The position numbers were made by a program, and so were the translations under genes. A model generated the notes under the pieces. The model saw only the letters and a program-made list of their open reading frames with translations, was not told the DNA's origin and made no database searches. Below are positions 1 through 64,000 of a stretch of DNA of 64,000 nucleotides, piece after piece; position 1 is the stretch's first letter, and every line of letters begins with the position of its first letter. The DNA comes from Alentia gelatinosa (taxonomy: Eukaryota > Annelida > Polychaeta > Phyllodocida > Polynoidae): NCBI GenBank assembly GCA_950022655.1, contig OX465584.1, positions 3,543,694 through 3,607,693 of the forward strand, in the 5' to 3' direction.

Positions 1-145
1 CCAAAGTGATTGTCATAGTTTTGTTTCAATCAAACCGTAAACATTTATGGGACACTTGATTTAACTCATACACAGGAAAATATGGTAAAAAAGGTTTAGA
101 ATTGGGTTTGGAGCGCCATCTAGCAGATACTGTATGAAGCATAGT
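1..145 (+). repeat. Direct repeat, left copy (145 bp)
   Basis: The first 145 bases of the window recur without a visible mismatch at 2153-2297. The left copy may extend beyond the window edge. The two copies enclose about 2.0 kb with no recognisable open frame for a transposase or polyprotein. Identity over 145 bases implies a recent event, either a tandem duplication or terminal repeats of a small non-autonomous element. Confidence 0.9.
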
Positions 146-1261
146 ATCACTCTCCCTTGCAGAGGTTTAGCTACAATCCCCATGCTCTCAATGGAATGAG
201 AATGCGAATGGAGAGTGCGTAACTTGTACAGGTGCGCTTGGATCGACCTGCGAAGACGATTTTTGTCTTGTTTTGCCCATTTTGGAATATGTATGTTATT
301 CCACATAGTTAGATCCTTTTCATAAAACTTTAGGTTATGTCAGCGATCGCCAGTCAGATCTTTTTTGTACAGTAAAATATAGAAAAAAACGAAAAGTCAA
401 GGCCAACATGGGGATCGAACTCCCTACACCTGCATCCCTAGCCGAAGACTTTGCTGACTGCTCCATAGTGCTAGATGTATGACGTGGGTCAAATACTTAG
501 TGTGGTGGTGGGTTGGGGAATCAGCGGAGTTTTGAAAGAGCTACAAGATGGGTTCATTCATGTAAAACATGACATGTTTTTTGTATTGCTTTTACAACTG
601 CAATGCTATTCCTATTGAATAAAACTTTGCCCATGTAAAACTGGTGTTTTGACTTGTATTAGTTAAGATGAGAGAATTTTCTCATATGTACATTATTCTA
701 TTTGAGTCTAATAATGATCGATATTCATGAAATTCATCATTTGTCTTTGCGGTTCTAATTAATCAAAGGAATAAATGACAATTTTCCTTTTAGATTAGAA
801 CCCATGGCAATTTCTTGAAAATTGAATATGAAGATCTCCAAGTATTGTAGAACACATATCTAATTTAATAATTGGAGGTCGTCGTGCTAGTTTTTGATTT
901 AGATATTAATAATATAACAATGTTATAACAGTATGATGGATATTAGCCACACAAAACCTGAGTCATTCCGGTTCAATTAAAAGTTTATTGATGATAAGTG
1001 ATGAGTACAGACAAGCTGATGGTATGAGTGATAGATGATTGTATTAAAAACTCAAAATTATAAAAAAATAAATAAATAAATATGCAGTACTATATGTTTG
1101 AATATAAAAAGATCTATATGTGAAAGTAGAATTTCTGACAATTACTTAACAAATCTACATGTATATGACATTCTTCAAAGAGCTACACATGTTGATAAAG
1201 ATGATATGATATTATTCCCAAATCAGTGCTAAAGATCTATTAGGAGAGTAAGAAACAATAT
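146..1261. other. AT-rich stretch without recognised gene
   Basis: I see no convincing exon here. Around 405-470 on the minus strand there is a tRNA-like stretch (a T-arm-like GGGAGTTCGATCCCC preceded by possible D-arm and anticodon-arm sequence), which may be a decayed tRNA-derived SINE. The rest is AT-rich intergenic or intronic sequence. Confidence 0.4.
405..475 (-). repeat. tRNA-like fragment, possible SINE head
   Basis: Read on the minus strand this contains GGGAGTTCGATCCCC, a plausible T-arm with a B-box core, about 50 bases after a weak A-box-like stretch. No complete acceptor stem pairs up, so a functional tRNA gene is unlikely. A tRNA-derived SINE or tRNA relic is the better reading. 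Confidence 0.3.
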
Positions 1262-1345
1262 TCAATATTGGTTCAAGGCGGCCGCTTATTTAACCCGACC
1301 AGAGCTAACGTAGTGTGGCTCTGGTGGCCAGTGTAGCAGAGGCCA
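1262..1345 (+). repeat. Dispersed repeat, copy of the 44 kb unit
   Basis: This segment contains TTTAACCCGACCAGAGCTAA followed by a CTCTGG-GGCCAGTGTAG stretch. The same sequence occurs with a few changes at about 44275-44320 and 44650-44700, so it is a dispersed repeat. Confidence 0.7.
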
Positions 1346-1360
1346 CATGCATATCTCTAT

Positions 1361-1552
1361 ACTGTACAGTGAGTTAGTACCAGTAGAGACCCCTGGTGTC
1401 AAAGTCGGGCATGAGGCTTCACAGCTAAGTCAGAGCTCAACTGAGAATCCAGTAAAAACTGAATCTGGTACCCGAGTACGCATTGGCAAAATTGAAAACG
1501 GACCAGCGGAAAAAGTTGAGGCTGAATCTAGGTCAAATCTCTCACTCTCTTG
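1361..1552 (+). CDS. Possible exon, unknown product
   Basis: After a plausible acceptor (CTGTACAG ending at 1360) one frame stays open for about 60 codons to a stop near 1552. The other two forward frames close early. The predicted peptide is rich in Ser, Thr, Glu and Lys and hydrophilic, as a disordered protein tail would be. I recognise no family. No in-frame upstream exon was found, and it starts beside a dispersed repeat, so it may equally be chance or part of an old element. Confidence 0.25.
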
Positions 1553-1553
1553 A

Positions 1554-2152
1554 GATCATATTTTTTCAAATATCTCCGGAACGGATGGGAATTTCTGAAT
1601 GATTTTTTCACAGGTGGATCGAGCGTTTCAAGCTGGACTCATCCATACCAGTTGACATGTATATGACGTGATTTAATGTAAGAAAATCGAAAATTATTGA
1701 TTTTGAAAAATGGTAAAACTAGGTCAAATCTTTGGAGTTGTGTCATTTACTTATAAAACAAAATAGAGACATAACTGAAGAATTAAATGAAAGCTATATA
1801 TGTTGGCTTTCAGATCTTGTTTGAAATTTTGTTCAGATTGGTATATATTTGGTGTTATTAATATTTTAGACGAAGCTGATAAAAAAGAATTCTCCAATTT
1901 TCTTAAAATCAATAAAAAACACATTCAGCTTGAAAGTATCGCAATGACACTTTAGTCGTCATTAAACAAGATATAGATGTTCAATTCTGATGGATGTTTG
2001 ATGACCTGTGACTAACCACGCCTTAGGAAATAATTTTTGAAGTTGAGAGATTTCTCTCTCTTCAGTAAATGTCAGTCTCTAAATCTGTATTTCTCAATAA
2101 ATAAACACACAACTGAAACAGGTAATGGTTGAGTCATAGTAGAACAACTTTC
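1554..2152. other. No recognised feature
   Basis: AT-rich sequence between the possible exon and the second copy of the 145 bp repeat. I see no coding frame, tandem repeat or terminal inverted repeat. Confidence 0.5.
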
Positions 2153-2297
2153 CCAAAGTGATTGTCATAGTTTTGTTTCAATCAAACCGTAAACATTTAT
2201 GGGACACTTGATTTAACTCATACACAGGAAAATATGGTAAAAAAGGTTTAGAATTGGGTTTGGAGCGCCATCTAGCAGATACTGTATGAAGCATAGT
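2153..2297 (+). repeat. Direct repeat, right copy (145 bp)
   Basis: Identical by eye to bases 1-145 and in the same orientation, 2152 bases apart. The two sequences diverge immediately after base 145/2297. Confidence 0.9.
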
Positions 2298-2382
2298 CTA
2301 ACTCCTATTTTCTTGTATTTCACCTGTTATTTTGTCCCAAATAGAGGAACTACTTATGTAGAAATTGGAATGTCAATAAAAT

Positions 2383-2940
2383 GAAAGAAAGGTTCCTCCA
2401 CTAGAACCCAGAATATAGGTGCTAAGGCTTCAGCGACTAGCACCCCAAAGTCTGGTAGCAGAGACATGTCTTTACCACCCTCAACATGGCTGAAGAAGGT
2501 TCCACCCATCTGTGGTTGGATCTACACCCCAGGCCGTGGCCGGGGTAGACCCCACCGGGTGCCGGACCCTTAGAATCCCGGTCTTGTTGTTCAACGACAG
2601 ACCTTGAATCAGATGTTGGTCGGTATCTGAGATCCCAACATGTGCGTGATGTTTCAGAGCATGCTCCAACACATGTCGCCTGGTAAAGTTCCAGTAACAG
2701 GTACTTTTGTGGCTCTGGGACTCATTGCTCAACCGGCAGCCTCTGTGGCAGCCCCATGGCTGTGCTGGACATGTTGCCCAGCTCTGAGCAGGGAGAAGAA
2801 CATGTCCCGATGGAAACTGATTCGGCAGCTGGAGGTGACTTTGCTACTACCGTGGCAGAGAAGCCAGCTGAGCCAAGTAAGGGTGAAGAAACTTCAACTT
2901 CTGTCCAGCGACCTCACCACAGACTCAGAGCTGGCTAAAC
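2383..2940 (+). pseudogene. Degenerate coding patch, AT-hook-like and Ser/Glu-rich
   Basis: Three frames in succession look protein-like but are not joined. About 2383-2571 encodes a basic Pro/Gly-rich stretch with GRGRGRP (an AT-hook-like core) before a stop. About 2570-2690 in another frame encodes a Cys/His-containing stretch that faintly recalls a zinc finger and ends at a stop. From 2729 a further frame encodes a Glu/Pro/Ser-rich tail ending near 2938. This would fit a decayed nuclear-protein gene or retrocopy with frameshifts. Family membership is not established, and exons separated by very short introns are an alternative. Confidence 0.3.
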
Positions 2941-3208
2941 AGCAGCCAGAGCTTAACATACCCTCTTCTGCCTCTAAAGCATTATACTATTTGCCATAGA
3001 CTTTTCAACCCTACCCCTCTGATACTATCTATTTTTGTTTCTGGTAGTGGTGTTGTTAATTGATAGAGTCATTGAGACTAAAGAGCTACTAACAGTAACT
3101 ATGTACGTATTCCTATCGGAAGAACACGTTTGGATACGTTATCTAGTGGGGAGTGAGAATTCACCATTAAATTAATCAGAGTGTATTCCTAATCTTGTTA
3201 ATTAATCT

Positions 3209-4007
3209 GGGCCCTGTTTTTTAGTCACAACATTTGTGAGTGTCGCAGGCCTACGATCGCACAGCCCATCCACGACCTTTTTGGACGACAAAAGATGGCT
3301 GGCGTCCTATAGACGGTGTCGTAGTGCGCCACGGACGATCGCCGCTAAAAGTGTCAGCCGTCACGACAAGTATTGTGCATATATAGAGGATTTTTCCACT
3401 TCCCAACGGAAGTCATGAAATTTTAATACGAGTAAGGGGGATACATATAAACTATAATCGTACCAAAAATGGGGAAGATCGGACATACCGTTCAGAAAAT
3501 ATGAGTGTTTGAATCGGGTTATCGATCGGATATCGCACAAGCATTCTCCTAGCAGATCTTTCGTGGTACAGAGCGCGGAATCTCTGCTGGGAGAGTGAAG
3601 TAAGCGCATTCGGTGTCAACGTCTACACTGGCCACCAGAGCAGTGTATGCTATGACAAAATTCAAACGCCGATATCTTTGGCACAAGACATCCGATTTTC
3701 TTGATATTTAGTACGATCATAGGTTATATGTATACCTTACTCGTGATAAAATTTCATTGCTTAATTTCAACGGGAAGTGAAGTTGCGCATTCGGTACGAC
3801 ATGTCCAGAGTGGTCTTAGATATCCGACACTTATGGCGACACTTTCCTGTCTATTGGCCACCGAGTGTCGTGACTATAGCACACCTTTTACCTCTATGTG
3901 TCGTATCTACAGCAAGTGTCGCAGCCAGCCTAAGATCGTAGCTCTATAGCACACTGACAGCAAATATGTGTCGTAAGTTACGAATGTTGTGACTAAAAAA
4001 CAGGGCC
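3209..4007. mobile_element. hAT-like non-autonomous element (MITE), 0.8 kb
   Basis: The ends are near-perfect terminal inverted repeats of about 25 bp beginning GGCCCTGTTTTTTAGTCACA. They are flanked by an 8 bp duplication ATTAATCT at 3201-3208 and 4008-4015. An 8 bp target duplication is the hallmark of hAT-type transposases. The interior has subterminal GTGTCG-containing motifs repeated in both orientations and no transposase frame, so the element needed a transposase supplied in trans. Confidence 0.8.
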
Positions 4008-4449
4008 ATTAATCTAATCTACAAGGGGATTCCACAGGGAATTCCTTCCAATGTCATAACCACGTCAGTATATCTTAACCTAGAACGTAGGGAAGATTCT
4101 GGTATGTAGAAGTCAGTAGTATCTGGAAATATGACCTTTTATATGGCTATCTTATGCTTAATGCTAAATACCATTTAACACTCTCTCGAGTACGTTATAA
4201 TACCCAGAAGTAACACCCAAAAGTAACACTTGATATGTTACCACAATAACCACAATATTGTACCATAATTGACTATGGTACAGTAGAATTGCTTCAGAAA
4301 GCAAAAAGAATATGAGACAAGCTAAAGTACAACAAGGAAGTATGAAAATTTTGTCATAAGGACATTTTTCAAAATATCGTAATTCAATGAAAATCACAAT
4401 TCAAATACTAAATACTGTGTTCTAGATGAGAGAATTTTTGTACTTACAG

Positions 4450-4493
4450 GGTATGAATGCTGGTGCAGAAAACGTCTGTAATGTGACAATTAC
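4450..4493 (+). CDS. SEA-domain membrane protein, exon a (44 nt micro-exon)
   Basis: A 44 nt exon bounded by acceptor CTTACAG and donor GTGAGTT. It begins in phase 0 and ends with two bases of a codon, which the first base of the exon at 4885 completes. The peptide ends in a VTIT beta-strand that would directly precede the GS autoproteolysis site of a SEA domain encoded by the next exon. Earlier exons, including the first half of the SEA domain, were not found in the window. The call rests on the exact phase fit and on domain continuity. Confidence 0.5.
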
Positions 4494-4884
4494 GTGAGTT
4501 TCTAAGAATCCTTTATTTTGAGTCACAACAGACATCATCAGACATCTCCATGTGATCTCTTGACTGACAATCATCATTCTGTCATCAACTGCCACTACTT
4601 CACAACCATTGTTTATTAATCATCACATGGTGCAATTTTATATGAAGTTACATGAGTGAAGTTTTTCTTGATCGTCAATTTCAGGAAATATTGTTAGAGG
4701 TTTCTGCATGTTTTCGAATTATCATCTTGCTGGTTATTGTTCTCTTCTAAATATCCCCTTAATACTGTAAGCAGATTTATAATTACTCTTGTTGGATTTG
4801 AAAATGTTAGCAATCATATGTGTGGCATACAATAATAACACTCATTCTTATTAAACATTAATGAGCTGTTGCATCTATTTATAG

Positions 4885-5030
4885 GATGGGAAGCATTCTC
4901 TTTAAAATGGTGCTACAATTTACTTCAGAAGAAATCCTACTTGCTAAGATTAATGATGTGTATACAAAGGTAAAATTACTTGCACAAACAAATGGAATTC
5001 TTCTGCCTGATGGAATAAGAACTACACCAT
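4885..5030 (+). CDS. SEA-domain membrane protein, exon b
   Basis: Bounded by acceptor TTTATAG and donor GTGAGTGC. It encodes about 48 residues that fit the C-terminal half of a SEA domain: a GSILF strand matching the G|SVVV cleavage motif of SEA domains, a second strand (MVLQF), a helix with EEILLAKIND, then a closing GILLPDG segment. SEA domains of mucin-like and receptor-type proteins cleave themselves autocatalytically at this G-S bond and stay non-covalently associated on the outer cell surface. The exon ends with one base of a codon and splices in frame to the exon at 8274. The family is assigned from motif shape, not from a search. Confidence 0.6.
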
Positions 5031-5475
5031 GTGAGTGCAATTCTCTTGCCTGTTCTAAAACAATGTATTGTAGCTCCTTATTTATTTTAGATATCATCTT
5101 AAAAACAACTTGAAGCTGAAAAATGGATTGTTAAGTCTAGACTCTACCCTTAGTTAGGGTAGACCTTAAAAATAGGTTACTCATGGCCTTTGGTCAGGGG
5201 TAGTCATTGCCCCCTCTGGTGTCCCCCTCTACCGCGCCTCGGGGGCGCCCCTCCTGCCCCCTCGCAGCTTTCACACCTACCACGCAGTCACGTGGTCGAC
5301 CCTGGTCCGGACCCCAGTCTCACTTCTACTCCAACCTCCCTGCAGTACACACGTACTCCACACTTTTTCTCGTCCTTTTTGGCCTTGTGCCCGCAGCCTT
5401 ATTACTCCACGAGTAAAAGGACGGCACATCCATACTGACCATGATAGTTAGGGAACTTCACAAGCAGAAGTCAAC

Positions 5476-6377
5476 ATGCCGAAAACCCGTAGCAATCCAG
5501 AACCCGGTACCTCCAAAGCCCCCGAGGGAGACGGAGCATCGGAGGCCACACTGAAGGGGTTGGTGGAACAGGGAAATACGGACCACGTGGAGTCCGTATC
5601 TGACCATGGATCGTCTGTAAAGACGTCGAGGATCCTAGCCCTCGAAACCAACATGACGGCGATGACCATGAAAATCGACGGGTTGATGGATGCCATCATG
5701 AAGATGTCGCGGCAACGGTCGCGAGGATCGGACAAGGGATTTGGCGAATGACCAGGCTTCGCGGCTACCTGCACCACGGCAACTACGAGACCGCTACGTA
5801 TCCGAGGATTATCTCCAACGGGAGATGGATCGCGAGGCCCTATGGCACGAAAAGAAGGCCGGTAAGCTCACCACTGATTTGTCTACCAACCGTTTGATCT
5901 CTAAGCCGTATATGTACATTGACCGTGAGAGGGTTTATACCATCTCACAGAAACTTGAGGTTAGGGGTGCTCTGGGCCCCCTCGGGCGCATTCCTTATGA
6001 TGATGGAGGACAACCGGGCAGTGCGGGACGAGAGCCGTCGGGACCTGTATCGGCATCTCAGTCAGGTGACCACCGACGCCCAGACACGGCCGTGGGCCGC
6101 GGTTAGACGCTGGTCCAACTACATCTTTGACCAGGTCGAGGCCGGGAGGATTTATTGGTCTGACCATGTCAGGATACAAGATGAACGTGTCCGTATCGCA
6201 ATGATGGCCACGAACGTGAACGTGAACGGCCAAGATGGCGGCAAGCCCGGAGCACGGGAGCTCCCGTGCTGGGGATTCAATTCGGAGAGGGGTTGCCACC
6301 AAAGTAGCGGCCACCAGGATGGGGGTATCAAGTGGATACATGTATGGATACAGGAAGCTGTCCTACGGAGTTGGTAA
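5476..6377 (+). pseudogene. gag-like protein of the DIRS-like element, frameshifted
   Basis: It begins at ATG 5476 with a Ser/Thr/Glu-rich leader (stop near 5751), continues in a second frame from about 5741 (charged, LQREMDREALWHEKK) and a third from about 5919 to 6377. The third contains CWGFNSERGC followed by two His, matching the Cys/His knuckle seen in gag proteins of many invertebrate DIRS-like elements. A downstream Cys expected after IHV is replaced by Trp. Two frameshifts break the frame. Confidence 0.55.
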
Positions 6378-6557
6378 CGAGAGTGCTGTACCAACATCGA
6401 CAGCGGCCCCACGCCGGACACCACAGGCCGGACACTCGGTGTGTCCGACTGAAGTACTCCACCAACAAGCTTAAAAAAACGGAGCCGCCACGCCCCAGGA
6501 GTAGGCGCGGCACGAGTTACCACCCCTGCACCCGGTACGGATGCACCCCAGGTCAGG

Positions 6558-7380
6558 GTGCGACCTGCGGCCAGCGAGTGCATCAGGTGTGACGTAACAC
6601 CACCACCCCACGTGACAACAACACCGCGTGCCGGACATGTGGCGCGTGGAGGTGTCAAAACGAAGCCGCTGCTGAGAGAGGAATACACTCCCGGGGATAC
6701 TAGCGGTAACGGTGCGCAGGAGCAATTACCTCGGCAATTCCCCCGGGAGGATTTGGACAATGTGGACGCCCTTGACTTCGCTGCTGTGAGGGATGTGTGT
6801 GATACAGGAGTGCCGGTCCCCGGGCTTCGGACTGACCCCGGGGCCTTCGCTGGCCACAGGCGGGCCCACTGGCCCCAGTTCGCCGCCCCCGGGCCGCCGG
6901 GCCACGCCCACTTTTACGGAGAGGTAAAGGATACCGGGCTACCCAACGCCCTAAGTGCCCGGATTGAGCTGCCTACGGACCTCAACATCCCCGCATGGGT
7001 CCAATACCTCTCCGGGATACCCGGAAAACAAGAGCTTCTTGACTTTGTCCGGTTCGGCTTCCCCCTGGGGTACCTCGGGCCGGTGAGTGATACGCAAGGG
7101 GTAGCTATACGACGAATGGTGGCGGCCGCCCCCACGGCCACCCCTGAGGACCCGTTCCTCATGCTCGAGGACGGCTCTACGGTAACCACACGCATGCTTA
7201 CCAAGGAATGGAAACAGCTCCTCGTAACAGCATAACAGCAGACGAACTATACCCTGCACAGCCTACGCAAGGCAGCAGCGACACAGGCATTCCAGGCTGG
7301 AATGCCTGAAATCTCCATTCAATGCTACGGAGGGTGAAAGTCTAATGCCCACCGCTCCTATATCAAAGACAAAACACTTT
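6558..7380 (+). pseudogene. Reverse-transcriptase entry fused to tyrosine recombinase remnant
   Basis: One frame runs from 6558 to a stop at about 7233. Its middle (IPAWVQYLSG and FVRFGFPLGYLGP) resembles the region just before the reverse transcriptase in DIRS-type elements. It then switches abruptly to a recombinase-like DPFLMLEDGS. After the stop the same frame continues with LHSLRKAAAT (the catalytic R motif), then GG-stop-KSNAH where a Trp codon has probably become TGA, then YIK with the likely nucleophile Tyr. Catalytic architecture of DIRS/Crypton-type recombinases is known; assignment here is by motif recognition. Confidence 0.6.
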
Positions 7381-8273
7381 ATGTCACGGCCTACCACATA
7401 AAATTTCCCCATGTTAAGTCTATGCCGGGTTTTTATTAGGGGTAGGATAAAGCAGTAAACCTCGCTCTCGTTAAGTCCCTAAACAAAAAAGACTTAAATT
7501 TTCTTACCCCCCCACCCTCTCCTCATAATTGGCTTCTTGGCCATTTTTATTATCATATACAATTATCATTGTATTATCTGTCATACAATCCAACATTGTA
7601 TTACATCTTATTATACAACATTCTCATAATTGACTAATTTTCTACAGTCAATTAGTTTATGTAATATTACTTACCTCATATTAATATTTCATTTTAATAT
7701 GTCGTCCAGTAAGGTCAACATAAAATTTTATACTACTTTACTACATAAAATTCAATAAAATTTTATCTTCCCAGCTACTGCTTCTCAACTTTCATCCAGG
7801 GGTAAGGGTAATGAGGGAGTAAAAATTCAGACAGAAGAGTATGTTGTATTGCAATGAGTCAAGGAACTGAACAGATTTTAATGACAGACGGAGGATTTTA
7901 TATACAGATAGCAGGTGGAATCCTGCTGCAGGTTGAGCTTGCATCAAGACCGAGATTATATATGGCATAGATATACTCATCTACATGTATCAAATCTTTG
8001 AATTATAGATAATAAAATGGGGGATTATCAGTAGAAATTTTACAACACTACATGCTCTTGATTGATCGTTTGTTAGGTATGCACCAGCCGATGAAAGAAG
8101 GATTGGAATTAGAATATCTACATTTGAAAATTAATCCAGAGCTCACATTTAAATGATGTAAGATCAATGAATAACATGTATTTTATTAAGTAGTACCACA
8201 ATGCTGATGCATAATATGTTCCTTGTTTCCTCTGACACATTAGCCTAACTACATTCACTTCTTCCTTGAACAG

Positions 8274-8613
8274 TTATTACCGATTGCAGAATCAATACAC
8301 CTGCTGGGATTCATGACTGTCCACAATTAAACACAACAGCAGCACCTGTAGAGGAACCCTCACTCATGTTAGCTGGCACTTTGATTATGATCCCTGTACT
8401 TATCATACTTGCCATATTGGTAATAATTGTGGGACAAAAACAAAAGTTCCACCAGAAGACTCCACCACAGTTTGTTGAAATTTCACAAAGACGGGCCTTT
8501 CGCCACCAAGTCTATAGCCCTGCATATTTCCCTGCATATCGTCCTCTTTGTCTCCCTGCATATCGCCGCCTTGCCTTCCGTCCTGCATATCGCCCTTGGG
8601 TTAGCCAAAGACC
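8274..8613 (+). CDS. SEA-domain membrane protein, exon c (juxtamembrane, TM, cytoplasmic)
   Basis: The acceptor TTGAACAG gives a start that restores the frame left by the 5030 donor. The peptide has a short extracellular linker with two Cys and an NTT glycosylation site, then one strongly hydrophobic segment (LAGTLIMIPV through VIIVG) of about 22 residues. A basic stop-transfer KQKFHQK follows, then a cytoplasmic tail with repeated PAY motifs (CCTGCATAT repeats in DNA). This is a type I single-pass layout, SEA outside and a short tail inside. The exon ends at AGACC|GTGAGT with two bases of a codon. The PAY repeats may be a small expansion rather than a functional motif. Confidence 0.6.
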
Positions 8614-8882
8614 GTGAGTATCACATTTATATCACATTGAACAAAAAACTAAATTTGTTATTATGAAAAGTTCATTTTTGACCCAGACACAACACTACAA
8701 ATGATTAAGACTAGGCATCTAAATGATATTTCCAAATTTCATTCTCCAAAATAGTCTATTAAAGTAAAATATTCTATTATTTTATTATATTCCTATTCAG
8801 CTGTAGTCTACTGTTGCATGCCGTTAAATACATTAGTCCACTATGAGATTCTGACTAGATCTATTCTGTAATTTCATTTTAG

Positions 8883-8892
8883 GTATTTCTAA
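8883..8892 (+). CDS. Possible terminal codons of the SEA gene
   Basis: A pyrimidine-rich acceptor (TTTCATTTTAG) at 8882 would join the previous exon in frame, add a Pro-Tyr-Phe end and reach TAA at 8890-8892. This is weak: the exon would be mostly 3' untranslated, and another acceptor downstream could be used instead. Confidence 0.25.
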
Positions 8893-9754
8893 GAAAGATT
8901 TATATAAGGAAAAACAGCATGCAATTGTGCCTTGTTGCATGACATCTTTCTACGGAATGGGACTGACTATCTATCTGTCACTCAATAGTGGTGTTATGTG
9001 GTTTTCTGAATACTACTTTAGTCTGGAGTATAGATATTTTTTAGAGAAAAAAAATTTCCTCTTTATTATATCATTAACATTTTCCTTGTGTACCATCACT
9101 AAATATGATGAAGTTATACTCTATTGAGTATAGACCATCTACAATTTTGAAGTCTATATGTTTAGTGAGCAGATCCACTTTGTTAGTTTCTTATTCATTA
9201 TAACTGATATATATTACATTTTACTTATTTCCACTGAAGAATAGATCTTGATAAGTTTTGATTTCTCTGATCAAGAATCCTCTCTCAATGTATTAGAAAA
9301 TCTAGAACCGCAGTGTAATCTCTTCCTGCAATGATTAATCATATGGTGACATCAGTGAACCTGTACCTCTCTCTATGTCTTTTATATATTATTAGGATAT
9401 CGACATAAGGCAAGCTTTCAAATTGATATCTATGTGGGCAGGGCTAGATCCTAGAAAACAAATTTTGAATGAGATATTTCTGATAAAATACATCTGAAGT
9501 TATATAAAGTCACATCTGTAGTTAATACAAGCAAGAACCATCTCAGAAAAAAATACAACAACCTGTTGATGAAATAATTATGTTACAACATACATGATGT
9601 TATCATATACCTATGCACGAAGTGAGTGTTAGTACATACCACTGTAGGGTATGTTAATTCTGTACATTCTTTGTAGTATGCAGTGTAGCTTTGTACTCAG
9701 ATAAATATTGCATGCTATGACCTCCTAAAGCGTCCTTTGACCCCACTATACCAT
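8893..9754. other. No recognised gene
   Basis: AT-rich sequence, perhaps the 3' untranslated region and downstream flank of the SEA gene. I see no coding frame or structured repeat. Confidence 0.4.
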
Positions 9755-9845
9755 ACTTCGAAGAAATGATGCAAAATGATTGGCTGATAGGCCAATGGCA
9801 CTCACCTGGGCAGAAAATTTAAAAATGGCCATCTGCAGCAGTTGA
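9755..9845 (+). repeat. Dispersed module with CCAAT-type box, copy 1
   Basis: The order of blocks (AATGATGCAA, GATTGGCTGA, GGCCA, CACT, GAAAATTTAAAAA, GCCATC) recurs in the same order at 47500-47585 with scattered differences. GATTGGCTGA is an inverted CCAAT box. It may be a repeat relic or a promoter-like module. Confidence 0.6.
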
Positions 9846-10149
9846 CGAATACAGACAAACAAGTTGATGTAACCTAGTTCAATCTTAGGTTGCTGAATGT
9901 GGGAGCGTCTTGATGGTGTGTCCGGTTTCATAAGAACTAGACATTAGACTTGGTTTTGTCCGTTCTTGCTTGCACTGTTGGTGCCGCATTTCATGTCTGT
10001 GTAACACTTTTGTCACGAAACTAGAGGAACGGGTCCATGACGTGTAGATTTGTCTAATTCTTATGTTTGGGGTCTGTCTTTTCCTAAGGGCAGCTATTTG
10101 TTTTGTCACGAAACTAGACAATCCCAATGTCTGTATGGTGTCACAGACA

Positions 10150-10330
10150 TGTCATGAAACTATTGAAACAGTTCCCGGTGAGGCATCCTAACGAGTCAGC
10201 CCTATTCGGTAGATGTGGCACCCCTTACTTGAAGCTTGCCTGAGATTAGTGAATGCCCCCTGCAGAGATATTCTTTTGTTGCCAACAAATTGTAGGCCGA
10301 TGTTCCTAAAACATTTACGACAAGTTTATA
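10150..10330 (+). repeat. Dispersed repeat family A, copy 1
   Basis: The blocks GGCATCCTAACGAGT, CGGTAGATGTGGCA, CTGAGATTAGTGAATGCC and TTGTTGCCAACAAATTG recur inverted at 20745-20900. The first blocks recur in the same orientation at about 46385-46480. Neither end nor mechanism was determined. Confidence 0.65.
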
Positions 10331-10955
10331 AACATATTGATGAATTCTGTCGGTGACAATAGAACTTTGGTGATGCCCCTCTTGACTTCAGCCGAATTCG
10401 GCCCGCCTTAGTCGGTGGCTGAGGCAATTAGGAGTGGTGTGGTCCCTTCTCGATTAATTGCCCCTGACAACCGACTTCACCAACGACTAGGGAGAGTGTT
10501 CCTGAATGGCAATACACTCGGCCAGGTATAAAAAAAATTCCAAAAGAAAGATTCAAGACCAAAGTCTTATCTTACTCTAACAGAGAATTCTCCTACATCT
10601 CTCCACCGAGAAATGAAGGAAAACTCAGAGAGAAAAAATCTTTCAAAACAAAATTATATCCCTGTTGCCAAATGTGTATTGATTTGCTCAGGAATAACTC
10701 CCACGACACCCTCTCTGGTATCCAACTGAGAAGGGTGCTTGCTGATCTGAGACAAGTTCATGCTTGGTAAAGATTATTATGTCCATTCAATCATAGGGAA
10801 GTTACATATCTTACTCTAACTTGGCATACCCTGTCTTAAATATAAAAAATATTAAACCAATAATACATGTTTATACCATAGATACAATTGAATGGTTTGT
10901 AGACAGCTGGCCTAATAGGTTTTTGTAATAGAAGACACAACATGTAGGTATTTAT
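10331..10955. other. No recognised gene
   Basis: Mixed-composition sequence without an exon or repeat that I can identify. Confidence 0.4.
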
Positions 10956-11570
10956 GAAAGATGGTGTATAGTCTAAAGGTTATATAGTGGGTTGTGTATA
11001 TCCTGTATGTTTTATAATGAATGTTGTATAATCTGGAGTTTTGACGATATATGGTGGTTTTAGAATAGATGGTGTATAATCTGAGGGTTTTACAATAAAT
11101 GATGTATAACATGTAGGTTTTACAGTAAATGATGTATAACATGTAGGTTTTACAATAAATGAAGTATAACATGTAGGTTTTACAATAAATGATGTATAAC
11201 ATGTAGGTTTTACAATAAATGATGTATAACATGTAGGTTTTACAATAAATGATGTATAACATGTAGGTTTTACAATAAATGATGTATAACATGTAGGTTT
11301 TACAATAAATGATGTATAACATGTAGGTTTTCTATAAAAGATTTGGAAATCTTAAGATTTTGTAATAAATGTTGTATAATATGGATATTTGTTAATAAAT
11401 GATTTGTAACTTGTTTGTTTTAAAATAGATGGCGTATAATCTGAGGGTTTTATAACAGATGGTGTATAATTTGGGAATTTCATGATAGATGTTGTATAAT
11501 CAGGTTATATAATTGAGGGTATATAAAAAGGAGATTTTATAACGGATGGTGTCTAATCTGGGTTTTTTTA
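10956..11570 (+). repeat. Minisatellite, 30 bp period
   Basis: From about 11095 to 11330 the unit GATGTATAACATGTAGGTTT plus TACAATAAAT is repeated about eight times with almost no variation. On both sides degenerate units (TGGTGTATAATCTGAGGGTTTT-like) continue. The homogeneous core within degenerate flanks is the usual picture of recent unequal crossover. A 136-codon minus-strand frame across it is a by-product of the period being divisible by three. Confidence 0.9.
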
Positions 11571-13520
11571 ACAGACAATAACGGGGATAGCAGGGATTCA
11601 TTGTGTAATAAAAGGAAAGATGGTAAATATATTGTTTGACCAACCAAACTGCCTGAAGAAGTCCTATTAATTAGGATGACATGTCACAAAATACATTTGA
11701 ACCTCCCCCTCCCCCCTCATCTCGATGTTAAAACGAATCCTTTAATAAATATTTACACCCAAATCAGCTTGTTTGGTTTTTTTGTGTGGATTTGAACCAA
11801 CTTTGATTAAATATATATTTTCACATTCCTTCATACCTGTTGACTATCAGTTACCAACCTCTGTTGTGATTTTGATATTTTCTCCCAGCCTACTCTGACA
11901 AACTATGCTCGGTTAATCACACACTCCGAACAACTCATTTGATTGGATTAGAAATGAGACTTAACTCGTTTTGAAATGAATCAGCTACCATCCTGTTAAT
12001 TGTGATTTGGCTCCCCTTCCGTATGCCCTACTCTGGGGTCTGTTGATTATTCTATGAATGGTATCAAAAAGGATCATGCCCTTGTCTTGCAAGTCTCTTA
12101 TACTAAAGTTAGTATCATTCACTCGAGACCACTAGACATTAGGAGAGCAAAATGAGGGTCGGGTAGCGGTTAAAAAAAACTTGAGACTCATTGTTTGTGA
12201 GCTTGTAACTTGTAAGAAGTGCAGCAACCCTAGTTTATATCATGGATGTGGTTTTTAATCGATCAACAAATATCACTATATGAATCCTCTTGGAATCCCA
12301 TTGAATTATCAAAATGACAATTTGGGAAGTACTAAAACAATATTTAGGCCTTTATTTCCTCGAGAATCATTTCACTGAGAGAGTATGGTATGAGGCTCTT
12401 TTGATGATAGAGATACAATGATTATTTGGTGGCTCCATCTAGTGTATCTGTTGGTATCCCCACCTGCTCGTGTATAACAGTCAGGACCTTTTACGACAAA
12501 AGAAGTATGTCTAATGCATGACCATTTAATTAATGATCTGACAAACCCACGACCCCCAGGATCAGCTTTAATAAATGAAATTTACCTTGGATCATCCCTG
12601 ATATGCACCCTTGCTTCATAGACAGCAATGAGTTTCTCATTTTTCGAAAATACTCAGAATGCAGATAGAAACACAATTAAACGTGATAAAAAAAGGCTAT
12701 TAATAAGTCTAATCCAATGGACATGTCTCATTGAGGTTTTAAGGTTTTCAAACTAGGGTATGCTTTTTATGTAATTGTTTTCACTCTGGACACAGTCTCA
12801 GATATGTGACTCTGCAGTGATTTAAAGTTTCAGATATTTTTTAGAGAATCTAGAATATCAAAACATTGAAAATCATGGGTCAATGTTCTTCCTTTTGAAA
12901 GATTTGAAGAAAATTACATTTTCAGTACATTTCCTATATGAATCAATCAAATGTAAATACACTTATGTGCACCTATTCTTATAGGTCAAACTCGACAAAA
13001 TGTTACACTTAACTCCTTTAGTATTAGAATAATTTACAAGGAACCAATTTTATTTGATAATTATCAGTATTTGAAAATCACCAGGTGGCGCCACTGTGAA
13101 TTGTAAGATATGCCTTTAATGCACAATAAATGAGACAGAAATAACCGGAACAATAGTTTCTCCGTAAATGATACCGCAATATCAACATCATGCTTAAAGG
13201 TAACCATTTGTTTCTTTTTCCTCATAAACACAGGAATTCCTATGGGGAATTTTTTTTAAAGAATACAATACAGTGAACGATACACATATTAACAGCTAAA
13301 AAGGAACTTGTCTGAAAATGTTTCATTACCATGAAATGGCAATAATTTACTCTGAATATCCTTTGTAACTGGTTTTACTATTTACACAATAGATCACATT
13401 TTCTGGCATATTTGATTTCAAAAGACTCAATTTTCTGATTTTACTTGAAGAATTCTACCATCCAAAGATGTCAGATGGGGTGAAAGAAAAAGAAAATATA
13501 AGTTGCTGCCTCTCAAAGAG
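11571..13520. other. No recognised gene
   Basis: About 2 kb of AT-rich sequence in which I find no supported exon, tandem array or element terminus. Confidence 0.4.
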
Positions 13521-13524
13521 AATC

Positions 13525-13582
13525 ATGGCCGAGTTGGATCGTATAGCTGAGGGGTCTGTGTTCAAGGTCAAACCACTGTTTT
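13525..13582 (+). repeat. tRNA-like fragment, possible SINE head
   Basis: CATGGCCGAGTTGG resembles an A box of a Leu/Ser-type tRNA, followed about 35 bases later by a weak TTCAAGG B-box-like sequence. It sits just upstream of the dispersed repeat at 13651, which would suit a tRNA-derived SINE. The cloverleaf is not complete. Confidence 0.25.
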
Positions 13583-13650
13583 ATTGATATGGACAAGACT
13601 CAATTATTAGTATTTTTGTTTTACACAAGAAAATACTTATTTCATATACG

Positions 13651-13975
13651 CTCTCCAGAGGTTACTAAACTCCCTGTTATCGCCCCGGGTAAAGCAAAGT
13701 TCCGCTCCCGACAGACTGGCCATACTACGACCGCATCAGCCACAGTTTTCTTATTTATAATTGGAAAAAATGAATATAATTTCGGATTCCCATGTAGAAA
13801 TAGCTGAAATTTCCATTTCTGACATCAGATTTCAATTTGAGGATGTTGGAAAACCGTTAAACTGCATTATTTCTGGGTTACGAGCAAGGGGTCTATCACT
13901 ATATTACGTCGGTAACCAGCGAAACCCGGAACTTGGTCAACAGACTGAATTACGGGATACCTCAATAGGGTCTAT
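13651..13975 (+). repeat. Dispersed repeat family B, copy 1
   Basis: Matches 36543-36851 in the same orientation over about 320 bases with substitutions and small gaps. Shared blocks include CCAGAGGTT, GAAATTTCCATTTCTGACA and GTTAAACTGCA. No coding frame is conserved, so it is a repeat rather than a gene. Confidence 0.8.
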
Positions 13976-14321
13976 ATATCAAAGTGATAAAGTGGATTTC
14001 CATTAACAGAATGAAAGCTGCAAACTTTGAATTCCACGAGCACGATGTTTTTTTGTCTCGCAAAATCAGGCAGTGTCTTGTAGCACCTTACTGCATCTTG
14101 ATGAAGCGGGATAAATCTTGTAAGATCTGGTCGTGCACTCATCCTTTTATGTGTAGCCCCTATTATCGCTCAAAGTGGGCTTTTCCACTGCAGCGATTCC
14201 ACCAGATATTCGCACATGGTTAATCCTGAACTAGCGAGTCATCAAATCGAGCATGATCAGGATATATTGCATGGTCCGGTGGAATCACCACTTAAGATTA
14301 TAAGATTATGAATGATGCAAA

Positions 14322-15411
14322 TCAATCACCATCGTCTGGTTCGGTTTTTACTCGTATATGATCTCCACCTAAATCCATCTCGAACACTGTTTGTGTGCCA
14401 CTATATACATTTCCATGCCCTAACATTCCATGCCCTGACATTTCATGCCCTGAAATTCCATGCCCCGATATTTCATGCCCCAACATTCTATGCTCAGGCA
14501 TTCCATGCCCCGAAATTTCATGCCCCGAAATTTCATGCCCCGAAATTTCATGCCCTGACATTTCATGGTCTGATGTTTCATGATCGGGCATTTCATGCCA
14601 TCTGAAGTATTCGCCGAAAGCACTTTCATCTTCCGTGGGTTCTATTTTGATGACAAATTGGTCTTCAGCTAGTTCTGCATTAAATAACACTTGACTTCCA
14701 TTCGGTTCAGTTTTGACTATAAAACTTTCTTCTGGTGTTCCTGCTTCAGCATTAACCAACACTTGATCTCCGTTCGGTTCAGTTTTGACTACGAAACTTT
14801 CTTCTGACGTGCCAGCTTCAGTCTTGACTAGCACGTGATTTACGTTTGGTTCAGCTTGGGCTACGGAACTTTCTTCTGTTGTTCCAGAACTGTCACTGTC
14901 TGTCCCGTAGACTGGGTCAGGTTTGTAGTATGTGTGATCAGGCTTGGTTCTTCTATTTCTATTACATTCCTCCTCAAGCTCACTCTCCTTTTCACTAGAT
15001 TCCTCGCTCTGTGGCTCGGGTTTGATGATAATCTCACCCAGCGCAAAGTGCTCGCCGGGAACAAACGTCACTGGCATTTCCGGTTCCGGTTTAGGGGCGG
15101 GAATCCCAATCCCCATTTTCTTCAGTTCGTTCCTCACAGTCACAAACTTAGCGATGGCTTCTTTACACTGCTGGATCTTTTCAGCGATCTTAGCGTTCTC
15201 TTCTCGCAATCTGGCGTTTTCTGTTTCGTATCTCTTATTTTGTAGAATGAGAAGATTAGGGTCCCTTGCTATGGCTTCATCCGGGTTGCCTCGTTCGGTA
15301 TCCACTGTGACTGCGGATTTGAAGAGGCGTACCGGAGTGACCGAAGGTTTGTCGCAACTTGATTCCTCCTCACTGTTTGCTGGCACATAGTCGTCTTCAG
15401 ATTCACTTGAG
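14322..15411 (-). CDS. Terminal exon of an acidic nuclear-type protein with coiled coil and SUMO motifs
   Basis: Acceptor CATTGCAG leads into an exon of about 360 codons with a stop at 14322. In order it encodes a Ser/Glu-rich acidic start, a predicted coiled coil at about 15115-15240 (ENARLREENAKIAEKIQQC), a Pro/Glu linker, and three imperfect 24-residue repeats carrying VKTEP or VKIEP cores that fit the psi-K-x-E SUMOylation consensus. An SGHEI/SGHGM pentapeptide array (15 bp DNA repeat, about 14400-14600) follows, ending in a last VKTEP. It looks like a transcriptional cofactor tail. It lies downstream of the THAP exon on the same strand, but the phases do not join directly (two bases are needed and one is supplied), so an intermediate exon or separate gene is required. 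Confidence 0.6.
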
Positions 15412-15615
15412 CTGCAATGGTTTTGAAAAAAAGCTATCAACATTTATGATTTTATACAGTAATAAAGAAGACACCAACAAGTTTTGGTCAAAGTCGTCAT
15501 TCTCCACGAGTTTAATGCGGAGTGATATGAATGAGGCAACAGCCAAGTGAATATCATGAAGCATTCAAACGAGTTGAAGAACGACTTCTTTGACCAAAGT
15601 GAGTTACTTTCTGTA

Positions 15616-15763
15616 TTTATCTCACCCCTGTACATACTAAAAGAGTGGATGTCACACAGGATATAGACCATGGAGAACGGACTGCAATACTTGTTGGGGC
15701 ATGGAGAACGAGTCGCCAATGTTATTAAAGCCTATGGGACAAAAATACCAGGGGTAAGATAAA
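15616..15763. mobile_element. MITE with TTTATCTCACCCC ends, copy 1
   Basis: Left end ATTTATCTCACCCCTG and right end CAGGGGTAAGATAAA are imperfect inverted repeats about 150 bases apart. The same terminal sequence brackets 30915-31063 and 62626-62697. No coding capacity. Confidence 0.5.
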
Positions 15764-16690
15764 GTACTGACTCCACCAACACACAAGATACAAATAATAG
15801 CGTGCCCATTTGTCGCGATGTGTCTTGAGGTGTCATGGTGGTGGAGCACCAAAACATTCACACGACTTCATGCGGCTACGTTTTGCGACAACGGAGGTAC
15901 GACACATCGCGACACTGTAAGATCTTACGAGACGTACCAAGATATATCACGACAAATTCATCATGTTGGTGGAATAACCGCTTAAAGGGCCTGCTCCACC
16001 GGGTCGAGGGAATGGACCAGAAGGTTACTGCACCATCGGGTATAGAAATCAGTGTGATGCAGCATGTAACATGCTCTACTGCAGTGGCCACACAATTGTG
16101 GCATGAGAAAAGCTAATAAATTAGCCTTTGTAAAGTGCATGCAAACTAGCCTGCACAGCTACCATCAGATCTCAGCTATGAAATGGGCCTGTGGGTTTGT
16201 ACGATATCTGGACACTACGCTTCGTAGTCAGCATGCCTCGTGCATTGAACTCTAGCTTCCCTTTCGCAAGACAGCGCAATGGTCACTGTGGGTATTACAC
16301 TTGGTTTTAATGCTGTGTTTATGTCTTTTTGACAGTGAAAACCGGCCTGTAAAAACACAATATAGTAATTGCCACCGTGTTATCTACAAGACAGTTATTA
16401 TTTAGAGTTTCTATTTCAATTCTAGACAAAGTTCTAACATAGAATATAAGGGGTGTTGCAACAAAGTGTAGTGTCTGTCAGTCACTCCCCAATAACTGAA
16501 GCATGCTAGCAATAAAGTGTAGGTTCTAGTATTCGTTTGTACACTGTCGACTAGTTTGGCAGCTGCCCCATGATGTCAGGATTCAAGGTAATCCATGTGG
16601 AACAGGTCCTTTCTATATTTCTATATGAAAGATTATACACCAGAAATATGTGAGAATAGCCATCAGAATGGGTTCAGAATATGTTTCTTT
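15764..16690. other. No recognised gene; short inverted motif
   Basis: Contains an inverted pair GTCGCGATGTGTC (about 15812) and GACACATCGCGAC (about 15902), possibly part of an old palindromic element. No supported exon. Confidence 0.35.
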
Positions 16691-16832
16691 ATTGCTATAT
16701 ACCCGAAAATCAAGAGAAAAAAAAACAACAACATTTTATGCAGAGCCTGACAGTAGGCCTGAACATTATTCATACTACATCCCTAGCAGCGGGCAGTATT
16801 TCTTACAAGTTCATGCACAGGTATATAATAAT
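16691..16832. mobile_element. MITE of the TATATACC-end family, copy 1
   Basis: The left end ATTGCTATATACC and the right end GGTATATAATAAT are inverted repeats (11 of 13). The interior contains CCCTAGCAGCGGGCAGTATTTC, shared with the copies at 59824-59967 and, in part, 33133-33267. Confidence 0.7.
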
Positions 16833-17765
16833 ATTGATTAATTATCATCACATGATATGAGAAAATAAAAGAGCGGAAAGAAAGGCTTACGTCTTGGCAT
16901 AACTTGGGGTCGTTCTAAGTGTGGCCAGTCCTCTTGGAGATCGACGTAAATCTAAAATGAAGTATCGGATGCAGTTATTTATCATAAATATATGAAAAGT
17001 GGTTGAGCAAGCACAACAGCTCGACTACGGTCCCTCGTTATATGGGCAGTGTAGGCTGCTTATCATATTGGAATCTAACCGAGGTATTTATATTGAACCA
17101 ATTCCGGAATACATCCAAGAAAATAGTTCAAGTATTTTTGAAAGAGAAATATTGATTTGATGTGAAAATCTAGAATTGAGGTAGGCTTCAAGCGCACAAT
17201 AGGAGATTGAATCATTGTATGTGCATCGTTTTATGTAGTCAAGTTAACTGCACTGTAAAATTGCGGGCAATTAAGTAAAGGCATAATTTTATACATCAAA
17301 AATAAAAATCAATAACTAAATAAATGACTGAGTGAATAAATATCCAACTGGGTATTAATGCACTGAAAGACAGTACAGAATACAGCTTGGTGTAGAACTG
17401 AGTAATTTTAGTTGGGGTCAGGAAAAATATTAGGAATATTTTATTGTGGAATTTGCTGACTCGGTGAGACAGAAAGAACATGATAAACAAAGCATTTTCA
17501 GGGCGTGAGGGAATCTGGAGGTTGAAACCACCATTTATTATTTATGGATATGAATGAGGGTCGAATAATTATTTGTTTTTATAAACAAGAACAAAAATGT
17601 CAGGCCTCTCAGTATCCCTCTTTCTTTCTTGTTTTGAAAATAAAAATATAGGTTTTTACAAGGTTTTCAAGGCCAAAAACATAGGATGAACACATTTACA
17701 TGATGGAGTCAAAATACAGGGAATTGTTTATCTTCAGTTCTTGATTTCTTAAACATGTACCTAGT
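16833..17765. other. No recognised gene
   Basis: AT-rich sequence between two MITEs, with no supported exon. Confidence 0.4.
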
Positions 17766-18106
17766 GGTTCATGGACGCCTTGAGCCCGGGACGATTCGAG
17801 CCCTGGACGCCTTGAGCCTTTCTGTAGACGCCTTGAGTCTACCATGTGGACGCCTTGAGCCTACCCCATTTTGGTTTCCTTGAGCATCTAGGTGCATATA
17901 TACTATACTATAATATAGCATCTTATACTGGTTTATAGTCATATATACTCAACCCTAACCCTTACCCAACCCTTTTCTAACCCTAACCCGCCAATCAGAA
18001 CTAAAATGGGGTGGGCTCAAGGCGTCCACGGGGTAGGCTCAAGGCGTCCACGTTTTCGCGCTGACAGGAGGCTCAAACAGTAAAAGGCTCAAGGCATCCA
18101 ATTCCC
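17766..18106 (+). mobile_element. MITE with GGACGCCTTGAGCC motifs, copy 1
   Basis: The element starts GGTTCATGGACGCCTTGAGC and ends with inverted copies GGCTCAAGGCATCCAATTCCC. The motif ACGCCTTGAGCC or its complement is repeated about four times in each arm. Between the arms, 17950-17990 holds several CCCTAA-type telomere-like repeats. Relatives: 25979-26256 (same orientation, interior shortened) and 26796-27074 (inverted). Confidence 0.85.
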
Positions 18107-18423
18107 AGCCAGACTGGCAAGAAGTCACACAAACTGTTGATTCATAAACACTTTTAAGATCTCTTAAATACACTGAAAATGTGGATTTCTTGTCATTTGA
18201 AAGTCTGATTTTGTGTCAAGTTAATTTCTAAAAGTTCCTATATAAATCGATCTACATGGCAGTGAAAATATAGATTTTTGTAGTTTATATATAAACTACT
18301 TAATTCTAAAAAAAAAGATAAAGGCTCAAGATTCGAAATATATAGATTTTTATAGGTTTTAATGGTTTCACTGTGAAACCATGCAATCTGCAATCTCTTA
18401 ATTTACTATTTTCAAACACTCAC

Positions 18424-18847
18424 ATGTAGTAGTAGTAGTAGTAGCAGGGACCTTGGCCCTGGTTTTACTGGACCCTGCTTTTGATGCCCCAACGAGCCCC
18501 TCGGGTGGCTGTCTTGGGCGTTTTCTTGTTTTCGGTCTGTGACGTACGTAATCGTCAGCGTCCCATCTGGCCGGGATCGGGTCGGGATGTTCAGGAGTAG
18601 GTCCGTGTCCACCAATGAAGTGTTTGGAGCAAACTGCCATCCACCTGGCCCTTCTGTCGGTCCACCCTCCCACGGTGAGGTCCTCTCGCCCACAAGCCTC
18701 GATCCATTTTACAAGCCGAGTTAGATCCTTCTTTTTCGAGGGGAACTTATGCCACGTAACTCCAACCATTTCTGGTCTTGGCCGCTTGCCTTTGCTGCCA
18801 TATCTCCCATCGGAATTACAAAGACCATAACTGCAATGATACGGCAT
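18424..18847 (-). CDS. THAP-type zinc-finger protein, N-terminal exon
   Basis: From ATG at 18847 the exon encodes 141 residues and ends at donor GTGAGTG. A C2CH THAP-like domain occupies residues 1-95: Cys5-X4-Cys10, the conserved Trp32 followed by FP, then Cys73-X2-His76-Phe and a closing HPDPIP. THAP domains bind specific DNA through one zinc ion and occur in transcription factors and in P-element-type transposases. After it comes a basic nuclear-localisation-like RHRPKTRKRPRQ. The sequence upstream of the ATG is open but of repetitive composition and is treated as untranslated. The exon leaves one base of a codon. The downstream partner exon was not proven. Confidence 0.7.
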
Positions 18848-19115
18848 TCTATTAAAGTCTGCTTGCCTGGATCGAAGTGGATCGGTGTCTGTCACTGTCA
18901 CTGTCACTACCTTCCAAGGCCAGTGGCAGTTGAGTTTGCACCGGCTGCGGCGCTGCCACTGCTGCGACTCCCTCGATCCAGGCACCTCAGTAAAGTCTAG
19001 TTCATACTTGGTCCACTTATCCGCTCCTAATTCAGCGAAGTCTGTCTTATTTTGTAAATAACTCTGACTTAACAAATATGGTCAGCGTCTCTTATAAAAT
19101 GCGGTTTGTTTTACC

Positions 19116-19299
19116 TGAACTTGTTGCTGGCAACCGCGTCACACTTCTTTGTTTGTACCGAATGTTGCTAAGGAGGGTGCTGCTGCCTGGTGTGTAACTC
19201 TGCAACTGACACTCCTCAACGAAGTTCCGAAAGTTTATGTAAAAACTGCCTGATCGCTTGTAGTCTGTATTGCAGCGTGTACATATTATCTCTTGATAA
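19116..19299 (-). CDS. Candidate internal exon, unknown product
   Basis: Between acceptor TTTGCCTTGCACAG and donor GTAAAACA one frame is fully open for 61 codons with a protein-like composition. It includes an ICTRC Cys pair, aromatic residues and a second EEC. It lies about 270 bases upstream of the THAP start codon on the same strand. It could be an upstream exon of an alternative transcript or belong to another gene. No family is recognised. Confidence 0.35.
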
Positions 19300-20229
19300 T
19301 CTGTGCAAGGCAAATAATGTGGTCACAGGAACCCAATCGTCCAATTCGTAATATGACCCAACACCAAGCGACAGGAACAAGGTTGGAACGGGTTATGTCA
19401 CTAGTTTGCCGTAGTGTGTCACTGTTTTTTCAGTACTTCCTGTTTACTGTCGACGCCGCCTAAAAATCAGGAACCACTTTCACACCTGTTCTTTTTTTTC
19501 GATTTGTGTATGTACGCAAGGTGAATACTAGATCTAGTCCATGTTGGGGGGAATGTCTAATTTGCATTCCATTACAGCTACAAACCTAACCAAGGCGCTA
19601 CAGCTGTTCGATTACTCCGACTCTCATCGAGGCTGGTGTCGTCAGTGTAGAGCCAGAGGGGGCGGGGCACTTGCCAGCGTTCACAAAGGTTACCGAGAAG
19701 GGGGAGAAGTCGACCCGTAGTAGTCGTGGGCGACCCTAACAGTACGTTCCCGTAGGGTCGGACTCATCTGACTAGTGTATAGGGTCGGACTCGTCTGACT
19801 AATAACCCGTAGTTGTCTGGAGAACTCGACCCGTTTTGGAGAACTCGATTTGAGAATTCGACCCGTTTCAGATACTTATGTTATGGATAGACAGTTTAAT
19901 ATAGATGGGAAAGTCTGACTAGTTAACTTTTAGACAAATAAACCGCGGGTTTGGAAAATAAGTCCAGTACCGTACGGTACCGTATTAAATCATGTTTATG
20001 GTTGGGGCACGGACTTCATAAATACGTCCGTGGTTAGGGAGAAAACTGGACCATACGCTCGGTAGGCAGCACGCCTTTAGACGATACGCTTCGTAAATTG
20101 GACGATACGCTTCGTTTTCGGGAGGTGACGTTCACGCACTTGCTGTGAACCGCGTAACAGACAACAGCAAATAATCATATTTTGCCTATTGTGAATCAAA
20201 ATATAAACTTAGAAACTGTTTTCCGCACA

Positions 20230-20301
20230 TTGACGTAGAATCTTCAAATAAAGATCAGTGGTAAGCTATCTACTGATCTTTATTTGAAGATTCTACGTCA
20301 A
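20230..20301. repeat. Perfect hairpin, 30 bp stem and 12 nt loop
   Basis: TTGACGTAGAATCTTCAAAT and the following ten bases at 20230-20259 pair without mismatch with 20272-20301, leaving a 12 nt loop. Pairing stops sharply at both outer ends. The size resembles a microRNA precursor, but perfect pairing is more typical of a young palindrome or short hairpin siRNA source. Confidence 0.9.
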
Positions 20302-20422
20302 TTCTTGACAAATTCTGACATTAATTTACTTATAAAAAAAAAACGTGGGCCATAGTCCGTCGGTCACCCGCTGAAAAACGAAGCGTCCTGGCTAGGAAGC
20401 ATATCGTCCAGATATCGTTAGG

Positions 20423-20545
20423 AATTCTCCGATCCGGCGTAGAAGTAGGTGGCGCTACGAACCCTCGCCGCGGCCATCTTGGCAAGGCACCTACACAGTG
20501 CTAAGTCTATGGCGAATTCAAACGTCCATTTCTGCTATTATTCAA
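20423..20545 (+). repeat. Dispersed repeat family C, copy 1
   Basis: Matches 36083-36215 in the same orientation: ATTCTCCGATCCGGC, GAAGTAGGTG, GCTAAGTCTATG and GTCCATTTCTG-like blocks appear in the same order. Confidence 0.7.
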
Positions 20546-20744
20546 CATGTAGGTGCAAACTCGCCTGAGACACATTAAGACTAGCTTACGATACGGGGAC
20601 TTAATCGTAATAACAAAATTATACAGTGTGATTCGGAAGAGGCTAGGTGTTATCTCACAGGCAGCTACCAGAGAATAGCTAATAGAATATAATTCGGACG
20701 AGGCTAGGTGTTATCTCATAGGCAAACAAAATTGTACAGTGTGT

Positions 20745-20900
20745 TTTCCACTTTAGGAACATTGGCCGACAATTTGTTGGCAACAAAAGAACACCTCTGT
20801 TAGGGGCATTCACTAATCTCAGGCACATTGAGCATAGGGGGTGCCAGATCTACTGACTAGGGCCAACTCTGTTAGGATGCCTCGCCTGAGACAAAGTACC
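20745..20900 (-). repeat. Dispersed repeat family A, inverted copy
   Basis: Reverse complement of 10150-10330, including TTGTTGGCAACAAAAGAA and GGCATTCACTAATCTCAGGC. Confidence 0.7.
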
Positions 20901-20984
20901 ACTTTTCTGTTGCAGACAAAGGAAGATCAATGTTCCGAAATCGTTTGTTTGGATTCTAGGACAAGGAGATCTGGAGATGAAAAA

Positions 20985-21200
20985 CGAGAAGAGAATCAGA
21001 TGATACATTTGATTTGTTATTACATAGGTGTATTCAGACACTTCGACAATCAGTAAAAAAGACAGGCGGATGGGACAGTAGCAAACTTTATAGCTGCCAT
21101 AAAAAAATCTGGATAGAAGGTGACTGGTGCCCTCTTCAGTCAAACAATGGTACCAACTGGCTGGACGTCTCCATGCTTCACAACTTGAGAAGTATTTATA
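20985..21200 (+). repeat. Dispersed repeat family D, copy 1
   Basis: Matches 27175-27405: TTCAGACACTTC, AGACAGGCGGATGGGACAGTAGC, GGTGACTGGTGCC and CTTCAGTC blocks recur in order with scattered substitutions. Confidence 0.75.
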
Positions 21201-21202
21201 TA

Positions 21203-21340
21203 AAACGTCCTGACCATGCTGTACAACTCACAGAACGAGATGGTAATTTACAGTTTGTACGGACTGAGGCATTTATGCCGAGTTCCGTACAAACGGTAAA
21301 TTGCCATCGAGTTCTGTGACTCGTATAAGCATGGTTGGAC
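21203..21340. repeat. Palindromic module AACGTCCTGACCATG, copy 1
   Basis: The two halves are imperfect inverted repeats (CACAGAACGAGATGGTAATT against its complement) around a central GGCATTTATGCC. Relatives lie at 31395-31537 and 41799-41938, and a more distant one at 59679-59819. Confidence 0.75.
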
Positions 21341-21649
21341 CACGGACTTGGAACACCTGGATTAGAAACAAACGGCCCCTGGTGTATCTATCTCTGCCTC
21401 GGCATTGTTAGGGTTCCGATAAGGGCCGCTAGACGGCCCTACCGTCATTTGGGGTTAGTTCAATATTTTGCCACCAGGATCGCGACTGTCGCAGCTGGGA
21501 GGCTCAGCATAATCATGACATTCAGATAAACTGTTTACATTTGTCTACAAACGTTCACTACACTTATCAACATAACTGTGACTGTTCTGTATAGGTATAT
21601 ACTTAGACCTTTTGATGAAGTAGTCAATTAAAGCCTGTTGAGGGGGAAA

Positions 21650-24600
21650 TAATTTCAAAATCTTGATTTCCCATGTCAAATGAGGGAAATCTGAGTCCCA
21701 ACCCAACCAAAATTACAAAATATCTGCCAATTGTCTGGAACCCCCCAGCACACCTAGGGCTATAATTTCAACTTCCATTTAGGAAGTGTCTTGAAATGAT
21801 CAGTGAAATAGTTTTAAAGTTTTGGCACATTTTGTGTCAGTTTGGGTCAGGTCAGCAGGCAAATTTCCCTGATTTTCAGGCAGTGGATCTTGGGAAAAAA
21901 ATATTTTCAATTCATTCCCATGCCCCTAGGCCTTAAAGAAGTATTTGTCAGTCGATTCCAGATATATACCTACATGGGACAGTTGGAATTAGGGTCCTAA
22001 GTGCACTAGATTTTTTAAAAGTTACTGCACATTTTGTCTTAGAATAGTTGGTGTTGGCGGGCAAATTTCCCTGGTTTTCAGGCAGTCAGTGTTGGGGGAA
22101 AATTATTTTCAATTCATTCCCATGTCCCTAGGCCTTAATGAAGTATTTGTCAGTCGATTCCAGATATATACCTACATGGGACAGTTGGAATTACGGTTCT
22201 AATTGCACAAGATTTTTGTAAAGTTATGGCACATTTTGTGTCAGTTTGGGTTGGGTCGGCACTGAAAATTCCCTGTTTTTCCAGGGGAAAATCCAGATTC
22301 CTAAATTATTCCCATGCCCCTAGGCCCTAATGAAGTATTTGTCAGTCGATTCTAGATTTATACCTACATGGGACAGTTGGAATTAGGGTTCTAAGTGCAC
22401 TACATTTTTTTAAAGTTATGGCACATTTTGTGTCAGTTTGGGTTGGGTCGGCAGTGAAAATTCCCTGATTTTAAGAAAATCCAGATTCCTAAATTATTCC
22501 CATGCCCCTAGGCCTTAATAAAGTATTTGTCAGTTGATTCCAGATATATACCTACATGGGACAGTTGGAATGAGGGTCCTAAAGGCAATAGATTTTTTAA
22601 AAGTTACGGCACATTTTGTCTTAGAATAGTTGGTGTCGGCGGGCAAATTTCCCTGGTTTTCAGGATGTCAGTGTTGGGAAATTTTGTTTTTCAATTCATT
22701 CCCATGTCCCTAGGCCTTAATGAAGTATTTGTCAGTCGATTCCAGATATATACCTACATGGGACAGTTGGAATTAGGGTTCTAAGTGCACTAGATTTTTG
22801 TAAAGTTACGGCACATTTTGTGTCAGTTTGGGTCAGGTCGGCAGTCAAAATTTCCTGATTTTCAAGGTGAAAATCCAGAAAATCCAGATTCCTAAATTAT
22901 TCCCATGTCCCTAGGCCTTAATGAAGTATTTGTCAGTCAATTCCAGATTAATACCTACATGGGACAGTTGGAATTAGGGTTCTAAGTGCACTAGATTTTT
23001 TCAAAGTTACGGCACATTTTGTGTCAATTTGGGTTGGATCGGCAGGCGAAATTCCCTGATTTTCAGGCAGGCTGTGAGACAAAATGTGCCGTAACTTTTA
23101 AAAAATCTAGCGCACTTAGGACCCTAATTCCAACTGCACCATGTAGAAACATACCTGGAATCGACTGACAAATACTTTATTAAGGCCTAGGGGCATGGGA
23201 ATGAATTGAAAATGACTTTTTCCCAAGACTGACATCCTGAAAATCTGGGAACTTTGCCTACCGGCCCCAACTATTCTAAGACAAAATGTGCCGTAACTTT
23301 AAAAAAATCTAGTGCACTTAGAACCCTAATTCTAACTGTCCCATGTAGGTATATATCTGGAATCGACTGACAAATACTTTATTAAGGCCTAGGGGCATGG
23401 GAATAATTTAAGAATATGGATTTTCTGGATTTCCCCCCTGAAAATCAGGGAATTTTGACTGCCGACCCAACCCAAAGTGACACAAAATGTGCCGTAACTT
23501 TAAAAAAAACTATTGCACTTAGAACCCTAATTCCAACTGTCCCACATAGGTACATACCTGGAATCGACTGACAAATACTTTATTAAGGCCAAGGGGCATG
23601 GGAATGAATTAAAAATAATTGTTTCCCAAGACTGACATCCTGAAAATCTGGGAAATTTGCCTACCGGCCCCAACTATTCTAAGACAAAATGTGCCGTAAC
23701 TTTAAAAAAATCTAGTGCACTTAGAACCCTAATTCCAACTGTCCCATGTAGGTATATATCTGGAATCGACTGACAAATACTTTATTAAGGCCTAGGGGCA
23801 TGGGAATAATTTAAGAATCTGGATTTTCTGGATTTTCCCCTTCAAAATCAGGGAATTTTCACTGCCGACCCAACCCAAACTGACACAAAATGTGCCGTAA
23901 CTTTAAAAAAAACTATTGCACGTAGAACCCTAATTCCAATTGTCCCACGTAGGTACATACCTGGAATCGACTGACAAATACTTTATTAAGGCCTAGGGGC
24001 ATGGGAATGAATTGAAAATAATTGTTTCCCAAGACTGACTTCCTGAAAATCAGGGAAATTTGTGTGCCGGCCCCAACTATTCTAAGACAAAATGTGCCGT
24101 AACTTTAAAAAAATCTAGTGCACTTAGAACCCTAATTCCAACTGCACCATGTAGAAACATACCTGGAATCGACTGACAAATACTTTATTAAGGCCTAGGG
24201 GCATGGGAATGAATTGAAAATGACTTTTTCCCAAGACTGACATCCTGAAAATCTGGGAACTTTGCCTACCGGCCCCAACTATTCTAAGACAAAATGTGCC
24301 ATAACTTAAAAAAAATCTAGTGCACTTAGAACCCTAATTCCAACTGTCCCATGTAGCTATATATCTGGAATCGACTGACAAATACATTATTAAGGCCTAG
24401 GGGCATGGGAATGAATTGAAAATTACTTTTTCCCAAGACTGACATCCTGAAAATCTGGGAACTTTGCCTACCGGCCCCAACTATTCTAAGACAAAATGTG
24501 CCGTAACTTAAAAAAAATCTAGTGCACTTAGAACCCTAATTCCAACTGTCCCATGTAGCTATATATCTGGAATCGACTGACAAATACATTATTAAGGCCT

Positions 24601-25300
24601 AGGGGCATGGGAATGAATTGAAAATTACTTTTTCCCAAGACTGACATCCTGAAAATCTGGGAACTTTGCCTACCGGCCCCAACTATTCTAAGACAAAATG
24701 TGCCGTAACTTAAAAAAAATCTAGTGCACTTAGAACCCTAATTCCAACTGTCCCATGTAGCTATATATCTGGAATCGACTGACAAATACATTATTAAGGC
24801 CTAGGGGCATGGGAATGAATTGAAAATTACTTTTTCCCAAGACTGACATCCTGAAAATCTGGGAAATTTGCCTACCGGCCCCAAACATTCTAAGACAAAA
24901 TGTGCCGTAACTTAAAAAAAATCTATTGCACTTAGAACCCTTATTACAACTGTCCCATGTAGCTATATATCTGGAATCGACTGACAAATACTTTATTAAG
25001 GCCTAGGGGCATGGGAATGAATTAAAAATAATTGTTTCCCAAGACTGACTTCCTGAAAATCAGGGAAATTTGTGTGCCGGCCCCAACTATTCTAAAACAA
25101 AATGTGCAGTAACTTTCAAAAAATCTATTGCACTTAGGACCCTTATTCCAACTGTCCCATGTAGCTATATATTTGGAATCGACTGACAAATACTTTATGA
25201 AGGCCTAGGGGCATGGGAATGAATTGAAAATAATTTTTTCCCAAGACTGACTGCCTGAAAATCAGGGAAATTTGTCCGCCGGCCCCAACTATTCCAAGAC
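21650..25300. repeat. Foldback array: about 6 plus 11 units of a 202 bp repeat in opposite orientations
   Basis: The landmark GTCAGTCGATTCCAGATATA appears near 21947, 22150, 22342, 22530, 22732 and 22934. Its complement, CTGGAATCGACTGACAAATA, appears near 23155, 23357, 23561, 23760, 23961, 24162, 24366, 24565, 24769, 24970 and 25175. Spacing is 188-204 bases. Orientation flips at about 23066-23080 with no spacer. Frames of 60-85 codons recur once per unit but no protein is recognised. The layout is that of a foldback-type element, or of a satellite with an inversion breakpoint. Confidence 0.85.
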
Positions 25301-25332
25301 CATAGAAAAAAGGATTGCAAATAAACACCTTA

Positions 25333-25530
25333 GAAATAAAGAAAGAGCTTGCTCAATAAAAAAAAAAAAAAAAAAAAAAAAATGAATGTAGATATTTACA
25401 TGTTCACCAAGACCGAAAATCATGGCTAGACACTCAGGATATATATTTAAATAATAATGAAGTGTACTATAATTGAAATAAAGAAAGCTTGCTCAAAACA
25501 AAACAAAAACAATAAAAAAAAAAATTTTAA
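25333..25530 (+). repeat. A-rich tails after GAAAGAGCTTGCTCAATAA, two copies
   Basis: AATAAAGAAAGAGCTTGCTCAATAA followed by an A run (25353-25381) is repeated at about 25478-25522 before a second A-rich run. These look like 3' tails of retroposons, but no 5' part was recognised. Confidence 0.5.
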
Positions 25531-25737
25531 AAATCAAAAAAACATCAGCAGCGCCACTTTTAACCCTGGTGGCTCAAAATGGAACTATCGCCAAACTTTT
25601 CCTAGCGGATCATACGGATATTAGCGCTCTACCCGCGAAATGCACTCAAGCGTAGCCGAGGCAAAGAGATCGTTGAACAAACACGGGAATGGCCCGCGTT
25701 TCCTATCCATAGATATAAGTCCGTGGTTGGACGTTAT

Positions 25738-25920
25738 ATATTTACTATATACCCGAAATTTAAAAAAAATCAATTTCATTTGGCTTAACAACCAATTTTT
25801 TAATAAACGTGTATGGCATGGTGGTCCGTATTTTAGTGTACAGACCGGCGGTCCGAACAGTATTTTTACGTTATATGCTGAAACGGTGCATATTTACAGT
25901 ATACGGCATGGGTAAATAGT
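25738..25920. mobile_element. MITE of the TATATACC-end family, copy 2
   Basis: Starts TTTACTATATACCCG. The interior (GTATGGCATGGTGGTCCGTATTTTAGTGTAC) is the reverse complement of 31198-31387. The right end has a degraded GGGTAAATAG before another TATATACCC. Confidence 0.65.
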
Positions 25921-25978
25921 ATATACCCGTTTGGTTCATCTGTTCGCTTATTGTGTGCATTGCTCCACTCTAATGTAT

Positions 25979-26256
25979 GGTTCATGGATGCCTTGAGCCA
26001 GGGACGATTCGAGCCCTGGACGCCTTGAGCCTTTCTTTGGACGTGTTGAGCATACCCTGTGGACGCCTTGAGCCTACCCCGTTTTGGTGGCCTTGAGCCT
26101 CTAGATGTAAAAACTTTGAGAAGTGCATTTATACTGCTTTATAATCGGAACTAATATGAGGTAGGCTCAAGGCGTCCACGGGGTAGGCTCAAGGCGTCCA
26201 CATTTTTGCGCTGACAGGAGGCTCAAACGGTAAAAGGCTCAAGGCGTCCAATTCCC
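25979..26256 (+). mobile_element. MITE with GGACGCCTTGAGCC motifs, copy 2
   Basis: Same ends and orientation as 17766-18106. The centre is shorter and lacks the telomere-like repeats. Confidence 0.85.
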
Positions 26257-26795
26257 CTAAAGTATCATGGATGGTTTTCTGATTACTATGAGGCCTAGTC
26301 GACCATACACAGGGAATCTTAAAGTTTTAGACACAGGTCCATTGTTTTACATATGATTTCTAAATTGCTTCCATTTATCGAAATATATACAGGCATCAAT
26401 TTGGCCATATTCTTGTTCATCTTTCTTTTTTTATACTTGCTATATCAGGATGGAGATACATCGTTACCTGAACGTGCAGTTTTAATCTTAAAATGATAGG
26501 TGGTGGACACACACTAAACTAGAAGCCTTTCTGATTTCCCATTTTGCATTTTCCTTTTACCATTTTCTTTGTACATGTTACATCTTTCCTAAGATGCTCG
26601 TGTCTATAACTTGGCAAGAGTATTGCATGTAAATTTCCTGGCCTGGGGCCACTTGGAAATAGATAAACTTTGGCTAAGTTGACCCCCCACAAAAAAAACC
26701 ACCTTAAAAATAAGAAAATTGGATGCTTATCCACTTAAAAAAAAAAAAATGGACAGTAATAAATACATACGCTCATTCTATAAATATGTGAGACC

Positions 26796-27074
26796 GGGAA
26801 TTGGACGCCTTGAGCCTTTTGTCGTTTGAGCCTACCCTGTGGACGCCTTGAGCCTAACCCATTTTAGTTCTGATTGGCAGGTTAGGGATAGAAAAGGGTT
26901 GGGTAAGGGTTAGGGTTGAGTATATATGACTATAAACCAGTATAAGTGCACTTTTCAAAGTTGTTAACATCTAGATGCTCAAGAGAACCGAAATGGGGTA
27001 GGCTCAAGGCGTCCACAGAAAGGCTTAAGGCGTCCAGGGCTCAAATCGTCCCGGGCTCAAGGCGTCCATGAACC
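26796..27074 (-). mobile_element. MITE with GGACGCCTTGAGCC motifs, copy 3 (inverted)
   Basis: Inverted relative to copies 1 and 2, starting GGGAATTGGACGCC and ending GGCGTCCATGAACC. The centre (26880-26921) carries GGTTGGGTAAGGGTTAGGGTT, the complement of the telomere-like block in copy 1. Confidence 0.85.
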
Positions 27075-27174
27075 TGTGAGACCATGGCAGAATTGAACAA
27101 ATAAAACATATATTAACTAAGTAGCCAACCTTTAGGAGACAGGGGAATCTGGGGAAGAGAAACAAGGACAAGGA

Positions 27175-27405
27175 CAGACGATTCATTTCATTTGTTATAA
27201 CATGGGTTTATTCAGACACTTCCACAATCAGAAAATAAACACTTTGCGCATGTCTCTTAAGCAAAGACAGGCAGATGGGAAAGTAGCAAACTTTATAGTG
27301 ACCTTAAAAAGGTCCCGGTGAAAGGTGACTGGTGCCTTCTTCAGTCTGACAACGGTGCTAATTGGATGGACGCCTCCACGCCTCACAACTCGAGAAGTAT
27401 ATATA
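27175..27405 (+). repeat. Dispersed repeat family D, copy 2
   Basis: Second copy of the repeat at 20985-21200. Its end runs into GTATATATACC, a TATATACC-family terminus. Confidence 0.75.
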
Positions 27406-28497
27406 CCTGTTTGGTTCATCTGTTCATCTGCTCGCTCACTGTGCCCCACTCTCATGCATCATGGCTGGTTCTCTGACGTCGGGCCCATTTGGGATGGTAA
27501 ATATGATCTTGGGATTCGACTGACTGTAATAAAGTTAGAGAATTGGGCCAAAATAATCACTGAGCATTTGTTTTTTGATCAATGGCTAGCACAGATTTAG
27601 TTCCACCTCACTGCTGGGTATTAGTTCAACAAGATGAGAGTGATTTCCTATTTTGAGAAATGCTCAATAGTTCATTTAGATGTATGTCTCTTTTACATCA
27701 ATAAAAAAAGTACCAGACAGACCAAGCAGTGACAATTGTTAAACGGGTCTGTTTCTTAATATCTTCAAATCTTTAAAATAGGCGAGACAAAACTTAAATC
27801 AATGACATTTCTTTTCATCCGTAATTTATATTCAGCACCTTTTGTCATCGCACTAAAGCAAATACTTGGAATATATATAAAATACTGATAAAAGAGAACC
27901 AGCTCTAGGGCTCAGCAACATTTCCGATTTGAGTTCACAAAATATTTTTCCAGCTGCAAGATAGTTTCAGTAATATCCATCCATGCAGTAAAATCAATAC
28001 AAGAGAACATACAGAGTTGTGATTTTCCACTGCAGTGGTGCCTTGGCCTGATTAGTAGGCTACCTCAGATGCATCTTAGGTATTACATAATATGATGAGT
28101 ATCCTATTTGTTGTATGTCATAGATTTAGTTAACATTCTCTGTTGGACACATGTCTATGAGATTCATTTTGCATTCGGTCACATTTCTTTTTATGGTATT
28201 TACAATCATGTTTCCGACAGAGCTATAAATATGAAATAAAAATCTTGTCACAATCCAAATACTTTAGTACAGGGCGAAAACTTAAACTTGGCTTGACATA
28301 AATAAAAAAAACATACATCAATTTCCAAGAAAAAAAACTATAGTTCTCTAGATAAAATATATCCTTTTTCAGTATATATCAATTTATAATAAGTTATCGA
28401 AAAAAGATCAGAGAGAGGAGGGATAATTTCCTGTTTAAATGTATCCGAACACATCAAGATTAATCCTAGGATGCCATTCTTGTTTAATAATCAACTT
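27406..28497. other. No recognised gene
   Basis: The first 60 bases resemble 25905-25975, part of the same repeat neighbourhood. The remainder is AT-rich without an exon that I can support. Confidence 0.4.
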
Positions 28498-28641
28498 AAG
28501 GCTTGATTCCATTTACACAAATCATGTCCCGATCCTGCTCGGGCCATGTTCGGTTCCCATACAGATCAGGGCTAAAGCCGTCCCCCGATTCGGGCCTGAG
28601 TGGTGATCAGCATCAAATCCAACCAAATAGAATCAAGCCTT
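28498..28641. mobile_element. MITE with AAGGCTTGATTCCATTT ends, copy 1
   Basis: Terminal inverted repeats AAGGCTTGATTCCATTT / AATAGAATCAAGCCTT enclose a GC-richer core (CCCGATCCTGCTCGGGCCAT). A full relative is at 37597-37739. Core fragments without clear ends lie at about 29110-29240 and 29818-29912. Confidence 0.8.
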
Positions 28642-28726
28642 ATTAACCAACAGAAATGCGGGTATTAATACTTTGGCAGTAGCACTACATTCCGACTGCG
28701 TGATAATCTGTAACACCTTAACCTCC

Positions 28727-28743
28727 CCCCCCCCCCCCCCCCC
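28727..28743 (+). repeat. Poly(C) run
   Basis: An uninterrupted run of about 17 C residues, a simple repeat prone to length change and sequencing error. Confidence 0.9.
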
Positions 28744-29109
28744 ACAAACCAGTATTTATGTGAATACCTCAACAACATGTGAACATTCCAATAAACCTCC
28801 GAATGAAAAATACGTTTATCTTAAAATGAATGTTAGAAATGATGATAACAAGCGTGAAATAATCTGAATCTTTTTTGTATACAGCACTGTTTACAAGTTG
28901 TATTTTTTTTTAATCAGTTGTACATAATAAATGAAACCCAATGAGAAGACAATGTCATGGATGGAATGATGAAATGGGAGGAGGGTGTAGAATACTGTTT
29001 ACAATGAATTGCATTTACAATTTTCTCCATAACTTGTTCTAAAAGTAATTTTCAAACCGATATCAAGGTTTGATTTGCAGACTTGAGTTCTGTGCTACTG
29101 TGCCAGTAT

Positions 29110-29912
29110 TAATGCACGATTCCATTTGGCCGGAAGTGGTGTTGATCACCACTCAGGCCGTAATCGGGGTCTTGTAGCCCTGATCTGAATGGGAACCCAC
29201 CATGGCCCGAGCAGGATCAGGACATCATTCGGGTAAATGCTCTTTAAATGCTCATTTTGAATTTTAAGATTTCCTGGTAGGTGTTTTATGCCACAGAAAC
29301 AATGGGGTCATTTGATGATGGAATATCAAATCATTGAAATAAGGATAACAGCTAAACCAAGCAACAAAAGGTCTGGCACTTGAACATGGGAACTTGCAAC
29401 CCACAAACAAATGATTACAGCTTAAACATGGCACTTTTAGGTTGGGTAGTGAAACACTTTCACTTTGCTTTATCTGCCCAAATCAAACCACCATTGACCA
29501 ACCTGCAACAATGACTTTAATTTCTTTCTTTTCGTTAAATTGAATAATCCTTTAATTAATACACATATATTTGAGAAGTAGGCATCTCATCAAAAATATT
29601 CATGTAGTTCCATGAAGGGAATATTGGCTGCCAAATTCAGTTTGTTAATTTCTTGATGAAAATTTCTAACAATACTTGGATGTTAGGTTTCTATTCTGTA
29701 CCACATATTTGATTGGTTTGGTTTTAGGGTCGAGTTTTATTTCTATAAAAAAATATGTTCATCTTAAATTATTTCCTTTGTAACAAAGTTTTAAGTGAAG
29801 CTTGATAAAATTTACTTGAATCATGTCCCGATCCTGCCATGTTCGGTTCAGATCAGGGCTAAAGCAGCCCCCGATTAGGGTCTGAGTGGTGATTGGCACC
29901 AAATTCAGTGGA
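29110..29912. repeat. Two core fragments of the AAGGCTTGATTCC MITE
   Basis: 29110-29240 (inverted) and 29818-29912 (direct) repeat the core CCCGATCCTGC...CAGATCAGGGCTAAAGC...GTGGTGAT. Outer termini are lost or strongly diverged. The sequence between them has no supported gene. Confidence 0.6.
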
Positions 29913-30914
29913 GTAAAAAATATATCAAGATACTGGTCATTCAAGGTTTGAGTTTGCGACCTAGATAGAAACAATCCCTCCATTATGAATATGAGAATTG
30001 TTAATCCTTTTTACGTGTCTTTTTCTGTCACAGTAAACATCAGGTGTAATCATCAGAGGAACAGGGGGATCAACTTAAGTTGCACTATTCATTCGTTTCT
30101 GATGCCATCTGTATAAAAAATATTATAGAAATAGAGAATGGAAAGTGTAATACCCACCAAAAACATATATTTGCATTTTTCTATCCCTCTATAGAAGGAA
30201 GAACACTGGGAAAAATTAGTTTGAAAAACTGGACTTGGACTCGAAGCAAGCTATATGAGTGCCAACTGCATAAACTTAGGTTTTCAACCTAAAACTTGTT
30301 CAATCCACACAAATCTTCACAATCTTGTCAACAACTGAAGCTAAAAGCACAAATTGCATTGTGGTTGCAAACAAGCACATAATGAGTCACACAGTTTGAG
30401 TCGAATATTGTGCTGAATGTCAATGGATACAAGACACTACGCTAAGTAGCCGCCACCCAACGGACACGAAGCCACGGCTTCCAAATTCAGGTCAACTATT
30501 GACTGTAGAACCGTCCCAAGGCGCTATCAACACTATGTAAGGAGGTCAGGGTGAAGGTCGTGGTTTGCTCTGAATGCAGTCATTGGCTGCTGGGTCAATC
30601 CATGCCTTCTATATTCCTTATATGGCAGTGAAGGTAGAGGGACAACTCCATGCAACTTGGTGACAACAAAAGACACAGTGCTATGGGTTATCAGGGTTTT
30701 CTATCAGAACATTCGGGGAAATGTTTTAAAATGGTATCTGTGATACACCTGGGAGGATGGTAGCCGCTAATTTTGGTAAGAATCAATTTGTATTTAAGCA
30801 CCTTTGCCCGTACTGCTACTGTCTTCGCTCAGCTACCGCCTCATGAGGATCACTACGCACACAGACCTTGTTGCATTAATCCAAATTGACTCTCATATAG
30901 AGGGATTTCTGCTA
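29913..30914. other. No recognised gene
   Basis: Mixed sequence without an exon or repeat boundary that I can support. Confidence 0.4.
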
Positions 30915-31063
30915 ATTATCTCACCCCGGTATGTTTTTTTTAATAACAAAGAATTAACATGGGTAACTGGTACTCAACACCCATGGAGTATTGTATGAAA
31001 ATACTCAATGGGGGATGATGTCACAAATGTTAGCTAATTAGTCAGTGATAAGGGTGAGATAAA
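30915..31063. mobile_element. MITE with TTATCTCACCCC ends, copy 2
   Basis: ATTATCTCACCCC at the left and AGGGTGAGATAAA at the right form inverted ends 149 bases apart, as at 15616-15763. Confidence 0.55.
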
Positions 31064-31197
31064 ATCTGAACCGCACTTGATCCATAGTCACTGATTATAT
31101 GCCATTCATTTTGGTTTCCTACATAATTGAGATTACTCCGCAACCAAAACTCATGGCATATTGTCAGTGGCTTTGGATCTCGATGCAGTTCCTTATC

Positions 31198-31387
31198 ATT
31201 ACTATATACCCATGCCGTATAAACTGTAAATACGCACCGTTTTGCCATATAACGTAAAAATACGGTACGGAGCACTGGTCCGTACACTAAAATACGGACC
31301 ACCTTGCCATACACGTTTATTAAGATATTGGTTGTTAAGCTAAATGAAATTAATGATCTTTTTTAAAATTTTGGGTATATAGTAAAT
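31198..31387. mobile_element. MITE of the TATATACC-end family, copy 3
   Basis: Ends ATTACTATATACC and GGTATATAGTAAAT. The interior is the inverted homologue of 25738-25920. It abuts the palindromic module at 31395. Confidence 0.7.
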
Positions 31388-31394
31388 ATATAAC

Positions 31395-31537
31395 ACCCAA
31401 CCATGCTGTACAAGTCACAGAACGAGATGGTAATTTACAGTTTGTACCGAACTCGGCGTAAACGCCTGGGTCCGTACAAACCGTAAATTACCATCTCGTT
31501 CTGTGACTTGTACAGCATGGTCAGGACGTTCTATATA
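31395..31537. repeat. Palindromic module AACGTCCTGACCATG, copy 2
   Basis: CCATGCTGTACAAGTCACAG and its complement form nearly perfect arms of about 55 bases around a short GGCGTAAACGCC centre. This is the best-conserved palindrome of the family. Confidence 0.8.
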
Positions 31538-32652
31538 ATGACCCCGCGAGATTCATAGCGTGCTGGCGACGTAGCGTAGTGTCCAGATACCATGTCAACT
31601 GATAAGCAATATCTACCAGTAATACACCGCACAAACACCTGTGATAATCACCACACTGCTTCAGATACCGTGCAGGCAAAGCACAACTCCAACAATGGCT
31701 GTGACCTTATAAATATATATATATATACACTCAACATAATTATATCATACAGGAAAACTTCTCAATGCTAGCGATACTTCACTTCTTCAGCTCGAGCCAC
31801 TCCAATGTAGTAGGCACAACCACAGTTCAAAGATTTAGTTTACAAGACTTGGCTAAAAAAACAATTTTTTTAAACTCACAGTTTATGTTATGATAATACG
31901 TGGTATTTGTTTGAGAAGCCATTCACAATACCAGATGACTTTGACATGGCGAAACCAAAGCGAACAATACATTGTATGGTAATGATTTTTTTTTCAATAT
32001 TAGAACATATTCAGGATATTTTAGATTCCTTTAGTTATTCTGTAGGAAAAATATTTCTCGCTCTTTCTGTACTTCATCATAAATGCTTAATTTAACTGGA
32101 TGGTCAACATTGCCCAGGATTTTAAAGTGTATTTATAACAGTAATTAACAAACACTAAGTAACAACGGTAGCTAGGCCATGCGGGAACAATAATAACAGT
32201 CAAAGTCAAGTATTTCGAGTTTTGTTGTTAACAACGTGACCTCTCACGTTAAAAAGACATGGGAGAACAGCGGACAATTTTAAACATGTTTCCATCGATT
32301 CAGGCTTCAGTGCCCACAGTATCATCAACATATAAATATATTATCACAAGGTTTGATTAATTTGAAGCGCTATGCCGCCAAAACTAGAAATGACCTACAG
32401 CAACCTACAGTTGCTTCGTCGACTAGTTCATGATTCATGATTGCCAATAATAACAATAATAATAATAATGTTTAGCTAGGAGCTCGCTTCTTTTTCCTCT
32501 ATCGCATCGCCCGACGAAAATGCACAGGCATTGAACTATGAAACACACAACACAGAACCCAGAATGTCGATGGTGAAAAATAGCCCTGGATGGAAGCACG
32601 CAGATCTCTTCTACATACGCCAATTGTGGGATTTCCATTTCCTAACTTTTGG
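31538..32652. other. No recognised gene
   Basis: Contains short AT microsatellites (ATATAT near 31712, AATAATAAT near 32450) and no exon that I can support. Confidence 0.4.
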
Positions 32653-33590
32653 TACTATATGGAGACATGGTTAGTGTGCCTGAATGGAATCTGTTCAGTG
32701 ATATTTTGGCCAGAAATATTCACCGAGTTTGAAGAACGAGGTGAATATTTCCGATAAACATATTGAGGAACAGATGGAATTCAGTCACGCTCACTGTGTC
32801 TCTTAATTATCATATACCTAAAAATCATTAAAAACGCCATTTTACAACTCACTGTTTTCAGAATGATATTGGTCACATGGTACGGAAGGACGTATGGATA
32901 TTATTTCACCACTCAGTGATGAATGGAATCCGTACTTCTGGTCAGTAAAAGTGAGACATTCGCACATAGGTATATAATAATATGAGGAAACATAATGACT
33001 AAGCCCGTAGTAATGGCCGTTCAAGCTCTGTCATCCCATAACTACATCCTGATGCTATAGGCGAAGGGCTGTATTTACCGGGTGAAAGACTAAGAATAGC
33101 CATCACTATCGACACAGTAACTAGGTTTCCTTATTCTGATATACCTGGAAATCAGGGAAAAAATGTCATTTTATGGACACTCTGACAGTGGCCGTGACCA
33201 TTATTCATACTACACCCCTAGCAGCAGGAAGTAACTCATACATGTTTGTGCACAGGTATATTATATTACTATATACCCGTAGGAGAATGTCTCACTTTTA
33301 CTGACCAGGAGTACAGATTCCGTTCATCACTGAGAGACGAAAGAATAGTCATACGTCCCTCCATGTACATGACCATTTTCATTCTTGAAAAAGTGAGTTG
33401 TAAAATGGCTTCTAAAATGATTTCCAGGTATATAATAATAAGTAGACATAGTGAGTGTGTCTGAATTCCATCTGTTCCTCAATATTTTGATTGGATACAT
33501 TCAAATTGTTCATCGAACTCGGTGAATATTTTGGACCAAAATATCTCTGAACAAATTCCATTCAGGCACACTAACCATGTCTCCATATAA
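32653..33590. repeat. 0.94 kb inverted repeat built from nested MITEs
   Basis: The left arm (32653-32981) and right arm (33265-33590) are inverted copies. TATATGGAGACATGGTTAGT at 32653 faces its complement at about 33571, and each arm ends in a TATATACC-family MITE (32806-32981 and 33265-33439, ends ATTATCATATACC / GGTATATAATAAT). The spacer holds a third TATATACC element at 33133-33267. Confidence 0.75.
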
Positions 33591-36082
33591 TAATGAACTT
33601 ATTGATAATCACACTGACTGATTTTATGGCACTTTCGACAAAATTTCAGTCGATGGATACTTTGAGACCAGGGACATGCAAACTAATTTCAGTACCGATG
33701 ACCAGGAAATTCGGTATCATCGACGATGAAAATGGGTCCGAAGAAACAGCACTGTGGGGCCGAACCACTGACTGACTTCTTACAGGAAGGGAACAGAAAT
33801 CGTAGTCTTGTCAGCGAATGGAAATCACACTTATGTTTTGTCAAGAGATCCTCTCCACATAATGTGGCCCCTGGACCACACTGGCCATACGCATGTTTGC
33901 ATAATTTCCAAGGGACTCGTAGCAGAGGAAGAATTTCTAAAGTAGATGCAGAAACCCGAGGAGTGTCTTGGGTACAAAGTATTTTTTTCCGATATTTAAG
34001 AAAATAATCAAATAAATGGATTGAAAAAAAATCATTTTTGCCTTGAATCTGAGTAGTGTAAAATAACCTGTAATATTGTATATATATATATAGAGAGAGA
34101 AATAATCAGTTTCAAGCATCATTTGTTAAGTTCTTATATTCGTTCAGAGCTACTCAAATGTCATGTTTGAGAAAGATCCAGAGAAAAGTAATTTTCAGAG
34201 CATCAATTAAAAATCAATTCACTCAACTCGAAAATATATGATTTAATTACAAGGAGATTTTCTGAATTGTTTAAACTTTCTATGACAATATCAAATTGAT
34301 TTGAATACGTTTTGATTTGAAGTCAGAAAATGGGTAAAAAGTAGATGCGTAAATCATTTTAAAAAATTGTCTCAATCTAGGAGGAAATGTATGCAACTTT
34401 TAAATAGCATCTTGTAAAGAAGTCCCTAGTAAAATAGAGCAGAATAGTAGTTTAGAAATGCAGTTTATACTGAACGTATATAATAAATATTAAGAAATTC
34501 CATAAATAGAAGAAAAATTCTCTTGCGACATGAATTTTTTCAACGATCTCTCAACAACTGGGGTACTTTGTCTCGACTTTTTAAGGGGAAGTTAATCTAA
34601 GTACAAAACTTCCATAAACCCATCGTATCTGTAACTCCTGAATTTGTAGGCATCAAATCCAGTTAAATACTAAGAACCCTTTACAGTATACAGCCACTTT
34701 GAGCAGTTGACAAAATGCACACCACTGGATTCTCACACTGTATTTAGAAGCGCCTCAGATTGGCAAAGTAACCTGCACAATCCGATCTAGTCAATCGTAG
34801 CGATAATAATGTAAACCTACAGTGGAAGAACTTTCTCACGAAAGAACTGTCTGAATAATAAATAATAAAAAAAAATAAGCTTGTAAACACATCAGAATAA
34901 AAGCGGGGAGAAAAAACAATATTTCTACTTAGCAGGCATGGGATTTGGAAATAAAAAATTCCCGAGAAGTGCCCAGGGATTTAGAAGCCTGTATTTATAG
35001 CCATTCTAAGTGAATTTCTGGCCTCGACTGAAAGCTAGGTTTTTTTAATGTTAACTTATTTTCGCCATGGTTTGCATCTAACTCGAGAATGATGCTTGGA
35101 TGTAAAATCCCATACCTGACTTAGTAAAGACTTTGAAACATCTGGCTGGAATAGAACTGATAGTATGAATATTTCATATAAACAAACCAGAAGGGGCAGT
35201 GAGGGTGCACCTATATTCTTTACAATGGGATTTTAAACCATATATATATACATATATAACTTCGTAAAATGAGGCTTAAGCCTTCTAGCTGTAGCCGAAA
35301 AAATAGACAACAAAAAATTTCAGACCAAGTGAGTGGGGATAAACTGAAATAATATTACTCCTAGAATTCTGAATGGAAAAAGCTGACACCATACAACAGG
35401 TGATGAATCATTTTGAGGATCTAGCTAGAATTCCAGTGCCCCTGTCGTTACAAAAATATCACAATATCTTAGGAGAATAACTTGTTGAGTATTCTTCGGG
35501 TCACACGTGTGTTATAAGTGTACAGTTTGGACTTCTTCCTGAACGAATACTTGAAGAACAGAATAAGCTACGTATCCTGGGAATCTGGTTCATTCCGGTT
35601 CTAGTCTGCATCTATCTGTTTGTACTCAGGGAAAAAAGTCGTCTGCTATTTTTTTTAGGTCCTATCAAAAATAAGCACAAATGAAGGAAATATACAAAAA
35701 AAACCAGCTCTTCTAGTCAGAGTTTGACTACGCCAAAAAACACATTTTTTCTTACATACAATATCGTAGATTACTTCCTGAAAAAGCACCCCTTTTTTCA
35801 TAATACCGATTGCAAATAGCCTCAAAAACCGACCCATTTTCCAGTGAAATTCAGAGTAATTCACCGATCTAAGAAGGATAATAAGTGGACTCGGGGCTAC
35901 CTTGGAAAAGATGGCTGGAGCATAGACAGTGCCATACATATGGCATCCTCAAAGGGACAAACAAAGGTGTGCATTTTAAAGTATTCCAGCGACATTGTGT
36001 TTGACCATAGAGAAGGGTGCCAGCTAGAAGTAGTACTGGGAAACTGATTTCGGGTGCTGAAATCCAGAGTTTCGAGGTGAAC
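33591..36082. other. No recognised gene
   Basis: About 2.5 kb of AT-rich sequence with a short (TA)/(GA) run near 34080-34100. Open frames are short and unrecognised. Confidence 0.4.
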
Positions 36083-36215
36083 ATTCTCCGATCCGGCCTG
36101 GAAGTAGGTGCCGCTATTTTCACGGTCCGAGGCATGAGAGCCGCCATTTTGTTGAAACGCCAATGTAATGCTAAGTCTATGTCGGTTTCGGATGTTCATT
36201 TCTGTATCATTTGGA
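36083..36215 (+). repeat. Dispersed repeat family C, copy 2
   Basis: Same-orientation relative of 20423-20545. Confidence 0.7.
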
Positions 36216-36542
36216 TATGTGGGGATGTGTTAAATAACTCTTAAGCCTTTCCCTTGACAAAACCAGAGCACTCTTGCAATTTCAGATCAAAAGATTATGT
36301 GAGTCCTCAATTTAGAACAAAAACCTGATGTCAACAAACCACGCGAAACAACCAATTTCCTTCGAATTGGAACTTTCGAATCATGTCTGGACTATGTCAG
36401 TGGTCATATTTAAACTATTAGATGTAGCGATTTCACATGAGAAAGCCAATTAATTTAGTTTTTCAAGATTTTACACTCTGACAGCACTTTGTATTAACCA
36501 GCAAGATGGCGGATCGATCCGTTGTCAGGGGAATTTGCAAAG

Positions 36543-36851
36543 ACCCTCCAGAGGTTTGTAAACTCCCTAATATCGCCCCCGTTAAGTACAGGATCCGCTA
36601 CCGACTGGCTGGCCGCACCTCGGCCCCCTGTCTTCTGATGAACAATCATTTTCTGATTTATAACCAGAGAAACTGAATATAATTTGAAATGTATATGTAG
36701 AAATAACAGAAATTTCCATTTCTGACAATTTGAAAAAAACGTTAAACTGCAATAAATGGGTCAAGGGTTTATCACCATACAACAACGGCAACCAGCAAAC
36801 ACCGGATCCTGTAAACGGACTGAATTATGGGATACCCCAACAGGGTCCATA
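36543..36851 (+). repeat. Dispersed repeat family B, copy 2
   Basis: Same-orientation relative of 13651-13975. Confidence 0.8.
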
Positions 36852-36985
36852 ACTTGGAGGGTATTTTGAACCGTAAGTCTCCAGCCGGATCAGAGAACTC
36901 CAGTGAGTACTTTTGGAGACCTCGGCCAAGGTAGGGAACTTCACTGAGAAATTCTCGAATTCTGACTCCCGTAACCAGTTTCTCC

Positions 36986-37263
36986 ATTATTATATACCTA
37001 TAATTATCAATATTCTACATCCGATAGACGTTGATGCCAGACTGTAACTCGGCAGCCACGCATTCACTGCAGTGTGGCATAACTAGGTCACTCCACCGGT
37101 CACTTGTCCAATCACATCGCCACATTTAGGTCATGTGGTCACCCTTGATAACGAAACAAGCACCCTTGTCCATAAAACAACCACCCTCATTACAAAACAT
37201 ACAGTCATTACAAACCTAGCAATGGTATGTAACTAGACTGTTCTTCCATAGGTATATAATAAT
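36986..37263. mobile_element. MITE of the TATATACC-end family, copy with perfect ends
   Basis: ATTATTATATACC at 36986-36998 and GGTATATAATAAT at 37251-37263 are perfect 13 bp inverted repeats. The interior is unrelated to the other copies. Confidence 0.75.
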
Positions 37264-37596
37264 TGCTCTACTTAAATCACCTTGATTAACAACTAACCAG
37301 AAAATATCAACATAAAGCAGATCATGAACGGACCAACACATCAACATTTCTCTAAGTATATGCTGATAAATAATAGAATAGTCTGTTTTACAACCAGCTT
37401 TCAGAGAATCTAACCAGCAAACATTAATCTCAGACTTAATGGCTTGGCATTGGAAGGAAACCACATGGCTTGGACAAACTATACATATTGAACGCGAGTA
37501 CTGCCTAGCTTGTAGTATACTAGATTATCAAACTAAAAAAGTACGAAGAAGGGCGGCTGCGATATTTTTTTCTCAGATGTGTTTGATGCCTGACTT

Positions 37597-37739
37597 AAGG
37601 CTTGATTCCATTTGCCCAAATTTGGTGTAGATCACCACTCGGGCTCAAATCGGGGGCCGCTTTAGCCCTGATCCCAATAGGAACCGAACATGGCCCGAGC
37701 AGGATTGGGACATAATTTCGGTAAATGGAATCAAGCCTT
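37597..37739. mobile_element. MITE with AAGGCTTGATTCCATTT ends, copy 2
   Basis: Perfect terminal AAGGCTTGATTCCATTT / complement, with a core inverted relative to the copy at 28498. Confidence 0.8.
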
Positions 37740-40179
37740 TATACTGTCCACACAAATATTGATACACACATATAGATATACATACATATCTACACTTTTA
37801 TAACATGTTTACCAGGCTTATGCACAGGTGGTTCGTATAGAATAATAATGACAATAATGGTTCCTACGAGCTGATATTTGCTATTCGATATCTATCATTT
37901 TATAAAACCCATCACAAACGATCAAGTTAGTCGCCATATTCATCAACAACCCCTTCGGCCCTCGATACAAAGTCACTTTGTATTTTTTCTGTTCATAAAC
38001 ATGTTAATAATGATAATGATGACAGATATCGCTTAGTTTCTCATTGGCAGGAACCCTGACATACCAGGAAATATGTCTTCAACTGTGTAGCTTATCTGTG
38101 AGATGGTTGCCCAGAGGATGGGCACCAAACACACACAGATATCATGATCATATACACCTCTTGATTAATACGATGCTTGGCCGGTTTCTGATACAGTATA
38201 CACAATGGACAGACAACATGCACCTTCCTAATAAGTAACAGCTCAGTTTCTGCTCTACCAACTCATACGATTTTAACTGTTTCCGGTAAGTGATGTTCAT
38301 TTTGTGCCGCAGTCACCTAGAGATAGGACGTGAAGCGTACAGAGTGTTTTATCATTATTTGTAGCACGTTTCACATTTCCAGTGTTAAATCTACTGTGCA
38401 CAACATCGGCAATGTTGTCATGACCGTTGACGTCACTTATTGGAAGTAGTACATTGGTAAAGTAGAAACTCCCCAATTACATAACTATAAAATGCATGTC
38501 GAAGATATACATCTACACACAATGCTTGCAGTGAAAGGCACCAACCCCTAAACAGTGAACGAAACAGTATTTCATGCTTGCTATGCAGGTACATGTGAAA
38601 ATTGTCAGAGAGTACCAATACAGCACATAGCTATTTCAGTATTGATGCTACCATTAGCCTCCGATGCCAAAAACATGTGGTGGAACATGTGGTTAGCATG
38701 TGGATATCACAGAGGTCAGCCCCCTACTGGTAGCGCCATCTCAATGGAACTCCCTGTCTAGCCCTAGCAGATGGCCAGAGGAGCAGGGTAGGCTCTGTGC
38801 CATATAGTGAACAGAAAGATTGTTAGTTCTGCAAATTGTAAGATCGTACCACTGTTAGTTGGCGGACAACCCCTGTTATCAGTTGTTATAATCTATAGAT
38901 AATTGTGAAACAAGGCTAAAACCCCTCTATGGCAAGCTGGGGGGAAAATCCATTGATAACCCACCACCTTGTGTTTTTTTTTTGGCATCGAGGGCAAGAT
39001 GGCCACCCCCATAACACAATAGCTATGTGCCCTACCCATGAGAGGGTGGGATACCCTTTCCAATGACAACCTGGTTTACATGCTTGCATAACATCATATT
39101 CCAACATGTGTGGTCACATTTTTTCATTCATTTAATTTCTTTTCACAAAAAAAAAAAAATCAATGTTGGAAAAAATGTGTCCTTGATGTTCAGTTTACCT
39201 GAAAACTGCATCGTTCACAAAGAACATTGGGTGCCTCCCACAGAATGAAGCAACATGCAATATAAAGTACATGGTAGCACACACACACACACACACACAC
39301 ATAGCTCATGGAGCTGAGTGAACAGAGATCTAAATCTACGTCCCTCACTGGCACACTCTATCAAACACCTGTAACTGTGTGCTCCTTTTTGTCTAACTAA
39401 TGAAATTCTTGGTTTAGATCACGCCACAAAATCTAGTCATTCTTCAGCACCATCTCTGGAACCTCTCCAGAGATTGCCAGGAAAATCTGGCTACTACTGT
39501 GGTTGTAGTGTATACCTTTTTGTATTTTTTTCCTTGTGTGTGTCTGTGGTTTTTTTTTGGCTCGTCACAAGTGAAAATATATTCATTCTGAATGTAGCCT
39601 CTCTAGAAAAACCCCTGTGACGTTGGATGGTGTTGAGTTCACCATCACTGTATCCTGTCCATAGTATAATAAGCCTGAGGAGTTGTCGCTACATCTGTAT
39701 AATAATTAAAGCTCTACATAGTGTCAAGGTTACCTCGTATGGATTGTCACTGTATGTCGTATCTGGCAAAAAGACCAAGGCTTTCCTGCTCCCACCAGTA
39801 GCAAATGAGTGTTCGGATAGGAAAATATATGACTCCAGCAAGACCATCAGATAATGTTCAGTGAAAGGAATCCCTGATGGGTCACAAACTGTACACACCT
39901 TCAGGGTTCAGCACTCTTCTCTCTACAACCTTTCTAGTAATCTTTTTTTTTTGTTCTGAAATTTGGCACCTCCAATGGATCGTACTCCAAGATCCATGGT
40001 AGAATCACTGACTATAAATTACTCTATTGGCTTCTTCCATTGACGTCGACTTGTGTGTATACATCCTGATTGCTATGTCTCCAATCTATCCAATGACTGA
40101 AAGAAAACCAAAAATACATTTAAAAATGGAAATGAACAGGTTGTGGATGGTATGGATGTCCACAACTTCTCAGTTACAG
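37740..40179. other. Downstream flank of TMEM117, no other gene seen
   Basis: Contains a (CA)n run of about 24 bases at 39277-39300. The part next to 40180 is expected to hold the 3' untranslated region of TMEM117. No other exon is supported. Confidence 0.4.
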
Positions 40180-40838
40180 CTATACTTTCTCCGGTGTTGC
40201 GAGAGGTGCTCGAATGATCTCGGTTTTCGCATTCACTTGATGGTTGTTGTCTTCGACAACTGTCGTTAATGGTTCATAGTCAGGTTCGGCTGTGTCGAAG
40301 ACCACCTTGTCGCGCGACTCGCCTTGCACCTTCATTCGGACAAGATTGACCTTCGACGAGCCATTTTGGTTTTCGCGAGCTGCTCTTCGGCGTCTCTGAA
40401 TGCTCTGGTGTATTCGCTGACCGAGACTGAGTCGCTTCTTGCGCATCTTCAGCCTGCCAGAGTAGTGATCGGTCTCCGTAGGCCGCCAGCGACCGAAGTA
40501 CCAAACGAGGATCCCGAAGCAGACGAAGGCCATGAGGCTGGGGATGAAAGCCATGCCTTTGGCAGACAGTTTATGTCCCATGTACTGCGTGTTCATCACC
40601 ATGTCACTCATCACATAGGTTTCGTTGGTCACATTGTTCCAGTTGTTGGACCTCCACTCGAAGGACAGCATGGAGATGTTGTGAGTCATGAGAACGTGCT
40701 GGTCGTGCACCGTGTGTATCCGCAGGTCGGGACCCACGTACTGCCCATACTCAAATGGCGAGTAGAACATTTGGTTTTTCCACATGTTCAAGTCTAAGAT
40801 CATGACTAGGAAGATGATGCCGTAATTAAACCATTTCC
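40180..40838 (-). CDS. TMEM117: TMEM117, last coding exon
   Basis: The exon follows acceptor CTTTATTTTCAG and ends at the stop at 40180. The first codon is split G|GG and is completed by the exon at 42399-42522. It encodes the conserved GKWFNYGIIF and DLNMWKNQ block, the EYGQYVGP motif, an extracytoplasmic loop with SFEWRSN and a final transmembrane segment near AFIPSLMAFVCFGILVW. A basic, Arg-rich cytoplasmic tail of about 90 residues follows. TMEM117 is a conserved multi-pass membrane protein of animals, linked in mammals to mitochondrial function and ER-stress-associated death; its biochemical activity is unclear. The tail diverges from vertebrates as expected. Confidence 0.9.
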
Positions 40839-41798
40839 CTGAAAATAAAGAGAAAAATATCAACACATTGATGACACACGGTTTATTTTTACCCACCCAC
40901 CCTCAACCTTTTTTCTCTTAACTATTCTAATATTCACATATTCACAAACAAACAAACAAAAATAAAAAAAAATAAAAATAATAATAATAATAATATCCAC
41001 ATATGATGTCATTCACATTATACTATGTGTTTTATTCACTATTACTACTCTTACTTGATACTATGTTTTTAATTATCTTACCACCACTGGAATAGCTGTC
41101 TAGACTTTCATTACGATCAATTTACTCTTCATATCATTTTAATTATGCATGATATTCAGCCGTTAAATTTTAAATAATGTTGTTTATAAACATTATCTTA
41201 AAGGCACTCCAGCGTATGTCATAATTATGGAAGTTGAAAAGAAAATATTCTGGAAGTAGTTAGAGACCTCCTATGATCATGGGTATTATCAAACAATTCA
41301 CAGGAACACAAAAAACTATTACTACTATTATTAATACTATTTCTGTAACACTAAAACCAAACTTAGGGAATTTCGAACGATCAAAATGTGGCATGTGTAA
41401 GCCTCTTGGCAGATAAAAAACGAGTTAAATTAGGGAATTTGATAAAAAATACCAATGAGGTCTGGAACGAGAGGAAAATGTCTTAATCTTGTTAATTTCC
41501 ACTCCTTTTATTCACGGGCGTTGAGTACGAGCTTCCAATGTTAAGTCTATGGGAAAAAGATACTAGGGGTGCGATATGTAGTATCCTACTATGTATAGTC
41601 TGTAGGCCTAGATGTATCTGTAGGTGGCTACTCCAGTCACCCTCCTCTTTCCTTTACATGACCCTACCAGTGCTGCCACCCTGTGAGCAGCTGGTGTATT
41701 ACTCACTGTGACCTAGATTCAAATGTAGGGCAGCATGCTCTCCGTGGCTTCCATCTTGTATCCACACACAGAGGAATAAACAGCTCCAGTATTTATAG

Positions 41799-41938
41799 AG
41801 AACGTCCTGACCATGCTGTACATGCTACGAAACGAGATGAACATTAACGGGGAATACAGAACGAGGCGTTTACGCAGAGTTCCGTATTCACCGTTCATTG
41901 AGTTTTGTAGCATGTACGTGCATGGTAAAGCGTTCTAT
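41799..41938. repeat. Palindromic module AACGTCCTGACCATG, copy 3
   Basis: Inverted halves AGAACGTCCTGACCATG and CATGGTAAAGCGTTCT around a GGCGTTTACGC centre. The right end runs directly into the TATATACC element at 41941. Confidence 0.75.
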
Positions 41939-41940
41939 AT

Positions 41941-42308
41941 TTATTATATACCCGTAAATGTTGAAATTGAACCAGAACTGTAAATACAAGAATTATGTTG
42001 AATTCGGAAATCCACCAATAGCGCAACGTCGTCAGTACACTCTTATATGGATATAAGAGTGTACTGTTCAATTATGAACGTGTTCAATTCACATAGCAAC
42101 GTGCGTCAACGTGTTCAATTCACATAGCAACGTGCGTCAACATGTTCAATGCAGATAGCAATGTGCATCAACGTGTTCAGTATACATAGCAACGTGCATT
42201 CAACGTGTTCAGTACACTGCTATACGGAACCCGTTGCAGTATAATATTTATACGTTATACCGCAAAACGGTGCGTATTTACGATATATAGGTCATGGGTA
42301 TATAATAA
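41941..42308. mobile_element. MITE of the TATATACC-end family with internal minisatellite
   Basis: Ends TTATTATATACC and GGTATATAATAA are perfect 12 bp inverted repeats. The inside holds the 31 bp tandem repeat at 42080-42210. Confidence 0.7.
42080..42210 (+). repeat. Minisatellite, 31 bp period
   Basis: ACGTGTTCAATTCACATAGC plus AACGTGCGTCA is repeated about four times with a few changes, inside the element at 41941-42308. Confidence 0.85.
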
Positions 42309-42398
42309 AATCTACAAACATCTGCAAGTCTTATTACTACGGTGCAATATCACACTCTACAATGGCGACGGGGACGGGACGTAAGCCGGCCGACCTAC

Positions 42399-42522
42399 CT
42401 GTGATGTGAACTGCCCAGACCTCTTTTCGTAGAAACTTGGGGATGTGTATTCTGATGTGTGCTGTGTTCACGCCTGGCAATTTGATGTCCAGACTGTAGA
42501 TGAAGTGTGGGAAATCCCAATC
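42399..42522 (-). CDS. TMEM117: TMEM117, penultimate exon
   Basis: A 124 nt exon between acceptor TGTATTTTCAG and donor GTAGGT. It starts in phase 0 and ends after one base of a codon, which fits the last exon exactly. It encodes DWDFPHF, the KLPGVNT motif and a closing VHIT, the segment immediately before GKWFNYG in TMEM117 proteins. The preceding exon, which in vertebrates ends with a hydrophobic helix, was not found between here and the window end; intron sizes in this gene are large in vertebrates too. Confidence 0.9.
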
Positions 42523-42664
42523 CTGAAAATACAATGAACACCAATGTACTTATAGGACAACTTCAACTCTGTACGTTTTATAAACAGTAACATTGGACAT
42601 GGAGTACCCACTACAGCACTGAGTGCATGAGTTACATCACCCCAAATAATGTAGGAAGATCTTA

Positions 42665-42779
42665 AAAATAATAATAATAACAATAGTAATAACAATAATG
42701 ATAATAACAACAATAACAATAATAATGATAAAAATATTTAAAAATAAATAATAATAATAAAAATAAAAAAAAAAAAAAA

Positions 42780-42860
<81 letters not shown>
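42665..42860 (+). repeat. Microsatellite (AAT)n and relatives
   Basis: An imperfect AAT/AAC/GAT stretch followed by a pure (AAT)n run of about 78 bases at 42782-42859, within the TMEM117 intron. The long poly-Leu minus-strand frame across it is an artefact. Confidence 0.95.
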
Positions 42861-42862
<2 letters not shown>

Positions 42863-43410
42863 TGTACTAACAGTAAATATGGTTACTGAGCCCGTAGAGA
42901 GAAGTATATGCGTCGCACAGTACATAGAACATACTTCTTTCTGTTGTTTAGTTTTTCCACCTGAATGTAGTTAACCCAGGGTGTCAGTTAGGGTCGAGGA
43001 AAAAAGTGAAAATATTTGTCATGTGGAATTTACTGCCTCAGAGAGACTGAGAAAACATGGAACACACATCAATGTTGGACATGGAATACATCTGAGGGTG
43101 TGTGTGGAGGTACAGACCATTGTTTTACTATAGTGACTGAGGCTCAATTTATATAATCTTTGTTCTATACAAGAAAAACTATTTTATGAACTGGAAATGA
43201 AAACAAGGATTTCCACGGGAAAGTGGAAAGCATCGATCCCTGCCACCCTGTGCAGGTCACGTGATTAGTTTGCGGCAGAGACAAGCATGAGGCCCAAGCG
43301 GCAGAAGGCTTTGCAAGGAGACTGACTCTCCATAGATTGGCCACCACCTCTGTCCCCACTCCGTTCCGACTAATTATACGAGGTTGGTTGGATTCAATCA
43401 CAGACGCTAT

Positions 43411-43857
43411 TAGCCTGGAAGCCTGGCCTATGTCTTCACTCACATATAAGGCCAGGTAACGCCCGCCATTTTTTGTGCATTATGGGTAACCCCTCCATGT
43501 TTACGCCGTTTACCCGCTAGAGGGCGTGGCGAAATCGGTTATAAACCTGGCGACAATGGGCTGTACTAGAGTCTATGCGGCCACTTGTAATAGACTGGTT
43601 CCCTGCCCATATGAATAAGGGGCAGGTAACGGGTTCCACAGGCATGACCTTCAACCTTGGCTGGTGCCCGCCTGTGACTAGGGGATACCCCAGGAACCAG
43701 CCAAGTGGTTTGGCTGGTATCCGATTGTTATACACCTATAGCCCCGCCGAGCCCTCTAGCGGACTACCGGGGAACCAGGAGGCGTTACCAATAATGCACT
43801 ATAAAAATGGAACCCGTTACCTGGCCTATAGTCTAACTAGGCCAGGCTTCCAGGCTA
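43411..43857. mobile_element. Nested palindromic MITE with 20 bp perfect ends
   Basis: TAGCCTGGAAGCCTGGCCTA at 43411-43430 is the exact complement of 43838-43857. Inside lies a second inverted pair starting GGCCAGGTAACG at 43450 and ending CGTTACCTGGCC at 43826, extending inward over a NCCATTTTT...GTGCATTAT block. No coding capacity. Confidence 0.8.
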
Positions 43858-44019
43858 CCACTTGTAAGTGCTAGTGCCACAAAAGATCTGCTGGGAGAGA
43901 GGTTGTGCTGGTTATCCACTGCAAATAAACGGGGAACCAGCGAAAGTTGAAAGTCGCAACTAGCTGGACGTTACCTGTCCCATATTTCACTGGGGCAGGG
44001 AACCAGCGGTATCTGCTGT

Positions 44020-44715
44020 GTGTGCCTCAAACCAGGCGAGTTTATTCTGTACTCGTTCTAAAAGCAGAACTTCCCACTGTGAAATATTCATAGCATAACA
44101 AATTGATAATAAAGTGTAGATAATGTCATTTCAATCAAAATACACACAAACTGAAATAAGAACATGGAAGAATGGTTTCACGAGTGCGGACTGACACTCT
44201 TTAATAGATACAAAGGATCTGCAGGGAGAGAGACAGACACTTACAGGTACTGGTTAAAGATGCTGCAGATTTAGCCCGACAAGAACTAACCTCGTGCAGC
44301 TCTGGCGGCCAGTGTAGACTTTCCATATCTTAGTTTGGCAACCAACCCCTGTTTACGCTGAGCTATGATATAGGGGTTGGTCGGGTTAAATCCCACACGG
44401 TATCACTCTGTGTGCGCCTCAAACCAAGTAGTTTTGTTCTATGTAGGCTCTAAAAGCAGACATACTTAATAGGTAGAATTCACAATAAATTCTAGCTTTG
44501 ATGTTGTTTTTTTTTTAAATACACACAAAAGGAAAATAACAATATAGTAAACTGGCTTCGAGGTTATGACTAGACACACTCTCCAAGCAGTAGAAAGATC
44601 TGGTTGGAGAGTTACAAACACTTATAACTACTGGGTCAAGGCGGCCACGGATTTAACCCGACCAGAACTAACGTAGTGTAGCTCTGGCGGCCAGTGTAGG
44701 CTTTCCACAACTTAG
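44020..44715 (+). repeat. Tandem duplication of a unit of about 385 bp
   Basis: Copies start at about 44020 and 44405. Both have TGCCTCAAACCA / GCGCCTCAAACCA, CTAAAAGCAGA, ATACACACAAA, AGATCTG, then TTTAACCCGACCAGAACTAA and CTCTGGCGGCCAGTGTAG. A third partial copy is at 1262-1345. Confidence 0.75.
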
Positions 44716-46330
44716 CAGTTCCAATCCGGCCCACCAGATGGCGGCACTAAGGGGCTAATCTGGCTGAGCTGCTCGCTCAACCTGCCTCAGCCGCCCCAGG
44801 AGCAGAGTGATAGGAATCTACGTCGTTCTCTGCGACAGTTGGAGGGACAGAGGACTGGGGAGCAGAGCCTGTGGTGCTGCTGTACTCTCCTTGATAATCC
44901 AATTACATCAAGGTCAACTGAGTGCATGAGAGAATCTAAAAATAGCACCCCAAGAGAGTTCACAAGAAATGATTCAGAAGTTCATCTTGTTGAAGGAAGC
45001 ATTTCACTGACGTAATAAAGGCGGTTAATGCTACCTAAGGCCATCACTGAATACCTTGTTGGAACACTTCATGTTACATGAAATTGCTTATGAAAAGCAT
45101 GAAAAATGGATGTAGGCTCTTGTTTGGTAGTGACAGAAGTTATATACTTACAGGAGTACATGTTAAATGATGAGAGATATGCCAAGATGAAAAACCACAA
45201 AAACAGAGCTAGCTCATATTATATCATTGCCTCAAAAGCAGGTGGTTATTTATAGGTTTTAAGCCAAAAGCATTTCAAAATGTTGTTGCATTGTTTTAAT
45301 GTTTGGTACAGGTTTATATTTCGCTTTTTCTTTATGCTATGGAGAGGAACAGGTGAAATTTGATTTGGATCAGCAATGAAGGTGAAGATAATGAGATTTA
45401 TTGTTTTTTTGGTCATGTTGATGTTTTTTTCAAATCAGACAAATAGTACTGGATACAGATGAGTATATTATAATATAATCAACCATCCTATCTTGTCTAC
45501 ATTCTGAAAATAGAAGATCACCTTCTCACCCTATAACTCATAGGGAGGAGGTTGATTCAGGTTGGGGTGGGAAATAAGAAACTCACCAATGTCCATGGAT
45601 GACAGAGGTGAGGTTCCTCAGTCTCCAAAATGCCTTTTCATTTTAAATAGATTGGGACGGGCCGAGGTGAACCACCCCTACAAGTGATAACATCACATGC
45701 CTGGACCTAGCCAAATTAATTAAGATGCCTGATGAGTCTGAACCGGATGAAACCTTGATATTCCCCATCAGATCTGTTAAATCAAACAGATTTTCATCAA
45801 TAGAAGTGCTTGGTGAACAATACTCCAACACTGTACTGTGCTGGAGAGTGAGAACACGGCGATGACCGGTTCCCATGGTGGCGGTGCTTGTTGTTACAAT
45901 TGTAACCTGGAGATATCGCAGCAACTTGGTTCAAAAGTGACAGGAAGTTGTCATTATTATGGTAGTATCGGCTTGCCGTAGAGGTATTATTGCCACGTCT
46001 CATTAATCTAATACAAACTTTAAGATGAAGAAAAACCTGCATCACGATGCCAAAAGCTCCAGTGGCAAAAGCTAGCCAATAATACCGATTCAATAATACT
46101 TACTTTCCTCTTTTAATATATTTAAGTCTTTTTAGAATTGATCTTTTTAAACTGGAAACGTATCATTGTCTCCTTCACTGTCAGTCTCTGAAATAAAATC
46201 AATATTCACAGTAGTAAAGATCGGAGAGAGAGAAGAACAGCTGAAACAATCCATCAGATACCTTCAGTGTAGACAAACCAATAATTACATCTGTAAGGAA
46301 CTGAGTTTGGCTAAAGCCCGATGCCCATCT
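44716..46330. other. No firmly supported gene
   Basis: Near 45910-46099 (minus) a frame of about 65 codons includes a hydrophobic stretch (YYWLAFATGAFGIVMQVFLHL). It has neither an ATG nor a convincing splice pair, so I do not call it. The rest shows nothing recognisable. Confidence 0.35.
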
Positions 46331-46520
46331 ACCGATTTCGGAACATTTATGTACCTTTGTCGGCGACAAATGGACGGTAATTTGTCTCACCAAAGGCATC
46401 CTAACGGAGTCGACCGTAGTCGGTAGATGTAGGACAGCTAGGCAAGGGTGAGCCCTGATTAGTGAACCACCTCCTTCAGATGTCCTTTCATCGCTGACGA
46501 GTTGTGGTTTCTATGTTCCA
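46331..46520 (+). repeat. Dispersed repeat family A, diverged copy
   Basis: GGCATCCTAACGGAGT, GTCGGTAGATGTAGG and CTGATTAGTGAACC follow in the same order as in 10150-10260. Confidence 0.6.
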
Positions 46521-47124
46521 AAATCGGTGGCGAAAAGTTTATCAACATGTTGCTGACAACGGAACGTTGGTTAATGGGGCTTGATTGGGTTACGTAATTT
46601 GCCTGCGACATGTTTGCCGACTCCTATACGATTTGCGAACTAATCGTTCAACCCTGAATCGGTAGATGGGCATTGGGCTTGACATATCAGCAGGTATTGT
46701 AGTGAAACGTTTTCATCTTGTTAGGACATCATCTCGTTTCTTTTGATAAAAATATTGAACGAGCTCATAGAACGAGTTGAATAGTCTTATTGAAAGATAC
46801 AATCTAAATTCCTCAGACAGTGTTATCATGTGTCATCAAAATCTCTCAGTGTTATTCATTACAAAGACGGTCATTTTCGAGACAATTGAAAATCAAAACA
46901 CTCAAAGTGTATCAGTAAGAACCTATGGTGATCGTGAAAACCCTGTGCATAGTCACTAGGAAATTGTATTAATACCCTTCTTCTATAGCGCCCTGAAGGC
47001 ACTTCATCTGTATGGACAAATAACTCTAATCATGTACTAAATCAGTGGAAACACGTACTGCCCCTAGAGGTAAAGTTATTTGACACAGAATGCACTGTCC
47101 GCCATGAATCTTTGTACGGATGCC

Positions 47125-47505
47125 TTTGGATACTGACAGACTGCACACTTTGGGTGACAGACTGCATGCTTTGAGCCTCACCTGCACGCTTTGGGTGACA
47201 GAATGCATGCTTTGAGCCTCACCTGCACGCTTTGGGTAACAGACTGCATGCTTTGAGCCTCACCTGCACGCTTTGGGTGACAGACTGCATGCTTTGAGCC
47301 TCACCTGCACGCTTTGGGTGACAGACTGCATGCTTTGAGCCTCACCTGCACGCTTTGGGTAACAGACTGCATGCTTTGAGCCTCACCTGCACGCTTTGGG
47401 TGACAGCCTGCACGCTTTGGGTGACAGACTGCACGCTTTGGGTGACAGACTGCATGCTTTGAGCCTCACCTGCACGCTTAGGGTGACAGACTGCATGCTT
47501 TGAAA
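47125..47505 (+). repeat. Minisatellite, 41 bp period
   Basis: The unit GCCTCACCTGCACGCTTTGG plus GTGACAGACTGCATGCTTTGA occurs about eight times. Two internal units lack the GCCTCACC part, as expected from slippage between the two similar half-units. Confidence 0.95.
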
Positions 47506-47590
47506 AAATAATGCAATCTGATTGGCTGAGAGGCCAGAAGCACTAGTCTGGCCGGAAAATTTAAAAAAGGCAGACGCCATCACTCCAGGA
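47495..47590 (+). repeat. Dispersed module with CCAAT-type box, copy 2
   Basis: Directly follows the 41 bp array and matches 9755-9845: AATAATGCAA, GATTGGCTGA, GGCCAGAAGCACT, GGAAAATTTAAAAA, GCCATC. Confidence 0.6.
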
Positions 47591-48554
47591 GTTTCAAGGC
47601 ATCTGACAAACGCCCCGGAATGAGTGAGGTATCTAACATCTGACATTCACGTGATAGATAGCTTAGATATGTAAAATCAATCAATATCAACACGGACACT
47701 TGCCGAGCGGGCGACACACAGATGTAAACAAATGTCCGCACCACTTCAATCTGTATAACTTTACGGCGAGTGTTGGTATGGATCGATATCGCATATTAAA
47801 GCTATTCAAACGATATTAGGTGAATGCCCCACGTTATATACCTCGATATTTAGTAAATACGCACAATAACTCATTCCAAGGCGTTTGCTGAACGCTGCTA
47901 AACTCGCGAAGCGATGACATCCGCCATTTTAAAATCCTCGCTAGTCAGGCCATAGATAAGCCAGCTTAAGAAACGGTGTAATCTTTATTTGAATTCTTTA
48001 GTATAAAAAAGGAGCAAGACCAAGGTACCATAACAAGAAGTAGCATTGTATTACCAAGGTGCATCATTAAGTTTAAACGGAATTAACTTACTTATATCAA
48101 CAATTAAAAAAAAAAAAAAAAAAACCCAGAGAGCTTAACAATGACCATATTTTGTTCACATGTGCCTCGATTAGGAGATGACACTGCTGTACAACTAGGA
48201 CTCATGTAACACGGCTCTTAAAAAGTATACACGGGAAGAAGGTACGCAGTAAACCTATTGCATATGAAAGGATGTTTTGCTCGATAAAAAAAGAAAAATG
48301 GGGAAAACATTGGGGTTATTCAGGAGTTTAAAAAAAAACAGAAGAAAGTACCTGACCTGAACTTAGTGTGTAATGTGCGGCCTCATCTGTTAAGACAGCA
48401 ATACAGACTGAAAGGAGGCTCATTAGTGCAGGGACCGGTAAATTAGGAGTCTGACCACACGGTGAACGATGGAGATGTATAGAATGAGTACGTGACCACC
48501 GACAACTTACCCCGAGAGCAGCTCTGAGCACCTCAAGTGTCTCTTACCCTTTAT

Positions 48555-48975
48555 TATCCACCTAATAGAAAGTGCCCATAGAAAACACATGGTGAGTGTG
48601 TATCTACATACCCGGAGCATACAGATATATCCACCTGATACAAAGTGTCCATAGAAAACACATGGTGAGTGTGTATCTACATACCCGGAGCATACAGATA
48701 TATCCACCTGATACAAAGTGTCCATAAAAAACACATAGGGAGTGTGTATCTACATACCCAGAGCATACAGATATATCCACATATTACAAAGTGACCATAG
48801 AAAACACATAGGGAGTGTGTATCACCATACCCGGAGCAAACCGATATACCCACCTAATACAAAGTGTCCATAGAAAACACATAGGGAGTGTGTATCACCA
48901 TACCCAGAGCATACAGATATATCCACCTAATACACAGTGTCCATAGAAAACACATAGGGAGTGTGTATGGGCATA
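48555..48975 (+). repeat. Minisatellite, 73 bp period
   Basis: About six units of ATATATCCACCTGATACAAA, GTGTCCATAGAAAACACAT, GGTGAGTGTGTAT and a CATACCCGGAGCATACAG tail. The core CCACCTAATAC..GTGTCCATA...ACACATAGGGAGTGTGTAT also occurs in the arrays at 49567 and 63760. Confidence 0.9.
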
Positions 48976-49079
48976 TTTTCTATGCTCTGGGGGGTGCATA
49001 CGGAAAATTAGTGCATACGGAAAAATTGTGCATAACTAAAACGAACTGATATCTATATGCGACTTGTCTAGAAAAGGTG

Positions 49080-49215
49080 GATAATAAACACACTATAGAC
49101 AGGTTTCAGATAAAAGTGGTTGTATGCTCCTCGGAGTTGACCCTGCGCAATATCCTCGCATGCACTCGGATATTACTACACGTCCACTCCTCGGTGTATT
49201 ATCCACCTAATCTCC
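49080..49215. repeat. Diverged MITE with CAGGTTTCAGATAAAAGTGG end
   Basis: GACAGGTTTCAGATAAAAGT followed by CAATATCCTCGCATGC-CTCGGATATTACTAC resembles 50179-50323 at the start and 61310-61335 in the middle. It lies between two arrays of the same minisatellite family. Confidence 0.5.
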
Positions 49216-49566
49216 ATACTAAACCTATACGGCATATAGCCTATGATCCATGGGCGCCGCCATGACGCCCCCCGAGTGCATGTTCTTCACTAATGGAGGT
49301 GAAAAAGTGGGTGTTCTTCACTAATGGAGGTGCAAAAAAAGTGAGTGATAATTGGGAAGTGTCACAACTCTAGCTTTGCTCACATATGCATGTAAAGTGT
49401 TCCATGTGGAAAATATCATGTCTTGGGTTTAATTATTAGGTTATCCTACTCTGGAATGGGTGTAGAGAGTCAAAGGAACCATGGTAAAACATTAAGAGGC
49501 AGTTGAATTTCGTAAGAACAAAGAGCCAGAATACAGGTTCATGAACTAACAATGGCTCTGTCCCCT

Positions 49567-50145
49567 ATAGGGAGTGTGTATTATCCACCTAATACGGAGT
49601 CTCCACACTAAACCCATAGAGAGTGTGTATTATCCACCTAATACGGAGTCTCCATACTAAACCCATAGAGAGTGTGTATTATCCACCTAATACGGAGTCT
49701 CCATACTAAACCCATAGAGAGTGTGTATTATCCACCTAATACGGAGTCTCCATACTAAACCCATAGAGAGTGTGTATTATCCACCTAATACGGAGTCTCC
49801 ATACTAAACCCATAGAGAGTGTGTATTATCCACCTAATACCGAGTCTCCACACTAAACCTATAGGGAGTGTGTATTATCAACCTAATACCGAGTCTCCAC
49901 ACTAAACCTATAGAGAGTGTGTATTATCAACTTAATACCGAGTCTCCACACTAAACCTATAGGGAGTGTGTATTATCAACCTAATACCGAGTCTCCACAC
50001 TAAACCTATAGAGAGTGTGTATTATCAACTTAATACCGAGTCTCCATACTAAACCCATAGAGAGTGTGTATTATCAACTTAATACGGAGTCTCCATACTA
50101 AACCCATAGAGAGTGTGTATTATCCATGTAAGACTGAGTCTTCAT
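49567..50145 (+). repeat. Minisatellite, 49 bp period
   Basis: About twelve units of TATTATCCACCTAATACGGA, GTCTCCATACTAAACCCATA, GAGAGTGTG. Variants (CCACCTA or CAACTTA, CGGAG or CGAGT) are grouped in blocks. Confidence 0.95.
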
Positions 50146-50178
50146 ACTAAACCAAATTTGCAATGTTGAATGATTAAT

Positions 50179-50323
50179 ACAATATTAACTGGTTTCAGAT
50201 AAAAGGGCTCGTAATGTTGGATTAGATTATATATATGTAATGTCCTCGCTTTCGCTAAGTTATTACTACGCATCTAGTTCTGGGAAATTACCGCCACTTT
50301 TATCTGAAGCCAGTTAATATTGT
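50179..50323. mobile_element. MITE with ACAATATTAACTGGTTTCAG ends
   Basis: Inverted ends ACAATATTAACTGGTTTCAG... and ...CTGAAGCCAGTTAATATTGT extend about 30 bases inward (GATAAAAGG). Non-coding. Confidence 0.75.
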
Positions 50324-50329
50324 GTACTT

Positions 50330-50788
50330 AACATCCATATCTTAGTGTTTAATTCAGAGGAAAAGTTCTGAACAGCTCAAGTGTTCCTTCTCTTTTAACA
50401 CCGACATTAGTGTTTAATAGTGATATTTTAAATATTGTAAATAATGCCTCAAGGCATTATCTGGTCTACGCTGAGGAATGCCTCAAGGCATCATCCGCCC
50501 TGAACGGTTTAAATCAATGCCTGCGTACTAAACTTCAATAATTAATCACCTACACCTAAGAGCATTGGTTGTGAACTTGCCCTTTCAAGTTTATTGATAG
50601 AGACAGCACCAATACATCTAAACAAATTGGATTCATTTCTTTTGATAATCCTCTTTTAGCGCTCCAGTCAACATAAACGCCTCTGGGGTCATTGGTGATG
50701 ATATGTCTGTGCAGTGGTAGGGCCCCGGGATGGCTTCACTCGGTGAGGAGGAGTCTGAAGGATGACACCACCTCCCAGCACGGCTACC
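50330..50788. other. No recognised gene
   Basis: Contains a small pair of AATGCCTCAAGGCAT palindromes near 50440 and 50480 and nothing that I can call coding. Confidence 0.4.
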
Positions 50789-52086
50789 GTAAAACCCCGC
50801 TTATAGGCCGACCCCAGTTGTGAGCCGACCCCGCTTATAAGCCGACCCAGCTTAAAAGCCATCCAGCTTATAAGCCGACCCACCCCGGTTATAAGCCGAC
50901 CCCAGTTATAAGCCGACCCCACTTATAGGCCGACCCCGCTTATAAGCCGACCCGCTTATAGGCCGACCCCACTTATAAGCCGACCCCGCTTATAAGCCGA
51001 TCCTACTTAAAAGCCGACCCCGCTTATAGGCCGACCCCGCTTATAAGCTGAGCCCACTTATAAGCCGACCCAGCTTATAAGCCGATCCAGCTTATAAGCT
51101 GACCCACTCTGGTTATAAGCCGACCCCAGTTATAAGCCGACCCCACTTATAAGCCGACCCCACTTATAGGCCGACCCCGCTTATAAGCCGACACGCTTAT
51201 AGGCCGACCCCGCTTATAAGCCGACCCGCTTATAGGCCAACCCCGCTTATAAGCCGACCCGCTTATAGGCCGACCCCGCTTATAAGCCGACCCGCTTATA
51301 GGCCGACCCCGCTTATAAGCCAACCCCGCTTATAAGCCAACCCGCTTATAGGCTGACCCCGCTTATAAGCCGACCCCGCTTATAAGCCAACCCCGCTTAA
51401 AAGCCGATCCTACTTAAAAGCCGACCCCGCTTATAGGCCGACCCCGCTTATAAGCCGACCCCGCTTATAAGGCGACCCACCCCGGTTATAAGCCGACCCC
51501 GCTTATAAGCCGACCCCAGTTATAAGCCGCCCCCAGTTATAAGCCGGCCCCGCTTATAGGCCGACCCCACTTATAGGCTGACCCCGCTTATAAGCCAACC
51601 CCGCTTATAAGCCGATCCTACTTAAAAGCCGACCCCGCTTATAGGCCGACCCCGCTTATAGGCCGACCCCGCTTATAAGCCGACCCCGCTTATAAGGCGA
51701 CCCACCCCGGTTATAAGCCGACCCCGCTTATAAGCCGACCCCAGTTATAAGCCAACCCCACTTATAAGCCGCCCCCAGTTATAAGCCGACCCCGCTTATA
51801 GGCCGACCCCGCTTATTAGCCGCCCCCAGTTATAAGCCGGCCCCGCTTATAGGCCGACCCCGCTTATAGGCCGACCCCGCTTATAAGGCGACCCCGCTTA
51901 TAAGGCGACCCCAGTTATAAGCCGACCCCGCTTATAAGCCTACCCCGGTTATAAGCCGACCCCGGTTATAAGCCTACCCCGGTTATAAGCCGACCCCGGT
52001 TATAAGCCGACCCCGCTTATAAGCCGACCCCGGTTATGAGCCGACCCCGCTTATAAGCCGACCCCGGTTATGAGCCGACCCCGGTT
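50789..52086 (+). repeat. Minisatellite, 16-17 bp period, about 75 units
   Basis: The unit GCTTATAAGCCGACCCC and variants (GTTATAAG, ACTTATAAG, AAAAGCC, TATAGGCC, 16 bp form lacking one C) fill 1.3 kb. Each unit holds a GGCTTATAAGCC-type palindrome. The array opens with GTAAAACCCCGCTTAT, closely resembling the terminal repeat of pogo/Tigger-type elements such as the one at 52536. Confidence 0.95.
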
Positions 52087-52295
52087 ACAAACAAAATGCC
52101 CACAATGTACTGCTTATCCCAACTCACTGGGTTACTTGCAAGCCTTTATTACACAGCCCTAACAGAATGTACTTGACCGAAAACAGGCATGAAGTTGCCT
52201 TTTCAACGCCAGGTCTCTAAAAAATAAAAATAAAATATGTGGAATAACTTAACTGCAGAAGTCAGAAACGTTTTTTTTTTTTTTTTTTTTTTTTT

Positions 52296-52790
52296 CAATT
52301 TCTTTATTGATCTCTTGGATTATTCCCGTAGGTATACAATGTGGTTTGTCGTGTTAACATCGGAGAACAATAAGAGGTTCAAAACCTCAATCGTGTACGA
52401 TTGATTTTCATGGTTTTGACCTTGCCCTTATACTTCTGAGCATCACAAATAATAGACTGAGTTTTTTACAACATAACAAAACAAAAACAAAATACAGTGT
52501 ATGAACATCGATAAGCCCTCCGTCACAAAGTAGTACAGTAGAACCCCGCGTAAGCGGACACCCTCCGTTCCGGGCCAAAGTGTCCGCTTACGCGGGGTGT
52601 CCGCTTACGCGAGGTTAAAATAAACATCTAATAGAGGGAACCGTTCCGGGCAAAGGTGTCCGTTAACGCGGGGTGTCCGCTTACGCGGGGTGTCCGTTAG
52701 GCGGGGTTCTACTGTACTATAAACATGGAGTAATTACATTATAAAGTAACCAGTGCCTAAAATTACTCCATATATCATTGGTTTTCAAGT
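52296..52790 (-). other. LINE 3' untranslated region and polyadenylation signal
   Basis: Sequence between the ORF3 stop and the poly(A) tail. AATAAA (complement of TTTATT at about 52303-52308) lies just before the tail. Interrupted by the MITE at 52536-52714. Confidence 0.75.
52536..52714. mobile_element. pogo/Tigger-like MITE, 179 bp, TA target duplication
   Basis: Perfect terminal CAGTAGAACCCCGC / GCGGGGTTCTACTG flanked by TA on both sides (52534-52535 and 52715-52716). The interior is made of repeated GTGTCCGCTTACGCGGGG-type motifs in both orientations. The CAGTAGAACC terminus and TA duplication are typical of pogo-type members of the Tc1/mariner superfamily. Confidence 0.85.
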
Positions 52791-55667
52791 TCATATGTCC
52801 TCTAAGCTCTCTATCAGCTTCATTTTAGTCAGTGACTTAAAGTATTTTAAGTCTGGAGTGTTTCTTAAGATAGCTGGTTGACTGTTCCATAAGCTTCCTC
52901 CAACATATTGCACTGATGTTGCATAAGCTTTACAATTAGGTTTGAGTACTCGGAGAACAGGAGCGTCATAGAGTCTGGTGAGACCAAGTCTGTTATCTGT
53001 GAAATCAAGGTTCCTAGATCTTCTGAACATAAAATTTAGCAGGTGTACTTCTCTTCTTTTAAATAAATACGGTATGTTTGCTTGTATGTGAATATCTCTA
53101 GTAGAGGCATATCTTGGGGATTTCAAACATATTCTTAAACAGCGATTTTGAAGTAGCTGGAGTGATGTGGTTAGTTTTAGGAGGGTTTGCGAGAACAGTA
53201 CATCACCATAGTCTAGATGAGGCAGTATAGCAGCTGTGTATATCTTTAGGGCAGCTTTCTTTGATAAATAAGGGCGCATCTTGGAGAGCTGATACATTCT
53301 ATAACAGACCGTTCTTTTGATGTGTGCAATATGATGTCTATAATCCAAAACCGGGTCCAGATAGACTCCTAGGTATTTATATGATTGTACCTTGGATATA
53401 ACTTTATCATTAATGGATAACTTTAGGTCATTATTTACTTTTTTACGGTTTGAGGTAAAGTACATATACTTAGTCTTGCTTGAATTGATTGACAATTTGT
53501 TTTGTTCACACCAAGTATACAGTGTATCAAGGTCACTTTGGAGTAAATCAAAAAGATTGTTTCGTGCGATACCATGTGCATAAAGGACTGTATCGTCCGC
53601 ATACATCATTACAGAAGAACTTGCTAAAACAGATGTCAGATCATTAATATATACTAAGAAAAGGAGGGGACCCAAGATAGAGCCCTGCGGGACACCGTGC
53701 TTTATGGTTTTCAAAGAGGATGTAGTGTCGTTAACCCTTACGCATTGATGTCTTCCATCCAAATAGTTTGTGAACCATTTAAGCAACCCGTTTATAACCC
53801 CATAATTTTGTAATTTAGATAAGAGAATTTTGTGGTTTACCGTGTCAAAAGCTTTTTTGAAGTCAATGTATACTGCCAAAGTGTCCTGCCCTATATTCCT
53901 TTTAATTAAAATGTCATCCGTAAATTTACTTATTGCATCAATACAAGAGTACCCAGCCCTAAATCCAAATTGTTTTGGTGTTAAGATATTATTTTCTTCC
54001 AGAAAGGTATACAACTTTGCATGCACAATTCTTTCCATGATTTTGCTTACCACTGGGAGAAGCGAAATGGGTCTAAGATTTCCACAATTAAATGGGTCCC
54101 CTCCCTTTGGTATTGGGCGGATAACCGAGGTTTTCCAACTTAGAGGGATGTCAGCCTTTTCAAATACATTATTAAACAAGTCAGTAAAAACGATGGGTAT
54201 AGCAGACATAGCATCTTTGAATACACGGGTAGTAAGACCATCAATCATTGACTGTTTATTTATGTTTATGTCTTTAGCCAATAGTAGCAAATTTTCAGTC
54301 GTAGTTCCGATACGGTCCAGAGTATTCACATTTTGAGGGTCATAGCCTTTCCACGGTAGGAACATATTACAAGCCAGGTTATCCCCTACTTCATTAAAAT
54401 ATTTATTTATAAAATTAGCTGTATTGGTTTTAGGGATAAAAGATTGATTATTGTCTTTAAGCCTAATCTCCTCGTCCGTTTTTTCTGTTCCGGGAAGGAT
54501 TTTATCAATAACACGCCAAAACTTTTTGGGTTCATTTTGGTGAGTTTCAAGTTGATTTATAGTGTAGGCTTGGCGAGCGTTTTTTACTATACTATTTGCC
54601 CTATTTCTAGCTATTCGCGCTCTTTGCCAATCTATATCATTTTTTGTACGTTTAGCTATTTTCAAAAGTTTGTTTTTATCCTTGATCGATTCCAATACCT
54701 CTCTTGATATCCAGGGCTCACTATTTGGTCTAATACTGAAAGTTCTGGATTTACAGCCAATGTCCAAAAATTTATTAATAGCATTTAATATGAAATTCCA
54801 TTTTTCAGATGACGAGTTTAGTTCAAAATAATTCATCCACTTAATATTGTTATTAAGAAAAAATCTAAGATCCTCGCTTTTGTATTTTACATATGAGCGG
54901 CCTTTGACCTGTTTCTTTATATTGGGAGTAAAACATGTTTTCTTCACCATAAAGATGGCTTGGTGGTCGCTGTACGATTGTGTTAGAACTCCTGATGTAC
55001 TCACATTATTGGCAGTTGTAAAAATGAGGTCTATAGCAGAATTTGTATCGGAGAATCTCGTTGTGTCTTTTATAATTTGTTTTAGACCAAACTGTTCTAA
55101 TTCTTCAATTAGATAAAGTACTTCGTTGTTATTACGTTTCAGGATATTAAGGTTAAAATCACCAATCAGGACTAAGTCACCGTTTAGTGTATCAACAATC
55201 TCTTTGACTATTTGAACGAGGATATCCGTAAAAATTAGGGCGTTTCCTTTGTTCGGTCTATAAATATTGCAAACAATCTGCTCTTTGGATCGGCCCTTGT
55301 GGACAACCACAATCTGTATTTCGATATTCTTGGTGCTAGTATTTAGGTGTGCAAATTTGGTATGGTCATAATCCAAGTCAGCCTTAATGTACATACAAAG
55401 ACCACCGCCAATTTTGGGTTCATCGTCCCTTTGATTTTCCTTCCAATTTCTATCCCATCTTAGTTTGTTATATGAGGTAAGCTGATAATCTTTTAGAGCA
55501 TCCTTTTCAGTAAGCCAGGTCTCTGAAAATGTTAGGATATCCCAGATTGGGGGTCTGTTATAAACAATAATTGACTCATATTTTGAGCGTAGGCTTCTGA
55601 CATTGGCATGGCAGATTTTGAGGCCCTTCAGTTTGGAGACCTCGGGTATGTCAATTAACTTCGCCAT
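52791..55667 (-). CDS. LINE ORF3: APE endonuclease and reverse transcriptase
   Basis: From the ATG at 55667 this is 958 residues (the frame is open upstream to about 55757 without an ATG). The N-terminal APE-type endonuclease shows Asn22 (CHAN), Glu49 (SETW), Asp170/Asn172 (GDFN) and Ser233-Asp-His235, all expected active-site motifs. The central reverse transcriptase has FGFRAGYS, motif A with Asp602 (YIDFKKAFD), motif B GVPQGSILGP, motif C YADD at 689-692 and the YLG motif E. The C-terminal region (HLDYG...LQLLQNRCLR) is the usual thumb/connection of Jockey/CR1-group elements. The protein nicks target DNA and reverse transcribes the element RNA. No inactivating change is visible. Confidence 0.92.
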   Translation of the reverse strand: MAKLIDIPEVSKLKGLKICHANVRSLRSKYESIIVYNRPPIWDILTFSETWLTEKDALKDYQLTSYNKLRWDRNWKENQRDDEPKIGGGLCMYIKADLDYDHTKFAHLNTSTKNIEIQIVVVHKGRSKEQIVCNIYRPNKGNALIFTDILVQIVKEIVDTLNGDLVLIGDFNLNILKRNNNEVLYLIEELEQFGLKQIIKDTTRFSDTNSAIDLIFTTANNVSTSGVLTQSYSDHQAIFMVKKTCFTPNIKKQVKGRSYVKYKSEDLRFFLNNNIKWMNYFELNSSSEKWNFILNAINKFLDIGCKSRTFSIRPNSEPWISREVLESIKDKNKLLKIAKRTKNDIDWQRARIARNRANSIVKNARQAYTINQLETHQNEPKKFWRVIDKILPGTEKTDEEIRLKDNNQSFIPKTNTANFINKYFNEVGDNLACNMFLPWKGYDPQNVNTLDRIGTTTENLLLLAKDININKQSMIDGLTTRVFKDAMSAIPIVFTDLFNNVFEKADIPLSWKTSVIRPIPKGGDPFNCGNLRPISLLPVVSKIMERIVHAKLYTFLEENNILTPKQFGFRAGYSCIDAISKFTDDILIKRNIGQDTLAVYIDFKKAFDTVNHKILLSKLQNYGVINGLLKWFTNYLDGRHQCVRVNDTTSSLKTIKHGVPQGSILGPLLFLVYINDLTSVLASSSVMMYADDTVLYAHGIARNNLFDLLQSDLDTLYTWCEQNKLSINSSKTKYMYFTSNRKKVNNDLKLSINDKVISKVQSYKYLGVYLDPVLDYRHHIAHIKRTVCYRMYQLSKMRPYLSKKAALKIYTAAILPHLDYGDVLFSQTLLKLTTSLQLLQNRCLRICLKSPRYASTRDIHIQANIPYLFKRREVHLLNFMFRRSRNLDFTDNRLGLTRLYDAPVLRVLKPNCKAYATSVQYVGGSLWNSQPAILRNTPDLKYFKSLTKMKLIESLEDI

Positions 55668-56229
55668 AGAATATACAGGTAATAGAGATACATATGTGCA
55701 GTTTCCAAGCTTAACCTGAGTAGGAGTAGGCAATACAATATATACATCAGCTGATATTCAACAATGATAGTCGGGGTTAAAGGGTTCATACAACAGCAAA
55801 TTAGAGACAGGATAATCTCGGCCACTTCGGCCATTACCCTGGCAAAGAAACAGGGATAGTCATAAGGCAAGAACATATTTCCTACCTACCGGTAATCTCC
55901 GGTGTAGAGCATCATATATATGTGGTTGAGCATCCAAGTAAATAATTAGGCTCGTGCTATGTAGGTAGACACAGGAGCATTTAGCAAAATAAAGATCTGG
56001 GGAGGCACACTCAGGTTAATTGCTATAGGTAACAGAAATTACTCTAGAGGTCCTTCCAGTCATGTATATCAGTAACAATATGTTACTTCATTAAATCGTT
56101 ATACTAGGTGGGGAGGGGGGGTGCTATAGGCTAATCCGCCAGCTAGAGAAACTAAGGAGCGGGTGAAGTCGATGTTGTTCACTATAGGTAACAGTGATCA
56201 AGTCAACGAGCCCGGGTAGATACATTTCA

Positions 56230-56982
56230 TTACCACTTAGATTTGGTTGATGGCATGTTTGACTCAAAGGAATTTAGGAAACTCTGCGCCCATAAGTCCA
56301 GTAACTCGGGGGTTGGGTGGATTCCATCACTTAAATATGCAAAGTAGTGGGTGAACTTATTGTTCCGCCATTTATGGACCTTGTTAGCCAACCAGGGAAA
56401 TGCAAGGGGCTGGTTTGCATTTAAGTCAATCAGGCTTTTGTTGAAGTTGAGGGTTGCTTGGAGTGCAATGTTGTGCATTTCTTCATTCGCATTTTTGACA
56501 CACCTCCGAATGTCGGCACCAACAAGGGGACATATCAGGAAGCGTGATTTTGGATGTAGCTCTTCCAACCATTCGTATCCTGCTTTGGCATACATAAATA
56601 GATGGTCATGAAGATCGTTTGCTGAGGTCCATTTCATTTCGATGTTGAAGCACTTTGGGTTGTTTTCATCCACTGCTTTAGTGGTTACATCACATATACC
56701 ACCCACAATGTATATAATTGAGTTGGGCGAGAAATCAAGGTGTTTTTTAGCCAATACGATAAGCTCTTGCAGTTTCGCCCCGGGAAATGAGAAGACATTA
56801 AATCGCTGGGCATTCACATTTAGGGCTGTAATAGATTCGTAAAGTTTCTTCACCCTGGAATCACCGATGATGACATTGTTCGGGATCGGGGACCATGTAC
56901 GAATAAGGACCTCCTCTAGACGCTGAATGTCATGGGAAAGTTTGGTAGGATATGGTGACCTGCGTGGTCGGTAATGAGCCAT
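56230..56982 (-). CDS. LINE ORF2: SGNH-hydrolase-like protein
   Basis: 250 residues from ATG 56982. Block I is IIGDSRV with the candidate nucleophile Ser42, block II the FPGAKL glycine, block III GGICD where GxND is usual, and block V SDGIHPTPE with Asp219 and His222. These give the Ser-Asp-His arrangement of SGNH/GDSL esterases. Esterase domains are known in ORF1 of some CR1-type elements; here it is a separate frame between ORF1 and the polymerase, 49 bases after ORF1. Possible roles are lipid or membrane interaction or deacylation; none is proven. The Asn-to-Cys change in block III may affect the oxyanion hole. Confidence 0.8.
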   Translation of the reverse strand: MAHYRPRRSPYPTKLSHDIQRLEEVLIRTWSPIPNNVIIGDSRVKKLYESITALNVNAQRFNVFSFPGAKLQELIVLAKKHLDFSPNSIIYIVGGICDVTTKAVDENNPKCFNIEMKWTSANDLHDHLFMYAKAGYEWLEELHPKSRFLICPLVGADIRRCVKNANEEMHNIALQATLNFNKSLIDLNANQPLAFPWLANKVHKWRNNKFTHYFAYLSDGIHPTPELLDLWAQSFLNSFESNMPSTKSKW

Positions 56983-57031
56983 TTTCCCTTAACAGGTGAG
57001 AGGGTCAACTTACAGTGATACACTATGTTTT

Positions 57032-58411
57032 CTAGGTACGAAGAGAGTCTCTGACTTGTTGGAGAAGAGATCCCAGTTTGTTGCCTTTTATGTTGTCAGC
57101 TGTGAATTTGTCTAGTTCTCCCAGATGTACGCCACAACCCCAGTAGTCGTCTTTCGTAGCCTCATAGAGGTTTTTTCCTGCAGTTGAGAGTAGTAGGTCA
57201 CACAACTCTTGGTTTTGTGAGAACTTGGCCTTGAGTATATCAATCATGTGAGCGTCCCGCTTGTCTGCCCATGATTGTGAGAAAGGTAGTTGTTTGGCAG
57301 CAAACATTGCGTCGATGGGTGCGTTTGTTTTGCGGATTTTGTCCGCTACCTCCTGGTTCCCCATATCCAGAGCTGCTTCGTACTGGAAGCAGTGTTCAGC
57401 CGATCGGTGAGATAAACCATCCTTTTTTAACTCCGCTGGGAACAAGTTGGATAAGGGGGCATGGGCACCTTGGAAGAAGATGCCATGCTCTTTTTCCACT
57501 GTTTTTATGTTTTGGATCGAGAGGTTTTTGGGGAGGTTGTTGATGTGGTCGTAACTGTACTGCTTTCCGTCAATCTGGATTTTTACCCCGCGAACTTGGC
57601 ACTTTATGTTGAGTTTACGTGCAACAGCTTGAATGGCTCTCATATCACGGTTGATACGTCTATCGGCTGGGGAGAGGTCGTCCGATAAAGTTACTCGTCT
57701 CCATTTCTCATTTCCCTTGAGTTTTCCAATGTTTTTGAAGATTTGTGCCTTGGTGTTTACACTTACAAGGTGTACCAAAATCGAACGTATCCGACCCGTG
57801 TTGGGACGCCCTCGTCTATATATAGACTCAATTAGTGCCTCGTCCCCTTCAAGGCCAACGTCGTTAAGTAATTGAGTAAACCTGTCACGTAGGTTTTCGT
57901 TGGTTTCTTCCTTCAGGCCTTCAATTAGCAGCACTTTACGCCTTTGTACATTTTCAAGTTTTAGAATGCGGTCGTCAAACTCGTACACCACTTTTGTCGT
58001 GCTGTCTGCAGTATCCAGTAAACTAGCAATATCCCCTTCGTGTGTTAACAATGATAGCTCTAGATCCTCAACTTTGTTAGCTGTTGAATCGTATTTTTCA
58101 CTGAGTTTGGATAATAAATCTGCCGTTTGGTTTAGTAGGTTATCACTCTTATCCATCCTCACCTGGACTTTCTCCAACAGCTCCGTAGTTTTCTGCGAGA
58201 TAGCATCATGTCGATCCAGCCTGGCTTCGAGTTCATTGATTTTTTCAATAATGAGTCGAGACGGGGAGTCGATAGTCAAGGTAGGCGGTGCCGGCACGGT
58301 GGGCGATAAAGCAGGCCCTGTACGTTCCGGTGAGCTCACCCTTTCTGGTGACTTGTTTTTAGGCGATTTCTCTGGTTCATGTTTCTTTCCGGTATTTTTT
58401 CTGGGACCCAT
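57032..58411 (-). CDS. LINE ORF1: coiled coil, L1-ORF1-like RNA-binding region and NADAR domain
   Basis: 459 residues from ATG 58411 (an earlier GTG at 58459 is less likely). Residues 1-50 are basic and Ser/Pro-rich, and 52-155 form a long heptad coiled coil for oligomerisation. About 158-292 resemble the RRM plus C-terminal domain of L1 ORF1 proteins (RRKVLLIEGL, LVHLVSVNTK, WRRVTLSDDLSPADR). Residues 309-456 are a NADAR/YbiA-type domain: FQGAHAPLSNLFP, then SAEHCFQ with Glu339, MIDILKAKFSQN, LLLSTAGKNLYEA, DDYWGCG with Trp424, and GNKLGSLLQQVRD. NADAR proteins act on ADP-ribose-type N-glycosides, and some remove ADP-ribose from guanine in DNA. Fusion to a LINE nucleocapsid-like protein is unusual. 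Confidence 0.85.
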   Translation of the reverse strand: MGPRKNTGKKHEPEKSPKNKSPERVSSPERTGPALSPTVPAPPTLTIDSPSRLIIEKINELEARLDRHDAISQKTTELLEKVQVRMDKSDNLLNQTADLLSKLSEKYDSTANKVEDLELSLLTHEGDIASLLDTADSTTKVVYEFDDRILKLENVQRRKVLLIEGLKEETNENLRDRFTQLLNDVGLEGDEALIESIYRRGRPNTGRIRSILVHLVSVNTKAQIFKNIGKLKGNEKWRRVTLSDDLSPADRRINRDMRAIQAVARKLNIKCQVRGVKIQIDGKQYSYDHINNLPKNLSIQNIKTVEKEHGIFFQGAHAPLSNLFPAELKKDGLSHRSAEHCFQYEAALDMGNQEVADKIRKTNAPIDAMFAAKQLPFSQSWADKRDAHMIDILKAKFSQNQELCDLLLSTAGKNLYEATKDDYWGCGVHLGELDKFTADNIKGNKLGSLLQQVRDSLRT

Positions 58412-58460
58412 CTTGATCACAACAGTTAACCCTCGCTGAAGGTTTTCAGATAGCTCCACT

Positions 58461-59060
58461 AGGGTAGGGCATTCACGTACAAAAGGCGATTTACTCTACA
58501 GCGCGTTAGAACCGGTCCGTTCACTCAGCCGTGCATTCTCTCACCGGATCACGTTGAGTCGAAGGACCTGTTTAAATAATTCCTAAAAAAATTGCTGCCA
58601 AGTAAAATACCATGGTTCGTGTTTTAAAACATACCTAATGACACTCAGGCCTGTTTATTCCCCTCACTCCCCCTCACTCACAACTTTTTGTAGAATCTTT
58701 TTATATAATATGAACGTTTCAATGAAGTTTTGTACCAATACAGGATATCTGGCAAATTAATACCATCAAATGATTCACATTTATATATCGCTGAGTTTTT
58801 TTGTACTGGTACTTTATCATAGGTTTAAACTGATTTTGAGGTTTTTCGAAAATCAATTTTTTTTAAATCGAAACGATAAAAGCCGACTCCCGACCTTGGC
58901 AAAAATTCATATGCCGATTTTTATCAAAAATCCCTAAAAGAATGGGCTTCTAAGCGGTTTTAAGAGGTCTTACGGTAAGAGGTTTTACGGTAGGTAGGCG
59001 CATTCAGCAGGGACGTGCTCCTAAAGCGTCTGAGAGATTGAATCTGCTGACAGGAGAAGA
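58461..59060. other. LINE 5' region or flank, no gene seen
   Basis: Sequence upstream of ORF1. The first part may be the LINE 5' untranslated region, but I found neither a terminus nor a target duplication matching the sequence next to the poly(A) tail. Confidence 0.35.
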
Positions 59061-59068
59061 CTAGAAAG

Positions 59069-59092
59069 AAGAAGAAGAAGAAGAAGAAGAAC
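59069..59092 (+). repeat. (AAG)n microsatellite
   Basis: About seven AAG units, a simple repeat. Confidence 0.9.
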
Positions 59093-59359
59093 TACCCCAG
59101 CCCTCCTCAGCCTTGTCCGGAGAACCACGGAGCAGGGCCGAGTATTAAATCCCGGCCCCGCGCCCAGCCACCAGAAACACAGCCCGCACCGCTCATTTCT
59201 CACAGTGCTTCCCTGACCGGTGACCTCTGACCTCTGACCTCCCGGACGCCAAGGCCTGACAGCAAATACCAGCAACTGGCGAGAGCTGACAATAAAGTCT
59301 GGGTACGACCCCTGAGCAGTTGGTGGCTGCGAGGCGCATCCATAACCCCCGGAGAGGCC

Positions 59360-59503
59360 ATGCATCAGCGGGCGGTGCGGGCGGGGCGGGCGGGGCGGGC
59401 GGGGCGGGCGGGGCGGGCGGGGCGGGCGGGGCGGGCGGGGCGGGCGGGGCGGGCGGGGCGGGCGGGCCGGGCGGGGCGGGCGGGGCGGGCGGGGCGGGGC
59501 TCA
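59360..59503 (+). repeat. GC-rich minisatellite, 9 bp period GGGCGGGGC
   Basis: About 15 units of GGGCGGGGC with one GGGCGGGCC variant, the most GC-rich segment of the window. Runs of three and four G every few bases give very strong G-quadruplex potential on the plus strand. Open frames across it (Gly/Ala, Arg/Ala or Pro/Ala repeats) are by-products of the 9 bp period. Confidence 0.95.
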
Positions 59504-59678
59504 GCCGGGAGTGGAAGCACTGAGCGGGCCCGCGCGGGGATATAATCCGGTCACCTCGGCTACACATGTACCCTGCCGGGGGAGGAGGGACGGAGGGTTT
59601 GGTACATGTGTCAGGGGTGGGTAGGTTAAGGGCCGGGTAAGTAGGCCTGGTAGTAGTAGTAGGAGCGGGAATATTAGG

Positions 59679-59819
59679 AAACGTCCTTACTGTGGACGAA
59701 ACGATTCATGTTCGAGGTCAGTTGCCGATTTCATACTGCCTGACGCCATAGGCGGAGGGAAGTATAAAATCGACGACTGACCGAGAACGAGAAGCGTTTC
59801 ATCCACAGTTAGAACGTTT
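59679..59819. repeat. Palindromic module AACGTCCTTACTGTG
   Basis: Imperfect arms of about 57 bases (59679-59735 and 59761-59819) around a GCCTGACGCCATAGGC centre. It abuts the TATATACC element at 59824, the same arrangement as at 41799-42308 and 31198-31537. Confidence 0.75.
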
Positions 59820-59823
59820 GCTT

Positions 59824-59967
59824 ATTATCATATACCTTAAATCGATGAAAAAACACCATTTTGATTACTCATTAAGTCACACTCACAGCGGGCATGAACA
59901 TTATTATTTCTGCACCCCTAGCAGCGGGCAGTATTTCATAGACATTCGCACACAGGTATATGATAAT
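59824..59967. mobile_element. MITE of the TATATACC-end family, copy with perfect ends
   Basis: ATTATCATATACC at 59824-59836 and GGTATATGATAAT at 59955-59967 are perfect 13 bp inverted repeats. The interior is related to 16691-16832 (CCCCTAGCAGCGGGCAGTAT). Confidence 0.8.
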
Positions 59968-60069
59968 AGTAGTGCATTGTATGAGCATAAATGGTACATG
60001 CCATGATCAAGGTTTGCAAAAACAATTTGGATTCTTTTTCCGTATCTTAACCCTTCTTCTTGTCTTCTA

Positions 60070-60315
60070 ATTATTATATACTTGGAAATCATTGACAAGT
60101 CACGTGGTAGGAAGGTAGTATTAGAGGGAAACTATGTTCCGTTTAGAGAATAGCAAAGTTTTCGTCCCGGCGCTCTGTATATCACATGGTCAGGCCGGGA
60201 CGAAAACGTCAGCCTGGGACGAAAACGTCAGTCTCGCTACATAACTTACAATTACTGCACCCCCAGCAGCGGTATGTAACCATAGAGGTTTCGGAAATGG
60301 GTATATAGGAATATA
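60070..60315. mobile_element. Diverged TATATACC-family element
   Basis: Left ATTATTATATAC and right GGGTATATAGGAATAT bracket a segment with CACCCCCAGCAGCGG, shared with the copies at 16691 and 59824. It also holds a short tandem GGGACGAAAACGTCAG pair. Confidence 0.5.
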
Positions 60316-60637
60316 GTTTATCGAATTCACTCAAAACACCCAATTTGCTGGTTGTGACAGGAATCTATATTACACAATATTCCTAAAATTTAAACCTAGA
60401 CTGCTCTACTAATTTTGAAACCAGACCTTAAACTAGTGTAAACGAAAGGCTGCGCACAGACCTATAACCGCCTATAATGTCATGAAAATGTATCATCGCT
60501 TCATATCTCTATGTAAAGAGAGAAGTCCTTTGATCTGACACAGACTAACCTGCGGCCACTTACTCCGCCCCCAAGTAATTATTGTCTGTGAGGACATTAA
60601 CCCTTTCCTCACCACTGACGCCTCGAGCAACTACGAG

Positions 60638-60950
60638 CACCCCTCTCATAAGATCTCACACTCTCTAAGTGGTATTCTGTACGAGATTCTCACTGAGCTC
60701 TATGGGGGAAGAATTCTTAGCGAACTAGGCTTAGAGCCTTGAGAATCCACTGGCACACAGTATTCCCGCTGGGTGGCATCATTGAGATTATAGGAATCTT
60801 TCGGTTGCATTGATGTACGTCTTTAGCACGGGAGGCAGGCCAGTGGATTCTCAAGGCTCTAAGCCTAGTTCGTTAAGAATTCTTCTCCTACAGAGCGCAG
60901 TGAGAGTACAGAATAGAACTTAGAGAGTGTGAGATCTTATGAGAGGGGTG
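60638..60950. mobile_element. Foldback MITE with 8 bp target duplication
   Basis: Arms 60638-60753 and 60840-60950 are inverted repeats beginning CACCCCTCTCATAAGATCTC. The flanks ACTACGAG (60630-60637) and ACTATGAG (60951-60958) are an 8 bp duplication with one mismatch, consistent with hAT-type insertion. The loop is about 86 bases. Confidence 0.75.
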
Positions 60951-60958
60951 ACTATGAG

Positions 60959-61439
60959 TAGGGCTAATCAGGCATTACTTTCCTCTTTGTATCATAATGT
61001 CATCTTTTTCTCAGCTGATACTACATGGATGATTGATTATTTTTGAGATTATATAGAACACTTTTATGATGAAAATTAATGAATTCTTTTTTTGATCAAT
61101 TATCCACAATCACAACGAACCTGTGATTGTAAATATATAGCCTATAGATCGCTACAGAGGAGATTACGGATAGGTGTAATCTCCCAGGAGATTACAGGAA
61201 AAAAGTAATTGGTAGTTAGTGACAATATCAGCGGTCATTTCCCATTTTTTTCGATAACTTAAATATGCAAGGCTGAATAATAGATACATTACCATAGATG
61301 CAATGCAATATCCTCGTATTGCTCGGATATTACTGCTCATAAACTACGCGGAGAATACGGCCACACAGATCATATCATGGTAATATTGTGTATTCATCAC
61401 CATGGAAAAGCTGACACACTAAATATGGCTGAAAATAAT
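60959..61439. other. No recognised gene
   Basis: AT-rich. 61300-61345 repeats the CAATATCCTCG...CTCGGATATTACT motif seen at 49150. Confidence 0.4.
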
Positions 61440-61912
61440 AAATTCTCTCAACCATTACCCCATCCCTGGATGAAAGGAGAGAAACAGGGAGCTGGGAGAA
61501 TACAATTTTATCTTAAAATTTCATGTCGACCTTATTGGACGACATATTAATAAGGTAGTTATCAATATGAAGTATAATGATACATAGTATAATTGACAAT
61601 TAGTGTCAATTATGATAATAATAGATGTGATACAATGAAATATTGCTATCAATTGTATATAATGATATAAATAACCGTAGTGAGTAGGAAGAGAAGAAAG
61701 AGAAAATTGTGGGTGGGTGGGGAGAAAAAGTGTAGTATGTGTGTACTGGATGGAGGGTCGAGCAGGAACGAGGGGTAGGCGAGGGCCGAGAGGGCGCACG
61801 TGAGTGCTTAGTGAGTGTGAAAGCCGCGAGGTGGCGGGAGGGGCGCCCGTGATGCACGTTAGAGGGGGACACCAGAGGGAGCAATGACTACCCCTGACCA
61901 ATGGCCATGAGT
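61440..61912 (-). mobile_element. Short, internally deleted copy of the DIRS-like element
   Basis: Read on the minus strand, the Pro-rich leader (GTCAGGGGTAGTCATTGCTC...) matches 5183-5370. It then passes directly to the AT-rich 3' end (AATATGTCGTCCAATAAGGTC, then TTTCATCCAGGG), which matches 7550-7815. All protein-coding sequence is absent, as in a non-autonomous derivative that keeps only the terminal regions. Confidence 0.75.
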
Positions 61913-62625
61913 CACCAATCATAACATAAGCCTGCAGTACGTGTGCCGGGCCCCGTAAGGAGAGGGTTAAGACCCGAGGAGACCCTCTCCACTCCGGCTA
62001 TCATCTCATGCATGGCTGATGAGGACTTAAACACCATGCAAATTGGCGCAGGAATCAAGGCGGTGAGAATTAAAACCTCTTTGATCAGATGTAATGCAGT
62101 CTGAAGGCAACGTGAGCCCGGTTTCTGTAACACGGTGTTGAGCCACTTTCATGGGTCACTAATGTAGGATTCTATTTTTGTACAGCCATGAAGACTGAGG
62201 ATTCATCGTAATGATATTCTCAGAGTGTATTCTACCCCTAATATCAAATCCCGTAGGCTTAATATTGAGTTTCCGTATGCCACGCTGCCTGGCATATGGA
62301 GTTTTATATGCAACTAGTAGCATACAGAATTTTTATCACGTGATATTCCAAAATCGAGGAGACGGGGTAGGATAAAATCAAAACCGGATTCGTTTTAATC
62401 GTGGCCACCGCATTCCACTCCTGGATTTTGGCTACGGACTTCAATCGGCTTCGCCTCATGAAATCACTATGCCAAACTCCAGTCGTGGCATACGGTGGAC
62501 AAAACTAAAACTCATCCAGTTTTACGATAGTATTTCCAGGGAAGTTGGCCCAGCTCTCTGAGACAATATGGAAGTCCGTACAACGAGGACCCAAGCTGAT
62601 CCGTCCCCTAAAAAAGGTCCGCAAT
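61913..62625. other. No recognised gene
   Basis: Mixed sequence in which I see no supported exon. Confidence 0.35.
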
Positions 62626-62697
62626 ATTATCTCACCCCGGAATTCTTCTGCACAGGCTTAACATTAGGAACTCATACTCCATGGCCGTGAGATAAAA
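62626..62697. mobile_element. Short element with ATTATCTCACCCC end
   Basis: ATTATCTCACCCC at 62626 and GTGAGATAAAA at 62688 echo the ends at 15616 and 30915 but only 72 bases apart. Probably a deleted copy. Confidence 0.4.
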
Positions 62698-63759
62698 GGT
62701 AAGGTAAAATCAGGGATATTCATGAGGAAAAACTGGACTTCCTTGGGAAAATGGAAAAATGTTATATGTGATTAAATTGTCGTACAAGAAACAAGTGACT
62801 CATTTGGTTTGTGGTTTACTCATTGTCATGTTCAGGATTGAGTATGTGTACCGAGGTCAGACACCAAAACAACTTGGATCGGAATCAATTCAGCCACCCT
62901 CAGCCTGTCTTCATATATTCAAAGTCTCTCATACCTCATTGGGAAGGTCTACTGTTCTTCAAAGTATTCTCAACAGGGCGAGCGAATATTCCCCTTTGAA
63001 GTATGATTTCCCTCTCTCCCTGTTCCTCTCCGGCTCGCAGCCACGAGGGCCTTTCAACAACCACCCCTATTATCACTCACCGGATGCTGGGAGGGCTAGG
63101 TACCGGCCGTCCATCTAAAGCATACCCTGCGGGAACCAGCAACAAGAAGTTTCAGCGTCTACACAGCGTAATGGCGGCCGTTGCCATGACAACCAGCTCC
63201 ACTGCGCATGCTTCATTAATTCTACTACGTTTGTACGCTGGTATGAGGCTCATTCTATTCCCAGCATAAACATGGTCTATATATGCGGGCTACTTCAGTC
63301 ATTTTATTCTACCTTATCCTGGTATAAACGTCCACAGGTTTAACATTAATCGTTCTCAACGGGCATGCGAGTACGGCAACCCATCCTCAATGGGTGAGAA
63401 ATAGATAAATATTTCCAGGCTAAGATGAAACCAGAAACATATTCATGTTAGGTCTTTTTCCAAGTTAAAACAAGACAATTATTAACAATGAAGTTTAGAC
63501 AGCATAGACTCGTTGATACAATGCCTTAGATTGTTCCAGCATTCTAATCCATCAAAAAACAACACTCCTGTAATCACACTCACCATTCACACTCTATGTG
63601 TGATTGCTGTGTGTCTCTATGGACATGAGGCCAGACTAGGCCGTGTTTGTCGGAGTGAAGAACTCACCGTTAGGTGGCGTTGAGCGGAAACCCCCGTATT
63701 ACGGTGTGCTCCAAACTCGATGGTGAATGGGGACACAGACCAAACAATCATAAATTCAT
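62698..63759. other. No recognised gene
   Basis: Open frames here (one of 119 codons at 62759-63118) lack recognisable domains and splice context. Confidence 0.35.
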
Positions 63760-64000
63760 CTTGATCCACCAATTATGGAATCTCCATGTTAAACCTATAG
63801 GGACTGTGTAATTCACTGGGTGCAGATTACGGAGTCTCCATACTAAACCTTTAGAGACTGTAATTTACCCGGCGGAGATTACGGAGTCTCCACACTAAAC
63901 CTATAGGGACTGTAATTCACTGGGTGGAGATTACTGAGTCTCCACACTAAACCTATAGGGAGTGTGTAATTCACCGGGCGGAGATTACGGAGTCTCCATA
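63760..64000 (+). repeat. Minisatellite, period about 52-56 bp, cut by the window end
   Basis: Units containing GGAGTCTCCATACTAAACCT, ATAGGGACTGT and a CACTGGGTGGAGATTAC spacer. The core is the same as in the 49 bp array at 49567 and the 73 bp array at 48555, but the spacer differs. Confidence 0.9.

Follow-up and report, generated by a model that had tools for sequence, protein, structure and literature searches.

The 64,000-nucleotide stretch of Alentia gelatinosa DNA analysed here (contig OX465584.1, hereafter the window) carries a LINE element whose ORF1 protein ends in a NADAR domain, and this fusion is found in every scored copy of the family, is kept under purifying selection there, and recurs in divergent ORF1 proteins of the same genome and of other records. 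Our main reading, to which we assign a rough probability of 0.45, is that the LINE ribonucleoprotein uses the ORF1-tethered NADAR on ADP-ribosylated guanine or a related base adduct, and that the clade of the window copy has shifted away from this. The fusion of a LINE ORF1 with NADAR is already known, since PMC12477816 (2025), which describes NADAR in the Pol of Ectocarpus Gypsy elements, notes in one sentence the same domain in ORF1s of several Crassostrea gigas Tx1 LINE families; its breadth, the selection on it and the change in its active site seem to be new. A literature search that left most subscription papers and Repbase outside its range returned nothing on NADAR in LINEs outside Tx1, on selection acting on it or on the lysine loss described below and, among the matches listed, no other paper on NADAR in retrotransposons.

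The element is a LINE, with an ORF2 that carries endonuclease and reverse transcriptase, dispersed near-identical copies, and a 3' poly(A). Its parts are as follows.

52271..58528, minus strand: whole LINE element, about 6.26 kb, as delimited by homology to copy L009 (58528 to 52278) and by the poly(A) run ending at 52271
58412..58528, minus strand: short 5' UTR, with CTGAGTGA near its start, common to the 5' ends of several copies
57032..58411, minus strand: ORF1, 459 aa, with a disordered N-terminal tail, coiled coil, RRM, CTD and NADAR
57941..58261, minus strand: ORF1 coiled coil, residues 51-157, modelled by AlphaFold2 as a single long helix (block pLDDT 72-95)
57497..57940, minus strand: ORF1 RRM and CTD, residues 158-305 approximately, L1 ORF1p-like by profile match to 2ykp/2yko and Foldseek match to 2yko
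57035..57487, minus strand: NADAR domain, residues 309-459 (Pfam 311-458, and 8bau), with the residues discussed below: E339, A346, K373, W381, E417, W424, C426, H429 and G431
56230..56982, minus strand: ORFX, 250 aa, SGNH/GDSL-hydrolase-like, with a GDSR block and a DGIHP block
52791..55733, minus strand: ORF2, 980 aa, endonuclease (PF03372, 1e-07) and reverse transcriptase (PF00078, 7.7e-41)
52520..52807, minus strand: repeat-rich block of about 290 bp, mostly in the 3' UTR, a gap in the L009 homology
52271..52295, minus strand: poly(A) run of 25 A, downstream of AATAAA

A preliminary description of this DNA, made from the letters alone, had placed one open frame at 57032..58411; these coordinates proved exact (ATG at 58411, stop codon ending at 57032), and the strand, which it had left out, is the minus strand, the plus strand of the interval being full of stops. 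Its anatomy of the protein, namely a coiled coil, an L1-ORF1-like region and a C-terminal NADAR for which it quoted five motifs, all of them present, was borne out by Pfam, NCBIfam, profile and AlphaFold2/Foldseek comparisons, among them the profile and model check against NADAR structures that it had itself proposed. The C-terminal domain matches Pfam PF08719 over residues 311-458 (E = 3.9e-24; 86.2 bits against a cut-off of 35.1) and NCBIfam TIGR02464 (81.4 bits against 73.7), and by sequence its PDB matches include the Phytophthora nicotianae NADAR 8bau (E = 6.9e-13) and YbiA 2b3w (E = 2.6e-11), so that significant profile match and fold both place it in the NADAR superfamily, YbiA subfamily. 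The RRM/CTD gave no Pfam match in a single-sequence search; a profile of 30 related ORF1s recovered human L1 ORF1p (2ykp/2yko) at 2e-8 and 8bau at 8e-30, in a list that also contains many generic coiled coils at weaker E-values. The AlphaFold2 model built on that 30-row alignment (mean pLDDT 84.4, pTM 0.55) has residues 1-38 below 50, the helix at 51-157, and NADAR blocks at 87-96. A Foldseek search of the PDB with this model returned, at E ≤ 0.001, only 12 chains, two of them NADARs and ten human L1 ORF1p (8bau 7.9e-10, 2b3w 6.1e-08, best L1 ORF1p 2yko 5.9e-07). With its coiled coil, single RRM and CTD, the protein is a type II (L1-type) ORF1; human L1 ORF1p (2yko, 2ykp) has these parts in the same order but lacks a NADAR.

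ORF2 starts from a TTG, the first in-frame ATG lying at 55667. Its best PDB match is R2 (61.4 bits), and L1 ORF2p is absent from its nine matches at E ≤ 0.01, which sets it apart from the L1/Tx1 group; to judge by its motifs, it may be CR1/L2-like. The GDSR and DGIHP motifs of ORFX are invariant in the four copies aligned; the protein has no Pfam match and only weak PDB matches (4o8s/4ok0, E about 0.05; EstA, 0.56). Among 21 regions of 9.9 kb (the window and L009-L028), ORFX was detected in nine, with only residues 1-109 in L011 and L012, and went undetected in 12 (L013-L023 and L026). A three-ORF layout of this kind, with a separate SGNH-like ORFX between ORF1 and ORF2, is unusual. CR1/L2 LINEs with a type IV, esterase-bearing ORF1 (PMC4120745) also encode an SGNH/esterase-like protein, whereas in the window element it is an ORF of its own, besides a type II ORF1. 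The block at 52520..52807 is a probable nested small insertion, judging from its repeats and the gap that it makes in the homology to L009. A target-site duplication was sought at 11 copies, where exact matches of 5-7 nt, and of 11 nt in TA-rich sequence in L012, were found, none of them convincing; short or varied duplications may still be present.

A search of the host assembly (1.234 Gb, 101 contigs) with the full ORF1 gave 92 scored matches from 3864 first-look candidates, some of these rows being clusters on contig C6; all 92 extend to residue 358 or beyond, past the catalytic E339, and 61 have no internal stop by our own count. ORF1 without its NADAR (residues 56-299) was then used as query, with 150 places scored of 2279 candidates, and from these the ten likeliest to lack the domain were chosen, on account of their short frames and their absence from the full-ORF1 list of 92. 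A NADAR match lies downstream in all ten, of at least 110 residues in nine and of the first 21 only in L063. The preliminary description had called for such a search and had regarded family copies lacking the domain as the mark of a one-off fusion; no copy wholly without NADAR was found among the 92 scored matches and the ten loci opened, and a one-off fusion is rejected.

The family has been mobile recently. L011 and L012, which lie on two chromosomes, share 99.73% identity across 5526 bp and both have ORF1 and ORF2 open, and L016/L019 (99.70%) and L020/L023 (99.50%) are likewise near-identical pairs on different chromosomes. On C6, ORF1-NADAR matches whose scores are equal or almost equal lie clustered at about 11.29-11.68 Mb, 15.76-16.27 Mb and 21.96-22.02 Mb, which suggests amplification through segmental duplication at these places.

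The NADAR domain is under purifying selection. Eighteen pairs of copies were compared by the Nei-Gojobori method, and NADAR dS was saturated in five of them; it could be measured in the other 13, of which 12 had a NADAR dN/dS of 0.03-0.15 and one, the recent pair L024/L025 (dS 0.033), had 0.45. Where measurable, the ratio was 0.02-0.07 for the RRM/CTD and 0.08-0.22 for the N-terminal and coiled-coil part, values that, like those for NADAR, are rough because many dS are high or saturated, and clear in direction. Distances between NADAR domains agree with distances between ORF2s (r = 0.956 over nine copies, left from 15 after removal of six near-duplicates; none of 2000 permutations as high), as would be expected if NADAR has been inherited along with the element.

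The fusion reaches well beyond this family. When the genome was searched with Pfam NADAR, 150 of the 3136 candidates were scored and each of these exceeded the cut-off; the window copy is not among these best 150 places. Eight of them were fetched, and six proved to encode proteins 580-811 residues long, alignable with the window ORF1 at 20-26% identity, in which NADAR lies at the end or near the C-terminus; Pfam sees only NADAR in them, their RRM/CTD being assigned by alignment to the window ORF1 and by reading. The other two are a stand-alone NADAR (L055) and an LRAT-repeat-NADAR protein (L054). The long open frame of the latter (G000:C5:15167400-15171200), which is not a LINE ORF1, encodes an LRAT domain and lysine-rich repeats, and the NADAR at its C-terminus has the lysine of position K50.

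ORF2 partners were compared for two of the six divergent ORF1s, L049 and L052. The ORF2 beside L049 matches R2 (58 bits), L1 (51.5 bits) and the reverse transcriptase 8c8j (58 bits) about equally. Behind the 580-aa NADAR ORF1 of L052, on the same strand and at 2.1 kb, lies an ORF2 (L058) that scores 239.6 bits to human L1 ORF2p, its closest match among solved structures, and so falls in the L1/Tx1 group. A second 580-aa NADAR frame, on C4, has the same ORF2 start downstream (126 residues, 99% identity), about 2.5 kb behind the NADAR match as against 2.3 kb in L052, and the sequence preceding it is 98.9% identical (801 bases read). On sequence grounds, NADAR-bearing ORF1s accompany at least two kinds of ORF2 that differ deeply from each other, because the partner of L052 is L1-like and the window ORF2 is best matched to R2, without an L1 match. 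In the NADAR tree, a single origin of all ORF1-type NADARs was not rejected (p-AU 0.27), nor was one that includes the LRAT-NADAR protein (0.42). Either repeated capture of NADAR or exchange of ORF1s between LINEs may account for this distribution; PMC4120745 describes reticulate evolution among LINE ORF1s.

Protein searches beyond this genome returned 17 distinct proteins, 12 of which (P0001, P0002, P0004, P0005, P0008-P0010 and P0012-P0016) are ORF1-NADAR fusions by reading and alignment. P0003, P0006 and P0007 contain NADAR and no ORF1 part, and P0017 is a related ORF1-type protein without NADAR, which shows that an ORF1 of this type need not carry the domain. Prokaryote contigs searched with P0001 yielded one archaeal NADAR only, and viral contigs searched with P0013 gave no match. 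The C. gigas Tx1 LINE ORF1s (Repbase; PMC12477816) resemble the window element in joining a YbiA-family NADAR to a LINE ORF1; they differ in that the window ORF2 is not L1/Tx1-like and the window NADAR lacks K50, and selection and recent mobility are added here. The Ectocarpus Gypsy elements are also NADAR-bearing retrotransposons, but LTR elements in which the domain is part of Pol and not of a LINE ORF1. DarT1-associated NADAR antitoxins share the fold with the window domain, whereas the window NADAR is fused to ORF1 and has no DarT-type transferase beside it, the ORFs next to ORF1 within the element being ORFX and the endonuclease/reverse transcriptase ORF2.

What separates the window clade from most of these relatives is its active site. 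Residues are numbered as in P. nicotianae, with roles from PMC11543638 mapped onto the window protein through sequence alignment to 8bau; an offset of 2 between the 8bau chain and the numbering of that paper was deduced from E43, E125, D130 and W133. According to PMC11543638, a lysine (K50 in P. nicotianae, K95 in the E. coli C7 NADAR) contacts adenine and pyrophosphate and is essential for efficient hydrolysis by the latter enzyme, arginine being tolerated in vitro, and E43 and E125 contact the distal ribose. All 41 copies of the window's own clade keep E43 (window E339), W89 (W381), E125 (E417, the glutamate of the YbiA subfamily) and W133 (W424), and 37 of the 41 have Lys or Arg at the R79 position. 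The window copy thus shares with 8bau the fold, E43, E125 and W133; it differs from it in its fusion to ORF1 and in having Ala (A346) at the K50 position, and canonical guanine-ADP-ribose hydrolysis cannot be assumed for it because of this alanine. Across the 41 copies that position holds Ala in 25, Leu in 4, Lys in 3, Phe in 3, Arg in 2, Met in 2, Tyr in 1 and His in 1, as against 17 Lys and 1 Arg in the 18 other ORF1-type NADARs (six from this genome, 12 from other records), all of which have E43 and E125, and Lys in 7 of 7 NADARs without an ORF1 part. The 22-row clade that holds the window copy (support 100/98) has no lysine there, L031 alone having Arg. Among the rows outside this clade, the position is occupied by Lys in L044 and L045, by Arg in L046, by Met in L040 and by His in L048, so that the loss of the lysine may have occurred repeatedly.

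The window's own clade has also gained a C-x2-H-x-G motif adjoining W133, with C426 and G431 in all 36 rows and H429 in 35 of them (the 41 copies minus the damaged or duplicate L010, L019, L021, L026 and L027; the tree dropped nine more near-duplicates). Each of the three has an equivalent in only 1 of the 18 other ORF1-type NADARs. The motif probably arose before the lysine was lost, because L044, L045 and L047 have both. From these alignments the chemistry of the window clade has probably shifted, and the hydrolase idea would suit the other ORF1-NADAR families better than the window copy, because this clade mostly lacks K50 and 17 of 18 of the others keep it.

ORF1p trimers coat LINE RNA, as is established for L1. 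With ORF1 as an L1-type RNA-packaging protein and NADAR tethered behind each RRM/CTD head, one NADAR per subunit would put many domains acting on base-linked ADP-ribose along the LINE RNA and perhaps along first-strand cDNA. The substrate of NADAR there would be guanine that bears ADP-ribose, or a related base-ribose adduct, in the element's own RNA or cDNA or in the target DNA; by acting on it NADAR would keep reverse transcription from being blocked. Families with E43, K50 and E125 would be expected to be active hydrolases; in the window clade, where the pocket appears rebuilt, with K50 gone and C-x2-H-x-G added next to the catalytic strand, and selection persists, a shifted substrate or ADP-ribose binding would be expected rather than the textbook reaction. 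The recurrence of NADAR in many copies and in divergent element families hints that it protects the element, and a repair or counter-defence module would be the economical reading, for which we infer substrate, benefit and opponent. The preliminary description had proposed much the same, that the element removes ADP-ribose by means of its NADAR: the presence of the domain in every scored copy, the purifying selection and the retention of E43, E125 and W133 speak for it, and the alanine of the window copy speaks against it. The background on which it drew holds, in that NADARs reverse guanine ADP-ribosylation in DNA (PMC11543638), and in RNA too (PMC11833690), and that an N2-guanine ADP-ribosylating activity is reported from clams (PMC11209040).

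Other explanations of the conserved domain have to be set against the ORF1-tethered activity. The NADAR of the window clade might be a pseudoenzyme, still folded and able to bind nucleic acid, ADP-ribose or ORF1 partners and no longer capable of hydrolysis. The loss of the adenine- and pyrophosphate-contacting lysine, absent throughout the 22-row clade and from L040 and L048, together with the retention of the fold, E125 and W133, speaks for this; on the other hand, both distal-ribose contacts, E43 and E125, are invariant in 41 of 41 copies, and the near-invariant new C426, H429 and G431 by W133 suggest a site rebuilt rather than dead. Of the two contacts, E43 alone proves little, because the corresponding E88A change in the E. 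coli C7 NADAR has only a minor effect in vitro (PMC11543638). We consider a binding-only role unlikely, though it is a serious competitor. Chance readthrough, or a capture confined to the window copy, deserves practically no credence: it is refuted by the 92 of 92 scored matches, the purifying selection and the 12 fusion proteins in other records speak against it too, and no support for it was found.

Alternatively, the domain may have a target other than host-made guanine ADP-ribosylation, such as another N-glycoside or a processing step of the RNA intermediate. YbiA cleaves the N-glycosidic bond of riboflavin intermediates (PMC11543638), the window-clade pocket differs from that of its relatives, and NADARs occur in both the Ectocarpus Gypsy Pol and the oyster Tx1 ORF1s, for which the authors of PMC12477816 suggest a role in RNA processing; in the Gypsy Pol, RNA processing fits as well as counter-defence. 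Yet all NADARs tested in PMC11833690 acted on guanosine-ADP-ribose RNA, and a tether to an RNA-binding protein would favour a nucleic-acid substrate, which leaves a different target improbable in our view. The ORF1-tethered activity on base-linked ADP-ribose can also be taken further, to a more speculative proposal that we think rather less likely to be right than wrong: NADAR-bearing ORF1 would be a portable counter-defence of animal LINEs with unrelated ORF2s against guanine ADP-ribosylation of their RNA or cDNA, and an arms race in the window clade would have led to a new active site and a changed substrate. If so, some invertebrate hosts would restrict retroelements by base ADP-ribosylation. 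Guanine-ADP-ribosylating proteins and NADARs are known, endogenous targets hardly so; a selected NADAR in the RNA-packaging protein of an element with at least 92 scored copies points to retroelement nucleic acid as a likely target. The ORF1-type NADARs with and without the lysine further offer a natural comparison for substrate change within one fold.

Several tandem repeats flank the element. Immediately past its 3' end, a long array of 17-bp repeats of the CTTATAAGCCGACCCCG type occupies 50777-52080, with 49-bp repeats at 49417-50249 and 73-bp repeats at 48482-49048. Upstream of the LINE, a 9-bp G+C repeat (GCGGGCGGG) lies at 59341-59520 and is crossed by a minus-strand ORF of 124 aa at 59193-59567.
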